DNA of 64,000 nt from Marivita sp. S6314 (GTDB lineage: Bacteria > Pseudomonadota > Alphaproteobacteria > Rhodobacterales > Rhodobacteraceae), in contig NZ_JALKAO010000006.1 of assembly GCF_023015985.1 (NCBI RefSeq), positions 1 through 64,000 of the forward strand, written 5' to 3'. The stretch's first letter is position 1. Every line of letters starts with the position of its first letter. This document shows positions 1 to 64,000 of the stretch, piece after piece. The position numbers and the translations under genes are program-made. The notes under the pieces were generated by a model. The model saw nothing but the letters and a program-made list of their open reading frames with translations, had not been told where the DNA came from and searched no databases.

Positions 1-42
1 AAAGTCCGCCTTCTGACCGAGCTGTTCGATCGGGCCGCCTGA
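1..42 (+). CDS. Possible 3' end of an upstream gene (partial)
   Basis: Frame 1 reads 13 codons ending in ELFDRAA and then TGA at 40-42. It could be the C-terminus of a gene that starts outside the window and converges on polA. The other two plus frames also stop within 45 bases, so the coding call rests only on plausible amino-acid composition. No function can be assigned. Confidence 0.3.
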   Translation, partial: KVRLLTELFDRAA

Positions 43-110
43 ATTAGGGCAATTCCGGGCCTCAGTCCGTCCTTGAGCGATCTACGCAACGATCCCTTTC
101 AAAGAGCCTT

Positions 111-132
111 GGCGAGATTTCGAAATCTCGCC
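111..132. terminator. Perfect 22-nt palindrome downstream of polA
   Basis: Arms GGCGAGATTTC and GAAATCTCGCC pair perfectly around a TTCGAA centre, 6 bases past the polA stop. It lies between polA and the apparent end of a convergent gene, so it probably acts as a bidirectional terminator, although there is no clear T-tract. It belongs to the same visual class as the palindromes at 4842, 7815 and 22156. Confidence 0.55.
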
Positions 133-137
133 CCCCG

Positions 138-2945
138 TCAGTGCGCTTCAGCCCAGTTGGCCCCCTGCCCTGCATCGGCGACAAGCGGAACCGTGAGGTG
201 CACCACCGGATCAGCCGCGCCCTCCATGACGATGCGTACGGCTTCGATCACCGCGTCTTCGGCCCCGGCTTCCACCTCGAACAGCAATTCGTCATGCACC
301 TGCAACAGCATCTTCGCAGGCAGATCAGCAATCGCATCCGGCATGCGGATCATGGCGCGGCGGATGATGTCGGCGGCGGTGCCCTGGATCGGCGCGTTGA
401 TCGCCGCGCGTTTGGCAAAGCCTGCGCGGGGGCCTTTTGCGTTGATCTCGGGTGTGTGGATCACACGGCCAAACAAGGTCTCAACCCGGTTGTGTTCCTT
501 GGCGAATTTCGTGGTGTCGTCCATGTAGGCCTTGATGCCCGGGAAGCGTTCGAAATAGCGGTCGATGAAACCCTGCGCCTCGGCTCTGGGGATCCGCAAA
601 TTGCGGGCAAGGCCGAAGCCGGAGATGCCATAGATCACGCCGAAATTGATCGCCTTGGCCTGACGGCGCACATCGGGAGTCATCTCGTCCAAAGGCACAT
701 TGAACATCTCGGACGCCGTGGCGGCGTGGATGTCCTGGCCCTCTTTGAACGCGTCCTTGAGCGCCTGAATGTCGGCGATATGGGCAAGGATGCGCAGCTC
801 GATCTGGCTGTAATCCAAAGCGACCAGCGTCTTGCCCGGCTCGGCCACAAACGCCTCGCGGATGCGGCGGCCTTCTTCGGTGCGGATCGGGATATTTTGC
901 AGGTTTGGGTCGGTGGAGGCGAGACGACCTGTATTCGCGCCTGCAATCGAGTAAGACGTGTGCACGCGGCCGGTGTCGGGGTTGATGTGGTCTTGCAGCG
1001 CGTCGGTATAGGTGGACTTCAGCTTGCTGAGTTGCCGCCAATCCAGCACGCGGCGCGGCAGGTCGTGTTCCATGGCAAGGTCTTCAAGGACGTCCGCCCC
1101 CGTTGCATAGGCCCCCGTCTTGCCGCGCTTGCCGCCTTCTAACCCCATTTCATCGAACAGGATCTCTCCCAATTGCTTGGGGGAGCCCACGTTAAACTTG
1201 CGACCGGCCAATTCATAAATCTCGTCTTCCAGCCCCGCCATTTTTTGGCTGAACGCGTTGGACATGCGGCTTAGCGTGTCGCGGTCGACCTTGATCCCGT
1301 TGCGTTCCATCTGCGCCAGCACGGGCACAAGCGGACGTTCCATTGTTTCATAGACGCGGGTGACTTTGACCTGATGCAGCTGTGGCTTGAACATGAGCCA
1401 GAGACGCAGCGTGATCTCGGCATCCTCGGCCGCGTAAGGCACCGCCTTGTCGATCGGCACGCGGTCAAAGGTGATCTGGCTCTTGCCGGTGCCCAGCAGT
1501 TCTTTGATCGGGATCGGGGTGTGGCCGAGGTAACGTTCGCTGAGCGTGTCCATGCCGTGGCTGTGCAGGCCCGCGTTCATGGCGTAGGACATCAGCATCG
1601 TGTCGTCGATGGGCTGCACATCCACCCCGTAGCGCGACATGATCTTGGTGTCGTATTTCATGTTCTGCCCGATCTTGATCACAGCCGGGTCTTCGAGCAG
1701 CGGTTTAAGCGCCTCAAGCGCATCGTCGAGCGGGATTTGCCCCTCGGCCAGATCGTCAGAGCCAAAGAGGCCCTCGCCGCCCTCGGCCTTGTGGGTCAGG
1801 GGCACGTAGCAGGCCTTGCCCGGTTCCACGCAAAGCGAGATGCCGACCAGATCGGCGGTCATGTCATTGAGGCCGGTGGTTTCGGTGTCGAACGCCACCC
1901 AGCCTTTTTCATGGGCGGCGTCGATATAGGCCTGCAACGCGGTCAGGTCGCGGACGCAGTCATAGGTTGCCGGGTCCATCGGCGGCAGCTCGGGCGCATC
2001 GCCGTCAGGTGGGTTGGCGCCTTCGGGTGTGGTGTCCTGAATGACGGGTGGTTCCACCTCCAGCGCTTCGGCGATGCGCTTGGTGAGGGTGCGGAACTCC
2101 ATTTCCGCCAGGAACGGCATGAGTTTCTCGGGGTCCGGGTCGCGCACCTCAAGATCGTCGAGGGTGAAGCCCAGTGGCGTTTCGCAATCCAGCATGACGA
2201 GCTTCTTCGAAAGCTCGATCTGGTCGCGCTTTTCGATCAGGGTTTCGCGGCGCTTGGGTTGCTTGATCTCTTCCGCGCGGTCGAGCAGGTCTTCGAGGGA
2301 CCCGTATTCGTTGATCAACAGCGCTGCTGTCTTGATCCCGATCCCCGGCGCACCCGGCACGTTGTCCACGCTGTCGCCTGCCAGCGCCTGCACATCCACA
2401 ACCCGTTCGGGATAGACGCCAAATTTCTCGAACACACCGTCGCGGTCGATCACGCGGTTGCCCTTCATCGCGTCCATCATCACCACGCCGTCACCGACAA
2501 GCTGCATCAGGTCCTTGTCGGACGAAATGATCGTGACACGGCCACCAGCGTCGCGGGCCTGCACCGACAAAGTCGCAATGATGTCATCCGCCTCGTATCC
2601 CTCAAGCTCTTCGCAGGCAATGTTGAAAGCTTCAGTCGCGCGTCGGGTCAGGGGGATTTGCGGGCGCAGGTCCTCGGGCATCGCTTCGCGGTTGGCCTTG
2701 TACTGATCGTACATGTCGTTGCGGAACGTGTGGCTGCCCTTGTCAAAGATCACCGCGACGTGCGTTGGCGCATCGGGGCCGTGGTTTCCTTCAACATAGC
2801 GTTGCAACATGTTGCAGAACCCGCTGACCGCGCCGATAGGCAACCCGTCGGATTTCCGCGTCAGCGGTGGCAGCGCGTGGTAGGCGCGAAAGATGAAGGC
2901 CGAGCCGTCGATCAGGTGAAGGTGATGTCCTTTGCCGAATGCCAT
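138..2945 (-). CDS. polA: DNA polymerase I
   Basis: Family A DNA polymerase of 935 residues, the usual full-length size, acting in Okazaki-fragment maturation and repair synthesis. The N-terminal 5'-3' exonuclease domain (about 1-290) begins LHLIDGSAFIFRAYHALPPL and carries EGYEADDIIATL. A 3'-5' exonuclease domain near residue 350 keeps the DTETTGL metal site, so proofreading is probably active. The polymerase domain has motif A DYSQIELRILAH, the O-helix region RRQAKAINFGVIYGISGFG and motif C LLQVHDELLFE near 885. An in-frame start exists 25 codons upstream, but those residues do not resemble the family. MAFGKGHHLHLIDG at 2945 is the natural start. It is transcribed alone, with an 81-base gap to the next gene. 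Confidence 0.97.
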   Translation of the reverse strand: MAFGKGHHLHLIDGSAFIFRAYHALPPLTRKSDGLPIGAVSGFCNMLQRYVEGNHGPDAPTHVAVIFDKGSHTFRNDMYDQYKANREAMPEDLRPQIPLTRRATEAFNIACEELEGYEADDIIATLSVQARDAGGRVTIISSDKDLMQLVGDGVVMMDAMKGNRVIDRDGVFEKFGVYPERVVDVQALAGDSVDNVPGAPGIGIKTAALLINEYGSLEDLLDRAEEIKQPKRRETLIEKRDQIELSKKLVMLDCETPLGFTLDDLEVRDPDPEKLMPFLAEMEFRTLTKRIAEALEVEPPVIQDTTPEGANPPDGDAPELPPMDPATYDCVRDLTALQAYIDAAHEKGWVAFDTETTGLNDMTADLVGISLCVEPGKACYVPLTHKAEGGEGLFGSDDLAEGQIPLDDALEALKPLLEDPAVIKIGQNMKYDTKIMSRYGVDVQPIDDTMLMSYAMNAGLHSHGMDTLSERYLGHTPIPIKELLGTGKSQITFDRVPIDKAVPYAAEDAEITLRLWLMFKPQLHQVKVTRVYETMERPLVPVLAQMERNGIKVDRDTLSRMSNAFSQKMAGLEDEIYELAGRKFNVGSPKQLGEILFDEMGLEGGKRGKTGAYATGADVLEDLAMEHDLPRRVLDWRQLSKLKSTYTDALQDHINPDTGRVHTSYSIAGANTGRLASTDPNLQNIPIRTEEGRRIREAFVAEPGKTLVALDYSQIELRILAHIADIQALKDAFKEGQDIHAATASEMFNVPLDEMTPDVRRQAKAINFGVIYGISGFGLARNLRIPRAEAQGFIDRYFERFPGIKAYMDDTTKFAKEHNRVETLFGRVIHTPEINAKGPRAGFAKRAAINAPIQGTAADIIRRAMIRMPDAIADLPAKMLLQVHDELLFEVEAGAEDAVIEAVRIVMEGAADPVVHLTVPLVADAGQGANWAEAH

Positions 2946-3026
2946 GTCGCGTGCCCCCTGTTGCAATGCCGAAGGTGTGCCACGGACCGACCGCAGGTTC
3001 CAGCCACTAAGCAGATGCAATCTGCC

Positions 3027-3653
3027 TTACGCTGACGCGCCGCCCTTGTTTGAGGAAAGCCGCGTCAGAGCTTTGGCAACCAGCACGATCAGCGCGCCAA
3101 CACCCGCAAACACCAACAGTAAACCAAGGACATTCAATGCAGTGCGCGCCAGGCCCAGGTTCGCAAGATTCAGGAAAAAATACGGGTACACGCCATCAGC
3201 CTGAGCCCTGATCATTGCATAGATGCAATACACCAAGGGCAGGATCAGCCACGGCAGGATATCCCTGTATCGCAATGCGTGTTTCGCAACGCAGGTCAGC
3301 CAGAAGAGCGCAAAGGCCATCGGGACAATCGTGTGCAGCAGCGAATCCACGACCGCGTCTATCCCGGTATAGTCATTCAACGACGCCAAGAGCGCGTGGT
3401 ACACCGAGGCAACGATCAGGATCGACAACAACAGCCCGCTCAGGCCCTTCGGTGAAACCCGCGCCCCCGACGCGATCCGCGCGCAGGCAAACCCGATCAG
3501 CGTGTTGGTCCAGATGGTGAAGAACCGGTAAATCGACCAGACGGCGTCGATCACCGTCTCGCCATGTTCGGACATCCGCAACCAGATGCGGATGGCGATG
3601 GCCGCGAACACGGCCAGCGCAATCAGGCCGGCGAACAGCCGGTCAAACGTCAC
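3027..3653 (-). CDS. Pr6Pr-family membrane protein
   Basis: A 208-residue integral membrane protein with about six hydrophobic helices and the family-like signature [13 protein letters not shown] near residues 42-54. It resembles the Pr6Pr/FAR-17a/AIG1-like membrane family, whose bacterial role is not known to me. The GTG start overlaps the TGA of the upstream zinc-finger gene by four bases (3650-3653), so the two are probably translated together. The C-terminal tail [10 protein letters not shown] is short and polar. The family call is moderately sure; no biochemical function is claimed. Confidence 0.8.
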
Positions 3654-3835
3654 GCGTCAGACGAGTCCTTTTGGTCGGCGTGGACATATCTGGCATCGCA
3701 ATACGGGCATTCGACCCAGCCAGTGTCATGCGGAATTTGCAACCAGACGCGCGGGTGGCCCAAAGCGCCCTCGCCGCCATCACATGAGATGCGATAGCTG
3801 TCCACGATCCTGGTTTCGGGCGCTTGCGTCGTCAT
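3650..3835 (-). CDS. Small zinc-finger domain protein (zf-CHCC-like)
   Basis: A 61-residue protein resembling the bacterial homologues of the mitochondrial complex I subunit NDUFS6. Likely zinc ligands are C18 (RISCDGG), H26 (LGHPRV) and the C43/C46 pair in [12 protein letters not shown]. Longer in-frame starts exist, but a purine-rich AAGGAA lies nine bases before the ATG at 3835, and the upstream residues are not family-like. It is the first gene of a two-gene unit with the Pr6Pr membrane protein and is divergent from the ABC ATPase, with a 75-base shared promoter region. Whether it serves respiratory complex I or another zinc-binding role cannot be told from sequence. Confidence 0.82.
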
Positions 3836-3910
3836 CGGGTGCATTTCCTTCGTTGGCATTTCCGTTATGTGCGGTGTAAGCGGACATCGACGGTGGAGCA
3901 AGAGATAGCA

Positions 3911-4828
3911 ATGACACAGGACGCCATTCGCATCGAGGGGCTGAAGAAGACTTACAAGGGCGGCAAGGAGGCCCTCAAGGGGGTCGACCTGACCGTTCCG
4001 CAAGGGTCGGTGTTCGGCTTGCTTGGGCCGAACGGTGCCGGCAAATCGACATTGATCAACATTCTTGCGGGGCTGGTCACCAAAACCGCCGGGCATGTGT
4101 CGATCTGGGGGTGGGATCAGGATGTGAACCCACGCCAGTCGCGCGCGTCCATCGGGGTGATGCCGCAGGAATTGAACCTTGATCCCTTCTTTACCCCGCG
4201 CGGCGCTTTGGAAGTGCAGGCCGGGCTTTATGGCGTGCCAAAGTCAGAGCGCCGTTCCGACGAGATCCTTGAGCTTGTGGGGCTGACCGACAAGGCAGAG
4301 GCCTATGCCCGCACGCTGTCGGGGGGCATGCGTCGTCGGTTGTTGCTTGGCAAAGCGCTGGTGCACACGCCACATGTTCTGGTGCTGGATGAACCGACGG
4401 CCGGCGTCGACATCGAACTGCGCCAGATGTTGTGGACCAACGTGCGCAAGCTGAACCGCGACACCGGGATGACGATCATCCTGACGACGCATTACCTCGA
4501 AGAGGCCGAGGAAATGTGCGACGAGATCGCCATCATCAACCACGGCGAGGTGGTTGCGCGCGACAGCACACAAAACCTGTTGGGCCAGCTGGATGCCAAA
4601 ACAATGGTGATCCAGCCCGAAACCCCGGTCGGCAACTTGCGGGACAGATCCGGGATCAGCGTGTCGCGGCGCGATGATGGCACGCTTCTGGTGTCCTACC
4701 GGGCGCGTCAGACCTCGGCAGAGGACGTTTTGGAATTCCTGCGCGAAAACGGCATCCGCATCCGGGACGTGCGCACCGAACAGGCCGACCTCGAAGACGT
4801 GTTCCTGTCGCTCACACGCGCCGGGTAG
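3911..4828 (+). CDS. ABC transporter ATP-binding protein (ABC-2 type)
   Basis: A 305-residue ATPase of the ABC-2 exporter class. It has Walker [10 protein letters not shown] at 39-47, Q-loop Q86 in MPQELNL, signature LSGGM at 136-140, Walker B VLVLDEP at 156-162 and the H-loop in [12 protein letters not shown]. The C-terminal 70 residues form the accessory domain common in drug or polysaccharide exporters of this class. The ATG at 3911 is chosen because the upstream 29 codons are not family-like. No permease gene is adjacent: the next gene is convergent and the preceding ones are divergent. The membrane partner must be encoded elsewhere, or the ATPase is shared. Confidence 0.93.
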
Positions 4829-4841
4829 CCGCGTTGGATAA

Positions 4842-4875
4842 CGCGGTAAAGCCGTTTCGAAACGGCTTTACCGCG
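4842..4875. terminator. Perfect 34-nt palindrome between convergent genes
   Basis: Two 17-base arms (CGCGGTAAAGCCGTTTC and its complement) pair without mismatch. The element starts 13 bases after the ABC ATPase stop and contains the TAA stop codon of the convergent HIT gene (4868-4870). A bidirectional terminator is the simplest reading. There is no T-tract, so termination may depend on the hairpin alone or on Rho. Confidence 0.65.
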
Positions 4876-5239
4876 CTGGTTCCAGCATGCGGCCCAAGCC
4901 CCGGCCACCCAAGACATGGATATGCAGGTGCGGGACTTCCTGCACGCCTGCCTCCCCGGCGTTCGAGATGATCCGGTATCCATTCTCCTGCAGGCCTTCG
5001 CTTTCGCACACCGCGCCGATGGTGCGGGTGAAATCGGCAATTTCCGCATCACTCGCGGCCTGAGCGAAATGATCATAGCAGACATAGGGTCCTTTCGGGA
5101 TCACCAGCACATGCACCGGCGCCTGAGGCTGAATATCGCGGAAGGCGAGACTGTGTTCGGTCTCCAGCACCGTGTCATTCGGGATTTCGCCCCTGAGGAT
5201 TTTCGCAAAGATATTCTGATCATCATAGTGATAGGCCAT
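4868..5239 (-). CDS. HIT-family nucleotide phosphoramidase/hydrolase
   Basis: A 123-residue histidine-triad protein of the HINT/PKCI type, which hydrolyses nucleoside phosphoramidates and related adenylates. The signature HLHIHVLGG lies near residues 103-111, and the N-terminal YDDQNIFAKILRGEIP is typical. Translation signals are clear: AAGGAG stands eight bases before the ATG and overlaps the stop of the upstream glycosyltransferase gene, only 11 bases away. The two are therefore probably one transcript. The stop codon lies inside the 34-nt palindrome at 4842. Confidence 0.95.
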   Translation of the reverse strand: MAYHYDDQNIFAKILRGEIPNDTVLETEHSLAFRDIQPQAPVHVLVIPKGPYVCYDHFAQAASDAEIADFTRTIGAVCESEGLQENGYRIISNAGEAGVQEVPHLHIHVLGGRGLGRMLEPAR

Positions 5240-5250
5240 GACACGACTCC

Positions 5251-6828
5251 TTAATCGGAAAAAAGATGGTCCGCGCGCGCGATGTCCAGCGCTTGATCGG
5301 GCGGCACAGCCAGAAACTGTGTCAACGCCACGGCGTTTTCGTCCGGGCTGTTCTCCTGACGGATCCGCAAGTAGTTCTCGAATTCGGCATCCCGGATCCG
5401 GTCGCTTTCATGCACGATATCGTTGCGGATCGTCGGCAAGAGCCGCTCCAGCGTCGCCTGCGGCGTGCTTTCCCCGGCCAGCCCAACGCGCATCGCATGG
5501 CCGATCAAGTACTCATCGCTGAAATGACATTCGATTTCGAGCAACCGGGTCGTGGCTCGATCCCGGCAGAAATCTTCGAGAAGATCGAGGTTTCCGGGAT
5601 CCATGCAGACAACCATCCTGTCGGAATCGTAGTAATCGAACAGCATCCGCATCAATGACCGGCGGTGGCGGTGGCGCTTGCTCAGCGTTGCCTGAATGCC
5701 CCCCATATCCGGCAGATCCGTGTCCTCTTCGTTAAACAGATATTCGATACACGGGATGTTGGTCAGCTGCCGGATGCGCGCGACAAGGCGCTTGGCCACG
5801 TGCCATTTCTTGCACACCACGATCAGCAACTCGCGTTCGCGCCCCAGTGTGCTTTCCTTTTCCCAAAAGCGGGTCGCAAACCGGCGCCCCACCCGCCCCT
5901 TGCCGGTCAGGAATTTGAACAGGGACCGGCCTTCATTGGAGATTTCAAAGTCCACACCCCGTGCCGCATAAAGGCTGCCCAACCTTTCCTTGAGGTCAAA
6001 GGCTTCGGGGCTGATCTTCCGGGCGAACAGGAAATCCTGACTGAGCAGTAGATCGAAGTGATCATTGTAGAAGGTCACCGGCATCCCGTAGTCCGAGAAC
6101 ATCAGGAAGGTCAGCGTCCGACAGTCGATCTCGTTTTCCGGCACCAGATGGCGCACCAGCGTCTGAAAGAAGGTCTCGTCCGGGATCCATGTGGTGCTGA
6201 AGAACCGCTTCACGTCCGGGCGTTGCTTTACAAAGTCAAGAATGGCTTCAACGGTCCGGCGTCGCAGGCACCACCATTGGCTGCCAATCTGGATCTCAAG
6301 GTCTTCCGGAATACTGCGCGTCAGCTTGAAGCGCCTCTGAAATTCAAGGCTTTTGTAGAACAGCCATTTGGAATTTCGTTCGTTCAGGAAGTGACGGTAG
6401 ATCAGCCGTTCTTCCTTCATCCCGGTCTTGATCCAATCCGAGGCGAAGAAATCGAAGCTTTCGATAAAGTCGACATCCCGCCGATCAAGATATTCATGCG
6501 CGTATTCGGCCGTCTTGATCGCCTGGCAATCCCCGGACAGCATGTAGAAATGCGTGGCGCGAGGGAATGCATCGACCGCCGCTTCGACAGCATAGAGCGT
6601 CGCCTGAACAAGCGACCACTCGCCCCAGCCGCATTTGATCCGCTTCTTGGCAAATGCCACGTTGGGATTGTCGCTAAGCGCGGTGTGGATGGTTTTGAAA
6701 GCTTTTGCATCCGCGCGCGCATCGAAGTGGATTGCGATGTAATCGCCCACGGCCGTCAGGCTCAGGGCCTGACGAATAATTGCGTCAGGGTCCTTGTGAC
6801 ACAGTAATATGAAGGCGATATTTGCCAT
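5251..6828 (-). CDS. Branching glycosyltransferase with C-terminal DUF5928-like region
   Basis: A 525-residue cytoplasmic protein. The first ~250 residues match the core-2/I-branching beta-1,6-N-acetylglucosaminyltransferase fold (Branch family, GT14). It opens IAFILLCHKDPDAI, and a WGEWSLVQATL segment and HFYMLSGDCQ follow. Later motifs include GSQWWCLRRRTV and WIPDETFFQTL. The C-terminal half (from about 300) fits what I remember as DUF5928 in Roseobacter proteins and contains a kinase-like P-loop-poor domain with repeated basic segments. Sugar donor and acceptor are unknown. A sulfotransferase gene is divergent, 141 bases away. This suggests that the two decorate the same surface glycan or capsule. 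Confidence 0.8.
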   Translation of the reverse strand: MANIAFILLCHKDPDAIIRQALSLTAVGDYIAIHFDARADAKAFKTIHTALSDNPNVAFAKKRIKCGWGEWSLVQATLYAVEAAVDAFPRATHFYMLSGDCQAIKTAEYAHEYLDRRDVDFIESFDFFASDWIKTGMKEERLIYRHFLNERNSKWLFYKSLEFQRRFKLTRSIPEDLEIQIGSQWWCLRRRTVEAILDFVKQRPDVKRFFSTTWIPDETFFQTLVRHLVPENEIDCRTLTFLMFSDYGMPVTFYNDHFDLLLSQDFLFARKISPEAFDLKERLGSLYAARGVDFEISNEGRSLFKFLTGKGRVGRRFATRFWEKESTLGRERELLIVVCKKWHVAKRLVARIRQLTNIPCIEYLFNEEDTDLPDMGGIQATLSKRHRHRRSLMRMLFDYYDSDRMVVCMDPGNLDLLEDFCRDRATTRLLEIECHFSDEYLIGHAMRVGLAGESTPQATLERLLPTIRNDIVHESDRIRDAEFENYLRIRQENSPDENAVALTQFLAVPPDQALDIARADHLFSD

Positions 6829-6969
6829 TCAACCGGGCATCTGCTCTTACTTCACCTCGTTACCAAAGTGATACGCGCGTTCAGTCATTGAATAAACTGC
6901 CTTTCTTTGATTTTTTGTTTACGTTACGGGACGAGAAGAGCCCGAGATGAGGCTGGAGGCGGTAGAGTT

Positions 6970-7788
6970 ATGGGATTTCCCGGCACTTGGATGACCGAGA
7001 GCGAAAGCATGGTCTATCGCGTTGTGCCGAAATGCGCGTGTTCGACCATCGGGCAGATCATGTTTTTTTCGGACCACGGCGAATTTTTCGATGGCGACAT
7101 CCATGATGCGCAAAACGGGCTGCATAAATGGGCGCTGGACCATAGCCGGGATCCCATCACGAAGCGCATCCAGGCGCATGATACCTATTCCTTTACCTGC
7201 GTGCGGAACCCGTACACCCGGATCCTGAGCTCTTTTTTTGACAAGATCTGCGGCATCCAGCGCAACGGCAAACGGTATCGCGGCAACCTCGTTCCGCTTC
7301 TGATCCAGAAATACGGGATCGAGGTCGGCGGTGAGGACGGCAAGCAGGAATTCGACCAGATCAAGAGCTTCCGCCGGTTCCTGCTGTTTGCGCGCGACAC
7401 CATCCGCTGGCGCCGCCCGATGGATCCGGACATTCACTGGTCCGCGATGTCAGGCCATATCAGCACGTTCATCGTGAATGGTGGCCGGTATGACAACATT
7501 TTCTGGACCGAGAGCTTTAACGACGGCATGGCCAGCGTCCTGAGCCAGGTCGACACGAAGCAAAGCATTGATCTTGCGAAGATCCCGCGCTTCAACGAAA
7601 GCGAAGGGCACGGACCAAAACGCGCGCATCCGGTCGAAGATTATTTCGATGACCTGTCGATGCATCTCGTCTACGAGATCTACAAACGGGATTTCGAGTT
7701 GTTCAAATACGACTTTGAAAATCCGGGCAACAAGATGCCGATTGGCGAGATCGACCTCGACGAGGTGCATGCCAAGCTTGGCGACTGA
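6970..7788 (+). CDS. Family-2 sulfotransferase
   Basis: A 272-residue carbohydrate-type sulfotransferase using PAPS as donor. The 5'-phosphosulfate loop is VPKCACSTIG at about 19-28. The 3'-phosphate region is probably RNPYTRILSSFFDKI, and a further conserved segment is SGHISTFIV. The start at 6970 is chosen over one 21 codons upstream because GGAGG lies 11 bases before it and the protein then begins directly at the family fold. It is divergent from the branching glycosyltransferase, and the 141-base AT-richer gap between them is likely to hold both promoters. The likely role is sulfation of an extracellular polysaccharide. The acceptor is not visible from sequence. Confidence 0.86.
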   Translation: MGFPGTWMTESESMVYRVVPKCACSTIGQIMFFSDHGEFFDGDIHDAQNGLHKWALDHSRDPITKRIQAHDTYSFTCVRNPYTRILSSFFDKICGIQRNGKRYRGNLVPLLIQKYGIEVGGEDGKQEFDQIKSFRRFLLFARDTIRWRRPMDPDIHWSAMSGHISTFIVNGGRYDNIFWTESFNDGMASVLSQVDTKQSIDLAKIPRFNESEGHGPKRAHPVEDYFDDLSMHLVYEIYKRDFELFKYDFENPGNKMPIGEIDLDEVHAKLGD

Positions 7789-7814
7789 CGCGGACCGCAC
7801 TACGACGCGCGTGC

Positions 7815-7856
7815 GAAGTCGGTTCGAACCGACTTCAAGCGGTTTTGAACCCGCTT
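7815..7856. terminator. Palindrome plus second hairpin between convergent genes
   Basis: GAAGTCGGTTC and its exact complement form a 22-nt palindrome at 7815-7836 with a TTCGAA centre. A second stem, AAGCGG/CCGCTT, spans 7837-7856. Together they fill the gap between the sulfotransferase stop and the DUF1285 stop, and probably end transcription from both sides. Confidence 0.6.
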
Positions 7857-8445
7857 AGTCCGGCAATTCCGCCGACGGTATGATCTTGAAAAACGTCCCC
7901 TTGGACCAGACCCCGAACCAATCCTCGTGATGCGCACCGCACTCAACCAGACGGTAGAAACTCTTGCGGTCGATCAACGCCTCAAGATTGGCGCGGATCA
8001 GGATATATGGCGACGGCTCTCCGGTTTCGGGATCCCGCGTGACCCGGATGGGATTGTCGGCTGACGCAACGGCAGAGTCTCCAACATGGGTTTTGAACGT
8101 CAGAACCTGCGCGGCACCTTCGCCCTCAACATCGAAATCCGTGGCCACAAAAGGCGCGTCATCGACGGTGATTCCCACCTTTTCAACCGGCGTCACGAGG
8201 AAGTATTCGTCGCCATCCTTGCGCAGGATTGACGAAAACAGCTTTACCAGCTCGAATCGGCCAATCGGCGTGCCCAGGTAAAACCACGTCCCGTCCCGCG
8301 CGATGCGCATGTCGAGATCGCCGCAAAACGGCGGATTCCACAGATGAACCGGCGGCAGTCCCTTGCCTGTCGCGGCGCGCGCAGAGGCGGCGATGCCGTC
8401 TGCGGATGGATTAACACGATCTTGTGCGCTCATTGCTTTTGCCAT
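7855..8445 (-). CDS. DUF1285 domain protein
   Basis: A 196-residue soluble protein. The stretch [20 protein letters not shown], followed by [21 protein letters not shown], is the recognisable core of DUF1285. No enzymatic motif is evident and the family function is unknown to me. The reading frame stays open far upstream, over the MoxR gene, but codon sense ends at the MAKAMSAQ start (8445). It is divergent from the MoxR operon, with 57 bases between start codons. Gene order alone does not show that it works with MoxR. Confidence 0.87.
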
Positions 8446-8502
8446 TTTGACCCTGCGCGTTACACTTTCCTGAAACGAGATAATCCGCAAGGGAGACACG
8501 TC

Positions 8503-9510
8503 ATGGCCCCAGCCGAAGATTTGGTGGCAGAGATCGAAGCGCTGGAAGATAAGCTGGCGCAGGCCAGGACAGCCATCACGCGGCGGTTTATCGGACAGGA
8601 ACGGGTTGTCGAACTGACGCTGGCGGCGCTGTTGTGCGGCGGGCACGGGCTGTTGATCGGCTTGCCGGGCCTTGGGAAAACGCGTCTGGTCGAAACGGTG
8701 TCGACGGTGATGGGTCTGAATGGCAATCGGGTGCAATTCACACCTGACCTGATGCCCGCGGATATTCTTGGGTCCGAGGTTCTGGAAACCGGGGCGGATG
8801 GCAGCCGGGCCTTCAAATTCATTCAGGGTCCGATTTTTTGCCAGCTTCTGATGGCCGACGAAATCAACCGCGCGTCGCCGCGCACACAATCGGCCCTGTT
8901 GCAGGCGATGCAGGAAAAGGTCGTCACCGTCGCTGGCGAAACGCGGGAACTGGACGCCCCGTTCCACGTGCTTGCAACGCAGAACCCGATTGAACAGGAA
9001 GGCACGTACCCCCTGCCCGAAGCCCAGCTTGACCGTTTTCTGGTACAGATTGATGTGCAGTATCCGGATCGCGGAACCGAAAAGGAAATCCTTCTGGCCA
9101 CGACCGGCGCAGAGGAGGCAGAGGCTTACGGCGTGTTCACCGCGGCAGAGCTGCTTGCCGCCCAGAACCTGCTGCGCCGGATGCCGGTGGGGGATGCGGT
9201 GGTCGAGATGATCCTCGATCTGGTGCGCGCCTTCCGTCCGCATGACGCCCTGGCGGGCGAGCGGGTCAAGGACACCGTCTCTTGGGGACCCGGCCCGCGT
9301 GCGGCGCAAGCGTTGATGTTGACCGTGCGCGCACGGGCATTGCTGGAAGGTCGGCTGGCCCCGGCCCCCGAGGATGTCATCAACATGGCCCGCCCCGTGC
9401 TGACCCATCGGATGGCGCTGACCTTCTCGGCCCGCGCCCGGGGCGAGGATCTGGGAGATCTGATTGACGAAGTTGCAAGCGGTCTGGTTGCGACCGAGGC
9501 GGCTGCGTGA
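8503..9510 (+). CDS. MoxR-family AAA+ ATPase
   Basis: A 335-residue AAA+ protein, first gene of a four-gene operon. Walker A is GLPGLGKTR near 58-66 and Walker B is LLMADEINR near 115-123. Sensor 1 is [20 protein letters not shown] and the arginine-finger region is LDRFLVQI. MoxR ATPases act as chaperones that insert metals or assemble complexes, usually with a VWA-domain partner encoded next door. AGGGAG lies nine bases before the ATG. Its TGA overlaps the GTG of the DUF58 gene by four bases, so the downstream partners should be made in fixed proportion. Substrate unknown. Confidence 0.94.
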
Positions 9511-10382
9511 CCACGGTCACCGCCCTGCGCCAACGTTCCGAGGAAGAAGCCGCACGGCTTCCCGCGCTCCTTGCGCGGGCGGAACATCTTGCCGGGACGG
9601 TGCTCTTGGGGGACCACGGTCGCCGCAGATCGGGGTTGGGCGACGATTTCTGGCAGTATCGCCCGATGCAACAGGGCGACGCCCTGCGCGACATCGACTG
9701 GCGGCGGTCCGCGCGCAGCGATCAGCAATATGTGCGCGAACGCGAATGGCAGATTGCGCAAAGCGTCATTCTCTGGGTCGATCAGGCGGCATCGATGCGG
9801 TTTGCCTCGGACGACAACCTCAGCACCAAGGCGGATCGCGCCCGCACATTGGCCTTGGCGACATCAATCCTTTTGATCCGGGGGGGCGAACGGGTTGGCC
9901 TGACCGGGTTCGATTTGCCACCCCGGCGCGGACAGGCACAGATCACGCGACTGGCCGAGATGCTGTCAGTCGACCAATCCGACGATTACTCCGAACCCGA
10001 GGCACGCGGCATGATCCCGCAATCCCGCGCGCTGTTCTTTTCCGACTTTCTGGGAGATCCGGCCCCGGTTGAGGCGGCCCTGACCAAAGCGGCTGACCGG
10101 GGCGTGCGCGGTGCGCTGGTGCAAATCCTTGACCCGACCGAGGAGTATTTTCCCTTCGACGGGCGGACAATTTTCCAGAGCATTGGCGGCGGGTTGGTGC
10201 ACGAAACGCTGAAGGCCGGTGACCTGCGTTCCCGTTACCTTGACCGTCTGGCCGCGCGTAAGGATCGGCTGGAGCATCTCAGCCGACTGACCGGATGGCA
10301 GTATTTGTGCCATCATACGAATGACAGCGCGCAATCGGCGTTGCTTTGGATTTACCGCGCGATGGATGGGGCTCACGGATGA
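9507..10382 (+). CDS. DUF58 domain protein (VWA-like MoxR partner)
   Basis: A 291-residue protein with the DUF58 hallmark [20 protein letters not shown] at 51-70, followed by a VWA-like domain. The usual metal-site motif DxSxS reads D92-Q-A-A-S96 here, so its first serine is missing. A later SDFLGD keeps the aspartate of the third metal motif. The start is GTG, overlapping the MoxR stop in a GTGA. Its own stop overlaps the next ATG in an ATGA. DUF58 proteins regularly pair with MoxR ATPases. The degenerate metal site suggests a binding rather than a metal-dependent adhesive role. That is inference. Confidence 0.92.
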
Positions 10383-13144
10383 CGATTTTCGGTATCGGTT
10401 TTGTGACCCCGTGGCTGTTGCTGGCGCTTCTGACGTTGCCGATCCTCTGGCTGATCCTGCGCGCGGTGCCGCCCGCACCGATCCGACGGCTGTTCCCCGG
10501 TGTCGTGCTGTTGCTTGGCCTCAAGGACGATGATCAGGTCAGTGACCGAACCCCGTGGTGGCTGCTTTTGCTGCGTATGCTGGCGGTCGCTGCAATCATC
10601 ATCGGACTGGCCGGACCGATCCTGAACCCCGAGACGGACGATACCGCGCAAGGCAATGCGCCCTTGTTGGTTGTGATGGACGGATCATGGGTCAGCGCCG
10701 CAAGCTGGCGCGCCCGGACGCAAGCGCTGGACGGGCTGCTGGCGCAGGCTGCGCGCGATGACCGTCGTGTTGCGTTGATCAAATTGACATCGCCGGAACC
10801 CACCAGCTTTCAGGCGGCGGATGATCTGCGCGCCCGGTTGGTAGGGCTGACACCAGAGCCGTGGGAACCCTCGGAAGATCAGATCAGCCGCGCGGTGCAG
10901 GTGCTGCCGGATGGTGGGTTTGACACCTACTGGATGTCCGACGGGCTTGACCGTGACAGCCGCGCGACGCTTCTGGAAGCGCTGGAAGAGCGCGGCGTGA
11001 TCTCCGTGTTTCAGGCGGGTCAGACCATCCTGGGCCTTGCGCCCGCGCGGTTCGAGGATGGCAATATCATCCTGACCGCGCTGCGCGCCCAAACGGGCAG
11101 CCCGCGCGAGGTGACGATTCTGGCCCAAGGCCGCGACCCGGCGGGCAACCCGGCGGTTCTGGCGCGCGCGACAGCCGTGTTCGACGCCGATGCCGCAACA
11201 GCGGAAACCGCCTTGTCCCTGCCATCCGAGCTGCGCGCGCGGATCACCCGGTTTGAGATTGAGGGCAACCGCAGCGCTGGCGCGACAACCCTGCCGGATG
11301 ACAGCCTGCGCCGCCGCGAAGTTGCGCTGATCGCAGGGCGCGAGGACCGCGAGGGGCTGCAACTGCTGTCACCGCTGCATTATCTTGAGAAAGCGCTGGA
11401 ACCCAGTGCGGATCTGCTCAGCGGCGCACTGATGGATATCATTCCCGCCAACCCGGATGTGATCGGGCTTGCCGACGTGGCCACCCTTGGGCTGGCTGAA
11501 CAGGACGCGCTGTTGGCGTGGCTGGAAGACGGCGGCATTCTCTTGCGCTTTGCAGGCCCCCGCCTTGCCGCCAGCGATATCAGCCGCGAAGAGGAAGACC
11601 CTTTGATGCCCGTCCGTCTGCGTGCCGGCGGGCGCAGTGTCGGCGGTGCGATGAGTTGGGGAGAACCAAAATCCCTGGCCGCCTTTACCGAAGACAGCCC
11701 GTTTTTCGGCCTGCCCATTCCCGCTGACGTCACCGTATCTGCGCAGGTGATGGCCCAGCCCGATCCGGCACTTGCCGACCGGGTGATTGCACAGCTCAGC
11801 GATGGGACCCCGCTGGTGACCCGCAAACAGGTGGGTCAGGGCCAGATCATCCTGTTCCACGTCACCGCCAATGCCGAATGGTCAAGCCTGCCGCTGTCGG
11901 GCTTGTTTGTGCAAATGCTGGAACGGCTTGCCATCGCCGCCGGAGCATCGGCGCAACCCAGCGCGGAGGATCTTGCAGGCACGATCTGGCAGCCAACTTT
12001 GGTTCTGGACGCCTATGGCACGTTGGCCGATGGCAGCACATATCCGGGCGTCACAGGCGAAGCGCTTGTATCGACATCGCTGGGGCCGGACCTGCGCCCC
12101 GGTCTGTATCAAAGCCAGGACCGCGCGCTGGCGCGGAATGTGCTGTCGGCTGAGGACGCTTTGGTCCCGGCAACCTGGCCCGCAGATATCACCGTCGAAG
12201 GCCTGACCCCATCCGAGGAAACGCCGCTGGCCGGGTGGTTGCTGGCGCTTGCGACCCTCTTGTTGCTGGCCGATATCGTTGCCTCTTTGTTCCTCTCTGG
12301 GCGTCTGTCCGGCCCGAAAGCCACAACTGCCGCCGCTTTGATCGCCGCCGCGTTGCTGATGCCCGCATCACCGGTCACGGCGCAGGAAGACAGCTTTGCG
12401 CTCAAAACCACAGCCGAGGTGACCTTTGCCCATGTGGTGACGGGCGATGACGCGCTGGACCAAGTGGCGCAGGCCGGGTTGCGCGGGCTGTCCGAAACGC
12501 TGTTTTTCCGCACTTCGGTCGAACCGGCGGACCCGGTTGCGGTTAACCTTGAAACCGATGAACTGGCGTTCTTCCCGTTTCTCTACTGGCCCATCACGCC
12601 CGATCAGCCAACACCCTCTGCCGAGGCTTACACCAAACTCAACACCTACCTGCGCTCGGGCGGGATGATCATGTTCGACACCCGCGACGCCGATATCGCG
12701 CGATTTGGCACCGGCAGCCCCAATGGCCGCAAACTTCAGCAACTGGCCGCGCCGCTGGACATTCCTCCGCTTGAGCCGATCCCCGAAGACCACGTTCTGA
12801 CCCGCACATTCTACTTGCTGCAGGACTTCCCGGGCCGCCACAACAGCCGTGACGTCTGGGTCGAAGCCGCGCCGCCGGATGCGGAACTTGTTGAAGGCAT
12901 GCCGTTCAGGAACCTCAACGACAACGTGACGCCGGTGATCATCGGCGGCAATGACTGGGCATCGGCCTGGGCAATGGACCGGCGGGGCAACGCCATGTAC
13001 CCGATTGGTCGGGGATATTCAGGTGAACGTCAGCGCGAGATTGCGTATCGCTTTGGCGTCAACCTCGTGATGCATGTCCTGACCGGCAACTACAAATCCG
13101 ACCAGGTCCATGTACCTGCGCTTCTTGACAGGTTGGGCCAATAA
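10379..13144 (+). CDS. BatA-like membrane protein fused to DUF4159
   Basis: A 921-residue membrane protein. The N-terminus is BatA-like, with two helices (about 9-30 and 60-80). A VWA-like region follows, with D101-G-S-W-V-S106 in place of DxSxS and WMSDGLDRDS near 190. A long middle region resembles a glutamine-amidotransferase-like fold without a clear catalytic triad. A helix near 620-640 precedes a hydrophobic, signal-peptide-like stretch ending ASPVTAQ (about 650-670). The C-terminal DUF4159 domain then has YWPITPDQPTPS and RSGGMIMFDTRDADI. This order looks like two ancestral genes joined with the second signal peptide retained, which would place DUF4159 in the periplasm. The ATG at 10379 overlaps the DUF58 stop. 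Confidence 0.88.
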   Translation: MTIFGIGFVTPWLLLALLTLPILWLILRAVPPAPIRRLFPGVVLLLGLKDDDQVSDRTPWWLLLLRMLAVAAIIIGLAGPILNPETDDTAQGNAPLLVVMDGSWVSAASWRARTQALDGLLAQAARDDRRVALIKLTSPEPTSFQAADDLRARLVGLTPEPWEPSEDQISRAVQVLPDGGFDTYWMSDGLDRDSRATLLEALEERGVISVFQAGQTILGLAPARFEDGNIILTALRAQTGSPREVTILAQGRDPAGNPAVLARATAVFDADAATAETALSLPSELRARITRFEIEGNRSAGATTLPDDSLRRREVALIAGREDREGLQLLSPLHYLEKALEPSADLLSGALMDIIPANPDVIGLADVATLGLAEQDALLAWLEDGGILLRFAGPRLAASDISREEEDPLMPVRLRAGGRSVGGAMSWGEPKSLAAFTEDSPFFGLPIPADVTVSAQVMAQPDPALADRVIAQLSDGTPLVTRKQVGQGQIILFHVTANAEWSSLPLSGLFVQMLERLAIAAGASAQPSAEDLAGTIWQPTLVLDAYGTLADGSTYPGVTGEALVSTSLGPDLRPGLYQSQDRALARNVLSAEDALVPATWPADITVEGLTPSEETPLAGWLLALATLLLLADIVASLFLSGRLSGPKATTAAALIAAALLMPASPVTAQEDSFALKTTAEVTFAHVVTGDDALDQVAQAGLRGLSETLFFRTSVEPADPVAVNLETDELAFFPFLYWPITPDQPTPSAEAYTKLNTYLRSGGMIMFDTRDADIARFGTGSPNGRKLQQLAAPLDIPPLEPIPEDHVLTRTFYLLQDFPGRHNSRDVWVEAAPPDAELVEGMPFRNLNDNVTPVIIGGNDWASAWAMDRRGNAMYPIGRGYSGERQREIAYRFGVNLVMHVLTGNYKSDQVHVPALLDRLGQ

Positions 13145-15195
13145 TGACCGGCAGCATTGTTTTTGACCCGCTTCTGCCCTGGGGGCTGATTGCTGCACTG
13201 GCGGCACTTACGTTTCTTGGTGTCGCGCTGGCGCTGTGGCGTGGTTTGCAGGGATGGGCCTTGCGCGCTCTGGCCGCTGTGGTCGTGCTGGCGGCCGTGG
13301 CGCAACCGTCTTACCAGATCGAAGACCGCGCACCGCTGTCGAACATCGTGTTGATCGTCGAAGACAAAAGCGCGAGCCAGTCGCTTGGTGATCGCCTGAA
13401 TACGTCGACCAATGCGTCGGTCGCGCTTGCGGCGCAGCTTAACGCGCGCCCCAATACCGAGATCCGTCGCATTGACGTGGCCGATGGCGAAGGCGACACT
13501 GGCACGCTATTGATGTCCGCCGTGTCCGATGCGTTGGCCGAAGAACCGCGCGGGCGCATTGCCGGGATTTTCCTGCTGAGTGACGGGCGGTTGCATGATC
13601 TGGAACGCACACCAGACCTGCCTGCGCCGCTGCACCTGTTGCTGACGGGCAAGGACACGGACTGGGACCGCCGCCTGATTGTCAAAAACGCCCCTGCCTT
13701 CGCAATCCTCGGGGAACCGGTCACCCTGACCCTGCGTGTCGAAGACGATGGCGCAGCCCCGGACGACAGCGCCACCGTGATCGATATCTCGGTCGATGGC
13801 GAAGACCCGCAGCGTTTCGAAATGCCGATCGGACAGGACATCGAACTGCCCATCACCCTGCCGCATGGCGGCTTGAACGTGATCCAGTTCACCGTACCCG
13901 AAGCAGACGGAGAACTGACCGACCGCAACAATACCGCGCTTGTCCAGATCAACGGTGTGCGCGACCGTCTGCGCGTTCTGCTTGTGAGTGGCGAACCCCA
14001 TGCCGGTGGCCGTACATGGCGCAACCTGCTGAAATCCGACAGCTCTGTTGATCTGGTCCATTTCACCATTTTACGCCCGCCGGAAAAGCAAGACGGCGTC
14101 CCGGTGACCGAACTGTCGCTGATCGCCTTCCCGACGCGGGAACTGTTTCTTGAGAAGATCGAGGATTTCGACCTCATCATCTTTGACCGCTACAAGCGTC
14201 GCGGCATTCTGCCCGCAATCTATCTGGACAACGTGCGCAACTACGTCGAAGAGGGCGGTGCGGTTCTCGTTGCGGCTGGGCCTGACTTTGCCAGCGCCGA
14301 CAGCATCTACCGGTCCCCTTTGGCGGATATCCTTCCCGCCGAACCCACCGCCCGCGTGATCGAACGCGGCTACCGGCCAGAGATCACCGATCTGGGCCAG
14401 CGTCATCCCGTGACCTCCGGTCTTGCTGGGCAGGACACATGGGGGCGCTGGATGCGCCAGATCGAAGTTGACCCCATTGGCGGTGACGTTGTCCTGAGCG
14501 GGATCGACGACAAACCGCTTCTGGTGCTTGACCGCATCGGCGAAGGCCGTGTTGCCCTGATCGCGTCTGACCATGCGTGGCTCTGGTCGCGCGGGTTCGA
14601 AGGCGGCGGTCCGCAGCTTGATCTGCTGCGCCGTCTTGCGCACTGGATGATGAAGGAACCAGAGCTTGAGGAAGAAGCGCTCTGGGCCGAACCCACCGGC
14701 CAGACCATGCGCATTATCCGGCGCACGCTGGATGAAACAATCGGAACGGTCACGGTGACCCGACCGGATGGAACAGAAGAAGAGGTGACGCTCGAAGAGG
14801 TGACACCGGGCCGGTTCGAGGCGCTCTATACCGGGCCGACGATTGGGCTCTATCGACTAACCGAAGGCGATGAAGAGGCCGTGGTTGGCCTTGGCCCCGC
14901 CGCGCCGCGCGAATTCGAAGAAACCATCGCAAGCGGAGAGGTGCTTGAGGAAACCGTCGCGGCAACGCGCGGCGGGGTGCGGCGGCTGGAAGAGGGATTG
15001 CCAACGATCCGCGCCGTCGGCGAAGGCCGTCCAGCCGCTGGCCGCGGCTGGCTTGGCATCACCCCGCGCGAGGCGTTCGAGACACTGGACGTGACCCAAA
15101 CACCGATCCTGCCGGGATGGCTGGTCCTGCTTCTGGCCTCGGGCCTGATCCTTGGCGCGTGGTTACGCGAAGGGCGGCGCGACACGCCGACCTAA
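13144..15195 (+). CDS. Membrane-anchored GATase/VWA-like protein, last gene of the MoxR operon
   Basis: A 683-residue protein with two N-terminal helices (about 11-32 and 38-56) and one C-terminal helix (about 655-672). Most of it should lie in the periplasm. D74-K-S-A-S78 matches DxSxS exactly, and FLLSDGRLHD near 140 fits the third VWA metal motif. The middle part, with LRVLLVSGEPHAGGRTWRN and EEGGAVLVAAGPDFASAD, resembles a class I glutamine amidotransferase-like fold. I see no Cys-His-Glu triad, so an enzymatic role is unlikely. The ATG shares one base with the preceding TAA. The stop overlaps the convergent DUF4214 gene by four bases, leaving no room for a separate terminator. Confidence 0.85.
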   Translation: MTGSIVFDPLLPWGLIAALAALTFLGVALALWRGLQGWALRALAAVVVLAAVAQPSYQIEDRAPLSNIVLIVEDKSASQSLGDRLNTSTNASVALAAQLNARPNTEIRRIDVADGEGDTGTLLMSAVSDALAEEPRGRIAGIFLLSDGRLHDLERTPDLPAPLHLLLTGKDTDWDRRLIVKNAPAFAILGEPVTLTLRVEDDGAAPDDSATVIDISVDGEDPQRFEMPIGQDIELPITLPHGGLNVIQFTVPEADGELTDRNNTALVQINGVRDRLRVLLVSGEPHAGGRTWRNLLKSDSSVDLVHFTILRPPEKQDGVPVTELSLIAFPTRELFLEKIEDFDLIIFDRYKRRGILPAIYLDNVRNYVEEGGAVLVAAGPDFASADSIYRSPLADILPAEPTARVIERGYRPEITDLGQRHPVTSGLAGQDTWGRWMRQIEVDPIGGDVVLSGIDDKPLLVLDRIGEGRVALIASDHAWLWSRGFEGGGPQLDLLRRLAHWMMKEPELEEEALWAEPTGQTMRIIRRTLDETIGTVTVTRPDGTEEEVTLEEVTPGRFEALYTGPTIGLYRLTEGDEEAVVGLGPAAPREFEETIASGEVLEETVAATRGGVRRLEEGLPTIRAVGEGRPAAGRGWLGITPREAFETLDVTQTPILPGWLVLLLASGLILGAWLREGRRDTPT

Positions 15196-16538
15196 ATCAG
15201 GCTCGACGCGTCGAAATCGTCGGTCAGAACACCCACCAGGGGCAACAGGAATTCCCCGTTTTGCGGGTCCAGCGCGTCTGCATAGAAATTGTCTGCCTGA
15301 TTCCGTGCATCAATCTCGGTCACGGCAAACCCGTCAAACAGATCCATCACCGTACGGGCGTTGTCTACGTCTGACATTCCCAGATGCACGGCGAAATAGG
15401 TACCGATATCGGTTTTCGTATCAAGATAGTCCCGATCAATCCCGCGTTGCGCAATGGTTTCGGGCGAGTCGGTTGGCTGGTTCGGTGCATCGACACCGCG
15501 CAGCAATTCAAGGATGAACTCATCCCGCTGGCGCGCGCCGCTGTCGAGAACATTCACCCAGAACGCAAAGCCCACGTCATCGGGATCGCGCCCCAAGACG
15601 TTGTTATAGACGGCCGTGACAAATCCGCCGTTGGTGGTGCCTGCCGGATAGGTGGCTTGAGTCTCTGGTTGCGGGGCAAACAGCCGGGCCATGTCGTCCA
15701 GCGTCGACACAACCCCATTGGCATAGTTCGTCGCCCAGAAGTTAAGACCCAAGGCATCGGGCGCGCGATTGAAATAGGCGATATAGAGCTCGATGATATC
15801 CTCAAGCTCTTCCACCGTGATCAACGCCGCCCCGCCAAACGCCGTTGCGTCGAAGGTCGTGTCTTCAAAATCAATGAACTCGATCCCGGTGAGCGTGTCG
15901 GTCCCGGCCCCCTCGGCGCGCCTATCTTCCACGGTTGTCCCGGAAGGAGAGATCGTCACCGTATGACTGCTTTGCGGGCCAGCATAGATCGCCGTATCCT
16001 GCCCGGCACCACCGTCGATCACATCGTTTCCCGCACCGCCTTCCAGGGTGTCATTGCCCTGCTCCCCAACAAGCGAATCCGGGCCATCCGTCCCGGTCAA
16101 ACTGTCCGGACCATCGGTCGGCATCATGTTCGAGGTCGGCGACCCGAACGGCAACACTTGCGACAGTGTGACGATTTCAGTCACGACGCCCGAATTGTTC
16201 AGAACCACTTCAAACGTGTCGATGTCCCAGAACCCGGATCGGTTCACCGAGAACTCGTAGGCAAACAGCACGTCCCCGGGTGCCGCGCCGCCATCCACCA
16301 CGCCAACGGCCCTGTCGATGATCGTGTCGCCGGTTTCGAACACCATGGTGCTGGTGAGGGTTGCGTCATTCTCGACAACGCCAACAAAGTCGGCGGGGGC
16401 GACGCCCGGCACGTTGGTCGAATTCACGAGGCCTCGGATAAAGGTCTCGAACGTGGTGCCGTCAGGCAGGGCCTGATCGGCAACGATATTGATAAAAAAC
16501 GTATCTTGAAATTGGCCGTATTCCAGTCTGAGAGGCAT
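15192..16538 (-). CDS. DUF4214 protein with RTX-type calcium repeats (downstream paralogue)
   Basis: A 448-residue acidic protein with almost no cysteine and no N-terminal signal peptide. Residues 145-187 hold nonapeptide calcium repeats (GEQGNDTLEGGAGNDVIDGG). Two DUF4214-type repeats follow: LYIAYFNRAPDALGLNFW near 251-268 and VYNNVLGRDPDDVGFAFWV about 50 residues later. The C-terminus GVLTDDFDASSLI resembles that of the next gene. RTX repeats, low cysteine and no Sec signal point to type I secretion, although no T1SS gene is in the window. The N-terminal 130 residues have no family I recognise. A CtrA-type box lies 58 bases upstream. Confidence 0.88.
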   Translation of the reverse strand: MPLRLEYGQFQDTFFINIVADQALPDGTTFETFIRGLVNSTNVPGVAPADFVGVVENDATLTSTMVFETGDTIIDRAVGVVDGGAAPGDVLFAYEFSVNRSGFWDIDTFEVVLNNSGVVTEIVTLSQVLPFGSPTSNMMPTDGPDSLTGTDGPDSLVGEQGNDTLEGGAGNDVIDGGAGQDTAIYAGPQSSHTVTISPSGTTVEDRRAEGAGTDTLTGIEFIDFEDTTFDATAFGGAALITVEELEDIIELYIAYFNRAPDALGLNFWATNYANGVVSTLDDMARLFAPQPETQATYPAGTTNGGFVTAVYNNVLGRDPDDVGFAFWVNVLDSGARQRDEFILELLRGVDAPNQPTDSPETIAQRGIDRDYLDTKTDIGTYFAVHLGMSDVDNARTVMDLFDGFAVTEIDARNQADNFYADALDPQNGEFLLPLVGVLTDDFDASSLI

Positions 16539-16595
16539 AATTCACTCCGGTTCAAAATGTTTGAGAAGTAAGGATCGGCTCGGAAGAAATCAGGG

Positions 16596-16610
16596 TTAAC
16601 GAACCGTTAA
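16596..16610. promoter_or_regulatory. CtrA-type box TTAA-N7-TTAA upstream of the 16538 gene
   Basis: TTAACGAACCGTTAA is both an exact TTAA-N7-TTAA match to the full CtrA recognition sequence and a perfect inverted repeat with a three-base spacer. It sits 58 bases upstream of the start codon at 16538, a reasonable activator position. The assignment is by motif only. Confidence 0.6.
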
Positions 16611-16630
16611 TAGGACCGATCCGGACCAAA

Positions 16631-16648
16631 TGTTTCGCGCGCGAAACA
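16631..16648. repeat. 18-nt perfect palindrome TGTTTCGCGCGCGAAACA
   Basis: A 9-base perfect inverted repeat between the two DUF4214 genes. It starts 93 bases before the downstream start codon and 29 bases after the upstream stop. The outer six bases on each side equal those of the ParB site parS, but the core is six bases, not four. It could be a terminator hairpin for the upstream paralogue or a protein-binding site. Confidence 0.5.
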
Positions 16649-16676
16649 ATCGGTCCACTTGGTGACCTGTTTTTGA

Positions 16677-18287
16677 CTAGACAATTCCTCCGCTGAAATC
16701 GTCGGTCAGGACACCGGTGATCTGGATCAGGAACTCACCGGTCAGCGGATCATTTGCAGCGCTGACAAACCCATCCGCCACGGTGCGCGCACCCGCCTCA
16801 TCAGCTTGAGTGGCATCGCCGAACGCATCCATCACATCCTGCGCGTTCTCTGCATCGGTCATCCCAAGATGCACGGCGAAATACGCGCCGACATCTGTCT
16901 TGGTCTCCAGATACACCCGGTCCAGCGCCTGCTGGTCGATTGTCTCTTGCGGCGTGCCATCAGGAAGCGGTGCGCGTGTGCCTTGGAGGATATCAAGGAT
17001 GAACTCGGCCCGTGTTGATCCGCCAGCGCCCAACTGGCCCAGCCAGAACGCAAGCCCTGGCGCGTCCGGGTCGCGCCCCAGAACGTTGTTATAGACAGCT
17101 TCGATAAAAACGGTGTCGGTCGTGCCCTCGGGGTACAACCCCTGCGTTTCCGGCTGCGTTGCGAAATCGTTGGCCATGTCACCCAAGGTGACCCCACCTT
17201 CGGCATAGGCATTGGTCCAGAAGGCCAGCCCCAGCGAATCCGGCGCGCGGTTGTAATAGGCGATGTATAGTTCGATCACCTCGTTGAACTGCGCCTCGGT
17301 CAATTGCGCGCCTGAATCGAACCGGTCCAGAAAAAACGCCGGAATGGCAGTTTCGCCTTCGAACTTGAGAAACTCGATCCCGGTCAGCAGATCGTAATCA
17401 TCCCGCCCTGCCGTTCTGTCATCGACCCGCGCCGATGTTGGGGACAGTTGCAACGTGTAGCCGTTCTGCGGCCCGGAAAACACAGCCGTGTCGATCCCGT
17501 CATCGCCATTAATGAAATCCACCCCCGGTCCACCGAAGATCGAATCGTTGCCGTTTCCGCCTTCGATCACCTCTTGCTCATCAGTGACCCCGGACAGGCT
17601 GTCATCGCCAGACGTGGCCCGGTTTTCATCGGGCCCATCACCAACACGTTCTTCATCGCTGCTGAACACGATACGTTCGATAAAGTCGCCGTCGATATAC
17701 GCCACGCGCAAACTGATCACCGCGCCGTCATCCGCGTCGGTCAGCACATAGGTCGCGGCCTCTGCTTCCCCGATCTGCGTAATTGTTCCGTCGCGAAACC
17801 ACGTGTATTCCAGAGACTGTTCCGACAAGAGACCAAAATTTGGCAGCTGTGAGGTGTCAACAGAAAGCGTCTCACCGACGGCAAAGTCCCCAAGGATCAT
17901 ATCCGCCTCAAGGGGCGGCGGCGCCTCCAGATCAATCTCTGGCAAGGCAGGGGTGGGTTGCACAACGCCATCAAAACTGCCCTCAAACGAGGTGACGTCG
18001 ATGATCCCGGCTTCGAGCACTTCGAATTCGAAAGACAACAGCCGTGTTCCGGCTGTCAGTGGCCCGATGAACGTCCCTGAAGACGCGGCGGTATAGCTGA
18101 AATTCGAGAGATCAGACGTGTTTGACACCTCTGCATTTGTCAGAAGGTCGATGCCATTTGAACGCACATCCTGCACGGTCATCGCAATATCGAAGGCAAA
18201 GGTAAAATTCTGCGAAACGTTTTCGGTTAAAGACACGATAACGGACGCCGCGCGACCGTTTTGAAGAATGGAAAGACTGTAAGACAT
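16677..18287 (-). CDS. DUF4214 protein with Ig-like and RTX-like domains (upstream paralogue)
   Basis: A 536-residue acidic protein, paralogous to its downstream neighbour over the C-terminal ~300 residues. An N-terminal beta-rich region (1-120) is followed by an Ig-like/transglutaminase-like repeat with LEYTWFRDGTITQIGEAEA and YVLTDADDGAVISLRVAYID (about 155-200). Degenerate calcium repeats follow (EGGNGNDSIFGGPGVDFING), then DUF4214 repeats LYIAYYNRAPDSLGLAFW and VYNNVLGRDPDAPGLAFW. The tail GVLTDDFSGGIV matches the paralogue. No Sec signal; type I secretion is inferred. A CtrA-type box lies 106 bases before the start. The different N-termini suggest different targets on the same repeat scaffold. 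Confidence 0.88.
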   Translation of the reverse strand: MSYSLSILQNGRAASVIVSLTENVSQNFTFAFDIAMTVQDVRSNGIDLLTNAEVSNTSDLSNFSYTAASSGTFIGPLTAGTRLLSFEFEVLEAGIIDVTSFEGSFDGVVQPTPALPEIDLEAPPPLEADMILGDFAVGETLSVDTSQLPNFGLLSEQSLEYTWFRDGTITQIGEAEAATYVLTDADDGAVISLRVAYIDGDFIERIVFSSDEERVGDGPDENRATSGDDSLSGVTDEQEVIEGGNGNDSIFGGPGVDFINGDDGIDTAVFSGPQNGYTLQLSPTSARVDDRTAGRDDYDLLTGIEFLKFEGETAIPAFFLDRFDSGAQLTEAQFNEVIELYIAYYNRAPDSLGLAFWTNAYAEGGVTLGDMANDFATQPETQGLYPEGTTDTVFIEAVYNNVLGRDPDAPGLAFWLGQLGAGGSTRAEFILDILQGTRAPLPDGTPQETIDQQALDRVYLETKTDVGAYFAVHLGMTDAENAQDVMDAFGDATQADEAGARTVADGFVSAANDPLTGEFLIQITGVLTDDFSGGIV

Positions 18288-18392
18288 GAGCCCTCAACGC
18301 TGGGTAAAACAAACGGTAAATATCAAGAGACTAAATCCATAACCCGTTCTTCACCAAGACAAAAAATACGTCATGCGGATTTTTGATAATCC

Positions 18393-18407
18393 TTAACAAA
18401 TGGTTAA
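18393..18407. promoter_or_regulatory. CtrA-type box TTAA-N7-TTAA upstream of the 18287 gene
   Basis: TTAACAAATGGTTAAC is an exact TTAA-N7-TTAAC match. On the coding (minus) strand the first half reads TTAACCAT, the alternative CtrA motif. The box is 106 bases upstream of the start codon. The stretch 18288-18380 between box and gene is AT-rich, unlike the rest of the window, as expected for a promoter. Confidence 0.62.
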
Positions 18408-18438
18408 CACCACCCTGAACACCGGGCGGAAACAGAAA

Positions 18439-18466
18439 CGGCCGGCCCCCATACAGGGACCGGCCG
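18439..18466 (-). terminator. Rho-independent terminator after the DsbA-like gene
   Basis: On the minus strand CGGCCGGTCCC pairs with a GGGGGCCGGCCG arm across a short loop, followed by a T-rich TTTCTGTTT run. It begins 29 bases after the stop of the gene ending at 18495. Confidence 0.7.
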
Positions 18467-18494
18467 CACGTTTGTTCGACACTGACGGGAAGAC

Positions 18495-19175
18495 TTAGCT
18501 GCCCAGCTTGTCGTCCAGGATTTCGCGGAAATCGTTGTAGCTCATGTTGGAATGCGTGGTGCCGTCAATCACGAAGGACGGAGTCGAACTGATCCCGTGT
18601 TCTTCGGCATTTGCCTGATACCATTCGATCAGGGACCGCGCCTTGTCGCCGTCGCTCAGGCAGGCTTCCAACTGTTCGTTTTCCAGCCCCGCAATCCGGC
18701 CGATCTTGCGAAGCTCATCGGCGATGGCGGCCTCTGATCCCGCCCGTGTCCAGCTGCTTTGCTGGTCATAGATCATGTCTGTCACGCCAAAGAACCGCTC
18801 TTCCCCGCCGCAACGTGCGATCATCGATCCCCAAAGGCCGTACCGGTCAAAATAGACTTCGCGGTAGATGAACTTGACCTTGCCGGTGTCGATGTAATCC
18901 GCCTTCAGATCCTTGAACACACCGCTGTGAAAAGTTGCACAATGCGGGCAGGTAAAAGAGGCGTATTCGATCACCTCGACCGGCGCATCGGCGGACCCAA
19001 GTACCATTTCCTGAATCTCGACCTTTTCGCCCGTGCTTTCCTGCGCATTCGCGGCCCCAGGAAGCAAGATGTCCTGACCCGCAACCGTGGTTGTGCTGGT
19101 GGGCTGTGTGAACCACCATCCGGCACCGCTGGCCAACGCCAGGGCAAGAAAAATGGTCATCAAACGTTGCTTCAT
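18495..19175 (-). CDS. Periplasmic DsbA-family thiol:disulfide protein
   Basis: A 226-residue thioredoxin-fold protein. An N-terminal hydrophobic segment (about 5-21) acts as a signal or membrane anchor. The active site is C76-P-H-C79 within YASFTCPHCATFH, and the cis-proline loop is SSTPSFVIDG near 196. The fold and CPHC motif fit the DsbA/thioredoxin_4 group of periplasmic oxidases (for example the anchored DsbA-like proteins of Rhodobacterales). No DsbB is adjacent. A 32-base gap separates it from the upstream DUF721 gene on the same strand, so they may be co-transcribed. A strong terminator follows. Confidence 0.92.
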   Translation of the reverse strand: MKQRLMTIFLALALASGAGWWFTQPTSTTTVAGQDILLPGAANAQESTGEKVEIQEMVLGSADAPVEVIEYASFTCPHCATFHSGVFKDLKADYIDTGKVKFIYREVYFDRYGLWGSMIARCGGEERFFGVTDMIYDQQSSWTRAGSEAAIADELRKIGRIAGLENEQLEACLSDGDKARSLIEWYQANAEEHGISSTPSFVIDGTTHSNMSYNDFREILDDKLGS

Positions 19176-19207
19176 CGAGAAACCCTCTGTCTAGGTTGCT
19201 ATCGGAC

Positions 19208-19720
19208 CTACGTCCTGTGTTGTGTTTTGGAATAGACGTTGCTGGCCAAACGTTCGAGGGCCGATCGCAAGTCTCCGTCCTTTACGTCGCGCGCGGCGGT
19301 CTTTGCCTCTGGCAGGATCGGGGGCGGCGTGTCCGTTGCTGCGGCGGGCGCGCGGTGGTCGAAATGCGCTTGCCCTTCGGAAAACCCGGTGCTGGCGGTC
19401 TGGGTGATCCGGATCTTCGAAATCGCGTTGTAGCCGTAGACCGCGTTCACCTTTTCGCGCAGTTTTTCTTTTTGCATCTCAAGCATCGGGGCCTGTGCGC
19501 CGGTGGTCAGAAGCGTCAGCGTTGCGCCCAATCCACCCCGCCCGTAGCGGACCTCGACCGGGCGGCTGACACCGGCAATGTCAGACCCCGCAATTTCGGC
19601 CCAATGGGTCAACAGGCGGGACTGGGCAAACCCACGGCTTTCGGACGTCTTGCGGATCTGCGTCTGCAAGAGGCTCGATGTGCGTTTGAAGCCTTTTGTC
19701 TGACCGGTGCGCGGCGGCAT
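19208..19720 (-). CDS. DUF721/DciA-like protein
   Basis: A 170-residue basic protein with the DUF721 core: LLTHWAEIAGSDIAG near 40-54, GATLTLLTTGAQAPMLEMQ, and KVNAVYGYNAISKIRI. DciA proteins of this family load the replicative helicase DnaB in bacteria lacking DnaC. Whether this particular member is the loader is not certain, because DUF721 is broad. The start at 19720 (MPPRTGQTKGFKRT) has AAGGGA about eight bases upstream. A further in-frame start 20 codons earlier adds a non-conserved leader. It is divergent from mutY, with 83 bases between starts. Confidence 0.83.
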   Translation of the reverse strand: MPPRTGQTKGFKRTSSLLQTQIRKTSESRGFAQSRLLTHWAEIAGSDIAGVSRPVEVRYGRGGLGATLTLLTTGAQAPMLEMQKEKLREKVNAVYGYNAISKIRITQTASTGFSEGQAHFDHRAPAAATDTPPPILPEAKTAARDVKDGDLRSALERLASNVYSKTQHRT

Positions 19721-19803
19721 GGCTTGAATCCCTTTTCCAAAAGCTATTCTACTGGTCAGACCGTCCAGCAACCAGCCCACAAATGAGACCCGAGATCAAA
19801 GGA

Positions 19804-20859
19804 ATGTCAGACCTGCGTGAGCAGCCCGATCCCCGTGCCCTTCTTGAGTGGTATGATCGACACGCCCGCGACATGCCGTGGCGGGTGGGTCCCGTGCAAA
19901 AGCAACAGGGTGTGCGACCGGATCCCTATCGGGTGTGGATGTCGGAAATCATGCTTCAGCAAACCACGGTTGCGGCGGTCAAAAGCTATTTCGACGCCTT
20001 CACTTCCCGGTGGCCCACGGTCAGCGATCTTGCCCAGGCCGATGATGCCGATGTGATGGCCGCCTGGGCTGGTCTGGGCTATTACGCGCGGGCCCGGAAC
20101 CTGTTGAAATGCGCCCGTGTGGTGCATCAGGACTATGACGGTGTGTTTCCCGACACATATGATGGCCTGATTGCTCTACCCGGGATTGGCCCTTACACCG
20201 CTGCGGCCATTTCCTCGATTGCCTTTGATCTTCCGGAAACGGTTCTGGACGGCAATGTCGAACGCGTGATGGCGCGGGTGTATGATGAACATACCCCCCT
20301 GCCTGCCGCAAAGCCGATCCTGATGCGCTATGCCTCGGCCCTGACGCCGGACACGCGCCCGGGATGTTACGCGCAGGCGGTGATGGATTTGGGGGCGACG
20401 ATCTGCACCCCGCGCAATCCCGCTTGCGGGTTGTGCCCGTGGCGCACATCCTGTGCCGCCTGGGCGGCGGGCACGGCGAAAGACCTGCCCAAGAAGTCAC
20501 CCAAGAAGCGCAAACCAACGCGGCTGGGCATTGCGTATATCGCGCGGCGGATCGACGGTGCGGTATTGTTGGAGCAACGGCCCGAAACCGGTTTATTGGG
20601 CGGGATGCTGGGCTGGCCCGGAAGCGACTGGACCGACGCACCAGAGGATGCCCCGCCAATCAAGGCCGAATGGCAGACCCTGCCCGCCGAGGCGCGCCAC
20701 ACATTCACTCATTTCCATTTGAAGCTGACAGTCAAAACGGCCCTGGTTCCGATGGATCGCACGCCGCTGCGGGGGCATTTTGTCGACGCCGATGTGTTTG
20801 ATCCCAACGACCTGCCGACCGTGATGCGCAAAGCCTACGCTTTGACCCGGACGCAGTGA
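19804..20859 (+). CDS. mutY: A/G-specific adenine DNA glycosylase
   Basis: A 351-residue base-excision enzyme that removes adenine mispaired with 8-oxoguanine. Catalytic Glu lies in MSEIMLQQTTV. The helix-hairpin-helix is LPGIGPYTAAAISSIAF and the catalytic Asp is in VLDGNVERV. The [4Fe-4S] ligands C-x6-C-x2-C-x5-C are in CTPRNPACGLCPWRTSC. The C-terminal ~110 residues form the NUDIX-like 8-oxoG-sensing domain. Earlier in-frame starts at 19696 and 19783 are possible, but MSDLREQPDP is the family-like N-terminus. Confidence 0.95.
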   Translation: MSDLREQPDPRALLEWYDRHARDMPWRVGPVQKQQGVRPDPYRVWMSEIMLQQTTVAAVKSYFDAFTSRWPTVSDLAQADDADVMAAWAGLGYYARARNLLKCARVVHQDYDGVFPDTYDGLIALPGIGPYTAAAISSIAFDLPETVLDGNVERVMARVYDEHTPLPAAKPILMRYASALTPDTRPGCYAQAVMDLGATICTPRNPACGLCPWRTSCAAWAAGTAKDLPKKSPKKRKPTRLGIAYIARRIDGAVLLEQRPETGLLGGMLGWPGSDWTDAPEDAPPIKAEWQTLPAEARHTFTHFHLKLTVKTALVPMDRTPLRGHFVDADVFDPNDLPTVMRKAYALTRTQ

Positions 20860-20886
20860 CATCTTGCCAGGATCGCAACGTCAATC

Positions 20887-20916
20887 TTGGTGAACCCGGC
20901 TTTGGTTTGGTAGACT
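20887..20916 (+). promoter_or_regulatory. Possible sigma70-like promoter of alkB
   Basis: TTGGTG (20887-20892), an 18-base spacer and TAGACT (20911-20916) lie 31 bases before the alkB ATG. AAGGGAA serves as ribosome site. The hexamers are imperfect, so this is only a candidate. Confidence 0.35.
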
Positions 20917-20946
20917 GAGTTCGCATTTGAAAGGGAACAGCCATCA

Positions 20947-22077
20947 ATGACGGATAGCACTCTGCCTCCGGTCCCTGCGCGCCTTCCGCTGCGCGCGGCC
21001 CTGCCGTTCTGGCTGTCCCTGACCCTGATTCCACTTGTGCTGCTGAGTGCGATGGTCGGCGGGGTGTTTGTTATTCTTCCGATCCTCGCTGCTTGGGGTG
21101 TTTTCGCCACTCTGGATGCGGCCCTTGGATTGAACACGGACGGGCTGGACCCGCAGACGCAGGACAGCGCGTTGTTCTGGCACCGGCTGATCACGCTCAT
21201 CTGGCCACCGCTTCAGTTCCTGATGGTGTTTGGCCTTGTGTGGTACATTCCCAGAACCGACCATCTGGGCCCGCTTGAAGTTTACATGGTGGCCGTGGGC
21301 ATTGGTGTTCTGTCGGGCAGTGTCGGGATCGTGTACGCGCACGAACTGATGCATCAGAAAAACAAGCTGGAACGGTGGTTGGGCGATCTGCTGATGACGA
21401 TGGCGCTTTACGGGCATTTCCGGTCAGAGCACCTGTTGGTGCACCACCGCCACGTCGGGACGCCGCGCGATCCGGTCACGGCGCGGTACAACGAGAGTTT
21501 CTGGCGCTTTTATCCGCGCGTGCTCAAGGGGTGCCTGCGGTCTTCGTTCAAAGCCGAAGCCGAGATGCTTGCCCGCAAAGGCCTGCCTTGGTGGCATTAC
21601 AGCAATCCGTTCTGGCGATACGCGACGTTGCAAGTTTTGTTTGTCGCGCTCGCTTTTGTGCTTGGCGGTTGGCTCGGGATCGTCATTTTTGTGGTTCAGG
21701 CCGCGACCGCGATTTTCCAACTGGAGGTCGTGAATTACGTGGAGCATTACGGTTTGACCCGGAAGTTCCTTGGCGATGGCAAATATGAACATGTCAAACC
21801 CAGGCACAGCTGGAACGCCTCGCACAAAGCGTCAAACTGGTTCCTGATCAATCTACAGCGCCACTCCGACCATCACTTCAAACCCGACCGTCGGTTCCCC
21901 TTGTTGCAAGCCTATGACGAGGAGGAAGCCCCCCAATTGCCCTATGGGTATCCTGTGATGACCTTCTTTGCGTTGTTCCCCAGAAAGTGGCGCGCCATGA
22001 TGAACCCGCGGGTGCACGCGTGGCGGCAAAAGCATTATCCCGAAATCGAGGATTGGGCGCGTTACAACCGGATGTGA
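20947..22077 (+). CDS. alkB: Alkane 1-monooxygenase (AlkB-type, membrane di-iron)
   Basis: A 376-residue integral membrane hydroxylase that converts alkanes to 1-alkanols at a di-iron site using electrons from rubredoxin. The histidine motifs are all present: H132-ELM-H136, EHLLVHHRHVGTPRD at 161-175, NYVEHYGLTR near 264, and LQRHSDHHFKP near 308. Several hydrophobic helices precede the motifs. No rubredoxin gene is adjacent. A ferredoxin/rubredoxin-reductase-like flavoprotein lies 0.7 kb downstream, behind an opposite-strand peroxiredoxin. A fatty-acid omega-hydroxylase role is also possible for this family. Confidence 0.93.
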   Translation: MTDSTLPPVPARLPLRAALPFWLSLTLIPLVLLSAMVGGVFVILPILAAWGVFATLDAALGLNTDGLDPQTQDSALFWHRLITLIWPPLQFLMVFGLVWYIPRTDHLGPLEVYMVAVGIGVLSGSVGIVYAHELMHQKNKLERWLGDLLMTMALYGHFRSEHLLVHHRHVGTPRDPVTARYNESFWRFYPRVLKGCLRSSFKAEAEMLARKGLPWWHYSNPFWRYATLQVLFVALAFVLGGWLGIVIFVVQAATAIFQLEVVNYVEHYGLTRKFLGDGKYEHVKPRHSWNASHKASNWFLINLQRHSDHHFKPDRRFPLLQAYDEEEAPQLPYGYPVMTFFALFPRKWRAMMNPRVHAWRQKHYPEIEDWARYNRM

Positions 22078-22155
22078 GCACGGGTGAACCGAAACGTATG
22101 TTCAAGGGGAGGCGATTGCTCCTAACTCATATGCTCATCAAAATTTACTGGGCGA

Positions 22156-22187
22156 GTCAAAGAAACTTCGTACGAAGTTTCTTTGAC
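22156..22187. terminator. Perfect 32-nt palindrome downstream of alkB
   Basis: Arms GTCAAAGAAACTTCGT and the exact complement meet at a TTCGTACGAA centre. The element lies between the convergent alkB and peroxiredoxin genes. It is a likely bidirectional terminator. The rest of 22078-22232 holds nothing I recognise. Confidence 0.6.
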
Positions 22188-22232
22188 CTTCCCTAATATT
22201 TTCTTGCTACGCCTGAATTGGCGGCACTTGTC

Positions 22233-22721
22233 CTAAAGTTCGGCAAGCAGTGCTTCACCGCCAGAAACTTCACACACGCCCGGGCTGTCCTCGACATGCA
22301 GCTTGGTCACCTTGCCGTCTTCCACCAGCATCGCATAGCGCTTGGACCGCGCAATCAACCCGGCTGGCGGGGCGTCAAAATCCATCCCGATGGCCTTGGT
22401 AAATGCGCTTTCCGCGTCCCCCAGCATCGTGATGCCGGCTGCGGTCGCCCCTGTCGCTTCGCCCCAGGCCTGCATCACAAAAGGATCATTCACGGACACG
22501 CAGATAATTTCGTCGACGCCTTTCGCATCGAACTGATCCTTCGTCCTGATAAAGCTTGGCACATGTGCGGAATGGCAGGTCGGCGTGAAGGCGCCCGGAA
22601 CCGCGAAAACGACAACTTTCTTGCCCTGGATGTGATCGACAAGCGAAACCGCTTCGGGGCCGTCGCCGCCCATCTTGACCAGTTCAGCGGCTGGAAGAGT
22701 ATCGCCCGGTGCAATCGTCAT
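22233..22721 (-). CDS. Peroxiredoxin (Prx5 type)
   Basis: A 162-residue thiol peroxidase. The peroxidatic cysteine is C49 in VPGAFTPTCHSAHVPSF. C150 in SPGVCEVSG sits where atypical two-cysteine Prx5 enzymes carry the resolving cysteine, so an intramolecular disulfide is plausible. The C-terminal glutaredoxin fusion of some homologues is absent. It stands alone between alkB and the flavoprotein. Peroxide detoxification beside a di-iron oxygenase would make sense but is only suggested by position. Confidence 0.93.
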   Translation of the reverse strand: MTIAPGDTLPAAELVKMGGDGPEAVSLVDHIQGKKVVVFAVPGAFTPTCHSAHVPSFIRTKDQFDAKGVDEIICVSVNDPFVMQAWGEATGATAAGITMLGDAESAFTKAIGMDFDAPPAGLIARSKRYAMLVEDGKVTKLHVEDSPGVCEVSGGEALLAEL

Positions 22722-22814
22722 GGTGTGTCCTCGCTCAAGAATTGCAATTCAGATACCCTGTCATATAGGGTCGCGCCGGACGAGACCAATGGAAGTTGGG
22801 GAAAAGGAGCGCGG

Positions 22815-24023
22815 ATGAGCCACGTAATTGTTATCGGGGCCGGTCAGGCCGGAGCATCGGTTGTTGCCCGGTTGCGCAGCAAGGGATTTGACGGCGACAT
22901 CACCCTGATCGGCGAAGAGCCTGTGCCCCCTTACCAGCGCCCACCGCTGTCGAAAGCCTATCTCCTGGGGGAAATGGAACGCGACCGTCTCTACCTGAGA
23001 CCTGAGAGTTTCTACGACGAACAGAACGTCACCCTGGCCCTTGGCGCACCGGTCACGGATATCGACACGTCCGGGCAAACCGTGTCCGTCGGGGATCAGC
23101 AGCTGCACTACGACCACCTGGTTCTGACCACCGGGTCACGCCCCCGTCGCCTGCCCGACGCCATCGGCGGTAACCTGACCGGCGTGCTGCTTGTGCGTGG
23201 CTTGGCAGATGTGGATCAGATGGCCCCCCGGTTCGTAGACGGCGCGCGCGTGCTCATCGTTGGGGGTGGGTATATCGGTCTTGAGGCTGCCGCTGTTGCC
23301 GCAAAGCGCGGGTTGCAGGTCACGTTGGTGGAGATGGCCGACCGCATTCTGCAGCGTGTCGCGTCACCGGAAACGTCTGCGTTTTTCCGCACCTTGCACA
23401 AGGATCACGGTGTCGATCTGCGGGAAGGGGTCGGCTTGGATCACCTGACCGGAGAGGCGGGTGCGGTCTCGGGGGCTGTGTTGTCAGATGGCAGCAAGAT
23501 CGATGTCGATTTTGTCCTTGTCGGTGTGGGCATCGCGCCAGACACGGATCTTGCCGAAGCGGCCGGGCTTACGCTTGACAATGGCATCGCGACCAATGCG
23601 TTCGGACAAACCTCGGACCCCAAGATCTGGGCGGCCGGTGATTGTGCGTCCTTTCCGTTGAATGGTCAGCAGATGCGTCTTGAATGTGTGGGAAACGCGA
23701 TTGATCAGGCCGAGTGCGTGGCCGACAACATCCTTGGCACCGAAACGCCCTATGTTCCCAAACCCTGGTTCTGGTCGGATCAATACGACGTCAAGCTGCA
23801 GATCGCGGGGCTGAACACCGGCTACGACACGGTGATCGTTCGCGCGAGCGATAGCGCGGTGTCGCATTGGTATTATTCAGGGGACACGCTTCTGGCGATT
23901 GACGCGATGAATGATCCCCGCGCGTATATGGTTGGCAAACGGTTGATCGAAGCGGGCAAGTCACCCGACCCGGCCGTGGTGGGTGATCCGGAAACCGATC
24001 TCAAGGCGTTGTTGAAAGCGTGA
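22815..24023 (+). CDS. NAD(P)H:ferredoxin/rubredoxin reductase-like flavoprotein
   Basis: A 402-residue FAD enzyme of the putidaredoxin/rhodocoxin reductase group. The FAD dinucleotide fold is IVIGAGQAGASVVARLR at 5-21. The NAD(P) fold is VLIVGGGYIGLEAAAVAA near 149, and the second FAD motif is IWAAGDCASF near 276. It normally passes electrons from NADH to a [2Fe-2S] ferredoxin or rubredoxin. Candidate oxygenase partner: the alkB product 0.7 kb upstream, though no electron carrier is encoded here. An in-frame extension upstream overlaps the peroxiredoxin gene and is rejected. AGGAG lies before the ATG at 22815. Its stop overlaps rsmD (GTGA). Confidence 0.9.
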   Translation: MSHVIVIGAGQAGASVVARLRSKGFDGDITLIGEEPVPPYQRPPLSKAYLLGEMERDRLYLRPESFYDEQNVTLALGAPVTDIDTSGQTVSVGDQQLHYDHLVLTTGSRPRRLPDAIGGNLTGVLLVRGLADVDQMAPRFVDGARVLIVGGGYIGLEAAAVAAKRGLQVTLVEMADRILQRVASPETSAFFRTLHKDHGVDLREGVGLDHLTGEAGAVSGAVLSDGSKIDVDFVLVGVGIAPDTDLAEAAGLTLDNGIATNAFGQTSDPKIWAAGDCASFPLNGQQMRLECVGNAIDQAECVADNILGTETPYVPKPWFWSDQYDVKLQIAGLNTGYDTVIVRASDSAVSHWYYSGDTLLAIDAMNDPRAYMVGKRLIEAGKSPDPAVVGDPETDLKALLKA

Positions 24024-24592
24024 GGATCATCGCCGGGACGTGGCGCGGCCGTACGCTGGCCAGCGTCGGCAAGGGCGATCCGGGGGCGCATCTACGGCCA
24101 ACAACGGACCGGGTGCGCGAAAGCCTGTTCAACATGCTGGGCGGCGGCCGGTTTGGCGATCCGTTCACGGAGGCCCATGTGCTTGACCTTTTTGCAGGCA
24201 CGGGCGCTTTGGGACTTGAAGCGCTGTCGCGCGGGGCGCAATCGGCTGTGTTTGTCGATGACGGTCGCAAAGCGCTGTCGCTGATCAAGGCCAATCTGAA
24301 GACGCTGGACGCCGAGAACGCCCGCGTGATCAGCCGCTCCGCCACACGTCTGCCCGTCTGTGATGGACCAGCTGCCACATTGGTGTTTCTTGATCCGCCC
24401 TATGGCAAGGAACTTGGCCAGGCCGCGCTTGCCTCTGCCGTGGCAGGCGGATGGATTGCGACAGGCGCGTTGATCGTGTGGGAAGAAAGCACGCCGCAAC
24501 TGGCACCGGTCGGGTTTGCGAAACTTGACACACGGCGGTACGGCGACACCCACGTGACGCTGTTGCGTTTTGGTGAAACGGACGCACCGTGA
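24020..24592 (+). CDS. rsmD: 16S rRNA (guanine966-N2)-methyltransferase
   Basis: A 190-residue SAM-dependent methyltransferase of the small-subunit rRNA. It has the RsmD N-terminus RIIAGTWRGRTL, the RPTTDRVRESLFNML substrate segment, the SAM motif VLDLFAGTGALGLEALSRG near 54-72 and the catalytic tetrapeptide DPPY in VFLDPPYGKE. It starts with GTG, overlapping the flavoprotein stop by four bases, so the two are translationally coupled despite unrelated roles. Confidence 0.95.
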   Translation: MRIIAGTWRGRTLASVGKGDPGAHLRPTTDRVRESLFNMLGGGRFGDPFTEAHVLDLFAGTGALGLEALSRGAQSAVFVDDGRKALSLIKANLKTLDAENARVISRSATRLPVCDGPAATLVFLDPPYGKELGQAALASAVAGGWIATGALIVWEESTPQLAPVGFAKLDTRRYGDTHVTLLRFGETDAP

Positions 24593-24806
24593 TAAACGAA
24601 TAACATGGGTACCCTCGCCGCCACAGCCGACGATCTGCGCGCCTGCGAAGATCGTGCAAAAGACACCACAAGACCGCCAGCCAAGGGCGGGCCAGTTCTG
24701 ATCGCGGATTGCGTGACGCCCGTGTCGGGGGAAACACTGCTGTCCCTGTTCTGGAAACGTTGGGATGCGCAGTCCTGACACTGCGCCGGGATATTTACAT
24801 CGACGC

Positions 24807-24854
24807 AAAAAAGGCGAGGCATCGCTGCCTCGCCCTCAGACCGTCACGGTCTGC
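24807..24854 (-). terminator. Rho-independent terminator with a second hairpin, after the TRAP gene
   Basis: On the minus strand GGCGAGGC-loop-GCCTCGCC (24813-24834) is followed by six T. This is a textbook intrinsic terminator. A second stem CAGACCGT/ACGGTCTG (24838-24854) lies between it and the stop codon at 24860. The remaining 24593-24806 holds nothing convincing. Confidence 0.85.
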
Positions 24855-24859
24855 GGTGA

Positions 24860-25909
24860 TCAACCGTCTGCGGGCACCGTTTCAGAACGCGTTCCCGCAA
24901 CGGCGGTCTTCGCATCCTCGACAAGCTGCGCCGCGTTCAGCCCCCGGGCCGTCATCTCTTGAATCCAGTCCCGGGTGACCTCTTCGCCCAGCGCCACAAT
25001 CCGGGCTGTTTCGGCATCGCTGAGAGTTGCAATCTCGTTTCCGGCCTCTTCCATCAGCGCGCGACCTACGACATCCCCGGTATCATGGGCACGTCCGGCC
25101 ATGGCGGATGTTTCAAGACCGGAGTTCGCATCAATGACCGCTTTGAGATCGTCCGGCAGCGCATTGTAGCTGTCCTTGTTCATCGCCCAGATGAAATAAA
25201 GGTTATAGAGCGACATATCCCCCGCCACGTCGGTATGGCTGTCGGTCAGCTCATCCAGCTTCAGCGATGGGGCCATTTCCCAAGTGATCACACCCCCGTC
25301 GACCACGCCTTTGCTCAGCGCTTCGGGAAACTGGGGAACCGGCAAACCAATGGGTTCGGCCCCAAGCTTGTCGAGCAAAAGCGTCGCAGCGCGCGACGGG
25401 CCGCGCAGTTTCAGACCGGCAAACGCGCTCAGATCCTCGATGGCATCGCCTGTCTTGTGAATGATCCCGGGCCCGTGCATGTGCGCCGCGATCAGGTGAA
25501 CATCGGCGAAATCGTCCATCAGGTGGTGTTGCGTATACACCCACGCCGCCCGCGACGCCTCTTCCGCGCTTTTGGTGACCATGAAGGGCAATTCCAGCGC
25601 CTCGGCTTCGGGGAAACGACCCGGCGTATAGCCCGGGATCACCCATCCCCCATCAATGACACCATCCTTGATCAGATCGTATTGCGCCGTGGCTTTGCCA
25701 CCCAGTTGCATGAAGGGATAGATCTCGATCTTGATGCGGCCGTTGGACTCCGCCACTACCTTCTCGACCCATGGATCGAGGAAGTATTTCGGGTTCGCGG
25801 AATTCGGCGACACGAAATGTTGGAATCGCAAGGTCACGTCCTGTGCGATCCCGGTGGTTGCGGTGAGGCCAAGCATGGCGGTTACAGCGGCGGTCTTGAG
25901 AAACGTCAT
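24860..25909 (-). CDS. TRAP transporter substrate-binding protein (DctP family), orphan
   Basis: A 349-residue periplasmic solute receptor. A Sec signal peptide (MTFLKTAAVTAMLGLTATT, cut before or after QDV) precedes the DctP fold. Fold landmarks are LRFQHFVSPNSANPKYFLDP, QLGGKATAQYDLIKDGVIDG and LRGPSRAATLLLDKLGAEP. TRAP systems import organic acids using DctQ and DctM membrane subunits, but neither is nearby, so this receptor must use a remote permease or serve another purpose. Start at 25909 rather than 38 codons earlier: AGGAGG lies nine bases upstream and the signal peptide begins there. Ligand unknown. Confidence 0.92.
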   Translation of the reverse strand: MTFLKTAAVTAMLGLTATTGIAQDVTLRFQHFVSPNSANPKYFLDPWVEKVVAESNGRIKIEIYPFMQLGGKATAQYDLIKDGVIDGGWVIPGYTPGRFPEAEALELPFMVTKSAEEASRAAWVYTQHHLMDDFADVHLIAAHMHGPGIIHKTGDAIEDLSAFAGLKLRGPSRAATLLLDKLGAEPIGLPVPQFPEALSKGVVDGGVITWEMAPSLKLDELTDSHTDVAGDMSLYNLYFIWAMNKDSYNALPDDLKAVIDANSGLETSAMAGRAHDTGDVVGRALMEEAGNEIATLSDAETARIVALGEEVTRDWIQEMTARGLNAAQLVEDAKTAVAGTRSETVPADG

Positions 25910-26103
25910 ATCCCCGCGCCTCCTATCTGACTGTGTCAACGCGCTGCTGCAGTGCAGCACAGGCTCTATGTAGGAGGTCCGGACCCTTGTTGCAAACGAC
26001 TCGCAAGAGGCGCAGGATACCATTCCGCTCTATTCTGTTGAGAGCACACAGACATCCCGGATGACGGGGAATCAAAGCGTGGCTTTCCCCTGGGAAATCG
26101 CAA

Positions 26104-26133
26104 TTGCGATGCGGGCCCTGCATATGGTATTCA
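26104..26133 (+). promoter_or_regulatory. Possible promoter overlapping the ATTC-N8-GAAT site
   Basis: TTGCGA (26104-26109), an 18-base gap and TATTCA (26128-26133) could serve as -35 and -10. The -10 would be covered by the inverted repeat at 26129, as expected for repression. The hexamers are weak. Confidence 0.3.
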
Positions 26134-26144
26134 CAAATATGAAT
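26129..26144. promoter_or_regulatory. Operator-like ATTC-N8-GAAT (SqrR/BigR type)
   Basis: ATTCACAAATATGAAT matches the ATTC-N8-GAAT pattern I recall for the persulfide-responsive ArsR-family repressors SqrR and YgaV/BigR. It lies 21 bases before the MBL start codon, just ahead of its GGAGGAG ribosome site. No ArsR gene is in the window. Confidence 0.5.
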
Positions 26145-26165
26145 TTATCTTTGGGAGGAGACCCC

Positions 26166-27134
26166 ATGCTGCTGCGCCCGACCCGCCGCTCGTTTCTCAA
26201 GACGGCTGCCGCGATGCCCACCTTAGCCCTGCCCGCGACATCGGCGCTTGCTGATCTCGGCGCGCCAGAGGGCGGCAATCCGGGGTATTTCCACTTTACA
26301 CTGGGCGACGCCAAGGTAACGGTTGTGTCCGACGGTCATCTGTCGCTTCCCACGGGGGGGCTAGGCATCAATGCAGACGTGGCCGAGGTTCAGGCCTTTC
26401 TGGCCGCGCATTTCCTGAACCCCGAGTTCAGCTATTCCCACACGAACCACCTTTATATCGAAATCGGAGACGCCAAGCTGCTGGTCGATGTCGGCTCGGG
26501 CAACCGCTTCATGGACACCGCCGGGCGTCAGTGGAGCAACCTTGAAGCCGCGGGAATTGACCCGATGGAGATCACCCATGTAGTCATCACCCACGCGCAT
26601 CCGGATCACATCTGGGGCATTCGCGATGATTTCGACGAAGCGATCATTCCCGACGCGGCCTATTTCCTCGGCGAAGCCGAGCACGCGTATTGGATGCAAG
26701 ACGGCTTGGCCTCGCAGGTTTCCGAAGACATGCAGCAATTTGTGGTTGGTGCGCAGAACTCGATCAATGTTGACGGGGCCGACTGGGATCTGGTGTCAGA
26801 CGGGGCCGAAATTGTGCCCGGGGTGCGGGTAATCGGAACTCCGGGGCACACGCCCGGTCATTTGTCTGTTGTGGTCGAAAGCAACGGTCAGCAGCTGATC
26901 GCGCTTGGCGATTCAATGACCCACGCGTATCTGAACTTCGCCCATCCCGACTGGTTCAACGGCACGGATATGGACGGCGATCAAACCGTGGCCACGCGCA
27001 AGCGCTTGCTCGACATGGCGGCGGCAGACCGGATGGCCGTGTTGGGCTACCACTTCCCCTTCCCCGGCGTTGGGCATGTCATGCGAGACGGTGACGGGCA
27101 CAGCTTTGTGCCCGCGCTTTGGCAATTCGGCTAG
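26166..27134 (+). CDS. Tat-exported metallo-beta-lactamase-fold hydrolase
   Basis: A 322-residue protein with a twin-arginine signal (RRSFLK near residues 7-12, then a hydrophobic run ending SALA) and an MBL fold. Metal ligands include H-x-H-x-D-H in VITHAHPDHIWGI. Later ligands lie in GTPGHTPGH and LGDSMTHAYL, and the C-terminal H in LGYHFPFPG. Tat export suggests that it folds with its metals before crossing to the periplasm. The family includes SoxH-like and lactonase-like enzymes. Substrate unknown. GGAGGAG lies just upstream of ATG 26166. The upstream ATTC-N8-GAAT site hints at sulfide or persulfide control. The stop shares CTAG with the convergent MFS gene. Confidence 0.9.
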   Translation: MLLRPTRRSFLKTAAAMPTLALPATSALADLGAPEGGNPGYFHFTLGDAKVTVVSDGHLSLPTGGLGINADVAEVQAFLAAHFLNPEFSYSHTNHLYIEIGDAKLLVDVGSGNRFMDTAGRQWSNLEAAGIDPMEITHVVITHAHPDHIWGIRDDFDEAIIPDAAYFLGEAEHAYWMQDGLASQVSEDMQQFVVGAQNSINVDGADWDLVSDGAEIVPGVRVIGTPGHTPGHLSVVVESNGQQLIALGDSMTHAYLNFAHPDWFNGTDMDGDQTVATRKRLLDMAAADRMAVLGYHFPFPGVGHVMRDGDGHSFVPALWQFG

Positions 27135-28315
27135 GCGCGCCCATCACGCAGGTTGGCGGCGCGGTGCGACGCGAGGATATGGAGCAACGCGCCAAGCGAA
27201 CACGCCCCGGCCACCGCGCCCAGCCACGTGATGTCCGAGACTGTCTGCACAAAACCCCCAAGCGCTGATCCGGCGGCAGTGCCGATGTAAATCGCCGCCG
27301 CGTTCAGCGCGAACACAACACCGGTGACCGTGGGCGCAAGGCCCATGAGCCGCACCTGTTGCGGGGCCACAAACGACCAGCCCATCGCCGACCAGCAAAA
27401 CACCAAAAGCAGCAGCACCCAAGGGGCCAGCGGCAATCCCGAAAAGACCGGCATGAGACAGATATTTGCCAGGCACAGCAGCACAAGGGATCGCACGGAG
27501 CCCAGTCGATCCGTCAAGACGCCGCCCAGCAGATTTCCGGCAACCGCCCCCGCGCCATAGACAAAAAGCACCAAGGTGATGCCGTTACGCCCGTACCCCA
27601 TCGTGTGTTCCAGCAATGGCGCAAGATAGGTGAACAGAACATAAATCGCGGCCAGAAAGCTCGCCGTGAACAGGACGGCGCCCATGATGAACCCATCGGT
27701 CAGCGTCTGCGCCAGATCAGAGAGCGATACGGGCTTGAACCGCAATCCCGCCGGGACCCGGACCCAGATCAGACATGTCGCCATGACCGCCAGAGCCATC
27801 ACGATCCAGAACGCGGCCCGCCAGCCAAAGGTGAACGCGATCCAGCCGCCTGCCGGCACGCCGATCACCTGTGACAAGGTCAGCCCAAAATAAAACGCCG
27901 CAATGGATTTCCCTTGGGCTGTCGGCGGTGCCAGTGCGGCCACAACCGCCGCACCCACTGGCGTCACGATACCCGCACCCGCTGCGGCCATCGCGCGTGC
28001 CACGTAAAGTGTCGTCAGGTTTGTCGCCATCGCCGACATGAGCGCAGACAGTGCAAAGATCGCCATCCCCGCCGCCAGCACCCGCCGCCGCCCGACCTGA
28101 CCGGTGAGGGATACCAGCAAGGGCGACAACACGGCATAGGACAGCGCGTAGGCGGTCATCGCACCGCCTGCCGCTGCGGTCGTGGTCTCAAGCCCGGAGG
28201 CCAGCAAAGGAACCATGCCAATGACGACAAAGGCGCCCATTCCGATGACAAAATTGCAGGCGGACAGCAACGCGATCAAGCCGACCGGTGCCGCTTGATC
28301 GGGTTTATCTGTCAT
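27131..28315 (-). CDS. MFS transporter (DHA1-like drug/metabolite exporter)
   Basis: A 394-residue, 12-helix major facilitator protein. The loop 2-3 region has LTGQVGRRRVLAAGM (motif A variant), and GVLTDRLGSVRSLVLL is the equivalent in the second half. The conserved VARAMAAAGAGIVTPVGAA and GVPAGGWIAFTFGWRAAFW in helices 4-5 are typical of the arabinose-efflux/DHA1 group. It is encoded three bases after the threonylcarbamoyl-AMP synthase gene on the same strand, with AAGGAT before the ATG, so it is translated from the same mRNA. Substrate unknown. Confidence 0.9.
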   Translation of the reverse strand: MTDKPDQAAPVGLIALLSACNFVIGMGAFVVIGMVPLLASGLETTTAAAGGAMTAYALSYAVLSPLLVSLTGQVGRRRVLAAGMAIFALSALMSAMATNLTTLYVARAMAAAGAGIVTPVGAAVVAALAPPTAQGKSIAAFYFGLTLSQVIGVPAGGWIAFTFGWRAAFWIVMALAVMATCLIWVRVPAGLRFKPVSLSDLAQTLTDGFIMGAVLFTASFLAAIYVLFTYLAPLLEHTMGYGRNGITLVLFVYGAGAVAGNLLGGVLTDRLGSVRSLVLLCLANICLMPVFSGLPLAPWVLLLLVFCWSAMGWSFVAPQQVRLMGLAPTVTGVVFALNAAAIYIGTAAGSALGGFVQTVSDITWLGAVAGACSLGALLHILASHRAANLRDGRA

Positions 28316-28318
28316 GGG

Positions 28319-29272
28319 TTATCCTTCGCGAGGGGCGGCCGCCCGGCTGAGGCGATCATTAATCGCAACACCTAGCCCATGGTGTGGAATTGGCGATACC
28401 GCGATGACCGCACCGCCTTTGGCATCAAGCTGATGAAGGTACTCGAACAGATGGGATGCAGCTTCGACCAGATCACCGTCCGCAGACAGGTTTAGATCGC
28501 ACTCAACCGCGCCGAACCCAAGGCACAATTCGCCGTCCTGCCAGTCGGTCGCGTTCAGGCGGACCGCCGCGTTTGGCGCGTAGTGCGACATCAATTGCCC
28601 CGGTGCCGAAATGGCCTCCGCGTTCTTGCGCACTGCGATCGGATGACCAAGGCACGCGGTCAACTGTTCCTCGGTCACACCACCGGGGCGCAGCAAGACC
28701 GGCCTGTCCGCAAGCCCAACGATGGTCGATTCTACACCCACGTCACAGCGCCCGCCATCGAGGACCGCGTCGATGCGGCCGGTCAGCCCGTCAACCACAT
28801 GCGACGGTTGCGTCGGGCTGATCTGGCCCGACCGGTTGGCTGATGGCGCGGCGACCGGTCCTCCGAACGTTTTGAGTAACGCCCGCGCGGGGCCATGCGC
28901 AGGCAGGCGCACGGCCAGCGTCTCCAGGCCCGCTGTCACAAGCTTTGAAATCGGGCTGTCAGGTTTTTTCGGCAACACAAGCGTCAGCGGACCCGGCCAG
29001 AACGCCTGCGCCAGACCGTCCGCCTCGGCGGTCCAGGTGACGTGCTGCTTGACTGCATTCAGATCGGCGAAATGAACGATCAACGGGTTGAAACTGGGGC
29101 GACCTTTCGCCTCGTAGATCCGCGCGACGGCATGGTCATTACAGGCATCTGCGCCCAGCCCGTAGACGGTTTCGGTTGGAAACGCGACAAGCCCGCCGGC
29201 GCGCCACAGGTCTGCGGCACGGGTGTATCCCGCGTCAGTGTCGGGCAGGATTTGCAAAGAGGACGAGTTCAT
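28319..29272 (-). CDS. tsaC: L-threonylcarbamoyladenylate synthase (two-domain Sua5 type)
   Basis: A 317-residue enzyme making threonylcarbamoyl-AMP for the t6A37 modification of tRNAs that read ANN codons. The YrdC domain has LVAFPTETVYGLGADA, AKGRPSFNPLIVH, GPLTLVL, VAAPSANRSGQISPT and the PSTIVG-like segment VGVESTIVGL. The C-terminal ~120 residues form the Sua5 domain that distinguishes it from short TsaC. The start is uncertain: ATG 29272 is preferred for protein sense, although a GTG at 29326 is in frame. Downstream MFS coupling is tight. Confidence 0.93.
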   Translation of the reverse strand: MNSSSLQILPDTDAGYTRAADLWRAGGLVAFPTETVYGLGADACNDHAVARIYEAKGRPSFNPLIVHFADLNAVKQHVTWTAEADGLAQAFWPGPLTLVLPKKPDSPISKLVTAGLETLAVRLPAHGPARALLKTFGGPVAAPSANRSGQISPTQPSHVVDGLTGRIDAVLDGGRCDVGVESTIVGLADRPVLLRPGGVTEEQLTACLGHPIAVRKNAEAISAPGQLMSHYAPNAAVRLNATDWQDGELCLGFGAVECDLNLSADGDLVEAASHLFEYLHQLDAKGGAVIAVSPIPHHGLGVAINDRLSRAAAPREG

Positions 29273-29410
29273 TCGTCGTGACGCCGCGTTTCTGTTGATG
29301 GCGTCGACGCCTTTCGTCAGGGTCACACCTAATCCGTCGGCTGCTTATCGTTCCGGCATCCAATTGCCAAGCCGCCGCACGCAGACCCACGTACCCTGAG
29401 TGAGCCGCAC

Positions 29411-31111
29411 ATGCCTTATCGCGCACCTATTTCCGAATTTCGTTTTTTATTCGACCACGTCATTGGCTTTGATCAAGTTGCCCAGACAGACCGCTTTGCA
29501 GAAGCGACTTCCGAAACCGTGGACGCCGTGCTGACAGAGGCTGGCAAGCTCTGTGAAGACATCCTGGCCCCACTTCAGCGCCCGGGCGATCTGCACCCTG
29601 CGCGGCTGGAGAACGGCATCGTGCGCACGTCGCCAGGCTATGCCTCGGGGTTTCAGGCCATCGCTGAGGGCGGCTGGATCGCTATCGCGGCCGACCCGGA
29701 CCATGGCGGTATGGGCTTGCCCATGACCGTTGCGTCGGCTGTCAACGAAATGATGAGTTCCACCTGCCTGTCGCTGCAGCTTGCGCCACTGATGACCCAA
29801 GGACAGATCGAGGCGCTGGAACACCACGCAAGCGATGACATCAAGGCGCTCTATCTGCCGAAGCTGATTTCGGGCGAATGGGTCGGTACGATGAACCTGA
29901 CCGAACCGCAGGCGGGCAGCGATGTGGGCGCGCTCAGCACGAAGGCGGTGCCGAATGACGACGGCACATATGCGATCACCGGGCAGAAGATTTACATTTC
30001 GTGGGGCGACAACGATTTCACCGAGAACGTCTGTCACCTTGTTCTGGCGCGACTGCCGGGTGCCGTGCCGGGCACCAAGGGCATCAGCCTGTTTCTTGTC
30101 CCCAAGCGCATTCCCGATGAAAACGGCGCGCCGGGTGTGGCCAACAGCCTCAAGGTGGTTAGCCTTGAACACAAGATGGGCCTGCACGGCAGCCCGACTG
30201 CGGTCATGCAATATGATGGCGCGACCGGGTGGTTGATCGGCAAGGAACATGACGGCATGCGCGCAATGTTCACTATGATGAACAATGCGCGTCTTGGCGT
30301 CGGTGTGCAGGGCATCGGTGTGGCCGAAGGCGCCTATCAACACGCGCTGGCCTATGCTGAGGGCCGCAAACAGGGGCGCACCGAAAACAACACCATCACC
30401 GACCACGCCGATGTCCGCCGCATGCTGGCCACGATGAAGGCCGACACCTTTGCCGCGCGCGCAATTGCCCTCGCCTGTGCCGTGGCTATCGACATGGAAA
30501 CCGCCACCGACCATCCCGACTGGGCCGCCCGCGCCGCACTTCTGACGCCGATCACGAAGGCCTTTGGCACCGACACGGGTATTGACGTTGCCGGGATAGG
30601 CCTGCAAGTGCATGGCGGTATGGGATTTGTTGAAGAAACCGGTGCCGCGCAGTTTTCGCGCGATGTACGCGTGACCGCCATCTACGAAGGCACAAACGGG
30701 ATTCAGGCGATGGATCTTGTGGGCCGCAAGCTGATGGATGGTGGCGAAGCGGCGTACCGGTTGCTGGACGAAATGGAAGCCGACGCCGAGGCGGCACGCG
30801 CCATTCTTCCCGAACTGGTGGATCCCGTGTGGCAAGCCTGCGAAACGCTGCGCGAAACCACCGAATGGATGGTCGCAAACGGGACGCAGGACCGCTTTGC
30901 CGGGTCTGTGCCTTACTTGCGTGGCTTTGCCCGCGTGCTGGGCGCGCATTTCCATCTGAAGGCTGCGCTTGCCGATCCGGAGGGGGCCCACGCACGGCTG
31001 GCCGCCTTCTATATTCACCGACTGCTGCCCGAACATGTGGGCCTTTTGGCCCATGCGCGTCAGGGCGCGGATGATTTGTATGCCATCACAGTGGATGATC
31101 TTGTCGCATGA
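29411..31111 (+). CDS. Acyl-CoA dehydrogenase (large, DmdC-like)
   Basis: A 566-residue FAD enzyme of the long acyl-CoA dehydrogenase group that includes DmdC (3-methylmercaptopropionyl-CoA dehydrogenase of DMSP demethylation). An N-terminal extension (1-35) precedes the core. Landmarks are GTMNLTEPQAGSDVGAL (FAD/substrate motif), ISWGDNDFTENVCHLVLAR and VHGGMGFVEETGAAQFSRD. The catalytic base is E426 in IYEGTNGIQAMDL, followed by a C-terminal helical domain. Substrate cannot be fixed: DmdC paralogues and fatty acyl-CoA enzymes look alike. It overlaps the MBL hydrolase (ATGA), a pairing that could give dehydrogenation followed by thioester hydrolysis. Confidence 0.92.
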   Translation: MPYRAPISEFRFLFDHVIGFDQVAQTDRFAEATSETVDAVLTEAGKLCEDILAPLQRPGDLHPARLENGIVRTSPGYASGFQAIAEGGWIAIAADPDHGGMGLPMTVASAVNEMMSSTCLSLQLAPLMTQGQIEALEHHASDDIKALYLPKLISGEWVGTMNLTEPQAGSDVGALSTKAVPNDDGTYAITGQKIYISWGDNDFTENVCHLVLARLPGAVPGTKGISLFLVPKRIPDENGAPGVANSLKVVSLEHKMGLHGSPTAVMQYDGATGWLIGKEHDGMRAMFTMMNNARLGVGVQGIGVAEGAYQHALAYAEGRKQGRTENNTITDHADVRRMLATMKADTFAARAIALACAVAIDMETATDHPDWAARAALLTPITKAFGTDTGIDVAGIGLQVHGGMGFVEETGAAQFSRDVRVTAIYEGTNGIQAMDLVGRKLMDGGEAAYRLLDEMEADAEAARAILPELVDPVWQACETLRETTEWMVANGTQDRFAGSVPYLRGFARVLGAHFHLKAALADPEGAHARLAAFYIHRLLPEHVGLLAHARQGADDLYAITVDDLVA

Positions 31112-32154
31112 AAGACCGAAGTTCAGGCGGAATCCGCTACCCTTGGGACATACCACCCGAGGAAGGTGACGCCATCGAGGTCGCCGACGGTATCCTTTGG
31201 ATTCGCCTGCCGCTGCCGATGAAGCTGGACCACGTCAATGTCTACGCACTGGACGAGGGCGACAGCTGGACACTGGTGGATACGGGCTTTGACTCCAAAC
31301 GCAGCACCGCGCTGTGGACCCGTCTTCTTGACGGTCCGCTCAAGGGCAAGCCGGTGGCGCGTGTCTTTGTCACGCATCACCATCCAGATCATATCGGCAT
31401 GGCCGGTTGGTTCCAGTCCGAACATGGCGCAACGCTGACCACAACCCGGACGGCGTGGTTGATGGGGCGGATGTTGCAGCTTGATGAACAGGCCACGCCA
31501 AATCCCGAAACGCTGACCTTCTGGCAACGCTGCGGCATGACACCGGAGATCCTTGAAAAACGCGCCTCGGAACGCCCGTTCAACTTTGCCGATTGCGTCG
31601 CGCCAATGCCGCTGGGCTATCAACGCGTCAGGCAGGGTGACACGTTCCAATCGGCGGGGCGCACATGGGACGTGCATATCGGCAATGGCCACGCCCCGGA
31701 ACATGCGACGCTGTGGTCCCGGGATGACAACCTGGTGTTGGCGGGCGATCAGATCCTGCCGTCGATCAGTTCCAATATCGGTGTCTATGCCACAGAGCCC
31801 GAAGCCGACCCGGTTGCGGATTGGCTGGAAGCCTGTGAACGGTTTGCCACGATGGCGCGCGAGGATCACCTGGTTCTGGGGGGGCACAAAATGCCCTTTA
31901 CCGGGTTGCCGCTGCGCCTGCATCAGCTGATCGAAAACCATCACGGCGCGTTGCGTCGGCTTGAAGCACATATCGCAGAGCCAAAATCGGCAGGCGACTG
32001 CTTTGCACCGCTCTTCAAGCGGCAGATCGGCGATGGGGAATACGGGCTCGCACTGGTCGAAGCGATGGCGCATTGCCTGCATCTTTGGCACGAAGGCCGC
32101 GCGACACGCACCCTGAACGCTGGCGGAGCATGGGAATTTCAGACCAAGCGCTGA
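31108..32154 (+). CDS. MBL-fold hydrolase coupled to the acyl-CoA dehydrogenase
   Basis: A 348-residue cytoplasmic MBL enzyme with HHHPDHIGMAG as the main metal motif, GNGHAPEH and LAGDQILPS as further ligands, and a C-terminal helical extension typical of the bacterial lactamase-B-like hydrolases. Its ATG overlaps the dehydrogenase stop, so the two proteins are co-translated. A thioesterase or lactonase acting on the dehydrogenase product is a fair guess. It ends nine bases from the convergent yqgE gene, with no terminator room. Confidence 0.9.
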   Translation: MKDRSSGGIRYPWDIPPEEGDAIEVADGILWIRLPLPMKLDHVNVYALDEGDSWTLVDTGFDSKRSTALWTRLLDGPLKGKPVARVFVTHHHPDHIGMAGWFQSEHGATLTTTRTAWLMGRMLQLDEQATPNPETLTFWQRCGMTPEILEKRASERPFNFADCVAPMPLGYQRVRQGDTFQSAGRTWDVHIGNGHAPEHATLWSRDDNLVLAGDQILPSISSNIGVYATEPEADPVADWLEACERFATMAREDHLVLGGHKMPFTGLPLRLHQLIENHHGALRRLEAHIAEPKSAGDCFAPLFKRQIGDGEYGLALVEAMAHCLHLWHEGRATRTLNAGGAWEFQTKR

Positions 32155-32163
32155 GGCCGGAGA

Positions 32164-32721
32164 TCAGGCGCGCCCACCCGAGGCGGACAAGGCCAGTGGC
32201 GTGATTCCAAGACTGCCAAGCGCGGCTTCCCATTTCTGGGCATCGTCGGTGTCAAATACCAGCTCGGACGACGCATCACAGGTCAACCACCCGTTCGAGG
32301 CTATTTCGTCTTCCAATTGCCCCGGCCCCCACCCGGCATAGCCCAGCACAACCAACCGTTTGACCGGTCCTGTGCCCTTGGCAATGTTTTCCAGAACGTC
32401 CAGCGTGCCGGTCATCGCGAAACTGTCATCGACATTCAGCGTGGTCATGTCCGAACGGAAATCCGGGGAATGCAGTACAAAGCCACGTCCCAACTCCACC
32501 GGACCACCGAAATGCACCCGCAGATCCGACACCTCTTCGGGATTGTCGATCGACAATTGCTCGATCAGGTTGTCAAAGGTCACATCCGCCGACGGTTTGT
32601 TGACGATCAGCCCCATCGCGCCTTCGTCAGAATGCGCACATAGGTAAATCAAGCTGTGCTCGAACCGGGGGTCGGGCATTCCAGGCATCGCAATCAGCAA
32701 TTGCCCGGTCAGGTCAGTCAT
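32164..32721 (-). CDS. YqgE/AlgH family protein (UPF0301)
   Basis: A 185-residue protein of the YqgE/AlgH family: TGQLLIAMPGMPDPRFEHS, GAMGLIVNKPS, FGGPVELGRGFVLHS and GYAGWGPGQLEDEI are the conserved blocks. The family is widespread, with a solved fold and an uncertain role, although AlgH was linked to alginate regulation. The ATG at 32721 is preferred to a GTG six codons upstream. It stands alone, convergent with the MBL gene. Confidence 0.93.
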   Translation of the reverse strand: MTDLTGQLLIAMPGMPDPRFEHSLIYLCAHSDEGAMGLIVNKPSADVTFDNLIEQLSIDNPEEVSDLRVHFGGPVELGRGFVLHSPDFRSDMTTLNVDDSFAMTGTLDVLENIAKGTGPVKRLVVLGYAGWGPGQLEDEIASNGWLTCDASSELVFDTDDAQKWEAALGSLGITPLALSASGGRA

Positions 32722-32853
32722 GGTCTGGGTCTCTTGCACAGTTCAAAGATGGCCGCGCGGGCGTGGCGTTGCAAGACCACAATCCCGACATCCTCGCGCG
32801 ATATCGCTGGTTTGTGACTTTTCATCGCGGCGGAAAGCCGCCATCTGCTGGGT

Positions 32854-33672
32854 ATGAAGCTTTTTCGCACCCTGTGTACCGCCTTGATTGCCGCACTGGC
32901 CCTGACCAGCCCAACGGTGTCCTCTGCCGGAGACACCAAAGGTCTGTCCAAGGTCGAACTGCGCCCCGGGTGGCGCTTGCAGGATGGCAGTCACATGGCC
33001 GCGCTGCACCTTGTTCTGGAACCGGGCTGGAAGACATACTGGCGTGCGCCGGGGGATGTTGGCATTCCGCCGCAATTCGATTGGTCCGGGTCGCGCAACA
33101 TCCGCAGCGTCTCGACTAGCTGGCCCACGCCCGAGGTCTTCTTTGAACAGGGCATGCGCTCGGTCGGGTACAAGCGCGAGGTGGTGATCCCGTTACACAT
33201 GACCGCGCTCCGGTCTGGCGAGGACATGTCGCTGTCCGGTGAAATGCAGATCGGCATCTGCAAGGACATTTGCATCCCCGCACATCTGAGCTTTGAAGCC
33301 ACCCTGCCGCCGGCATCAACCAGGCCGGACCCGATGATCGCCGCCGCGCTCACCGACATGCCGTTCACTGCCAAAGAGGCCGGTGTCACATCGGTCACCT
33401 GCCATCTGGAGCCCAACACCGATGGCGGGTTGCTGCTGCATACCAAGATCGACCTGCCCAGCGCAGGCGGAACCGAATACGTTGTGGTCGAGGCCGGAAA
33501 CCCCCATGTCTGGGTGGCAGAACCTGACAGTCGCCGTGACGGTGGATCGCTTTATGCCACCACGCGTCTGATCCATGTCGAAGGACGCAGCTTTGCGCTG
33601 AACCGCGCCGATCTGCGCTTTACCGTGATCGGCAGGTCGCATGCGGTCGATATCCGGGGCTGCACACCCTGA
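32854..33672 (+). CDS. Periplasmic protein with DsbD-alpha-like domain
   Basis: A 272-residue exported protein: a Sec signal peptide (1-25, ending SSAG) is followed by an immunoglobulin-like domain related to the N-terminal redox domain of DsbD/ScsB. Landmarks are VLEPGWKTYWRAPGDVGIPP and MQIGICKDICIPA, where two cysteines six residues... apart (C-K-D-I-C) are likely redox partners. The membrane and thioredoxin parts of DsbD are missing, so it must act as a stand-alone shuttle or binding protein. Two more cysteines lie near VTCHLEP and the C-terminal RGCTP. Family annotated generally as protein-disulfide reductase N-terminal domain. Confidence 0.85.
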   Translation: MKLFRTLCTALIAALALTSPTVSSAGDTKGLSKVELRPGWRLQDGSHMAALHLVLEPGWKTYWRAPGDVGIPPQFDWSGSRNIRSVSTSWPTPEVFFEQGMRSVGYKREVVIPLHMTALRSGEDMSLSGEMQIGICKDICIPAHLSFEATLPPASTRPDPMIAAALTDMPFTAKEAGVTSVTCHLEPNTDGGLLLHTKIDLPSAGGTEYVVVEAGNPHVWVAEPDSRRDGGSLYATTRLIHVEGRSFALNRADLRFTVIGRSHAVDIRGCTP

Positions 33673-33679
33673 TCCGGTG

Positions 33680-36600
33680 TCACGCCGGTTTGCGCACCCG
33701 CATGACACCCACCGCCAACGCGGCCAGAATATACATCGCCAGACAGATCGCTGCGGCCCCCACGACAAAAAGTCCCAGCACTGTCGACAGGCTGACCTCT
33801 GCCCCGAGCGGCGCAAAGGACAGCGCTGTCTTGACCGCGACCGGCAGATCACCGGTCGCCGCGAAGGCCCCCATGGTTACACTCAGCCATGCCAAGATGA
33901 CGGCAGAGGCCGCCCCCATCGCCACACGCACGCCGGTTTTCCGGAACCGCAAGGCACGACGGGCGGTCTGAGTCAGACGGCCAAAATCATTCTGGATCGC
34001 CATGAGCGACGGCACGATCAGAAGAACAAGAAACATCCCAAATCCCAGACCGTAGACCAGAGTGATCACCGTCGGTTTCAGGAACTGCGCCTGATTGGAT
34101 TGCTCATAGAGCAGAGGTACAAGCCCCAGCACCGTGGTCGCCGTGGTCAGGAACACGGGCCGTAACCTGTCCGCAGCCCCGTCTATGATCGACGGAATCA
34201 GCCCGCGATCCTGCGCTTTCTCGTCAATCGTGGTCACCAGAACAATCGAATCGTTGATGATGATCCCCGTCATCCCCAACAGCCCCACAACCGTAAACAT
34301 ACTGAGCGGAACATCCCATCGCGCATGCCCGTAGATCGTCCCGACAAGACCAAAGGGGATAACCGACATCACTACCAGGGGCCGCGTCCAGCTTGCAAAG
34401 ACCCACGACAACACGATGTAGATCGCCAGCAAGGCAAGGATCAGCCCGGTGCGCGCATCATTGAGGAACGCGCCCTCCTGTTCGCTTAGCCCGGACAAGG
34501 TGTATTCCACCTGCCGCTCGCTGGCGATGTTGGGCAGGATCTCTGCCTCAAGCGCCTGCATGATCTCGTTCGCCCGCGCCGGGTCGTCCTCTGACAAATC
34601 ACCGGTAACCGAAATCAACCGAATGCCGTTTTCGCGCCGCACGGTCGAAAACCCTGTCCGCCGCTCGACACTGACGATATCGGCCAACTGCACATAGGCC
34701 CCGGCAGGCGTGCGCATCTGGGTGCGTTCAAGGAAATCCGCCGTCAATTCGCCGGTCGGCAGTTCCACCCGGATCTCAGCACTGCGTGGACCATCGGGAT
34801 AGGTTGCCGCCTCGATCCCGCCAAGCCGCGCGCGTAGGACACGGCCAAGCCCGTCGATGGTAAAGCCCAGCGCCTGTCCTTGTGGCGTCAACTCAAGGAT
34901 CAGTTCCTCTTTGTCATAGGCCAGATTGTCTTCAACCGCAGACACTTCGGGATACCGCGCCAACGCGGTCTTGAGGTCTTCGGACGCGCCTTTGAGCGTC
35001 TCGGCGCTGGCACCATAGAACTGCACATCCAGTGAATCGCCTCCCGGTCCGGACCCCCAGCTTCTGAAGCTGATGGTTTCAACCAAGGGATGGCGCGGCA
35101 CGGCGTCCTGAAGTTCGCTCACGAAGGCGCGGCTGGAAAACGGGCGCGAATCTGCGTCGATCAGTTCTATCGATACGCCGCCCAGAAGATCCGTATCCTT
35201 GGTATCGGTCCCCGCAATCCCGCGCCCGGCGTTGCCGCCAATCTCGGCGATGACATAGTCTATTGGGTTCACACCTTCACGGTCTTCGAACGCTTTGCCG
35301 ATGTCTTCGACCGATTTCTGAAAGATCCGCATCATCTCAAGCGTGTCTTCCCGCGTGGCCCCCGGGGCCATGGCAAAGTTCCCGGTGATCGAATTGCGCT
35401 CGGGCGCGTTAAAGAACCGCCACTGCACGTCGCCGCGAATGAACATCGCGGCCTGCGCGGCCAGCAGAACAACCGCCCCCGCCAGAACCGCGTACCGGGC
35501 TTGAATCACCACCGCCATCAATGGTCGGAACAGCCGCTCCCGCACCCAGCGGAACCCCCGGTTCACAACCCGGGACGGCACATCGTACCAGTGTTCCTTT
35601 GCGCTATGCGTCAGGGCGTGCGCCATATGGTTCGGCAGGATCAGGAAGCATTCGATCAGGGACGCGGTCAGAACCGCGATCACCGTAAACGGAATGTCCG
35701 CGATCAGATCGCCAAACCGCCCGCCAATCGCCACCAGACCAAAAAACGCGATAATCGTGGTCAATGTCGCCGAAAACACCGGCAAGGCCATGCGTTGCGC
35801 CGCCCGTTCCGCCGCATCCACCGGAGCCATTCCGTTGCGCGCCAGATGATCGGCATGTTCACCGACAACGATTGCATCATCCACGACGATGCCCAGCGTG
35901 ATGATCAACGCGAACAACGAGATCATGTTGATGGTGATCCCCGCCGCATACATCAACGCAATCGCCGCCATCATCGCTGCCGGGATCCCGGCAGCCACCC
36001 AAAAGGCGGTGCGCACGTTGAGGAAAAGGAACAACAGCGCAAGCACCAACCCAAGCCCGGTCAGGCCGTTGTCCAACAGGATATCCAAACGCCCCGAGAT
36101 CGCCTCGGCCCGCGTGCGGATCAGGTCAACCGAGACACCGTCAGGCAGCGATGCCTCAAACTCGGATGCAACCTCTTCAACCTTGCGCTGGATCGCAATC
36201 GCGTCTCCCTGATCGCTGCGGTCAACGCGGATCGAAATGGCCGCGTTGTCACCCACGAAATAACTGCGTTCGCGGTCGATGCCTTCAACGATGACAACGC
36301 CAACGTCGCCGACCGTCAGTTTTGACCCGTCATCATTGGACCGCAGCACAATGTCCGAAATCTGGTCCGCGCTGCGCTTTTCGACACCGGTGCGCACCCG
36401 CGTGTTGGCATTGCCGACATCTCCTGCGGGATTTGCATCAACCTCCTGTGCGATGGCGTCCGCCACCTCCTGCATCGAGATATCAAACGCGATCAGATTG
36501 GCCGAGGGCACTTCGACAATCGTTCGGGGTGCCGCCAGCCCGCGAATGGTGGTCCGCGTCACGCCTTCCGCAAACAGGCGCGCGGTCAGTTCATCCGCGA

Positions 36601-37084
36601 AGCGTCCCAGCTGATCAACGCTGACCGGTCCGGTGATAATCAGGTCGGTGACGCGGTCGCGCCACTGACCACGGCGGACGACGGGATCTTCGGCATCGGC
36701 GGGCAACGTAGTGACGGCATCCACGGCGGTCTGCACATCGTCCGCCGCACGGGACATGTCCCAGCCGGGTTCAAACTCCAGTTGCACGCTTGCACTGCCT
36801 TCGCGCGAACTTGCCTCGGAGCTTTCGACGCCTTCCACCGACAACAGCGCCGGTTCCAGCACCTGAACCACACCGCGGTCCACGTCTTCGGCCCCGGCCC
36901 CATCCCAGCGCACCGACACGCTGACATTATCAACCACGACATCGGGAAAGAACTGCGCCCGCATGTTCGGGATCGCCATCGCCCCGGCCGCGATCAGCAG
37001 CACCAGCAACAGGTTCGCCACCGTCTTGTGGCGCACGAAATACCCCAGAACGCCGCCTGCCCGGCCCGAAAGCGTGCGCGCCAT
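33680..37084 (-). CDS. RND-family efflux permease with extended C-terminus
   Basis: A 1134-residue inner-membrane pump of the resistance-nodulation-division superfamily. Helix 1 is VANLLLVLLIAAGAMAIP, and the proton-relay helix is ITLGIVVDDAIVVGEHAD. The central duplication is visible as MTGIIINDSIVLVTTID. The canonical 12-helix core ends near 1035, and roughly 95 extra residues add two more hydrophobic helices at the C-terminus. It starts three bases after the adaptor stop. No outer-membrane channel gene is present, so it probably shares a TolC. Substrate range cannot be read from sequence. Confidence 0.92.
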   Translation of the reverse strand: MARTLSGRAGGVLGYFVRHKTVANLLLVLLIAAGAMAIPNMRAQFFPDVVVDNVSVSVRWDGAGAEDVDRGVVQVLEPALLSVEGVESSEASSREGSASVQLEFEPGWDMSRAADDVQTAVDAVTTLPADAEDPVVRRGQWRDRVTDLIITGPVSVDQLGRFADELTARLFAEGVTRTTIRGLAAPRTIVEVPSANLIAFDISMQEVADAIAQEVDANPAGDVGNANTRVRTGVEKRSADQISDIVLRSNDDGSKLTVGDVGVVIVEGIDRERSYFVGDNAAISIRVDRSDQGDAIAIQRKVEEVASEFEASLPDGVSVDLIRTRAEAISGRLDILLDNGLTGLGLVLALLFLFLNVRTAFWVAAGIPAAMMAAIALMYAAGITINMISLFALIITLGIVVDDAIVVGEHADHLARNGMAPVDAAERAAQRMALPVFSATLTTIIAFFGLVAIGGRFGDLIADIPFTVIAVLTASLIECFLILPNHMAHALTHSAKEHWYDVPSRVVNRGFRWVRERLFRPLMAVVIQARYAVLAGAVVLLAAQAAMFIRGDVQWRFFNAPERNSITGNFAMAPGATREDTLEMMRIFQKSVEDIGKAFEDREGVNPIDYVIAEIGGNAGRGIAGTDTKDTDLLGGVSIELIDADSRPFSSRAFVSELQDAVPRHPLVETISFRSWGSGPGGDSLDVQFYGASAETLKGASEDLKTALARYPEVSAVEDNLAYDKEELILELTPQGQALGFTIDGLGRVLRARLGGIEAATYPDGPRSAEIRVELPTGELTADFLERTQMRTPAGAYVQLADIVSVERRTGFSTVRRENGIRLISVTGDLSEDDPARANEIMQALEAEILPNIASERQVEYTLSGLSEQEGAFLNDARTGLILALLAIYIVLSWVFASWTRPLVVMSVIPFGLVGTIYGHARWDVPLSMFTVVGLLGMTGIIINDSIVLVTTIDEKAQDRGLIPSIIDGAADRLRPVFLTTATTVLGLVPLLYEQSNQAQFLKPTVITLVYGLGFGMFLVLLIVPSLMAIQNDFGRLTQTARRALRFRKTGVRVAMGAASAVILAWLSVTMGAFAATGDLPVAVKTALSFAPLGAEVSLSTVLGLFVVGAAAICLAMYILAALAVGVMRVRKPA

Positions 37085-37087
37085 GGC

Positions 37088-38548
37088 CTAGCCTCCCATC
37101 CGGGATTCGATCCGTTCAACAACCCGCGCAGGCACTTTGCCCTGCGCCAACTGATCCAGAATGCGTTGCTTGGCTTCGGCGGGCATCCGTGTGTTGCCTT
37201 CGACAAAGGCGGTCAGTCGCGCGCGGCGCTCGTCGGTCAGTTCAACCATCTCGGGCTGCTCGACCACAGTCTGACCTCCGGTTTCGCGCAGCGGGCGCAC
37301 CTTGATGCCGCCACCAAGCAATGGTGTCCGTTCTGCAACCACATCGCGCCCGTTCAGGCCACGTGCCCGGATCAGCACGTCGTCGCCCTGACGGCGCACA
37401 AGGGTCACCTGAACAATCTCAAGCCGATCATCCTCGGCCAGAACCAAAACCTCGTTCGCCGCGTTCAGGGCAGAGGCCGGAACCCGCGCCACACGTTCGA
37501 TGGGCGGTTCCTGGATCTTGACCGTTACAAAATCGCCCGGCCGAAACCCCGGCGCGGTGTCCAATGTCGCAAACAGCAAGCGCCCGGTTTGGCCGGATCC
37601 CACGGCAGCACCGGACCGGCTCAGCGTGCCTTTTGCGGTCAGGTTGGTTCCGAACACGTCCAGCACGACGGTCACATCCGCGTTCTGCAGCTTGCCCGCG
37701 TCATCGAGCAAGCGTGCGAATTGCTGCGTCGAAACCCGGAACGCCACTTCAAGCGCGTCGGCATCAATCAATCGCGCAAGCTGTTCGTTGGAGGATACCA
37801 GACGACCTTCGACAACCGACACGTCCGAGAGCGTTCCGGTGAATCCAGCCGTGATCACCGTGTCATCAAGCCGCCGCTGTGCTTCGGCCTCGGCCAGAAT
37901 GGCGCGCGACAATCGGGTTGTGGACTGATCAATCCGCGCTTCGGCCTGCGCCACCGCCTGACGCCGCGACAAAACCGACTGACGCGCCTGCGCAGCCGCC
38001 AATTCTGCCACTTCAACAGCCGCTGCCGTCCCGACACCCCGGTCGCGCAAATCGCGCTGCCTCTGGAAAGCGCGTTCCCGCAATGCCGCCTGTTCCTCTG
38101 CCGCAGCCAATTCATCCTGCGCCAGCACGAGCGCACGGTCCGCTTCGCGCTGTTCCGCTTCGGCGTCCAGAATATCGCTTTGGACCCGCTCCAGAACGGA
38201 TTGCGCATCGGTCGGATCAATGCGCAACAAAACCTCACCCTCAGTGACAGAGCCACCTTCGACAAACTCGGGCGCGATTTCGACCACGCGTCCGCCAACT
38301 GCCGCGCGAATCTCAAGCGTGCGACGGCTTTCAATCTGGCCAAAAGCCGTCAATTCCGGAGTGATGGTTTCAAACTGAACCGGCACCACGTTGACGGCAA
38401 AAATCCGTTCGCGCGGCTGGAACGACCGGGGTTCCTGCGCCATCCGATCCTGCACGGCATCGCGCACCTGCACCCCGGCATAGGCCAGAAGACCCAACGT
38501 CAGGGACAAAAGAAAAAGGCCAGTCAGGCTACGGCGCAAAAAGCGCAT
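37088..38548 (-). CDS. RND efflux periplasmic adaptor
   Basis: A 486-residue membrane-fusion protein with an N-terminal anchor (about 5-25), the lipoyl half-motif AAVGGRVVEIAPEFVEGGSV, and a long coiled-coil hairpin rich in Glu, Ala and Gln (about 115-220). The second lipoyl half and beta-barrel (AGFTGTLSDVSVVEGRLVS) follow. The last ~90 residues are an extension with helical LTDERRARLTAFVEG and MPAEAKQRILDQLAQGKVP that ordinary adaptors lack. GAAGGA precedes the ATG. An inverted repeat at 38609-38626 may be its operator. Confidence 0.92.
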   Translation of the reverse strand: MRFLRRSLTGLFLLSLTLGLLAYAGVQVRDAVQDRMAQEPRSFQPRERIFAVNVVPVQFETITPELTAFGQIESRRTLEIRAAVGGRVVEIAPEFVEGGSVTEGEVLLRIDPTDAQSVLERVQSDILDAEAEQREADRALVLAQDELAAAEEQAALRERAFQRQRDLRDRGVGTAAAVEVAELAAAQARQSVLSRRQAVAQAEARIDQSTTRLSRAILAEAEAQRRLDDTVITAGFTGTLSDVSVVEGRLVSSNEQLARLIDADALEVAFRVSTQQFARLLDDAGKLQNADVTVVLDVFGTNLTAKGTLSRSGAAVGSGQTGRLLFATLDTAPGFRPGDFVTVKIQEPPIERVARVPASALNAANEVLVLAEDDRLEIVQVTLVRRQGDDVLIRARGLNGRDVVAERTPLLGGGIKVRPLRETGGQTVVEQPEMVELTDERRARLTAFVEGNTRMPAEAKQRILDQLAQGKVPARVVERIESRMGG

Positions 38549-38608
38549 GGCGACAATCCTTCATCGCAATTCTGTCACTCAACGTAGTCAGAACCGCATG
38601 TTTTCCAA

Positions 38609-38626
38609 TAACACGTCTATTTGTTA
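38609..38626. promoter_or_regulatory. Inverted repeat TAACA-N8-TGTTA before the efflux operon
   Basis: TAACA and TGTTA flank eight bases, about 60-78 bases upstream of the adaptor start and inside an AT-rich 92-base gap. Size and position suit a dimeric repressor of the TetR or LysR kind. No regulator gene is adjacent. Confidence 0.4.
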
Positions 38627-38640
38627 CACGACGACGTAGG

Positions 38641-39183
38641 TCATTTCCGTCGCAAGTGTTCATCCAAACGCGGAAGAATCTCGACAAAGTTACAGGGCCG
38701 GTGCCGGTAATCGAGTTGCAGACTCAGAATTTCGTCCCAAGCGTCCTTGCACGCGCCCGGACTTCCCGGAAGAGCAAACAGGTATGTCCCATTGCGCACC
38801 CCACCGGTTGCCCGGCTTTGAATGGCGCTGGTGCCGATCTTGTTGAACGACACCATCGTGAACACGGTCCCGAACGCGTCGATCTCTTTTTCGTAGACAT
38901 CCCGGTGCGCCTCGACGGTCACGTCGCGGCCCGTCAAACCGGTGCCACCCGTCGAAATCACGACGTCAATCTCTGGTTGGTCGCACCAAGCGCGCAGCAG
39001 ATCGGCAATCTCGGCCCGTTCATCCTGCACGATCTTGCGATCTGCAACGATGTGCCCGGCCCCTTCGATCCGTCCGACCAGTGTGTCGCCAGACCGGTCT
39101 TCCTCCAGTGTTCGGGTGTCACTAACCGTGAGAACCGCAATGCGGATGGGCAGGAAGTCTTTGCTGTCGTCGATTCGGCTCAT
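38641..39183 (-). CDS. moaB: Molybdenum cofactor biosynthesis protein B
   Basis: A 180-residue MoaB/MogA-fold protein: RIAVLTVSDTRTLEEDRSGD, the signature VISTGGTGLTGRDVTVEA and YLFALPGSPGACKDAWDEIL. MoaB proteins adenylylate molybdopterin or act at a related step, and some members are inactive paralogues. Start 39183 lies two bases after the uracil-DNA glycosylase stop on the same strand, so both come from one mRNA. Confidence 0.93.
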   Translation of the reverse strand: MSRIDDSKDFLPIRIAVLTVSDTRTLEEDRSGDTLVGRIEGAGHIVADRKIVQDERAEIADLLRAWCDQPEIDVVISTGGTGLTGRDVTVEAHRDVYEKEIDAFGTVFTMVSFNKIGTSAIQSRATGGVRNGTYLFALPGSPGACKDAWDEILSLQLDYRHRPCNFVEILPRLDEHLRRK

Positions 39184-39185
39184 GC

Positions 39186-39977
39186 TCAGGCTTTCTTTTT
39201 GTGCAGTCGCGCCTGCAAGTCCAACAGGTCGGCCCAAGCCTCGCGCTTGGCTGCAGGGTTACGCAAAAGATAGGCCGGATGGAACATCGGCAACACCGGA
39301 CGGCCAACCGCTTCGGTCCACTGCCCCCGCAACCGCGTGATGCCGCGTTTGCCCAGAAGCGCCTGGCACGAGATATTGCCCATCACAACCAGCAGGTCGG
39401 GCTGCGCCAGCGCGATATGCCGTTTCAGGAAGGGCAACGTCATCGCCATCTCATCCGGTTTCGGATCGCGGTTCTGCGGCGGGCGCCAGGGCAGGACATT
39501 TGTGATATAAACAGCCGCATCGGCGTCACGGTCACGCCCCAGATCAATCGCCGCCAGCATTCTGTCCAGCAACTTCCCGGCACGCCCGACAAACGGTTTT
39601 CCGACGCGGTCTTCCTCCCGCCCCGGCGCTTCCCCGATGATCATGACCCGCGCGCCCGCAATACCATCGCAAAATACAAGATTGCGCGCGCCTTTCTGCA
39701 ATTCGCAATGCGGGTACGCCGCCATCGCATCCTGCAACGCGGCAAGATCACCCGCCCCGCGCGCCGCCGCCTCGGCAACCGCCACCGGATCAATCGCGTC
39801 TTGCTGGGCAACCAGCGCATCCGAAACAGGCCGCGCTGCTGCAACAGGCACTTTGGCAGGTGTCGCCACCTGTTCAAAACGATTGATGGGCGCGTCCGAG
39901 ATCGCCTCGGTCACACCCATTTCAACCTGCCATTCAAGCGCGGCCCGCGCCGCGTGCCAATCCATCTGCGAATCCAT
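39186..39977 (-). CDS. Uracil-DNA glycosylase, family-4 fold without Fe-S ligands
   Basis: A 263-residue UDG-fold protein. Motif A is GEAPGREEDRVGKPFVGRAG, motif B is MFHPAYLLRN and the middle motif is NVLPWRPPQNRDP. Classical family-4 enzymes hold a [4Fe-4S] cluster through four cysteines. Here the segment equivalent to YICNVVKCRPP reads YITNVLPWRPP. The fourth-cysteine region reads MAMTLPFL, and the N-terminal CxxC is reduced to single cysteines in HCELQKG and VFCDG. A cluster is therefore unlikely. About 80 poorly conserved residues precede the fold. moaB follows two bases downstream. Confidence 0.88.
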   Translation of the reverse strand: MDSQMDWHAARAALEWQVEMGVTEAISDAPINRFEQVATPAKVPVAAARPVSDALVAQQDAIDPVAVAEAAARGAGDLAALQDAMAAYPHCELQKGARNLVFCDGIAGARVMIIGEAPGREEDRVGKPFVGRAGKLLDRMLAAIDLGRDRDADAAVYITNVLPWRPPQNRDPKPDEMAMTLPFLKRHIALAQPDLLVVMGNISCQALLGKRGITRLRGQWTEAVGRPVLPMFHPAYLLRNPAAKREAWADLLDLQARLHKKKA

Positions 39978-40043
39978 GTGGTAGACTAACGCGGCATGGA
40001 AGGCTGCAAAAGCGGCGATCAGTCACCGCGTTTGCAGATCAAG

Positions 40044-40535
40044 TCACATCGGTGGGAATTGCCCTGGATAGCGCTTCCAGTTTGGCAAAATCGGCTGCGC
40101 CGATGGATAATGCTGAACATGCGATGGGGCCATCTTGGCAGTTGCCGCCGGAGCATGACGCGCCGGTCCCGCACCAATCACACACCCCTGCTCAATCATT
40201 GCTTTGGAAATCGCGTCATAGTGACCGCGCGCACTTGCCAGCTGCGCGGATTGGTCGACGCTGATCGGCAATGCGAAAATCGCGGGCCAGAAGATCAAGG
40301 CACTCGTTGTGATGAATACTGTGTCGGACTGCGCCGCTTTGCGCTGCTCTGCTGTGACATGCCGCACATATCCGGCAAGCGTCACGCGCTCGTTGTAGAG
40401 TTCCTGACAGCTCGCGCCGCGATAAACGATGCTTGGGATATATGTGGCCGGCACACGCTGAGCCTGTTCAGCACACGCAGAAAGAAAGAGGCCGGCCCCA
40501 AGCAGGAGGCCAGTTAAGGTATTATTAATAGTCAT
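40044..40535 (-). CDS. Putative lipoprotein of unknown function
   Basis: A 163-residue protein with a lipobox (LFLSAC, cysteine 21) after a short signal peptide, so it is probably membrane-anchored. A conserved-looking start of the mature part, YRGASCQELYNERVTLAGYV, resembles the small metal- or stress-linked Rhodobacterales lipoproteins. A hydrophobic stretch SALIFWPAIFALP lies near 78-90, and the C-terminus is proline-rich. I do not recognise a function. The gene is followed by 66 bases before the uracil-DNA glycosylase start and is divergent from pyrB. Confidence 0.75.
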   Translation of the reverse strand: MTINNTLTGLLLGAGLFLSACAEQAQRVPATYIPSIVYRGASCQELYNERVTLAGYVRHVTAEQRKAAQSDTVFITTSALIFWPAIFALPISVDQSAQLASARGHYDAISKAMIEQGCVIGAGPARHAPAATAKMAPSHVQHYPSAQPILPNWKRYPGQFPPM

Positions 40536-40647
40536 TATTTTCCCCGAAGCAGCAGCAGTTAGTCTTCGACGCCATCATCGAAGGAACAACTTGGGTAGTC
40601 AACCATATGGAGAGTAAAATTTTTCGAAGATCGCAATATATAGACAA

Positions 40648-40656
40648 TTATCCACA
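40648..40656 (+). promoter_or_regulatory. Perfect DnaA box TTATCCACA upstream of pyrB
   Basis: Exact match to the consensus DnaA box, inside an AT-rich stretch (about 40610-40665) of an otherwise GC-rich window. It lies 25 bases before the candidate -35 of pyrB. Single boxes occur by chance and at DnaA-regulated promoters. I see no cluster that would make this an origin. Confidence 0.5.
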
Positions 40657-40680
40657 GAATTTTTGACCGCGGGAGTTGGC

Positions 40681-40709
40681 TTGAAGCGCTACCGGAGGAC
40701 ACCTATAAG
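40681..40709 (+). promoter_or_regulatory. Candidate sigma70-like promoter of the pyrB operon
   Basis: TTGAAG (40681-40686), a 17-base spacer and TATAAG (40704-40709) lie 29 bases before the pyrB ATG. An AGGG ribosome site follows. The short leader leaves no room for a classic attenuator. Confidence 0.6.
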
Positions 40710-40737
40710 CGGGCTGTTCGGGTTTTAGGGTTCACGC

Positions 40738-41700
40738 ATGATCTTCACTCAACGACACCTTCTTGGGATCGAACCCCTCCGCCCGGACGAAATCACAACG
40801 CTGCTGGACGTGTCGGACCAATATGCCGACCGCAATCGCACGCGGACGCGCAGCACGGATGTGCTTGCGGACATGACACAGATTAACATGTTCTTCGAAA
40901 ACTCCACCCGGACGCAGGCCAGTTTCGAACTGGCGGGCAAGCGGCTTGGTGCGGATGTGATGAACATGGCCATGCAGGCCAGTTCGATCAAAAAGGGCGA
41001 AACGCTTGTTGATACAGCGCTGACGCTTAATGCGATGCACCCCGATCTGCTGGTTGTACGTCATCCCCATGCCGGGGCAGTGGACCTGTTGTCGCAAAAA
41101 GTGAACTGCGCGGTGCTCAATGCCGGGGACGGCAAGCACGAACACCCGACGCAGGCGCTGCTGGATGCCCTGACGATCCGACGCGAAAAGAAACGCCTGC
41201 ATCGCCTGTCCATCGCCATCTGTGGCGATATCGCCCACAGCCGCGTGGCGCGGTCGAACATCCTGCTGCTGGGCAAGATGGAAAACCGCGTGCGCCTCGT
41301 GGGGCCGCCCACCCTGATGCCATCAGGTATTGGCGAATTTGGCGTCGAGGTGTTCGAAGACATGCGCGAAGGTCTCAAGGACGTTGATGTGGTGATGATG
41401 CTGCGGCTTCAGAAGGAACGCATGGATGGCGGGTTCATCCCGTCGGAACGCGAATATTACCACCGCTACGGGCTCGACGCGGAAAAGCTCAGCCATGCCA
41501 AGGAGGACGCCATCGTCATGCACCCCGGTCCGATGAACCGCGGCGTTGAAATCGACGGCACGCTGGCCGACGACATCAACCGGTCGGTCATTCAGGAACA
41601 GGTCGAGATGGGCGTCGCGGTCCGAATGGCTGCGATGGATCTGCTGGCCCGAAATCTCCGCGCGCACCGCGCGGCACAGCCCGAAAGCGTGATGGTATGA
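40738..41700 (+). CDS. pyrB: Aspartate carbamoyltransferase catalytic subunit
   Basis: A 320-residue enzyme condensing carbamoyl phosphate and aspartate in pyrimidine synthesis. Carbamoyl phosphate binding is in [13 protein letters not shown] near 52-64. [27 protein letters not shown] and MLRLQKERM are the other active-site blocks, and [11 protein letters not shown] is the C-terminal signature. No pyrI regulatory chain is present. It is followed, with overlap, by two unknown proteins and a dihydroorotase homologue that lacks active-site residues, the arrangement expected for class A ATCase with an inactive DHOase partner. Confidence 0.97.
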
Positions 41701-42245
41701 GCACCAAGATGCACATCAAAAGCAGCGAACGCGGCGTGATCCGTGTGTTTCACATCGACCTGCCCCGCGAGGCGATTGAACGCTTCACGACACAAGCCGG
41801 AACAGGCGAATGGCCACTGCAATACGCCTTGGGGGCCAAATCCTTGCGCAACGCCTTTGTCGAGGTGGTGGACATCCGCGAACTGGGAACGATGTCGCTG
41901 TCGCAATATCTGTCCGAAGCGCATGATGTGACCGGTGACGATTTCGACGCCATGCGCGCTCAACTGGACGCCCTGAAAGGCCACGCGCTGATCCTGCCCT
42001 CGCAAGCGTTCAACCAGACCGAACAGGAATTGACGATTGCGACCCCTGTCCGCTGGGTCGGCACGTTCAACGAACCCAAGTCCGCACCGCGCGGTGCCCC
42101 GGTTCGAAGCACCTCCGCCATTGGCACCGGCTCGGGGGCAAAAGCGCCGCCTGCGCAAAAGTCGAACTCTGGTCTATGGTTGATCGTGGGCATCCTGGGT
42201 GTGATCGTTTCGGGGATCATTCTTGCCAAACTGTTGGTCAACTGA
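41697..42245 (+). CDS. Unknown protein in the pyrB operon with C-terminal anchor
   Basis: A 182-residue protein. The first 125 residues look like a small soluble fold ([23 protein letters not shown]). They are followed by a low-complexity linker rich in Pro, Ala and Ser, and a C-terminal helix ([22 protein letters not shown]) that should anchor it in the membrane tail-first. Its ATG overlaps the pyrB stop. I do not recognise the family. Location between pyrB and the dihydroorotase homologue is suggestive only. Confidence 0.82.
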
Positions 42246-42247
42246 CC

Positions 42248-42643
42248 GTGACGGAGTTTCGCCCCGATAAATCCGCCTACATCCGATCTCACGCCGTGAT
42301 GATGGCAATTGCCATGGCCGGAGGGATGCTCATCCTGTGGCTGGTGGGCAATCCACATGTCTGGACCGGTGCGGTCGGCGGGATTGCCGCAGTTCTGCTG
42401 CGCGGCTGGTACGTTGCAGATGAAGCCATGGATGAGGGATGGACCCTGACCACCACGGGTTTGGACGGTCCCGGTGAACGCCATGTCGACCTGTCCGCCA
42501 TCGAGAAAATCCGCACGATTGCCGGGTCGGTTCAGATCATCACCAAATCCGGCGACAAACACCTGATCAAATATCAGGCAGATCCACAGGCCGTGATCGC
42601 GCAGATCGAAGACGCCATCAAGGCAACGGAGCCGTCGACATGA
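42248..42643 (+). CDS. Small membrane protein with PH-like C-terminus
   Basis: A 131-residue protein starting with GTG at 42248, two bases after the previous stop. Two hydrophobic helices (about 19-37 and 41-56) are followed by a beta-rich segment with GWTLTTTGLDGPGERHVDLSA and SVQIITKSGDKHLIKYQ, reminiscent of bacterial PH-like domains. In-frame codons upstream overlap the preceding gene and are rejected. Function unknown. Its stop overlaps the dihydroorotase homologue. Confidence 0.75.
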   Translation: MTEFRPDKSAYIRSHAVMMAIAMAGGMLILWLVGNPHVWTGAVGGIAAVLLRGWYVADEAMDEGWTLTTTGLDGPGERHVDLSAIEKIRTIAGSVQIITKSGDKHLIKYQADPQAVIAQIEDAIKATEPST

Positions 42644-43935
42644 CCACGCTTATCACCAATGCCCGGCTGGTCGATCCCGAGGCGGGCACGGTCAGGCATG
42701 GCGCGCTTTTGATGCGCAACGGTGTGATTGCCGATGTGTTTGACACGCCAGACCCACAAATCAGCACTGACAGCATCCCCAAGGACGCGCGCCTTGATGC
42801 GAACCGCAAGTGCATTGCGCCGGGCATCGTTGATATCGGTGTGAAAATCTGTGAACCGGGGGAACGGCACAAGGAAAGCTATGGCTCGGCCGGTCAGGCC
42901 GCAGCTGCCGGTGGCGTCACCACCATCGTCACGCGCCCCGACACCAGCCCCGCCATCGACACGCCGGAAACGCTTGAATTTGTGCGCCGCCGCGCCAACG
43001 AAGCGGCCCCGGTTCATGTTCTGCCCATGGCTGCCCTGACCAAGGGGCGTGCCGGGCGCGAAATGACGGAAATCGGCTTTCTGATGGACGCCGGTGCGGT
43101 GGCCTTCACCGATTGCGACAGCGTCGTCCGGGACACCAAGGTCCTGAGCCGCGCCATGACCTATGCCCGCGCGTTGGGTGCACTGATTGTCGGCCATCCA
43201 CAGGAACCAACCCTATCTCAGGGCGCGGCGACGACATCCGGCAAATTCGCATCCTTGCGCGGCCTGCCTTCGGTGTCGCCAATGGCCGAACGCATGGGGC
43301 TGGACCGCGACATTGCCCTGATCGAGATGACCGGCGCGCGCTATCACGCCGACCAGATCACAACAAGCCGGGCCCTGCCGCCACTGGAACGCGCCAAACA
43401 CAACGGGTTTGATGTGACCGCCGGAGTGTCGATGCACCACCTGACACTGAACGAATTCGACGTGGCCGACTACCGCACGTTCTTCAAGGTCAAACCCCCG
43501 CTGCGCGCCGAAGACGACCGGCACGCCGTTGTCGACGCCGTCAAGACGGGCCTGATTGACGTGATCGGATCGTTCCACACTCCGCAGGACGAGGAAAGCA
43601 AACGCCTGCCGTTTGAAGAAGCCGCCAGCGGCGCGGTGGGTCTGGAAACCATGCTGCCGGTGCTCATGCGCCTGTATCATTCCGGCGATCTTGACCTGCC
43701 TACGCTCTTTCGCGCGCTGTCGCTCAACCCCGCCAAGCGGCTTGGGCTGAAGTGCGGACGCCTGACCAAGGGTGCCCCTGCCGATCTGGTTCTCTTTGAT
43801 CCGGACAAACCCATCATCCTTGACCGTTTCAAACTCAGATCAAAGTCCAAAAACACACCCTTTGACGGCGCTCGCCTGCAAGGTAAGGTTCTTGAAACCT
43901 TTGTGAGCGGAACCTCGGTCTACCGGAGCGCCTGA
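42640..43935 (+). CDS. pyrC: Dihydroorotase homologue, probably non-catalytic
   Basis: A 431-residue amidohydrolase-fold protein of the DHOase family. Active enzymes read PGxVDxHVHxREPG; here it is PGIVDIGVKICEPG, so both metal histidines are lost (G67 and K69) and Arg is C71. The catalytic Asp block, normally TDHAPH, reads SFHTPQ. HHLTLNEFD and PFEEAASGAVGLETMLP keep the fold. It therefore resembles the inactive PyrC'/PyrX partners that hold ATCase dodecamers. A working dihydroorotase is expected elsewhere in the genome. The ATG overlaps the upstream gene and its stop shares a base with plsY. Confidence 0.88.
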   Translation: MTTLITNARLVDPEAGTVRHGALLMRNGVIADVFDTPDPQISTDSIPKDARLDANRKCIAPGIVDIGVKICEPGERHKESYGSAGQAAAAGGVTTIVTRPDTSPAIDTPETLEFVRRRANEAAPVHVLPMAALTKGRAGREMTEIGFLMDAGAVAFTDCDSVVRDTKVLSRAMTYARALGALIVGHPQEPTLSQGAATTSGKFASLRGLPSVSPMAERMGLDRDIALIEMTGARYHADQITTSRALPPLERAKHNGFDVTAGVSMHHLTLNEFDVADYRTFFKVKPPLRAEDDRHAVVDAVKTGLIDVIGSFHTPQDEESKRLPFEEAASGAVGLETMLPVLMRLYHSGDLDLPTLFRALSLNPAKRLGLKCGRLTKGAPADLVLFDPDKPIILDRFKLRSKSKNTPFDGARLQGKVLETFVSGTSVYRSA

Positions 43936-44546
43936 TGCCCTTTTTCGAATCGAGCCTCGCCGTCCTCGCCCTCTGGGCCGTGATCGGCTACCTACTCGGG
44001 TCGATCCCCTTTGGCCTTGTGCTGACAAAGGCGCTGGGGCTTGGCAACTTGCGGGAAATTGGATCGGGCAATATCGGGGCGACAAATGTCCTGCGCACGG
44101 GTAGCAAATCCACCGCCGCTGCGACCCTGATCCTTGACGGCGCAAAAGGCGCGGTTGCGGTGCTCGCGGCCCGCGCCCTTGCCGGAGAGGACGCCGCACA
44201 GCTTGCCGCGCTGATGGCGTTTCTCGGCCATTGCTTCCCGATCTGGATTGGTTTCAAGGGCGGCAAAGGCGTTGCCACCTTCCTTGGCCTGATGCTGGCG
44301 CTGGCCTGGCCCGTGGGCCTGCTGTCCTGCGCCACCTGGCTTGCTGCCGCCGCGATCAGCCGCATCTCAAGCCTGTCAGCGCTTGTCGCTGCCGCGTGGG
44401 CGCTTTTGTGGTGTATCGTGCTGGGTCAGGGGCAGATCTTTGTGCTGACCGTTCTTCTGGTTGTGCTGATCATCTGGCGGCACAAGGACAACATTCGGCG
44501 TCTGAAGGCCGGGACCGAACCCCGCATCGGTGGGTCCAAGGCGTAA
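43935..44546 (+). CDS. plsY: Glycerol-3-phosphate acyltransferase PlsY
   Basis: A 203-residue, five-helix membrane enzyme that transfers acyl from acyl phosphate to glycerol-3-phosphate, the first step of phospholipid synthesis. Conserved blocks are YLLGSIPFGLVLTKA, EIGSGNIGATNVLRTGSK and GHCFPIWIGFKGGKGVAT, plus the basic tail WRHKDNIRRLKAGTEPRIG. The ATG shares one base with the preceding TGA. Its place at the end of a pyrimidine operon probably only reflects the tight packing of growth genes. Confidence 0.96.
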   Translation: MPFFESSLAVLALWAVIGYLLGSIPFGLVLTKALGLGNLREIGSGNIGATNVLRTGSKSTAAATLILDGAKGAVAVLAARALAGEDAAQLAALMAFLGHCFPIWIGFKGGKGVATFLGLMLALAWPVGLLSCATWLAAAAISRISSLSALVAAAWALLWCIVLGQGQIFVLTVLLVVLIIWRHKDNIRRLKAGTEPRIGGSKA

Positions 44547-44652
44547 GGCCGTCCAGAAACAACGTATCAAAGCCGACCTCTGCCGTCGCTTTTGGCGTGA
44601 CACCCCAAACCGTTTCCCCAAATACTGGCCCAAACCAGCTAGGGGACCCACG

Positions 44653-46689
44653 ATGTCAAACGATCCACTCCTTCAGCCCTACCAGCTCAAGCACCTGACA
44701 CTGAAGAACCGGATCATGACAACCGCACATGAGCCAGCCTACCCCGAAGACGGGATGCCCAAGGACCGCTATATCGCCTATCATGCCGAACGCGCGAAGG
44801 GGGGGATCGCGATGGCCATGACCGCCGGGTCGGCCTCGGTCTCCAGGGACAGCCCACCCGCTTTCAACAACGTCCTGGCCTATGACGATAACGTGGTGCC
44901 ATGGATCAAACGCCTGACCGACGCACTACACGAACATGATTGCGCGGCGATGATCCAGCTTACGCATCTGGGCCGTCGCACCACCTGGAACACCGGCGAC
45001 TGGTTGCCCTCGATCTCCTCTTCGAAACACCGCGAACCGGCACATAAGGCGTTTCCCAAACTGGCCGAAGACTGGGACATCGCCCGCGTGATCACTGATT
45101 TCGCCGATGCCGCCGAACGCATGAAGGAAGGCGGCATGGACGGGATCGAACTTGAGGTCTACGGCCACCTGCTCGACCAGTTCTGGTCGCCGCTTACAAA
45201 TGACCTCGACGGCCCCTATGGCAACGCAAGCCTTGAGACACGCATGAAACTGCCGCTGGAGGTGTTGGCAACGGTGCGCGAACGCGTCGGCGACGATTTC
45301 ATCGTCGGCATCCGCTTCACCGCCGACGAAACCGAGGCCGGGGGCATCACCCCCGATCTTGGCCTGCAAATGGCGCAGATCGTGGCCGATACCGGCCAGT
45401 GCGATTTCCTCAATGTCATCCGGGGGCGCGTTCACACCGATCCGTCCCTGACTGATGTCATCCCGCTGCAAGGCATGAAAAGCGCGCCGCACCTGGATTT
45501 CGCAGGGTCGGTACGTCAGGCCACCGGCATGCCCACCTTCCACGCCGCCCGCATCCCCGATGTGGCCACCGCGCGCCACGCCATCGAGGCGGGTCTGCTC
45601 GACATGGTCGGCATGACCCGCGCCCATATGGCCGATCCGCATATCATCCAGAAAATCCGGGACGGGCGCGAACACGACATCCGCCCCTGTGTCGGCGCGA
45701 CGTACTGTCTGGATCGCATCTACGGCGCGGGTGGCGCGCTTTGCATCCACAATGCCGCCACAGGTCGGGAACTGGAGATTCCGCATGTCATCACACCCGC
45801 CTCGGAACGGCGCAAGGTTGTCATTGTCGGGGCCGGCCCTGGCGGGCTGGAAGCCGCGCGCGTGGCCGCCGAGCGCGGACATGATGTGACAGTCTTCGAA
45901 ACCCAACCCGACCCCGGCGGTCAGGTTCGTCTGACCGCGCAGAACCAAAGACGGCGCGAGATGATCGGCATCATCGACTGGCGCATGGCGCAATGCGCCG
46001 CCCGCGACGTGACGTTTCACTTCAACACCTGGGCCGAGGCCGAGGATGTCACCGCCCTCAACCCGGATGTGGTCATCATAGCCACGGGTGGATTGCCCAA
46101 TCTCGAACTCTTCGAAAGCGGTGAAGAGGCGCAGAACGTCATCTCGACATGGGATCTCATTTCCGGCGATGTCAAACCCGCCGAACGCGTGCTGATCTAT
46201 GACGAAACGGGGGATCACGCCGCCATGCAGGCCGCTGAAGTGGCCGCCCACGCGGGATCCGAGGTCGAGATCATGACACCGGACCGCACCTTTGCGCCGG
46301 ATGTGATGGGCATGAACCTGACGCCTTATATGCGCAGCCTGCAGGACAAGAACGCCACCTTCACGGTGACGCGTCGACTCAAGGGCGTCACCCGTTCGGG
46401 CAACACGCTGACCGCCACCATCGGAACGGATTACAGCGATTACAGCTTCGACAAAGAGTACGACCAGATCGTGGTGAATTACGGCATCATGCCGATGGAC
46501 GATCTCTACTTCGCGCTGAAACCGCTCAGCGGCAACAAGGGGGCGGTTGATTACGACGCGCTCATCGCGGGAAAGCCCCAACCAAGACCATCAGACGGCT
46601 TCCAGCTTTTCCGCATCGGGGACGCCGTATCGTCGCGTAACACCCACGCCGCCATCTACGATGCGCTGCGCTTCATGAAAGACCTCTGA
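44653..46689 (+). CDS. Old-yellow-enzyme/Fe-S/FAD oxidoreductase (N-demethylase-like)
   Basis: A 678-residue fusion like trimethylamine dehydrogenase and 2,4-dienoyl-CoA reductase: an FMN TIM barrel (1-340), a cluster loop, and FAD/NAD folds (VVIVGAGPGGLEAARVAAERG near 394). The cluster region is C346-V-G-A-T-Y-C352 ... C364. The second cysteine of the usual four is alanine (A349), so the cluster must use another ligand or only three cysteines. Roseobacter relatives include N-methylproline and dimethylglycine-type demethylases. The exact substrate is unknown. AGGGGA stands eight bases before ATG 44653; an earlier in-frame start overlaps plsY. Confidence 0.9.
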   Translation: MSNDPLLQPYQLKHLTLKNRIMTTAHEPAYPEDGMPKDRYIAYHAERAKGGIAMAMTAGSASVSRDSPPAFNNVLAYDDNVVPWIKRLTDALHEHDCAAMIQLTHLGRRTTWNTGDWLPSISSSKHREPAHKAFPKLAEDWDIARVITDFADAAERMKEGGMDGIELEVYGHLLDQFWSPLTNDLDGPYGNASLETRMKLPLEVLATVRERVGDDFIVGIRFTADETEAGGITPDLGLQMAQIVADTGQCDFLNVIRGRVHTDPSLTDVIPLQGMKSAPHLDFAGSVRQATGMPTFHAARIPDVATARHAIEAGLLDMVGMTRAHMADPHIIQKIRDGREHDIRPCVGATYCLDRIYGAGGALCIHNAATGRELEIPHVITPASERRKVVIVGAGPGGLEAARVAAERGHDVTVFETQPDPGGQVRLTAQNQRRREMIGIIDWRMAQCAARDVTFHFNTWAEAEDVTALNPDVVIIATGGLPNLELFESGEEAQNVISTWDLISGDVKPAERVLIYDETGDHAAMQAAEVAAHAGSEVEIMTPDRTFAPDVMGMNLTPYMRSLQDKNATFTVTRRLKGVTRSGNTLTATIGTDYSDYSFDKEYDQIVVNYGIMPMDDLYFALKPLSGNKGAVDYDALIAGKPQPRPSDGFQLFRIGDAVSSRNTHAAIYDALRFMKDL

Positions 46690-46736
46690 AAGCGCAGCCT
46701 TCCCTCGTTCCTCTTGCCGAAAATACCTCGGGGAGC

Positions 46737-46783
46737 GCGAGGGGCAGCGCCCCTCGCACGGTCGGACCGGCGCAGCCGGTCCG
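46737..46783. terminator. Two strong hairpins between convergent genes
   Basis: GCGAGGGGC-AGC-GCCCCTCGC (46737-46757) and CGGACCGGC-GCA-GCCGGTCCG (46763-46783) are perfect 9-bp stems with three-base loops. They fill the gap between the flavoprotein stop and the msrA stop, and probably stop transcription from both sides. Confidence 0.65.
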
Positions 46784-46789
46784 AACCCG

Positions 46790-47296
46790 TTATTCCGCTG
46801 CGTCGCGCTTTGGCAGCACCCAATCGGGTCGCGGGAAATGGCAGGTGTAGCCGTTCGGGAACCGCTCAAGATAATCCTGATGCTCCGGCTCCGCTTCCCA
46901 GAAATCACCCACCGGTTCCACTTCGGTCACCACCTTGCCCGGCCAGATGCCTGACGCATTCACATCGGCAATCGTGTCCTCGGCCACCGCCTTCTGCGCG
47001 TCATCGACATAGTAAATCGCTGACCGGTAACTCATGCCCCGGTCATTGCCCTGCCGGTTCAGCGTGGTGGGGTCGTGGATCTGGAAGAAAAACTCCAGAA
47101 GCGTGCGATAGGAGATCACGTCGGGATCGAAAGTGATTTCGATCCCTTCCGCATGGGTGCCGTGGTTGCGATAGGTCGCGTTCGGCACATCGCCGCCCGT
47201 GTAGCCAACACGGGTGGACTGCACGCCAGGCAGCTTGCGGATCAGATCCTGCATCCCCCAGAAACATCCCCCCGCCAGAACAGCGCGTTCAGTCAT
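46790..47296 (-). CDS. msrA: Peptide-methionine (S)-S-oxide reductase
   Basis: A 168-residue MsrA with catalytic C11 in [11 protein letters not shown] and conserved [24 protein letters not shown] and [19 protein letters not shown]. No C-terminal resolving cysteines are obvious apart from C152 in [10 protein letters not shown], which may resolve the sulfenic acid. It overlaps the msrB stop by four bases (ATGA), so the S- and R-specific repair enzymes are made together. Confidence 0.96.
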
Positions 47297-47742
47297 GCCA
47301 CGTCCTCCACTTGGTCCAGATAGTCACCATAGCCCTCGGCCTCCATATCATCGCGATGGATGAACCGCAGGCTGGCGGAATTGATGCAATAACGCAATCC
47401 ACCCCGGTCCTGCGGGCCATCCGGGAACACATGTCCCAGATGGCTGTCACCATGGGTCGACCGTACCTCGGTGCGGATCATGCCGTGTGACAGGTCGCGC
47501 AATTCGTTGACATGCGCCGGTTCGATCGGCTTGGTAAAGCTGGGCCAGCCACAGCCGGATTCGTACTTGTCCGACGACGCGAAAAGCGGCTCTCCGCTTA
47601 CGATATCGACATAGATCCCCGGTTCCTTGTTCTCCAGGTATTCCCCCGTACCCGGCCGTTCTGTCCCGCTTTCCTGCGTGACGTAGAACTGTTCCGGCGA
47701 CAGGGTCGCGATGACGTCCGGGTTCTTTTCATACTTGGCCAT
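47293..47742 (-). CDS. msrB: Peptide-methionine (R)-S-oxide reductase
   Basis: A 149-residue MsrB. The catalytic cysteine is in [12 protein letters not shown] near 124-135, and a second cysteine lies in [12 protein letters not shown], a place used for recycling in this family. The two CxxC pairs that bind zinc in many MsrB proteins are absent, so this is the zinc-free form. GGAGGTG lies seven bases before the ATG at 47742. A start 20 codons further upstream is not conserved. First gene of the msrB-msrA pair. Confidence 0.95.
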
Positions 47743-47808
47743 AAAGGGCACCTCCGTTCGATGTCTTGATCCTATAGATGGCACGCCGCGGCGCGACTCC
47801 AAGGGCTG

Positions 47809-49818
47809 TTACAGCGCCGTCTCGTCCTCGTGAGCCGCAATACGCGGACGGCCCGTCGCTTCAACGCTGATACGCGCCTCGACAAACATCTCGCGCGCCT
47901 CGATCTCGGCCCGGCGAATCTCGCGCGTGGCATTCAGATGAACCGATGCGGCCCCGGCAGCCTCGGCGGCCTGCTGTGCCTGTTGGCGGAGCGCCGTTTC
48001 CACTGCTGCAAGCGCCGCGTCCGGGTCTGGATAATCCTGCGGTCCGGTCTCCAGATGCGCACGATACCGGCCTTCCCCTGGCGAAGTCACAACCCCATCG
48101 CGCACCACCCTGATCCGTCCGGTCACGGCCCCAATGGCGTTGGCCACATCACCATGGTCATGCAGCAACACCTCGGTGTTCAACCACGCCCCAACCGCCG
48201 GGTAGGTCACACCGGCAGAGGCCCCAAGCCCCACAACAGGCACGCTCAAACCGGCGGTCATGCGCACCCATCCCGGCGCGCGTCGCAACCCGCGATGCAG
48301 CAACCCATGCCGCGCAAGGCCGGCCGGTTCCTCCAACCCATCCGCAGCAAACGCCGCCTCCAACAGCGCTGTCCCGGTCGCGTGTGTCAGGGCATCGACA
48401 ATGCGCTCTGCAAGAACGTCGGCGCTCTCTGCAAAGCGGTCGCCCGACCCGCCCCGTTTGCGCGCCAACAATCGCAACGCCTTCTCTGATGCGGTTCTGT
48501 CCCAATGCACAAACCGGCCAAGTACATGCAGCGCATCCGTGGGGGTTGGACCAGCGATCTGCACCAGCCCGCGTGTCACCAACAGACGCAGCGCCTGCCC
48601 CTCCACCCGCGCTGTGATCGCCTCGGCCAAGGGCAGGGGTGCCTCCCCGATCCGGGACAAAACCGCACGCGCCCTGTCCGGCAGGCCCGCCTCATCCTGC
48701 CCCGCAACGCGTCGCACAAACCGTGCATCAAACTCTCCCGGCACCGGTTTGCTCAACTGCGCATCCAATGCCGCGTGTACGATCTCCGGCGCGTCTTTCG
48801 CAATCAGGGCAATCGGCAGCACGCGCTTGGGACCAAGCGTGATCCCCGCCTCCAAGCCCTCGGCGGCAACATGCACCTCGCTGTCCCCACCCAGCCCGTG
48901 GGTGCGCATCGCCACCGCCTCGACCATCGTGCGATGTGGGCCGACGCGCGCGCCGTCCGGGTCGATCACTGGTCGTCCGCCCTCCAGCACCGCGATGTCG
49001 GTTGTTGTCCCGCCAATGTCTGACACCAGCGCATGATCCGCGCCGGTCAGCCAGCGTGCCCCGACAATGGACGCCGCTGGTCCGCTCAGGATGGTTTCGA
49101 TGGGGCGCTCCTGCGCTTGCCCGGAGGACATCAGCGCCCCGTCCCCCCGCACCACCATCAGCGGCGCGTCAATTCCAAGGTCCCGCAACGCACCTTCCGC
49201 CCGCCCAATCAACCGATGGGTCAACCCGATCAACCGCGCGTTCAGCACCGCCGTCAGCGCGCGTTTCGGGCCTCCCAGCTTGGCCGACAATTCATGCGAA
49301 CAGGTCACGGGCTTGCCCGTCACAGCCCGCACCGCATCACGCGCCGCCACCTCGTGCGCCGGGTTCCGGGTTCCGAACTGCGCCGCAATCGCAAAGGCCG
49401 ACACATCCTGCGCGGCCGCCCAGACTGCCACGGCCGCCACATCCAAAGGTGCGGCCTCGCCCCCACCATGAGAATGACCGCCCGCAGTCAGAAACACCGG
49501 ATCGTCGCCCAGCGCCTCCTGCAACCCTTGCGCGGCCAGATCGCGTTCGGCAAAGCCGATATAGATCAAGGCCACCCGCGCGCCTTGGCCTTCGACCAAG
49601 GCATTTGTGGCCAGCGTGGTGGACAGGGACGCCAAGGCAATGTCTTTCGCGTTAACGCCGGATTCCCCCAAGACACCCTGCACCGCCGCAGCCACACCTT
49701 CAGCCAGATCATGCCGCGTGGTCAGCGCCTTTGCCTTGGCGATAACCGTCTCTTCGTCTTGCAAAAGAACGGCGTCCGTATAGGTCCCGCCTGTATCCAC
49801 GCCCAACACGATTGCCAT
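47809..49818 (-). CDS. Hydantoinase A / oxoprolinase-family protein
   Basis: A 669-residue ATP-dependent amide hydrolase-like protein of the HyuA group. The actin-like N-terminus MAIVLGVDTGGTYTDAVLL and the second phosphate motif LVSDIGGTTTDIAVLEGG are both intact, as are SGPAASIVGARWLTG and RTHGLGGDSEV. HyuA normally works with HyuB as an N-methylhydantoinase or 5-oxoprolinase. No hyuB follows, and the C-terminal region does not look like HyuB. The substrate is unknown. The next gene on the strand, queG, is unrelated. Confidence 0.9.
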   Translation of the reverse strand: MAIVLGVDTGGTYTDAVLLQDEETVIAKAKALTTRHDLAEGVAAAVQGVLGESGVNAKDIALASLSTTLATNALVEGQGARVALIYIGFAERDLAAQGLQEALGDDPVFLTAGGHSHGGGEAAPLDVAAVAVWAAAQDVSAFAIAAQFGTRNPAHEVAARDAVRAVTGKPVTCSHELSAKLGGPKRALTAVLNARLIGLTHRLIGRAEGALRDLGIDAPLMVVRGDGALMSSGQAQERPIETILSGPAASIVGARWLTGADHALVSDIGGTTTDIAVLEGGRPVIDPDGARVGPHRTMVEAVAMRTHGLGGDSEVHVAAEGLEAGITLGPKRVLPIALIAKDAPEIVHAALDAQLSKPVPGEFDARFVRRVAGQDEAGLPDRARAVLSRIGEAPLPLAEAITARVEGQALRLLVTRGLVQIAGPTPTDALHVLGRFVHWDRTASEKALRLLARKRGGSGDRFAESADVLAERIVDALTHATGTALLEAAFAADGLEEPAGLARHGLLHRGLRRAPGWVRMTAGLSVPVVGLGASAGVTYPAVGAWLNTEVLLHDHGDVANAIGAVTGRIRVVRDGVVTSPGEGRYRAHLETGPQDYPDPDAALAAVETALRQQAQQAAEAAGAASVHLNATREIRRAEIEAREMFVEARISVEATGRPRIAAHEDETAL

Positions 49819-49845
49819 AGCTGTACCTCCCCGATCCGACCTATC

Positions 49846-50919
49846 TCAGTCGTCAGACCGCGCCTGCGTGTTTGCGACATCCGACTGTCGCATCACCGCC
49901 CAGCGCGCCGCGTCGGCGACAGTTTCGTCCGGATCACCGGTCAGCCCCTGCGCCACATCGCGCAACCGGTCCGACCCGGAATTGCCAATCGCGTACAGCA
50001 CGTTGCGCACAAACCGGTTTCGTCCGATCCGTTTGACCGGTGAACCGGAAAAAAGCGCGCGAAATGCGGCGTCATCCAGTGCCGCGAGGTCGGCCAGATC
50101 CGGCGCAAGCAGATCCGCCCGCGCGTGGTACTTCACCTCTGCTGCCCGTTCCGCAAACTTGTTCCATGGGCAAACCGCCAGACAATCATCACAGCCGTAA
50201 ATCCGGTTGCCCATCAGCGGGCGCAAGGCCTCGTCCACCGGGCCGTGATGTTCGATGGTCAGATACGATATGCACCGCCGCACATCCAGTTTGTACGGGG
50301 CCGGAAACGCATCTGTCGGGCACACATCCAAACACGCGCGGCACGACCCGCAATGGTCGACTTCCGCCGCATCCGGCTCCAGATCCAGCGTGGTAAACAC
50401 CGACCCGATAAAGAACCAAGACCCAAGCTCGCGTGACACCAGATTGGTGTGTTTGCCCTGCCAACCAAGCCCCGCCGCCTGACCCAATGGTTTCTCCGGA
50501 ACGGGGGCAGTGTCGACAAACACCTTCACCTCGCCACCCGCCTGCTCGATCAACCAGCGCGCCAGCCGCTTCAGCCGTTTCTTGACCACATCATGGTAAT
50601 CGCGGTTCTGCGCATAGACCGAAATCGCAGCTTTCTCTGACTGCTCCAGAATGCCCAAGGGATCATGCTCCGGACCATAATTCTCGGCCAGCACGATCAC
50701 CGACCGCGCATCGGGCCACAGAACCTGCGGTGCCGCGCGCCAATGTGTGCGCTCTGCCAGCCAGCCCATTTGCCCATGATATCCCGCATCCAGAAACGCG
50801 CGCAGGCGCGATGGCACATCCGGCACGTCCCACGGACGACACACACGGCAGGCAGAAAAGCCCTCGGCCAAAGCCTGAGCCTTCACCTGCGCAGTCAGGT
50901 CCACCCTGACCCCCGCCAT
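49846..50919 (-). CDS. queG: Epoxyqueuosine reductase
   Basis: A 357-residue cobalamin- and Fe-S-dependent enzyme for the last step of queuosine synthesis in tRNA. The active-site region has [20 protein letters not shown] with catalytic D136. Two [4Fe-4S] clusters are clear: C190-x2-C193-x2-C196-x3-C200 and C243-x2-C246-x3-C250, with C216 nearby. A C-terminal HEAT-like segment ([15 protein letters not shown]) matches family length. It is 60 bases downstream of the GST gene on the same strand, with a hairpin between. Confidence 0.96.
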
Positions 50920-50948
50920 CTTTGAGTGAAAAACATCCCGAACCGTGC

Positions 50949-50964
50949 GAGGGGTTGGCCCCTC
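50949..50964 (-). terminator. Hairpin between the GST gene and queG
   Basis: GAGGGG-TTGG-CCCCTC forms a six-pair stem 15 bases past the GST stop. It has no T-tract, so it may be a weak attenuating stop before queG. Confidence 0.4.
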
Positions 50965-50979
50965 ACGCCGTCTTCGGGA

Positions 50980-51645
50980 TCAAAAGTCCAGATCGGCATA
51001 ATGTGGCGGTTGCGGGAAGCCCGAAACCTGATCTGCAAGAATAGAGCGGAACGCCGGGCGCGACTTGATCTTGGCATACCAGTCCTTGACCACGGCGCTG
51101 CGGTTCCAGTCCACATCCCGAATGTAATCGAGCGATGAAAAATGGGCCGCCGCCGCGAAATCAGCGAGCGTCATCGTATCACCCGCCAACCAGCGACGAT
51201 GGTCCAGCAACCATGCCATGTAGTCCAGGTGATACTTGATCGCCTTGGCCCCCGCTTTGACATTCTTCGAATCCGGGAAACCCTCTTTCGTGACCTTCTT
51301 GTTGACCCGCTCGTAAAGCAGCTTTGACGTCACTTCGTTATGAAACTTGTCATCGAACCACCCGACCAGACGGCGCACTTCGTAACGCGCCTCAGAAGAG
51401 CGTGGCATCAATGGCGGTTCAGGGTACTTCTCTTCCAGATACTCGCAGATCGCGGCGCTTTCCGACATGGTCCGCCCGTCAATCTTGAGCACGGGAACCT
51501 TGGCGGCCGGATTGCGGCGCAGGAAATCCGGGTCTTTCTCCCAGTATTTCTCTTCGACCAGCTCACATTCGATCTTTTTCTCCGCAAGGCTAAGCCGGAC
51601 CTTTCGGCAAAACGGAGACAGAGGAACATGGTACAATTTTGCCAT
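50980..51645 (-). CDS. Glutathione S-transferase family protein
   Basis: A 221-residue GST fold. The N-terminal thioredoxin-like domain has LYHVPLSPFCRKVRLSLAEK, with a Cys at position 12 near the catalytic site. The glutathione-binding block is NPAAKVPVLKIDGRTMSESAAICEYLEEKYP. A helical C-terminal domain follows, with MTLADFAAAAHFSSLDY. The N-terminal SPFCRK pattern hints at an omega/beta-type thiol transferase rather than a classic Ser/Tyr enzyme. An in-frame start 11 codons upstream is possible. Substrate unknown. Confidence 0.92.
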   Translation of the reverse strand: MAKLYHVPLSPFCRKVRLSLAEKKIECELVEEKYWEKDPDFLRRNPAAKVPVLKIDGRTMSESAAICEYLEEKYPEPPLMPRSSEARYEVRRLVGWFDDKFHNEVTSKLLYERVNKKVTKEGFPDSKNVKAGAKAIKYHLDYMAWLLDHRRWLAGDTMTLADFAAAAHFSSLDYIRDVDWNRSAVVKDWYAKIKSRPAFRSILADQVSGFPQPPHYADLDF

Positions 51646-51763
51646 TCGAGATGCGCCCTGATGATACGTCAAGCGCACCCTACTTGCCGCGAAGCGCGGG
51701 CCGTTTCAATGGTCGCTTGGGCGATTGTGGCAAAGCGCGCGGTTTTCGTCTCACCTGATTGCG

Positions 51764-52549
51764 TCAGCCCTGAAAGCAATCCGCCCGGCCATCTGCATTG
51801 ATCGTCTCTGCACCTGCCCGGATCGACGCCGCGCGCCGTTGGACAAAATTGCTCGGACGCGACGCTGATCGCGTCTTGGGGGATGGCAGCACAGCCGCGA
51901 GGCGTGCGGCCTGCGTGGCGCTCAGATCGCGTGCATCAACGCCAAAATAATGCCGGGCCGCCGCCTGAACGCCAAACACGCCCTCATCGAATTCCGCGAT
52001 GTTCAGATAGACCTCCAGAATCCGCTGTTTTGTCCACAGCCCTTCCATGATCGGCGTCAACCCCGCCTCCATCGCCTTGCGCACCCACGACCGGCCCTGC
52101 CAAAGAAAGACATTCTTGGCCACTTGTTGCGAAATCGTCGATGCGCCGCGTGCGCCTCCGGCCTCAATCGCGGCCTGAATTGCTTCTACGTCAAAACCCC
52201 AATGCAGGCAGAAATTGGCATCCTCGGCGGCAACCGCCGACCGCATCATCACCGGCGCGATTCCTTCGACCGGCACCCAGACCTGATCCACCGGCGCGTC
52301 AAGCCGCCGTCCTTCGGACCACATCGTATGGGTCGTAGGCGGGTTCACAAATCCAAACAGGCCCACCAGCAGAACCGCCAGCAGGCCAAGCACCAGAACC
52401 GTGCGGACGGACCATTTCACCAGCCACCGATAGGGCGCAAGAATGCGATCCACCAAGGTCGGCGCCTTGGTCTTGCGCTTGCGGGGTTGCCTGGGCTTGT
52501 CCAGCTTCGGCCCCTGCTGCGCGTTTGATTTGGATTTACTGCCAGCCAT
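51764..52549 (-). CDS. mtgA: Monofunctional biosynthetic peptidoglycan transglycosylase
   Basis: A 261-residue GT51 enzyme polymerising lipid II into glycan chains in the periplasm. A basic cytoplasmic N-terminus (KPRQPRKRKTKAPTL) is followed by one helix (about 48-70). The catalytic domain has AAEDANFCLHWGFD with the first Glu, RGASTISQQVAKNVFLW, and the second-Glu motif WTKQRILEVYLNIAEF. The start is uncertain: in-frame ATGs at 52576 and 52588 are possible, and a GAGGG lies nearer those. The fold is unaffected. Confidence 0.93.
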   Translation of the reverse strand: MAGSKSKSNAQQGPKLDKPRQPRKRKTKAPTLVDRILAPYRWLVKWSVRTVLVLGLLAVLLVGLFGFVNPPTTHTMWSEGRRLDAPVDQVWVPVEGIAPVMMRSAVAAEDANFCLHWGFDVEAIQAAIEAGGARGASTISQQVAKNVFLWQGRSWVRKAMEAGLTPIMEGLWTKQRILEVYLNIAEFDEGVFGVQAAARHYFGVDARDLSATQAARLAAVLPSPKTRSASRPSNFVQRRAASIRAGAETINADGRADCFQG

Positions 52550-52706
52550 CGCTGGCACATTAGGCGCAACCGCCATCAGAGAAAACATCCCTCAATCATC
52601 ACATCACGCGAAAGCCGTGCCAGCAAAATCCGGTCCCAACGCGGCATCACTGGGGCAAGACAAAGAAATCGTTTACTTTTGCCTCGGGACCGGCAAGACC
52701 ACCGTC

Positions 52707-53039
52707 ATGCCGATCCTCATTCTTTACTGTGGGTTTTACCTGTCAGGCCTGCTTATCGCGCGCTGGTTGACTTTGCCCCGGCAGGCGCTGGTCAGTGGGA
52801 TCGCAACCACTGTGTCTGCCTGTGTTGCGGCGCTGACGCTGTGGCTGATCACCGTGGCCGGGTTTGTGGAACCCTGGCTGTCAATTGCGTTGGCCGGCAC
52901 GGTGGGGTTACCGGCCCTGATGATGGGGCTCGGCCTGCTGGCTGGGGCTTGGATCCGCTACAGCGCGAATGTTCTGCTCCCCGGGCTTGCCGCCGCTAGC
53001 CCTGTGGTCATCGCCGTGCTCCTCACGCTTACGTCCTGA
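52707..53039 (+). CDS. Small hypothetical membrane protein
   Basis: A 110-residue hydrophobic protein with about four helices, starting MPILILYCGFYLSGLLIARW and ending IAVLLTLTS. Its length and helix spacing are consistent with a real small membrane protein, and the start at 52707 gives sense from the first residue. Longer in-frame codons upstream run over mtgA and are rejected. There is no clear ribosome site. It is convergent with the SAF-domain oxidoreductase. Family and function unknown. Confidence 0.65.
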   Translation: MPILILYCGFYLSGLLIARWLTLPRQALVSGIATTVSACVAALTLWLITVAGFVEPWLSIALAGTVGLPALMMGLGLLAGAWIRYSANVLLPGLAAASPVVIAVLLTLTS

Positions 53040-53066
53040 TCCACAGGTCAGGTGGCCTTGATCAAC

Positions 53067-54359
53067 CTATGACCCCGCGCACAGCTGACGGTAAAGCTCC
53101 GCGACCGGATCACCGGACAGGTCCACGTCTTCAAAGGTCACAACCGCGCCTGCAGGCACGTCCCGAACCAGCGTCACGTGATGTGCCAGACCAATCGGCA
53201 AGGCATCCCCGGCGCGCGCAACAGGCAGCGCTTTACCGTAGACGGTGTATCCGCCTTCGCCGTCCAGCATTTCACCCGCCGCGAGGCCACGCTTGGCGAC
53301 CGACGCCACGGTGCCGCGCATGTCCTGCGACTGGCCCGTCGCTTCCTTGCGCAATGCCGCGCTCAGCACCGACACGGACAATTCCAACCCGATCAGATGG
53401 AAGGGTTTGTACATCGACGCATAGCGCCCGGTGTCGTCGGTCGGCAGACCGTACTGCCTGAAACACGCCGCCGCATAATCGTTTGGCGCTTTCAGAACCA
53501 CGTAAACGCCCCAGCGCAGATCCCGGAACACAGGCCGCCCGTCCCGTTCCAATGACGAAATCGTCTCGACCATCCCATCGCCATCAAGCTGACCGCCAAC
53601 CGCTTTCGGACGCAACACATGCGCAAGGTCATCCACGCCACAGGGCGGAAATCCAAGCCCCGCATCAGGAACATTCAACCCACAGGCATTGGCAATCGCC
53701 ACCATCTCGATCGCGCTTTTGGTGCCATCGAGGAAAGAGTTGAACATCTGCGGGTTCATCCCCGCCGCCTTGGCCTCCTCTGGCGTCAGGCCGTAATGCG
53801 TCCAGACATCATCGGGTGTGACCTGATGGTAGGCAGGCAGGTACTTGGTCCCCTTGCCCGCAGCCGCAACCGTAAACCCGGTCGCCCGCGCCCAATCCAC
53901 CATCTCGGCCACCAGCGCAGGCTGATCCCCATAGGCCATCGAATACACAACACCAGCCGAACGCGCCTCGGTGGCAAGGGCGGGGCCCACCAGCGCATCG
54001 GCTTCGACATTGACCATGACAACATGCTTGCCCGCCGCAAACGCCGCCCGTGCATGTGTAATCCCGGCGCGGGGGTGTCCGGTGGCTTCGATGACCACAT
54101 CCACATCGTCCCGCGCAGCAAGGGCCGACCCGTCCTCAAGAAAGGCTGTCGCCTCAAGCCGCGCGCTGTCCCACCCCACAGCCTGACAGGCGGCCCGCGC
54201 CCGGTCGGGATCAAGATCGGCAATCGCAGTCACCTCAAGCCCTGCAATCGTCGGCACCTGGCTCAGGAACATCGATCCGAATTTCCCGGCCCCGATCAAT
54301 CCAGCCCGAACGGGTGTTCCACGTGCGCCGGCCTCTGCCGCCAGTTTTGCAAGGTTCAT
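53067..54359 (-). CDS. SAF-domain NAD(P)-dependent oxidoreductase
   Basis: A 430-residue dehydrogenase. The NAD(P) fold is RAGLIGAGKFGSMFLSQ near 18-34. The central region carries VVIEATGHPRAGITHARAAF and AAAGKGTKYLPAYHQ, resembling homoserine dehydrogenase and the Gfo-like group. The C-terminal SAF domain has LPIGLAHHVTLVRDVPAGAVVTFEDVDL. It is of the type misnamed in databases after FlgA. GGGAGAG lies nine bases before ATG 54359. It follows the aldehyde dehydrogenase on the same strand but is separated by a terminator, so it is probably transcribed alone. Substrate unknown. Confidence 0.87.
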   Translation of the reverse strand: MNLAKLAAEAGARGTPVRAGLIGAGKFGSMFLSQVPTIAGLEVTAIADLDPDRARAACQAVGWDSARLEATAFLEDGSALAARDDVDVVIEATGHPRAGITHARAAFAAGKHVVMVNVEADALVGPALATEARSAGVVYSMAYGDQPALVAEMVDWARATGFTVAAAGKGTKYLPAYHQVTPDDVWTHYGLTPEEAKAAGMNPQMFNSFLDGTKSAIEMVAIANACGLNVPDAGLGFPPCGVDDLAHVLRPKAVGGQLDGDGMVETISSLERDGRPVFRDLRWGVYVVLKAPNDYAAACFRQYGLPTDDTGRYASMYKPFHLIGLELSVSVLSAALRKEATGQSQDMRGTVASVAKRGLAAGEMLDGEGGYTVYGKALPVARAGDALPIGLAHHVTLVRDVPAGAVVTFEDVDLSGDPVAELYRQLCAGS

Positions 54360-54441
54360 GGCCGATCTCTCCCTGGGTTGTGACCCGCAAACATACCGCG
54401 AACAGGGCACCCGTCCAGAGACGCAACGCTTCGCGGCTGGC

Positions 54442-54475
54442 AAAAAACAGAAAACCCGGCGCGACGGCCGGGTTT
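54442..54475 (-). terminator. Rho-independent terminator after the aldehyde dehydrogenase
   Basis: On the minus strand AAACCCGGC-loop-GCCGGGTTT (54452-54475) is followed by TTCTGTTTTTT, 23 bases past the stop. The stem sequence nearly equals that of the gltB terminator at 59129. Confidence 0.85.
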
Positions 54476-54497
54476 CCGAAATACGCTTTTGCGCCGT

Positions 54498-55937
54498 TTA
54501 CTCTGTCGGCCAGCCACCGATGGCTTTCACCTCAAGGAACTCTTCCAGCCCCCAGACACCGCCTTCACGACCGTTGCCGGACTGCTTCATGCCACCAAAC
54601 GGCGATCCGGCGCCACGGCCCTTGCCGTTGATATCAACCATGCCGGACCGCACAGCGCGTGCCACGCGGCGGGCCTTTTCGGGATCGCTGGTCTGAACAT
54701 AGTTGGTCAGACCGTAATCGGTGTCATTTGCGATCTCGATTGCCTCTTCTTCGCTGTCGAACGGCATCATTGACAGAACCGGCCCAAAGATTTCTTCGCG
54801 CATGATGTTCATGTCGTTGTTGCAGTCCGCAAAGACAGTCGGCCGGACAAAGAACCCACGGTTCAAGCCTTCGGGACGTCCAACGCCCCCGGCCACCAAA
54901 CGCGCACCTTCGTCGATCCCCTTCTGGATCAGGTCCTGCACCTTGTTGAACTGCATCTCGGACACAAGCGGCCCAATGTGGCGGCCTTCCTGCGCTGCCG
55001 CGTTCACGGTTGTGGCCTCTGCCGCCGCCTTAGCGTCTTCAACGGCCTGTTCATAGCGCGACCGCTCGACCAACATCCGCGTCGGTGCGTTGCAGGACTG
55101 ACCGGTGTTGTTGAAGCACCGGATGATCCCGTGCTTTACCGCTTTCGGATCGGCATCCGCAAACACGATGTTGGCCCCTTTGCCACCCAGCTCAAGGCTC
55201 ACGCGCTTGATGGTTTCAGCAGCAGCAATGGTGATCGCCTTGCCCGCCCGCGTGGAGCCGGTGAAGCTGACCATATCCACATCCTTGTGGGATGACAGCT
55301 GGCTGCCCACACCCGGACCATCGCCGTTCACCATGTTGTACACACCCGCAGGCACACCCGCTTCGTGCATGATTTCCGAAAACAGCAGGCCGGACAGCGG
55401 CGATTGCTCGGACGGTTTCAGCACCATGGTACAGCCTGTTGCCAGGGCCGGCACGACCTTCAGCGTGATCTGGTTCATCGGCCAGTTCCAGGGTGTGATC
55501 AGCGCACAGACGCCAATCGGTTCACGGATGATGTGCGTGTCTTCTTCACCAGCCCGCAGCGGACCTTCGAAATCAAAATCCTTCAGCGCATCGATAAACG
55601 CCTGAAGGTGGTACGATCCGGTGCCCGATTGCTGGGATTTCGACATGTCGATCGGCGCGCCCATTTCGCGGCTGATCAATTCGGCCATGTCATCAGATCG
55701 GCGCATATAGATGTCGAGGATGGACTGAAGCAGGTCCAGCCGCTCGGCCTTGGTCGACAAACGCCATTTCGGAAACGCCGCCTTGGCCGCTGCAACAGCC
55801 GCATCCGTATCGGCCTGCCCGCCAAGAGAAATCGTCTCGGTCACCTCTTCGGTCGACGGATCGACCACACCAAAATCCTGTCCCGCCTGCGGAGCAACCC
55901 ATGCCCCGTTGATATAAAAGTTGCGCGCGTTTTCCAT
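54498..55937 (-). CDS. Aldehyde dehydrogenase
   Basis: A 479-residue NAD(P)-dependent aldehyde dehydrogenase. Catalytic residues are in FNNTGQSCNAPTRM (nucleophilic Cys) and VSLELGGKGANIVF (general base Glu). NAD binding is in ITPWNWPMNQITLKVVPALA and FTGSTRAGKAI, and the C-terminal signature is in FGGMKQSGNGREGG. The start at 55937 has AGGAAGG seven bases upstream; a start 23 codons earlier is rejected. It lies 185 bases after the mtoX-coupled membrane protein on the same strand and could oxidise the aldehyde (formaldehyde) made by methanethiol oxidation, although this group more often takes longer aldehydes. Confidence 0.94.
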   Translation of the reverse strand: MENARNFYINGAWVAPQAGQDFGVVDPSTEEVTETISLGGQADTDAAVAAAKAAFPKWRLSTKAERLDLLQSILDIYMRRSDDMAELISREMGAPIDMSKSQQSGTGSYHLQAFIDALKDFDFEGPLRAGEEDTHIIREPIGVCALITPWNWPMNQITLKVVPALATGCTMVLKPSEQSPLSGLLFSEIMHEAGVPAGVYNMVNGDGPGVGSQLSSHKDVDMVSFTGSTRAGKAITIAAAETIKRVSLELGGKGANIVFADADPKAVKHGIIRCFNNTGQSCNAPTRMLVERSRYEQAVEDAKAAAEATTVNAAAQEGRHIGPLVSEMQFNKVQDLIQKGIDEGARLVAGGVGRPEGLNRGFFVRPTVFADCNNDMNIMREEIFGPVLSMMPFDSEEEAIEIANDTDYGLTNYVQTSDPEKARRVARAVRSGMVDINGKGRGAGSPFGGMKQSGNGREGGVWGLEEFLEVKAIGGWPTE

Positions 55938-56122
55938 GAAAGGCCCTTCCTGCCAGAGGTCGTCACTATTGCGCACAGACATGCGCCACACGCGCGCTGC
56001 TTGCAATCCGAATCCACGGTTACCCTAAGCCCTGATTGGCTGCACCGACACGCCATGAACGACAGAAACAGGCCCGGTTGCGGAGCTTTTGGTGTCTGAC
56101 AATGGCCAACCGACAGACAGGA

Positions 56123-56794
56123 TCAGTGGCCCGCAAACGCCGAATAAATGCCAAAGCACCCGACACAGACAAGGCTGATGGCCCAAAGAATATCAAGGTT
56201 GAACCACGCCTTGGACAGAAATTTCAGCCCCAGCCAGATGTAGATAAAGACCGCAATCACCGCGCCGGCGGCTGTCATGGCAAAGGTATGGACCGCCGCC
56301 ACAAGAAACGCCAAACGGATGTTGCTTGTCATCAAAGCCTGCGCCGCTTCGTGACCAACATCGTCTTGCGCATAGCCGCAAAGGCCCAGAAAGATCGGCA
56401 CCAGCATCAGTCCCGCACCATGCGCCAGTGCGGCCAGAAATGACCAAAGCGCAAGGCGCGCCGGATGCACGCGCGCAAGAAACCGCGGATGCCGCCGGTT
56501 GATGAGCAGATAAACCCCCATTCCGACAACGATCAAGCCCGCCACCAACCGTATCTGCAATTCCCAGTCGACCAAAAAGACCATCATCGAAAATGGCAGC
56601 AGGATCGCCAGCATCGACAGGAAATGCCCGAGCGCCAACAACGCCAGCGCATGCGGCAATGCACTGTGTTTTCGCTCCATCAGGGCGGCAGACACGGCCA
56701 AAGGCCAACCCATTCCGGGGTTTATACCGTGATAGAACCCAGAAAAAATGACGGCCCACCAAAGGGCCGTCACTGAAAGATCGTCTACGATCAT
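56123..56794 (-). CDS. Polytopic membrane protein coupled to mtoX (possible metal transporter)
   Basis: A 223-residue protein with about six helices. Two conserved-looking motifs stand in helices: FYHGINPGMGWPLAV near 20-34 and AHGAGLMLVPIFLG near 124-137. Histidine-glycine motifs in such places recall the UreH/HupE/RcnA transporters, but no HX4DH nickel-cobalt motif is seen. Its ATG directly follows the mtoX TAA with no gap, so translation is coupled. That arrangement fits a partner supplying copper or another metal, or exporting a product. A transporter role is inference. Confidence 0.78.
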   Translation of the reverse strand: MIVDDLSVTALWWAVIFSGFYHGINPGMGWPLAVSAALMERKHSALPHALALLALGHFLSMLAILLPFSMMVFLVDWELQIRLVAGLIVVGMGVYLLINRRHPRFLARVHPARLALWSFLAALAHGAGLMLVPIFLGLCGYAQDDVGHEAAQALMTSNIRLAFLVAAVHTFAMTAAGAVIAVFIYIWLGLKFLSKAWFNLDILWAISLVCVGCFGIYSAFAGH

Positions 56795-58192
56795 TTAGGC
56801 AGACGGATAGCAGAAGCTGTCTGTTGAACAGTCTCCGCCCTCAAGCCGGATCTGGTGCGCACGATAGCCCTTTGGGAAATCAATGTAGAAATCAGGATCC
56901 AAGGCAAACCCGTCTTCCGTCACATTCGCCATCACCATTTGGCCACCTTCGTCATTCGGATAGAACTGGTCATCCCATGACGAATAGAGCGAGTTGGTCC
57001 AATACACCCGTTTCCCGTCACGGCTGATCTCGACCATCTGGGGGCCGTAAACAAAGGGTTTGCCGTTCGGGTGGTTGGCGCCTTTCGCGATGCCGCCGAC
57101 TTCGACCTTGCCCGCCAAAACCGGGTTCATCGGGTCGGACACATCGTATTGGTGCATCTCGCCCAGACCCCAGCACGCAACGTAGAGGTACTTGTCGTCC
57201 AACGACAGGTCGATGTCCGTCACCAGAGGCGGCACGGCACCAAAGCCTTGCAGCAGGGGCGGAAGGTTTTCCGGGTCTTCAGGTCGCGGATCAATGGTGA
57301 TCACCTTCTTGGACTGCCACGTCCCGTCATCCCCACGCCACCAGGTAAAGATCGCCCCTTGCAGGTTTGTCGTATCAACCACCACACCGCAGAACCCGTA
57401 GGATTTCTTTGGGTCGTGTGCAGGGCGAATTTCCAGCGCCATCTGGTAGTTTTCGCCGAAATCAATGGTCTGGATATTCTTGCGCCCGCGCAAATCCCAG
57501 AAGTGGATTGAATGGCCGTATTTGTTCGACAGCAGGTCTTCCGGCACCACGCCGTTCTCGAACTGCGGCGGCAGGCCCCATTCGGAACTGACCATGTAAT
57601 CCTGCGGCAGGTTCCACCAGAAATCGTAGTGTTTGTCCTGCTTGCCCCGGTCCATCTCATATTGGCCGATCACCTCGAAGGTCTCGCAATCCATGATGAA
57701 GATGCCCGGAGGTCCGTCGGTGCCATCCTCGCCACCGCCCCCAAGGGTCGAGACATAGATGCCTTCGGGACCACAATGGATCGTATGCGGGCGGGAATAG
57801 CCGGTTTTCTCGAAGATCTCTTCGGGTTCAATAATCTTGTGGATTTCCGCTTTCAGGGGATCTTTCACGTCGATCACATACACCCGGCTTGACCGGATGC
57901 CCGGCACGATCAGGTAGCGGCGTTCCAGAAAGGCATGACCGGTCAGCGGCGACAGAGACGACGAACAGGCGTTCCAGCCGAAATGGTGAAATTCGTCCCC
58001 TTTGTAGGGCACGATCACCTGATGCACGATCTGGCCATAGGTGTCGGATTTCGGATTCACATCCACAACAGCAATGCCATCGGATTGTGATCCATCCGGA
58101 CTGAGCATCACCGTAAACGCATAATTCTCAACCGGGGCCTGCATCGCGATCTTCGGCGATGCATAGAATGTCGGGTCAGGTCTTAAATTCAT
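56795..58192 (-). CDS. mtoX: Methanethiol oxidase / SBP56 selenium-binding protein
   Basis: A 465-residue beta-propeller protein of the SBP56 family. Bacterial members such as MtoX oxidise methanethiol to formaldehyde, sulfide and peroxide with copper. Conserved blocks are DEFHHFGWNACSSS and SRPHTIHCGPEGIYVSTLG, with GAPPLVTDIDLS-like VPPLVTDIDLSLDDKYLYV and C-terminal GYRAHQIRLEGGDCSTD. The adjacent HH, the HTIH and the C-terminal H are the expected metal ligands. No signal peptide is visible, although some studied homologues are periplasmic. ATG 58192 is preferred to the adjacent GTG because GGAGG is seven bases away. IclR lies upstream on the same strand and the coupled membrane protein follows. 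Confidence 0.9.
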   Translation of the reverse strand: MNLRPDPTFYASPKIAMQAPVENYAFTVMLSPDGSQSDGIAVVDVNPKSDTYGQIVHQVIVPYKGDEFHHFGWNACSSSLSPLTGHAFLERRYLIVPGIRSSRVYVIDVKDPLKAEIHKIIEPEEIFEKTGYSRPHTIHCGPEGIYVSTLGGGGEDGTDGPPGIFIMDCETFEVIGQYEMDRGKQDKHYDFWWNLPQDYMVSSEWGLPPQFENGVVPEDLLSNKYGHSIHFWDLRGRKNIQTIDFGENYQMALEIRPAHDPKKSYGFCGVVVDTTNLQGAIFTWWRGDDGTWQSKKVITIDPRPEDPENLPPLLQGFGAVPPLVTDIDLSLDDKYLYVACWGLGEMHQYDVSDPMNPVLAGKVEVGGIAKGANHPNGKPFVYGPQMVEISRDGKRVYWTNSLYSSWDDQFYPNDEGGQMVMANVTEDGFALDPDFYIDFPKGYRAHQIRLEGGDCSTDSFCYPSA

Positions 58193-58267
58193 CACATGTC
58201 CTCCCTTGGATGAATAGGAGCCCTCTTGCCGGGGCTTTGAAATATGTGTTGCGGAGCGCTGTGCTGG

Positions 58268-59026
58268 TTACACCTCCGCAACGTTACAAAGTTGAATTGC
58301 GCCACTCACGCGGTCCGAGAGGCCAATGAGTTTCTTTCCGATTTCCGCCCGATACGGTTTGTCAAATCGTCGGATCGGGCCGACAGCGCCAACACTGAAG
58401 GTGGCGCCAATATTTCCAATCGAAACAGGCGCCGCGACGCTTGCGATGCCAAGGTCGATTTCCTGATCGCAATCGGCAAATCCCTGCTTGGCGATCGTTT
58501 CAAATTCAGCCCGCAATGCGCTTGCCGTGGTTTTTGTAAATTCAGTGTACTGTTTCAAACTTCCGGAAATGATCTGATCCTGAAAATCCCGTTCTGTAAA
58601 CGCCGCAATTGCCTTTGAGCAGGAACACGCATGCATCGGGCGTACGCCTAACCCGGGGTGGATATACGCGCGCGCCGGATCATCCGGGGTTTCGACATGG
58701 ATGATCTCAACCGCCTTGTTGCGAAACCGCGCGAGGAAAACCGTCTCGTTAAACCGAATTGCTGCCGCTTTGAGAAGTGGGGCCGCCGCCTTGCGCACGT
58801 CCACATCCGCTTTGCCCAATAGCGCGATCCGGATCAGCCGTTCCCCAATCACAACCTTCCCGTCCTCGTCAGACGGATCGAGTAGCCGCTGCTCCTGAAG
58901 CGACTGCACCAATCGGTAGCAGGTGGGTTTGGGAAGGCTCGACGCTTTCTGCAGTTCGGACACCGAAATGGGGCGGCCTGCAACGGCAACCAATTCCAGC
59001 AACGTGATCATTCGGTCGAGGTGCAT
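58268..59026 (-). CDS. IclR-family transcriptional regulator
   Basis: A 252-residue regulator: winged helix-turn-helix (1-65, with PISVSELQKASSLPKPTCYRLVQSL) and IclR effector domain (about 80-250, with IHPGLGVRPMHACSCSKAIAAF). The effector pocket's cysteines in HACSCSKA are typical. It is upstream of mtoX on the same strand (75-base gap), so it probably controls that gene and itself. An inverted repeat TCTCA-N5-TGAGA lies 34 bases before its start. Confidence 0.93.
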   Translation of the reverse strand: MHLDRMITLLELVAVAGRPISVSELQKASSLPKPTCYRLVQSLQEQRLLDPSDEDGKVVIGERLIRIALLGKADVDVRKAAAPLLKAAAIRFNETVFLARFRNKAVEIIHVETPDDPARAYIHPGLGVRPMHACSCSKAIAAFTERDFQDQIISGSLKQYTEFTKTTASALRAEFETIAKQGFADCDQEIDLGIASVAAPVSIGNIGATFSVGAVGPIRRFDKPYRAEIGKKLIGLSDRVSGAIQLCNVAEV

Positions 59027-59059
59027 CTTCGTCGAATCGTCTCACATTTCGATAACCTG

Positions 59060-59074
59060 TCTCAAACGATGAGA
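59060..59074. promoter_or_regulatory. Inverted repeat TCTCA-N5-TGAGA upstream of iclR
   Basis: TCTCAAACGATGAGA is a perfect 5-base inverted repeat, 34 bases before the regulator's start. A further GTCTCAC copy at 59039-59045 repeats one arm. Two arm copies spaced 22 bases fit the two-dimer binding of IclR proteins. Confidence 0.45.
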
Positions 59075-59122
59075 TCAAAAAGCTAATCGGTCAAGACGTA
59101 TCGTCCACCCGTCACCCGGAAA

Positions 59123-59149
59123 CGAAAAAACCCGGCGCAAGGCCGGGTT
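59123..59149 (-). terminator. Rho-independent terminator after gltB
   Basis: On the minus strand AACCCGGC-loop-GCCGGGTT (59129-59149) runs into a TTTTTTCG tail, 23 bases after the gltB stop. A textbook intrinsic terminator. Confidence 0.88.
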
Positions 59150-59171
59150 CTTCTGGAGGTCTTTGCAGGTG

Positions 59172-62100
59172 TTACTCTGCCGGAACCGCGTGATCTTCGA
59201 CTCCCAGTGGATGTTCGATCTTGTCGAGCATCTCTTTCGGGCAAACCTGAACGAAGTTTGCAAGTTCAATATCCCAATGCTGCAGAATGTCCTGCGCCTT
59301 GCGGCTCATGGTTTCTTCGGCGTGACGCTCGATCAACCCTTCAAGCTGGCTGATCCAGTGCTGCACAGTGACCGGGCAGGTCACAAGGCTTTCCATATTC
59401 ATCAGCGCCTGCGCCTTGCCGTCCGGGTCGTACAGATAGGCCATGCCGCCGGTCATCCCCGCGCCAAAATTGGCCCCGATATCGCCGAGGATCACGGCAA
59501 CACCGCCGGTCATGTATTCACAGCCGTTCGATCCGCAGCCCTCGACCACAACCTTGGCCCCCGAGTTGCGCACCGCGAACCGCTCACCGGCGCGCCCAGC
59601 CGCAAAGAGGTAGCCGTCCGTTGCACCGTACAGCACGGTATTGCCAATAATCGTGTTGTCCGCCGCCACCAGCGGCGACATCATCGGCGGACGCACCACA
59701 ATCGTGCCCCCCGACAACCCCTTGCCGACATAATCATTGGCGTCGCCCGATACTTCCAGCTTGAGCCCCGGTGCCGCAAACGCACCAAGCGATTGCCCCG
59801 CCGATCCGGTCAGCTTCACGGTCAGATGGTTCGGCTGCAGCGCGTTGCGCATGCCGAACGACTTGACGATATGGCTCGACGTGCGTGTGCCGACGGTGCG
59901 GTGCGTGTTCTGCACCGCGTAGGACAGCTGCATCTTCTCACCATCCTCAAGGAACCGCGCTGCATCGCGCACGATTTCCGCATCCAGCGTATCTGGCACC
60001 GCATTGCGGGCGCGATTGCGGTCATAGACGATGTCATCCGACCCATCGACACGGATCAGCAGCGGGTTCAGGTCCAGATCGTCCAGATTGTCCGCCCCAC
60101 GCGACACCTGAGACAACAGGTCCGCCCGGCCAATCACCTCATCAATCGACCGCGCACCGATGCTGGCCAGCACTTCGCGCACTTCCTGTGCGTAGAAGGT
60201 GATGAGGTTAACCACCTTGTCCGCATTGCCAGTGAACTTCGCGCGCAGGTCTTCGTCCTGCGTGCACACACCAACCGGGCAAGTGTTCGACTGGCACTGA
60301 CGCACCATGATGCACCCCATCGCGATCAGCGCGGCGGTCCCGATGCCGTACTCTTCCGCCCCAAGCATCGCCGCCATGACGATGTCACGCCCGGTGCGCA
60401 GACCACCGTCTGTCCGCAGGGTCACACGATCCCGCAGCTTGTTCATCGACAGAACCTGATGCGCCTCGGTCAGGCCCATTTCCCACGGCAGACCGGCGTA
60501 CTTGATCGACGTCGCAGGTGACGCACCCGTCCCGCCATTGTGCCCCGAAATCAGGATCACGTCCGCCTTGGCCTTCGCCACACCGGCGGCAATCGTGCCA
60601 ACACCCGAAGACGCCACCAGCTTGACCGTCACCTTACAGCGCGGATTGATCTGCTTGAGGTCGTAGATCAGCTGCGCAAGGTCTTCGATCGAATAGATAT
60701 CGTGGTGCGGCGGCGGGGAGATCAGCGTCACACCTTTGGTCGAATGGCGCAGACGGGCAATCAGGTCTGTGACCTTCATCCCCGGCAACTGACCACCCTC
60801 ACCGGGCTTGGCCCCTTGGGCGACCTTGATCTCAAGTTCTTCACACTGGTTGAGGTATTCAGCCGTAACACCAAAGCGACCAGAGGCCACCTGCTTGATC
60901 TTCGCAGACGGATTGTCGCCGTTCGGCTCCGGCACAAAATGCGCCGGGTCTTCGCCGCCTTCACCGCTATCGGACTTCGCACCAATCCGGTTCATCGCCA
61001 CGTTCAGCGTCTTGTGCGCCTCGGGCGACAGCGCGCCAAGCGACATGCCCGGTGTCACGAACCGCTTGCGGATCGACGTGATCGATTCAACCTCTTCCAG
61101 ATTGATCGGCTCGCCCAGAGGTTTGATCGCCAACAGGTCGCGCAAATGGATCGGCGGGTTCGCCTGCATGGCCTTGGAATAGGTCTTCCAAAGCTCGTAG
61201 GACGCCTTGTTACACGCCATCTGCATCAGGTGCATCGTCTGCGCGCCCCAGGCATGGGTCTCCCCCGACTTCCGCGCCTTGTAGAACCCTCCAATGGGCA
61301 GAACGTCCTGGCCACCGCGGAAACCGAGCGCGTGGATTTCTTCGGCCTTGCGTTGCAATCCGTGCAGACCAATGCCCGAAATGCGGCTCAGCATGCCGGG
61401 GAAATATTCCGCACAGAGCGCGCGGCTCAGGCCCACGGCCTCAAAGTTCAGACCACCGCGATACGAGGAAATCACCGAAATCCCCATCTTCGACATGATC
61501 TTGAGCAAACCCTGATCCACCGCTTCGCGATACTTCGCAACCGCCTCGGTCAATGTCAGGTCCAGAAGACCCCGCTTGATCCGGTCAGCCAGCGAATCTT
61601 CGGCCAGATAGGCGTTCACAACGGTCGCCCCCGCGCCGATCAGAACCGCAAAGTAATGCGGGTCGATGCATTCGGCAGACCGCACGTTCAGCGACGTAAA
61701 CGTCCGCAACCCCTTGCGCGTCAGATGGCTGTGCACCGCACTGGTGGCCAGGATCATCGGCATCGCAACCTTGTCTTCGCTGCAATGCTCATCGGTCAGA
61801 ATGATATGCCCAGCACCGGACCGCACGGCATCTTCTGCCTCGGACCGCACCCGCTCCAACGCGACCTGCAACGCGCGCGGATCGCCACCGGCGGCAAAGG
61901 TGCAGTCAATCTCAACCAGACTGGCGTTGAAATGCTTTGCCATCTCCTTGAACTGCGCGTTGCCGACAAACGGACTGTCCAGCACAATGATTTCGGTCTG
62001 CGCGCTGCTTTCGTCCAAAACGTTCTTCAGGTTGCCGAACCGCGTCTTCAGGCTCATCACCCGGTATTCACGCAAGCTGTCAATCGGCGGGTTGGTCACC

Positions 62101-63710
62101 TGGCTGAAGTTCTGGCGGAAGTAATGCGACAGCGGGCGGTACTTCTTGGAGAGCACGGCCGATGGCGTGTCATCGCCCATCGACGCCAAAGTCTCTTTTC
62201 CATCCTCGGCCATCGGCGCAAGGATCTGTTCCAGCTCTTCAACGGTATAGCCCGCCGCGATCTGGCGACGGCGCAAATCCGCGCCTTCAAACATCGGCTG
62301 TTCGGTGACCTGCGCCAGCGCGTCGTCCAATTCGTTGATCTTGCCAACCCATTCGCCAAACGGCTGCGACGCGGCCAGCTTATCCTTGATCTCAACGTCG
62401 TGGTAGAGCTTGCCCTCGGCCATATCGACCGCCAGCAACTGCCCCGGACCAAGCGCGCCCTTCTCGCGCACCGTGCCTTCGTCAATCGGCACCATACCGG
62501 CCTCGGACCCCGCAATCAGCAGGTTGTCCCCGGTCACGACATAGCGCATCGGGCGCAACCCGTTCCGGTCCAGCCCGGCACAGACCCAGCGGCCATCTGT
62601 CATGGCAAGCGCGGCGGGGCCGTCCCACGGCTCCATCACGCTGTTGCAGTAGGAATACATGTCCCGCCACGCCTGCGGCAGTTCAATCGCCTGCTTGGAC
62701 CACGATTCCGGGATCAGCATCGTCTTGGCCATCGGCGCATTGCGCCCGGCACGGACCAGCACTTCGAACACCGCATCTAAAGCCGCCGAATCCGACGCGC
62801 CATTGGCGATGATCGGCTTGATGTCTTCGGCCATATCTCCGAATGCGCCCGAGGCCATGCGGATCTCGTGGCTCTTCATCCAGTTGATATTGCCTTTGAG
62901 CGTGTTGATCTCACCGTTATGCGCCAACATGCGGAACGGCTGTGCCAGCCACCATTGCGGGAAAGTGTTGGTCGAATAGCGCTGGTGATAAATCGCGAAC
63001 GCGGATTCAAAGCGTTCATCCTGCAGGTCGGGATAAAACTCCGCCACCTGCTCGGCCAGCATCATGCCTTTGTAAATGATCGACCGGCAGGACAGGGACG
63101 CAATGTACAACCCCCCGATCCCGGCCGCGCCTGCCGCCTTCTCAATCCGGCGACGGATCACGTAGAGCTCGCGCTCAAAGGTCTCTTCGTCGACGCCTTT
63201 GGAATTCGAGATCAGGATTTGCTCAATCTCGGGCCGTGTGGCATTCGCCTTTTCACCAAGGCAATCAACGGTCACCGGCACATGCCGCCAGCCATAGATG
63301 TAATAGCCCATGCGCAGAACTTCGGTTTCCACAATGGTCCGGCAGGTTTCCTGTGCGCCAAAATCCGTGCGCGGCAGGAACACCTGACCAATCGCCATCA
63401 ATTCATCCATACGCGGCTTGTGCCCGGTGCGTTCGATCTGGTCGTAAAAGAACGACACGGGGATCTGCACGTGAATACCCGCGCCATCGCCGGTCTTGCC
63501 GTCGGCATCCACAGCACCGCGGTGCCAGATCGCCTTGAGCGCATCAATGCCCGCCTCAACCACCTTGCGGCTTGGCTTGCCGTCGAGGGACACAACAAGG
63601 CCTACACCGCAGGAAGAATGCTCGTCTTCCTCTGAATAGAGACCATTTTCGGCCATCCACGCGCGCTTGGCTTCCTCGGCAGCAACCCACTCGGCATCAT
63701 ATTTGGTCAT
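59172..63710 (-). CDS. gltB: Glutamate synthase (NADPH) large subunit
   Basis: A 1512-residue enzyme that makes glutamate from glutamine and 2-oxoglutarate. The 33-residue propeptide is followed by catalytic C34 in SSCGVGLVV, the Ntn amidotransferase nucleophile. The central region and FMN TIM barrel have LISPPPHHDIYSIEDLAQ and ISGHNGGTGASPATSIKYAG. The [3Fe-4S] ligands C-x5-C-x4-C are in CIMVRQCQSNTCPVG near 1135-1150. The C-terminal beta-helix (GXXGXXXG repeats) ends the protein. The gltD small subunit is not in the window. The ATG overlaps the GFA gene stop by four bases. Confidence 0.97.
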   Translation of the reverse strand: MTKYDAEWVAAEEAKRAWMAENGLYSEEDEHSSCGVGLVVSLDGKPSRKVVEAGIDALKAIWHRGAVDADGKTGDGAGIHVQIPVSFFYDQIERTGHKPRMDELMAIGQVFLPRTDFGAQETCRTIVETEVLRMGYYIYGWRHVPVTVDCLGEKANATRPEIEQILISNSKGVDEETFERELYVIRRRIEKAAGAAGIGGLYIASLSCRSIIYKGMMLAEQVAEFYPDLQDERFESAFAIYHQRYSTNTFPQWWLAQPFRMLAHNGEINTLKGNINWMKSHEIRMASGAFGDMAEDIKPIIANGASDSAALDAVFEVLVRAGRNAPMAKTMLIPESWSKQAIELPQAWRDMYSYCNSVMEPWDGPAALAMTDGRWVCAGLDRNGLRPMRYVVTGDNLLIAGSEAGMVPIDEGTVREKGALGPGQLLAVDMAEGKLYHDVEIKDKLAASQPFGEWVGKINELDDALAQVTEQPMFEGADLRRRQIAAGYTVEELEQILAPMAEDGKETLASMGDDTPSAVLSKKYRPLSHYFRQNFSQVTNPPIDSLREYRVMSLKTRFGNLKNVLDESSAQTEIIVLDSPFVGNAQFKEMAKHFNASLVEIDCTFAAGGDPRALQVALERVRSEAEDAVRSGAGHIILTDEHCSEDKVAMPMILATSAVHSHLTRKGLRTFTSLNVRSAECIDPHYFAVLIGAGATVVNAYLAEDSLADRIKRGLLDLTLTEAVAKYREAVDQGLLKIMSKMGISVISSYRGGLNFEAVGLSRALCAEYFPGMLSRISGIGLHGLQRKAEEIHALGFRGGQDVLPIGGFYKARKSGETHAWGAQTMHLMQMACNKASYELWKTYSKAMQANPPIHLRDLLAIKPLGEPINLEEVESITSIRKRFVTPGMSLGALSPEAHKTLNVAMNRIGAKSDSGEGGEDPAHFVPEPNGDNPSAKIKQVASGRFGVTAEYLNQCEELEIKVAQGAKPGEGGQLPGMKVTDLIARLRHSTKGVTLISPPPHHDIYSIEDLAQLIYDLKQINPRCKVTVKLVASSGVGTIAAGVAKAKADVILISGHNGGTGASPATSIKYAGLPWEMGLTEAHQVLSMNKLRDRVTLRTDGGLRTGRDIVMAAMLGAEEYGIGTAALIAMGCIMVRQCQSNTCPVGVCTQDEDLRAKFTGNADKVVNLITFYAQEVREVLASIGARSIDEVIGRADLLSQVSRGADNLDDLDLNPLLIRVDGSDDIVYDRNRARNAVPDTLDAEIVRDAARFLEDGEKMQLSYAVQNTHRTVGTRTSSHIVKSFGMRNALQPNHLTVKLTGSAGQSLGAFAAPGLKLEVSGDANDYVGKGLSGGTIVVRPPMMSPLVAADNTIIGNTVLYGATDGYLFAAGRAGERFAVRNSGAKVVVEGCGSNGCEYMTGGVAVILGDIGANFGAGMTGGMAYLYDPDGKAQALMNMESLVTCPVTVQHWISQLEGLIERHAEETMSRKAQDILQHWDIELANFVQVCPKEMLDKIEHPLGVEDHAVPAE

Positions 63711-64000
63711 GTCTGGTTCTCCTTTTCCAGGAACGCAGCAAGCTGCGCTTTCATCTCTGCTTCGGTCCGCTGGGCTGCACCTTCAAAGGGTGGAAACCAG
63801 TCGGGACGAAAATCAACAAATATCTCTTCGGTGACGGTGATCCCGCTTTGATCGTCAAGCAAACCCAGCGCCACAAACGCAATCGAGCGGTCCTGCAACT
63901 TCCAATACAGCGTCGATCCGCATGTTTGGCACACCGCACGATCGCCCCAATCGCTATGGGCGTAACTGTGGATGTTCTCAGCGCCCGTCAGGTCCAGATC
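63707..64000 (-). CDS. GFA-family (CENP-V/GFA-like) protein, 5' end cut by window
   Basis: The C-terminal 97 residues of a protein of the glutathione-dependent formaldehyde-activating/CENP-V/GFA family: HSDWGDRAVCQTCGSTLYW carries one CxxC zinc pair, followed by ITVTEEIFVDFRPDWFPPF. The reading frame is open to the edge at 64000, so the true start and the other zinc cysteines are outside. Its stop overlaps gltB's start by four bases, so both may share an mRNA. GFA proteins were once thought to be enzymes; most are now seen as zinc-binding folds of unclear function. Confidence 0.85.
   Translation of the reverse strand, partial: DLDLTGAENIHSYAHSDWGDRAVCQTCGSTLYWKLQDRSIAFVALGLLDDQSGITVTEEIFVDFRPDWFPPFEGAAQRTEAEMKAQLAAFLEKENQT

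Follow-up and report, generated by a model that had tools for sequence, protein, structure and literature searches.

A cmdABCD-type MoxR operon in Marivita sp. S6314 and the differing metal sites of its VWA-type partners

The four tandem genes described here belong to a cmdABCD-type MoxR operon, a type which is widespread in bacteria and has already been tied by other authors to cell-envelope integrity, so the system is not new. The assignment is made by gene content. The genes lie in the window, a stretch of 64,000 nucleotides from Marivita sp. S6314 (contig NZ_JALKAO010000006.1). On balance, we favour reading them as an envelope-maintenance system of Alphaproteobacteria that works by the mechanism outlined below. 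The gene content, order, overlaps, conservation and motif pattern are direct observations.

All four genes are on the forward strand, and neighbours share 4, 4 and 1 bases by their ORF coordinates, in agreement with the overlaps of one to four bases given in the initial annotation. The first gene, cmdA (8503..9510), encodes a MoxR AAA+ ATPase of 335 residues with Walker A GLPGLGKT and Walker B DEINRA (Pfam AAA_3, E 4.1e-57, plus AAA_lid_2). The GTG start of cmdB (9507..10382) at 9507 precedes the cmdA stop at 9510, and its product is a DUF58 protein of 291 residues (Pfam E 4.5e-28) with a DxAxS motif, D92-S96, and D180. Next, cmdC (10379..13144) starts at 10379, ahead of the cmdB stop at 10382, and encodes a BatA N-terminal hairpin (Pfam E 3.5e-19), a degenerate VWA-like domain, a GATase-like domain, two further transmembrane segments and a C-terminal DUF4159 (Pfam E 1.6e-54). 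Its stop, 13144, is the start of cmdD (13144..15195), whose product has two N-terminal transmembrane segments, a VWA domain with a complete MIDAS, beta domains, a GATase1_like domain without Cys (Pfam E 5.4e-07) and a C-terminal transmembrane segment. The genome has four AAA_3 matches, of which the MoxR of the operon is the sole one above the cut-off, and no other DUF58 match. The PDB sequence relatives of CmdA (2r44, a MoxR, E 1.4e-59) and of the CmdC C-terminus (4i66, the DUF4159 protein Hoch_4089, E 1.5e-27) were both deposited as uncharacterised.

The arrangement is beyond chance, because gene order was colinear in 134/134 complete loci, the window among them, and in the order sample 148 of 149 genomes, each listed under the window's own family, carry CmdD, the last protein. 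All four genes were present in 57/60 loci of one set and in 76/80 of a second, named set. Five named loci were short of a complete DUF1285-A-B-C-D set, and in each of them (5/5) the first or the last detected gene lay at most 250 bases from a contig end. In the class sample, DUF4159 occurred in 154 of the 289 genomes. The divergent DUF1285 gene (7855..8445, reverse strand; Pfam DUF1285_N/C) is a conserved neighbour, adjoining the operon in 50/60 fetched loci.

The initial annotation knew of no described substrate. The operon type itself is not without precedent: it has been published as cmdABCD (RL3499-RL3502) of Rhizobium leguminosarum, of the MRP subfamily of MoxR, with an envelope phenotype. 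Like the window's operon, it is a MoxR-led, conserved alphaproteobacterial operon, matched here by gene content and descriptions. Envelope and morphology defects are reported for RL3499-RL3502/cmdA-D mutants in the available parts of PMC3893208 and PMC5700661, and a portion of PMC5118466 lists RL3499 and RL3500 as growth-impaired on complex medium. Furthermore, MoxR followed by DUF58 is given as the mark of the MRP subfamily in sections of PMC12067865, and the window shows MoxR, then DUF58, then membrane proteins. The text of PMC7159879 contains none of DUF58, BatA or DUF4159. Although the operon is this common, the literature searched gave no description of its client.

The three partners of MoxR differ in the state of their metal sites. 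The motifs D-Q-A-A-S (DUF58), D-G-S-W-V-S (CmdC) and D-K-S-A-S (CmdD), each followed by a later S-D (D180, D188 and D147), are as originally written, and motif tables across relatives support a MoxR operon with VWA-type partners of differing metal sites. As judged from these alignments, the MIDAS looks intact in CmdD, weakened in DUF58 and degenerate in CmdC. The claim of three VWA-like regions stood in part: by profile comparison the match to VWA is clear for CmdD (96.2%) and moderate for CmdC (64.3%), but the DUF58 segment did not register (5.7%). The VWA nature of DUF58 relies on its association with VWA in InterPro, as mentioned in the same sections of PMC12067865.

In DUF58, the aspartates are kept (D92 in 132/137 rows, D180 in 137/137). 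The first MIDAS Ser, position 94, is replaced by Ala or Gly in 66 of the 78 named Rhodobacterales-type rows and retained in 12, whereas 35 of the 39 other class rows have Ser. The apparent decay mainly characterises the window's family rather than the class. It would set the family, whose DUF58 is mostly without this Ser, apart from R. leguminosarum cmdABCD. The residue comparison would predict that the first MIDAS Ser of DUF58 is dispensable in Rhodobacteraceae.

The VWA-like domain of CmdC (10640..11044, forward strand) was delimited by alignment, AF2 model and profile comparison, and shows the strand-helix order of a VWA. Among 60 aligned sequences, D101, which opens the D-G-S-W-V-S motif, is kept in 57, position 105, the second Ser of DxSxS, is Ala in 39, and two tryptophans, W104 (58/60) and W110 (60/60), are conserved. 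No conserved MIDAS Thr was found in residues 158-177. By its residues, CmdC does not show the full DxSxS, Thr and Asp set of a VWA MIDAS, and its site is degenerate. The AF2 model of CmdC has a mean pLDDT of 75.4 and a pTM of 0.54.

The VWA domain of CmdD (13321..13659, forward strand), recognised by the same three approaches, has DxSxS, Thr and Asp inside a Rossmann-type domain: D74-x-S76-x-S78 (13363-13377), T121 (13504-13506) and D147 (13582-13584). D74 and S78 are kept in 59/59 and in 79/79 rows. T121, the conserved MIDAS Thr, had been overlooked earlier. The suggestion that only the last member may bind metal agrees with the alignments, in which the residue pattern holds across relatives and only CmdD appears to keep a complete MIDAS. 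D74, S78, T121 and D147 are thus the first residues to mutate. The AF2 model of CmdD has a mean pLDDT of 83.0 and a pTM of 0.65. A VWA protein was absent among the 50 Foldseek matches listed for CmdD, and the Pfam VWA models gave no match to the VWA segments of the window's CmdC or CmdD. These two segments scored 3.0% against each other by profile comparison, and the full CmdC and CmdD profiles align over 409 columns (45.2%).

One quite unlikely explanation is that CmdC and CmdD are enzymes whose GATase-like or DUF4159 domains modify the envelope, with MoxR as regulator. The many conserved columns in these domains speak for it: at least 93% identity is reached in 87/239 columns of the CmdD GATase1-like domain (residues 274-512, 13963..14679, forward strand, from Pfam and conservation), in 44/205 of the CmdC GATase-like part and in 49/242 of DUF4159. 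Class I glutamine amidotransferases, however, use a catalytic Cys nucleophile. The window's CmdC and CmdD have no Cys at all, which argues against CmdD being such an enzyme, and neither protein has a Cys among its columns of at least 93% identity. Most homologues are wholly Cys-free (91/139 for CmdC, 96/137 for CmdD). In addition, the top-ranked structural matches are either depositions labelled uncharacterised or glycosidases that align in part only.

The lack of cysteines also speaks against a periplasmic, Bat-like oxidative-stress or redox system, which we regard as very unlikely. The Bat operons of Bacteroides, Leptospira and Borrelia likewise combine MoxR, DUF58 and BatA-type membrane proteins with VWA, as described in parts of PMC5700661 and PMC3557215; the BatA hairpin of CmdC fits this picture, as does the original aerotolerance proposal for Bacteroides in the same excerpts. 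Those operons, however, are reported there to have VWA domains with MIDAS, plus BatD, TPR and SH3 members. In the window, the BatA protein has a degenerate MIDAS, the site is carried by CmdD, DUF4159 and GATase-like domains are found instead, and all four genes were unmatched by the Pfam TPR models. Moreover, a Leptospira bat deletion caused no detectable change in oxidative-stress survival, according to the accessible text of PMC3557215.

The initial annotation proposed a single membrane-anchored periplasmic assembly. Hydropathy does not bear this out: clear transmembrane segments occur in CmdC and CmdD only, none of any hydrophobic kind turned up in DUF58, and the single weak window of MoxR, residues 35-53, we read as a buried strand. 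A modest charge bias places the VWA and GATase-like domains of CmdC and CmdD outside; the loop between TM1 and TM2 of CmdC carries 4.5 Lys+Arg per sequence, yet also 3.1 Asp+Glu. Against a cytosolic MoxR counts that RSP_1024 of R. sphaeroides, named a 'MoxR family protein' and probably its orthologue, was flagged with a transmembrane domain by TMHMM, as seen in part of the CenKR paper (PMC9275681).

We infer the topology and the coupling of CmdA/CmdB to CmdC/CmdD. CmdA would be a cytosolic ATPase and CmdB its cytosolic VWA-type adaptor, and CmdC and CmdD would sit in the inner membrane as paralogue-like proteins whose VWA and GATase-like domains, without a Cys nucleophile, face the periplasm. 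CmdA/CmdB likely dock at residues 29-59 of CmdC, a conserved loop of the BatA hairpin that is predicted to be cytosolic. The intact CmdD MIDAS probably grips an acidic residue of a periplasmic client, by analogy with what is thought for NorD and nitric oxide reductase. This client would be remodelled or assembled at the expense of ATP. NorQ-NorD, CbbQ-CbbO and RavA-ViaA are likewise pairs of a MoxR ATPase and a VWA partner, although there, in the portions of the literature available, the partner binds the ATPase directly, whereas the window's intact MIDAS is predicted to lie across the membrane. The target depends on the NorD MIDAS, since mutants of this site retained NorQ co-purification but inactivated the target, as given in part of PMC9976466.

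A trans-membrane AAA+ chaperone, in which the VWA jobs are split, is a tentative and rather improbable refinement. The cytosolic DUF58 would then act as adaptor only, its MIDAS free to erode in Rhodobacteraceae, the strictly kept periplasmic CmdD MIDAS would grip the client, and force or a conformational signal would pass through the conserved CmdC BatA hairpin. To our knowledge, ATPase and VWA share one compartment in known MoxR-VWA couples, and an intact MIDAS across the membrane is a point against the favoured mechanism outlined above. Alternatively, CmdA and DUF58 could mature CmdC and CmdD, for example by bringing metal into the CmdD MIDAS or by assembling CmdC with CmdD, which would be the working envelope parts. 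We consider this rather improbable as well. The whole gene set travels together, and a role of MoxR in coordinating metal into the MIDAS of Bat proteins has been postulated (excerpt of PMC3557215), but the probable place of MoxR is the cytosol and the predicted one of the CmdD MIDAS the periplasm. Furthermore, the NorD MIDAS is required for the target and not for NorQ binding.

The favoured envelope-maintenance reading has a regulatory side. CenKR, an essential regulator of the envelope, appears to activate the operon in R. sphaeroides: the available part of PMC9275681 gives a CenR ChIP peak at RSP_1024 and positive regulation (log2 +0.85, -0.56, -0.84), with the peak confined to the D56E strain and 1.7-fold. 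This tie to the CenKR envelope regulon makes an envelope role directly testable.

In the window, a CenR-like stretch, TAACACGATCTTGTG (8412..8426, forward strand), aligns with the CenR site that was published for RSP_1024 and is found in relatives. It sits within the 5' end of the DUF1285 gene, and its conservation is confounded by this coding start. A sigma-70-like promoter match from a pattern search, TTGCCA-16-TACACT (8439..8466, forward strand), follows 12 bases downstream; two such matches were found in 8300-15400 against 1.1 expected from shuffles. The exact RSP_1024 site occurs five times in 2,454,073 fetched bases, 5/5 ahead of this MoxR gene. A matrix built from Table 1, using its 30 sites other than that of RSP_1024, exceeded the 95% level of random windows in 36/97 family loci and 0/9 class loci, after 31/137 loci, 30 of them class loci, were dropped for the anchor pattern or a contig edge. 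The RSP_1024 site itself scores 8.27, under the 95% level of 9.35, and the top upstream site in the window is TTACACTTTCCTGAA (8460-8474, score 8.26), not TAACACGATCTTGTG. Because of the DUF1285 overlap and these two scores, we do not count a family-wide conserved CenR-like site as independent evidence.

Other functional assignments were considered and set aside. For a defence system, PADLOC gave only two weak RtcR-type AAA matches to MoxR (4e-05 and 0.0055) and, at E 0.01, nothing for DUF58, CmdC or CmdD. The anti-antagonism locus PA4317-23 of P. aeruginosa, with its MoxR/VWF pair, has a different gene set in the part of PMC8926400 available. For maturation of methanol dehydrogenase or nitric oxide reductase, no such gene was recognised among the 22 commonest neighbour clusters of the 134 loci (seven representatives were run on Pfam, one of them without a match).

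Among neighbours within 3.5 kb, with one representative each scanned, PBP1C lies downstream in 14/134 loci and bacterial alpha-2-macroglobulin in 12/134. This neighbour link to peptidoglycan is suggestive, and possibly stems from one lineage.

The four genes lie on the plus strand and encode a MoxR ATPase (cmdA, 8503-9510; Pfam AAA_3, 4.1e-57), a DUF58 protein (cmdB, 9507-10382, GTG start; DUF58, 4.5e-28), a BatA/DUF4159 protein (cmdC, 10379-13144; BatA, 3.5e-19, and DUF4159, 1.6e-54) and a GATase1_like membrane protein with a VWA domain (cmdD, 13144-15195; GATase1_like, 5.4e-07). Their overlaps are 4, 4 and 1 bases, in agreement with the initial annotation, which had placed four genes overlapping by one to four bases here. 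A DUF1285 gene, recognized with Pfam, is divergent from the operon (7855-8445). Genome-wide searches in the same strain returned four AAA_3 matches, one of them above the cut-off, a single DUF58 and a single CmdC. Elsewhere in this genome a VWA_2 match lies near a weak AAA_3 match (G000:C32:392545-394923), which may be a CobT/CobS-type pair.

This type of operon is already described, and the primary paper on its R. leguminosarum representative, RL3499-RL3502, is reportedly Vanderlinde et al. 2011. These genes, named cmdA-cmdD, reportedly influence morphology and the integrity of the membrane or envelope (PMC3893208, PMC5700661), and RL3499 and RL3500 are named among the genes for growth impairment on complex medium (PMC5118466). 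A DUF58 gene beside MoxR points to the MRP subfamily (PMC12067865). The term DUF4159 was not found in the literature searched.

The operon is real and strongly conserved. CmdD was present in 148 of the 149 genomes of the order sample, which amounts to a family sample, as every row carries the genus or family name of the window. DUF4159 was present in 154 of the 289 genomes of a class sample and in 72 of the 299 of a phylum sample; seven of these 72 fell outside the class, with open frames of only 229-275 aa (seven matches, including loci L207 and L208). Given these short frames, the fusion of BatA, VWA, GATase and DUF4159 parts may be a form peculiar to Alphaproteobacteria. Among 60 fetched loci (set A), 57 carried all four genes, the exceptions being L068, L099 and L100, and 50 carried the DUF1285 gene, 49 of them within the 57. 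At L068 (genome G160) DUF4159 sits in a 299-aa open frame, and a search for CmdC and CmdD at E 1e-4 found neither. The best 80 loci of a second scan (set B) were titled as Rhodobacterales-type or unclassified alphaproteobacterial bins, the closest being a Marivita with 88% identity. Here, 76 loci had the four genes and 75 of these DUF1285 too; each of the remaining five (L169, L179, L187, L188 and L196) has its outermost detected gene, first or last, at most 250 bases from a contig end. Gene order and strand were identical in all 134 four-gene loci (57, 76 and the window), and at the three junctions 119, 122 and 122 of them have an in-frame start for the next gene at most 20 bases from the stop of the gene before. 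The operon is adjoined by PBP1C in 14 of the 134 loci (e.g., L174:15673-17703) and by a bacterial alpha-2-macroglobulin in 12 (e.g., L145:16915-22338), neighbours which weakly point to an envelope role.

The initial annotation had also proposed three VWA-like partners whose metal sites decay in different ways. Aligning the residues of this site (MIDAS; DxSxS, Thr, Asp) in relatives bore out this observation and sharpened it. In CmdD, D74 and S78 were kept in every row (59/59 in set A, 79/79 in set B), position 76 was Ser or Thr (47 and 12 of 59; 72 and 7 of 79), and D147 was kept in 58 of 59 rows, with one Glu, and in 79 of 79. The MIDAS Thr at position 121, overlooked before, was Thr in 57 and Ser in 2 of 59 rows of set A, and Thr in 72 and Ser in 8 of 80 rows of set B plus the window. 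In CmdC, D101 was kept in 57 of the 60 rows of set A (39 class and 21 order rows) and replaced by Glu in the other 3. Position 103 was mostly Gly in the class rows (30/39) and mostly Ser in the order rows (14/21); the 80 rows of set B had Ser (48), Thr (20), Gly (11) and Asp (1) there. Position 105 was Ala in 39 of 60 and 75 of 80 rows, D188 was kept in all 21 order rows but in only 29 of the 39 class rows, and no conserved Thr was found in the alignment of residues 158-177. Two tryptophans, W104 (58/60) and W110 (60/60), were kept in set A. In DUF58, D180 was Asp in all 137 rows, D92 was kept in 132 and S96 in 125 (window not counted). Position 94 was predominantly Ser in the class rows (35/39), but Ala 11, Gly 7 and Ser 2 in 20 order rows, and Ala 35, Gly 31 and Ser 12 in 78 rows of set B. 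Mapping this position as Ser or not-Ser onto a 134-row FastTree tree built from concatenated CmdA, CmdC and CmdD takes a minimum of 17 changes; the minimum is 13 if just the 97 order and set B rows are considered. Judging from these residue counts, the metal site is under strict constraint in CmdD, degenerate across the class in CmdC, and relaxed in the window's family in DUF58. This pattern was not found described in the literature searched, a search that was not exhaustive.

In the AlphaFold2 model of CmdD (53 rows, mean pLDDT 83.0, pTM 0.65), two N-terminal helices are followed by an alternating strand-helix domain (67-167), in which D74 and D147 each sit at the end of a strand. Next come beta domains, then a GATase-like domain that is weak in places (298-301, 309-328), and finally a C-terminal helix. 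The CmdC model (46 rows, pLDDT 75.4, pTM 0.54) orders its parts much as in CmdD, with a confident strand-helix domain (96-212), two more helices after the strand-helix part, and then DUF4159, poorly predicted past approximately residue 800. Foldseek against the PDB placed STM3548 (2gk3, E 1.5e-10) and then STM1381 (3soz, 1.4e-08) first for CmdD, both of which we take to be GATase1-like, with no recognized VWA protein among the 50 matches listed; in a sequence search, 3soz matched CmdD residues 355-482 only at E = 1. For CmdC, GH42 glycosidases came first (1.5e-07), 2gk3 followed at 4.7e-07, and a row whose title names ANTXR2, a VWA receptor, stood at rank 46 of the matches listed (E 1.9e-4, rmsd 19.4). 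Compared with a profile of 16 VWA domains from related genomes, the CmdD segment scored 96.2%, with DxSxS, Thr and Asp aligned, the CmdC segment 64.3% and the DUF58 segment 5.7%. Single-sequence Pfam scans at E 1 matched VWA_2 in 13 of 30 CmdD segments (best 4.2e-05), the window's own not among them; none of 30 CmdC segments matched a VWA model. An alignment of the complete CmdD and CmdC profiles covers 409 columns, at 45.2%. The window's CmdC and CmdD have no Cys, nor do 91 of 139 CmdC and 96 of 137 CmdD relatives, which argues against a Cys-dependent amidotransferase.

Hydropathy gives four transmembrane segments in CmdC, three in CmdD and none in DUF58. MoxR has a single weak window (residues 35-53, mean 1.73), which we infer to be a buried strand before the P-loop, because it spans the conserved GGHGLLIG stretch; the study of CenKR, an envelope regulator of R. 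sphaeroides, flags the MoxR family protein RSP_1024 with a TM domain by TMHMM (PMC9275681). Per aligned sequence, the TM1-TM2 loop holds 4.5 Lys+Arg and 3.1 Asp+Glu in CmdC, and 1.8 and 0.0 in CmdD, versus 0.0 and 0.1 Lys+Arg at the respective N-termini. This modest bias speaks for a periplasmic location of the VWA, GATase-like and DUF4159 domains, with the BatA loop in the cytosol. Of the periplasmic assembly proposed initially, only the CmdC and CmdD half is thus supported; for DUF58, lacking a transmembrane segment, and MoxR, with its one weak window, a periplasmic place is not supported. Columns at least 93% identical number 8/31, 5/18 and 5/23 in the BatA loop and helices and 5/131 in the CmdC VWA; the GATase-like part (44/205) and DUF4159 (49/242) of CmdC come close to the BatA loop level. 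The BatA loop is a candidate docking element.

In NorQ-NorD, a VWA finger sits in the MoxR pore, and the MIDAS is required for the target, not for ATPase binding (PMC9976466, PMC13036017). By analogy, DUF58 could be a cytosolic adaptor, which would not need a MIDAS of its own if the client were gripped elsewhere, and CmdD could be the periplasmic gripper.

RSP_1024, a "Putative MoxR family protein", showed a 1.7-fold ChIP peak for CenR that was confined to the D56E strain, and its transcript changed by log2 +0.85 (cenR D56E), -0.56 (cenK deletion) and -0.84 (cenR D56A); its CenR site is TCACGATCATTTGTG (Table 1, PMC9275681). A 15-mer search of 2,454,073 bases in 141 operon-centred sequences (80 set B and 60 set A loci, and 15 kb of the window) found exact TCACGATCATTTGTG five times, always ~90-110 bases upstream of the expected MoxR start, although in three of the five the mechanical MoxR frame extends further upstream. 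The titles of these five loci name Rhodobacter (three), Cypionkella (one) and a Rhodobacterales bin (one). Very probably, RSP_1024 is the orthologue of cmdA. The window stretch aligned with this site is TAACACGATCTTGTG (8412-8426), with a promoter-like TTGCCA-16-TACACT downstream (8439-8466). A CenR site followed by a promoter is the arrangement reported for activated genes (PMC9275681). Three points count against this: the stretch doubles as coding sequence for the DUF1285 start, a matrix built on the remaining Table 1 sites scores a different place higher (8460-8474), and the promoter scan of 8300-15400 gave two sites against 1.1 expected.

Further upstream, a protein that looks sulfotransferase-like by eye is encoded at 6907-7788 (plus strand); its relatives precede the operon in 11 loci. 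Convergent with the operon, an RTX-type gene (15192-16538, minus strand; Pfam DUF4214 and HemolysinCabind) overlaps the cmdD stop with its own by 4 bases, and is followed by a second, also convergent (16677-18287, minus strand), whose product looks similar by eye.
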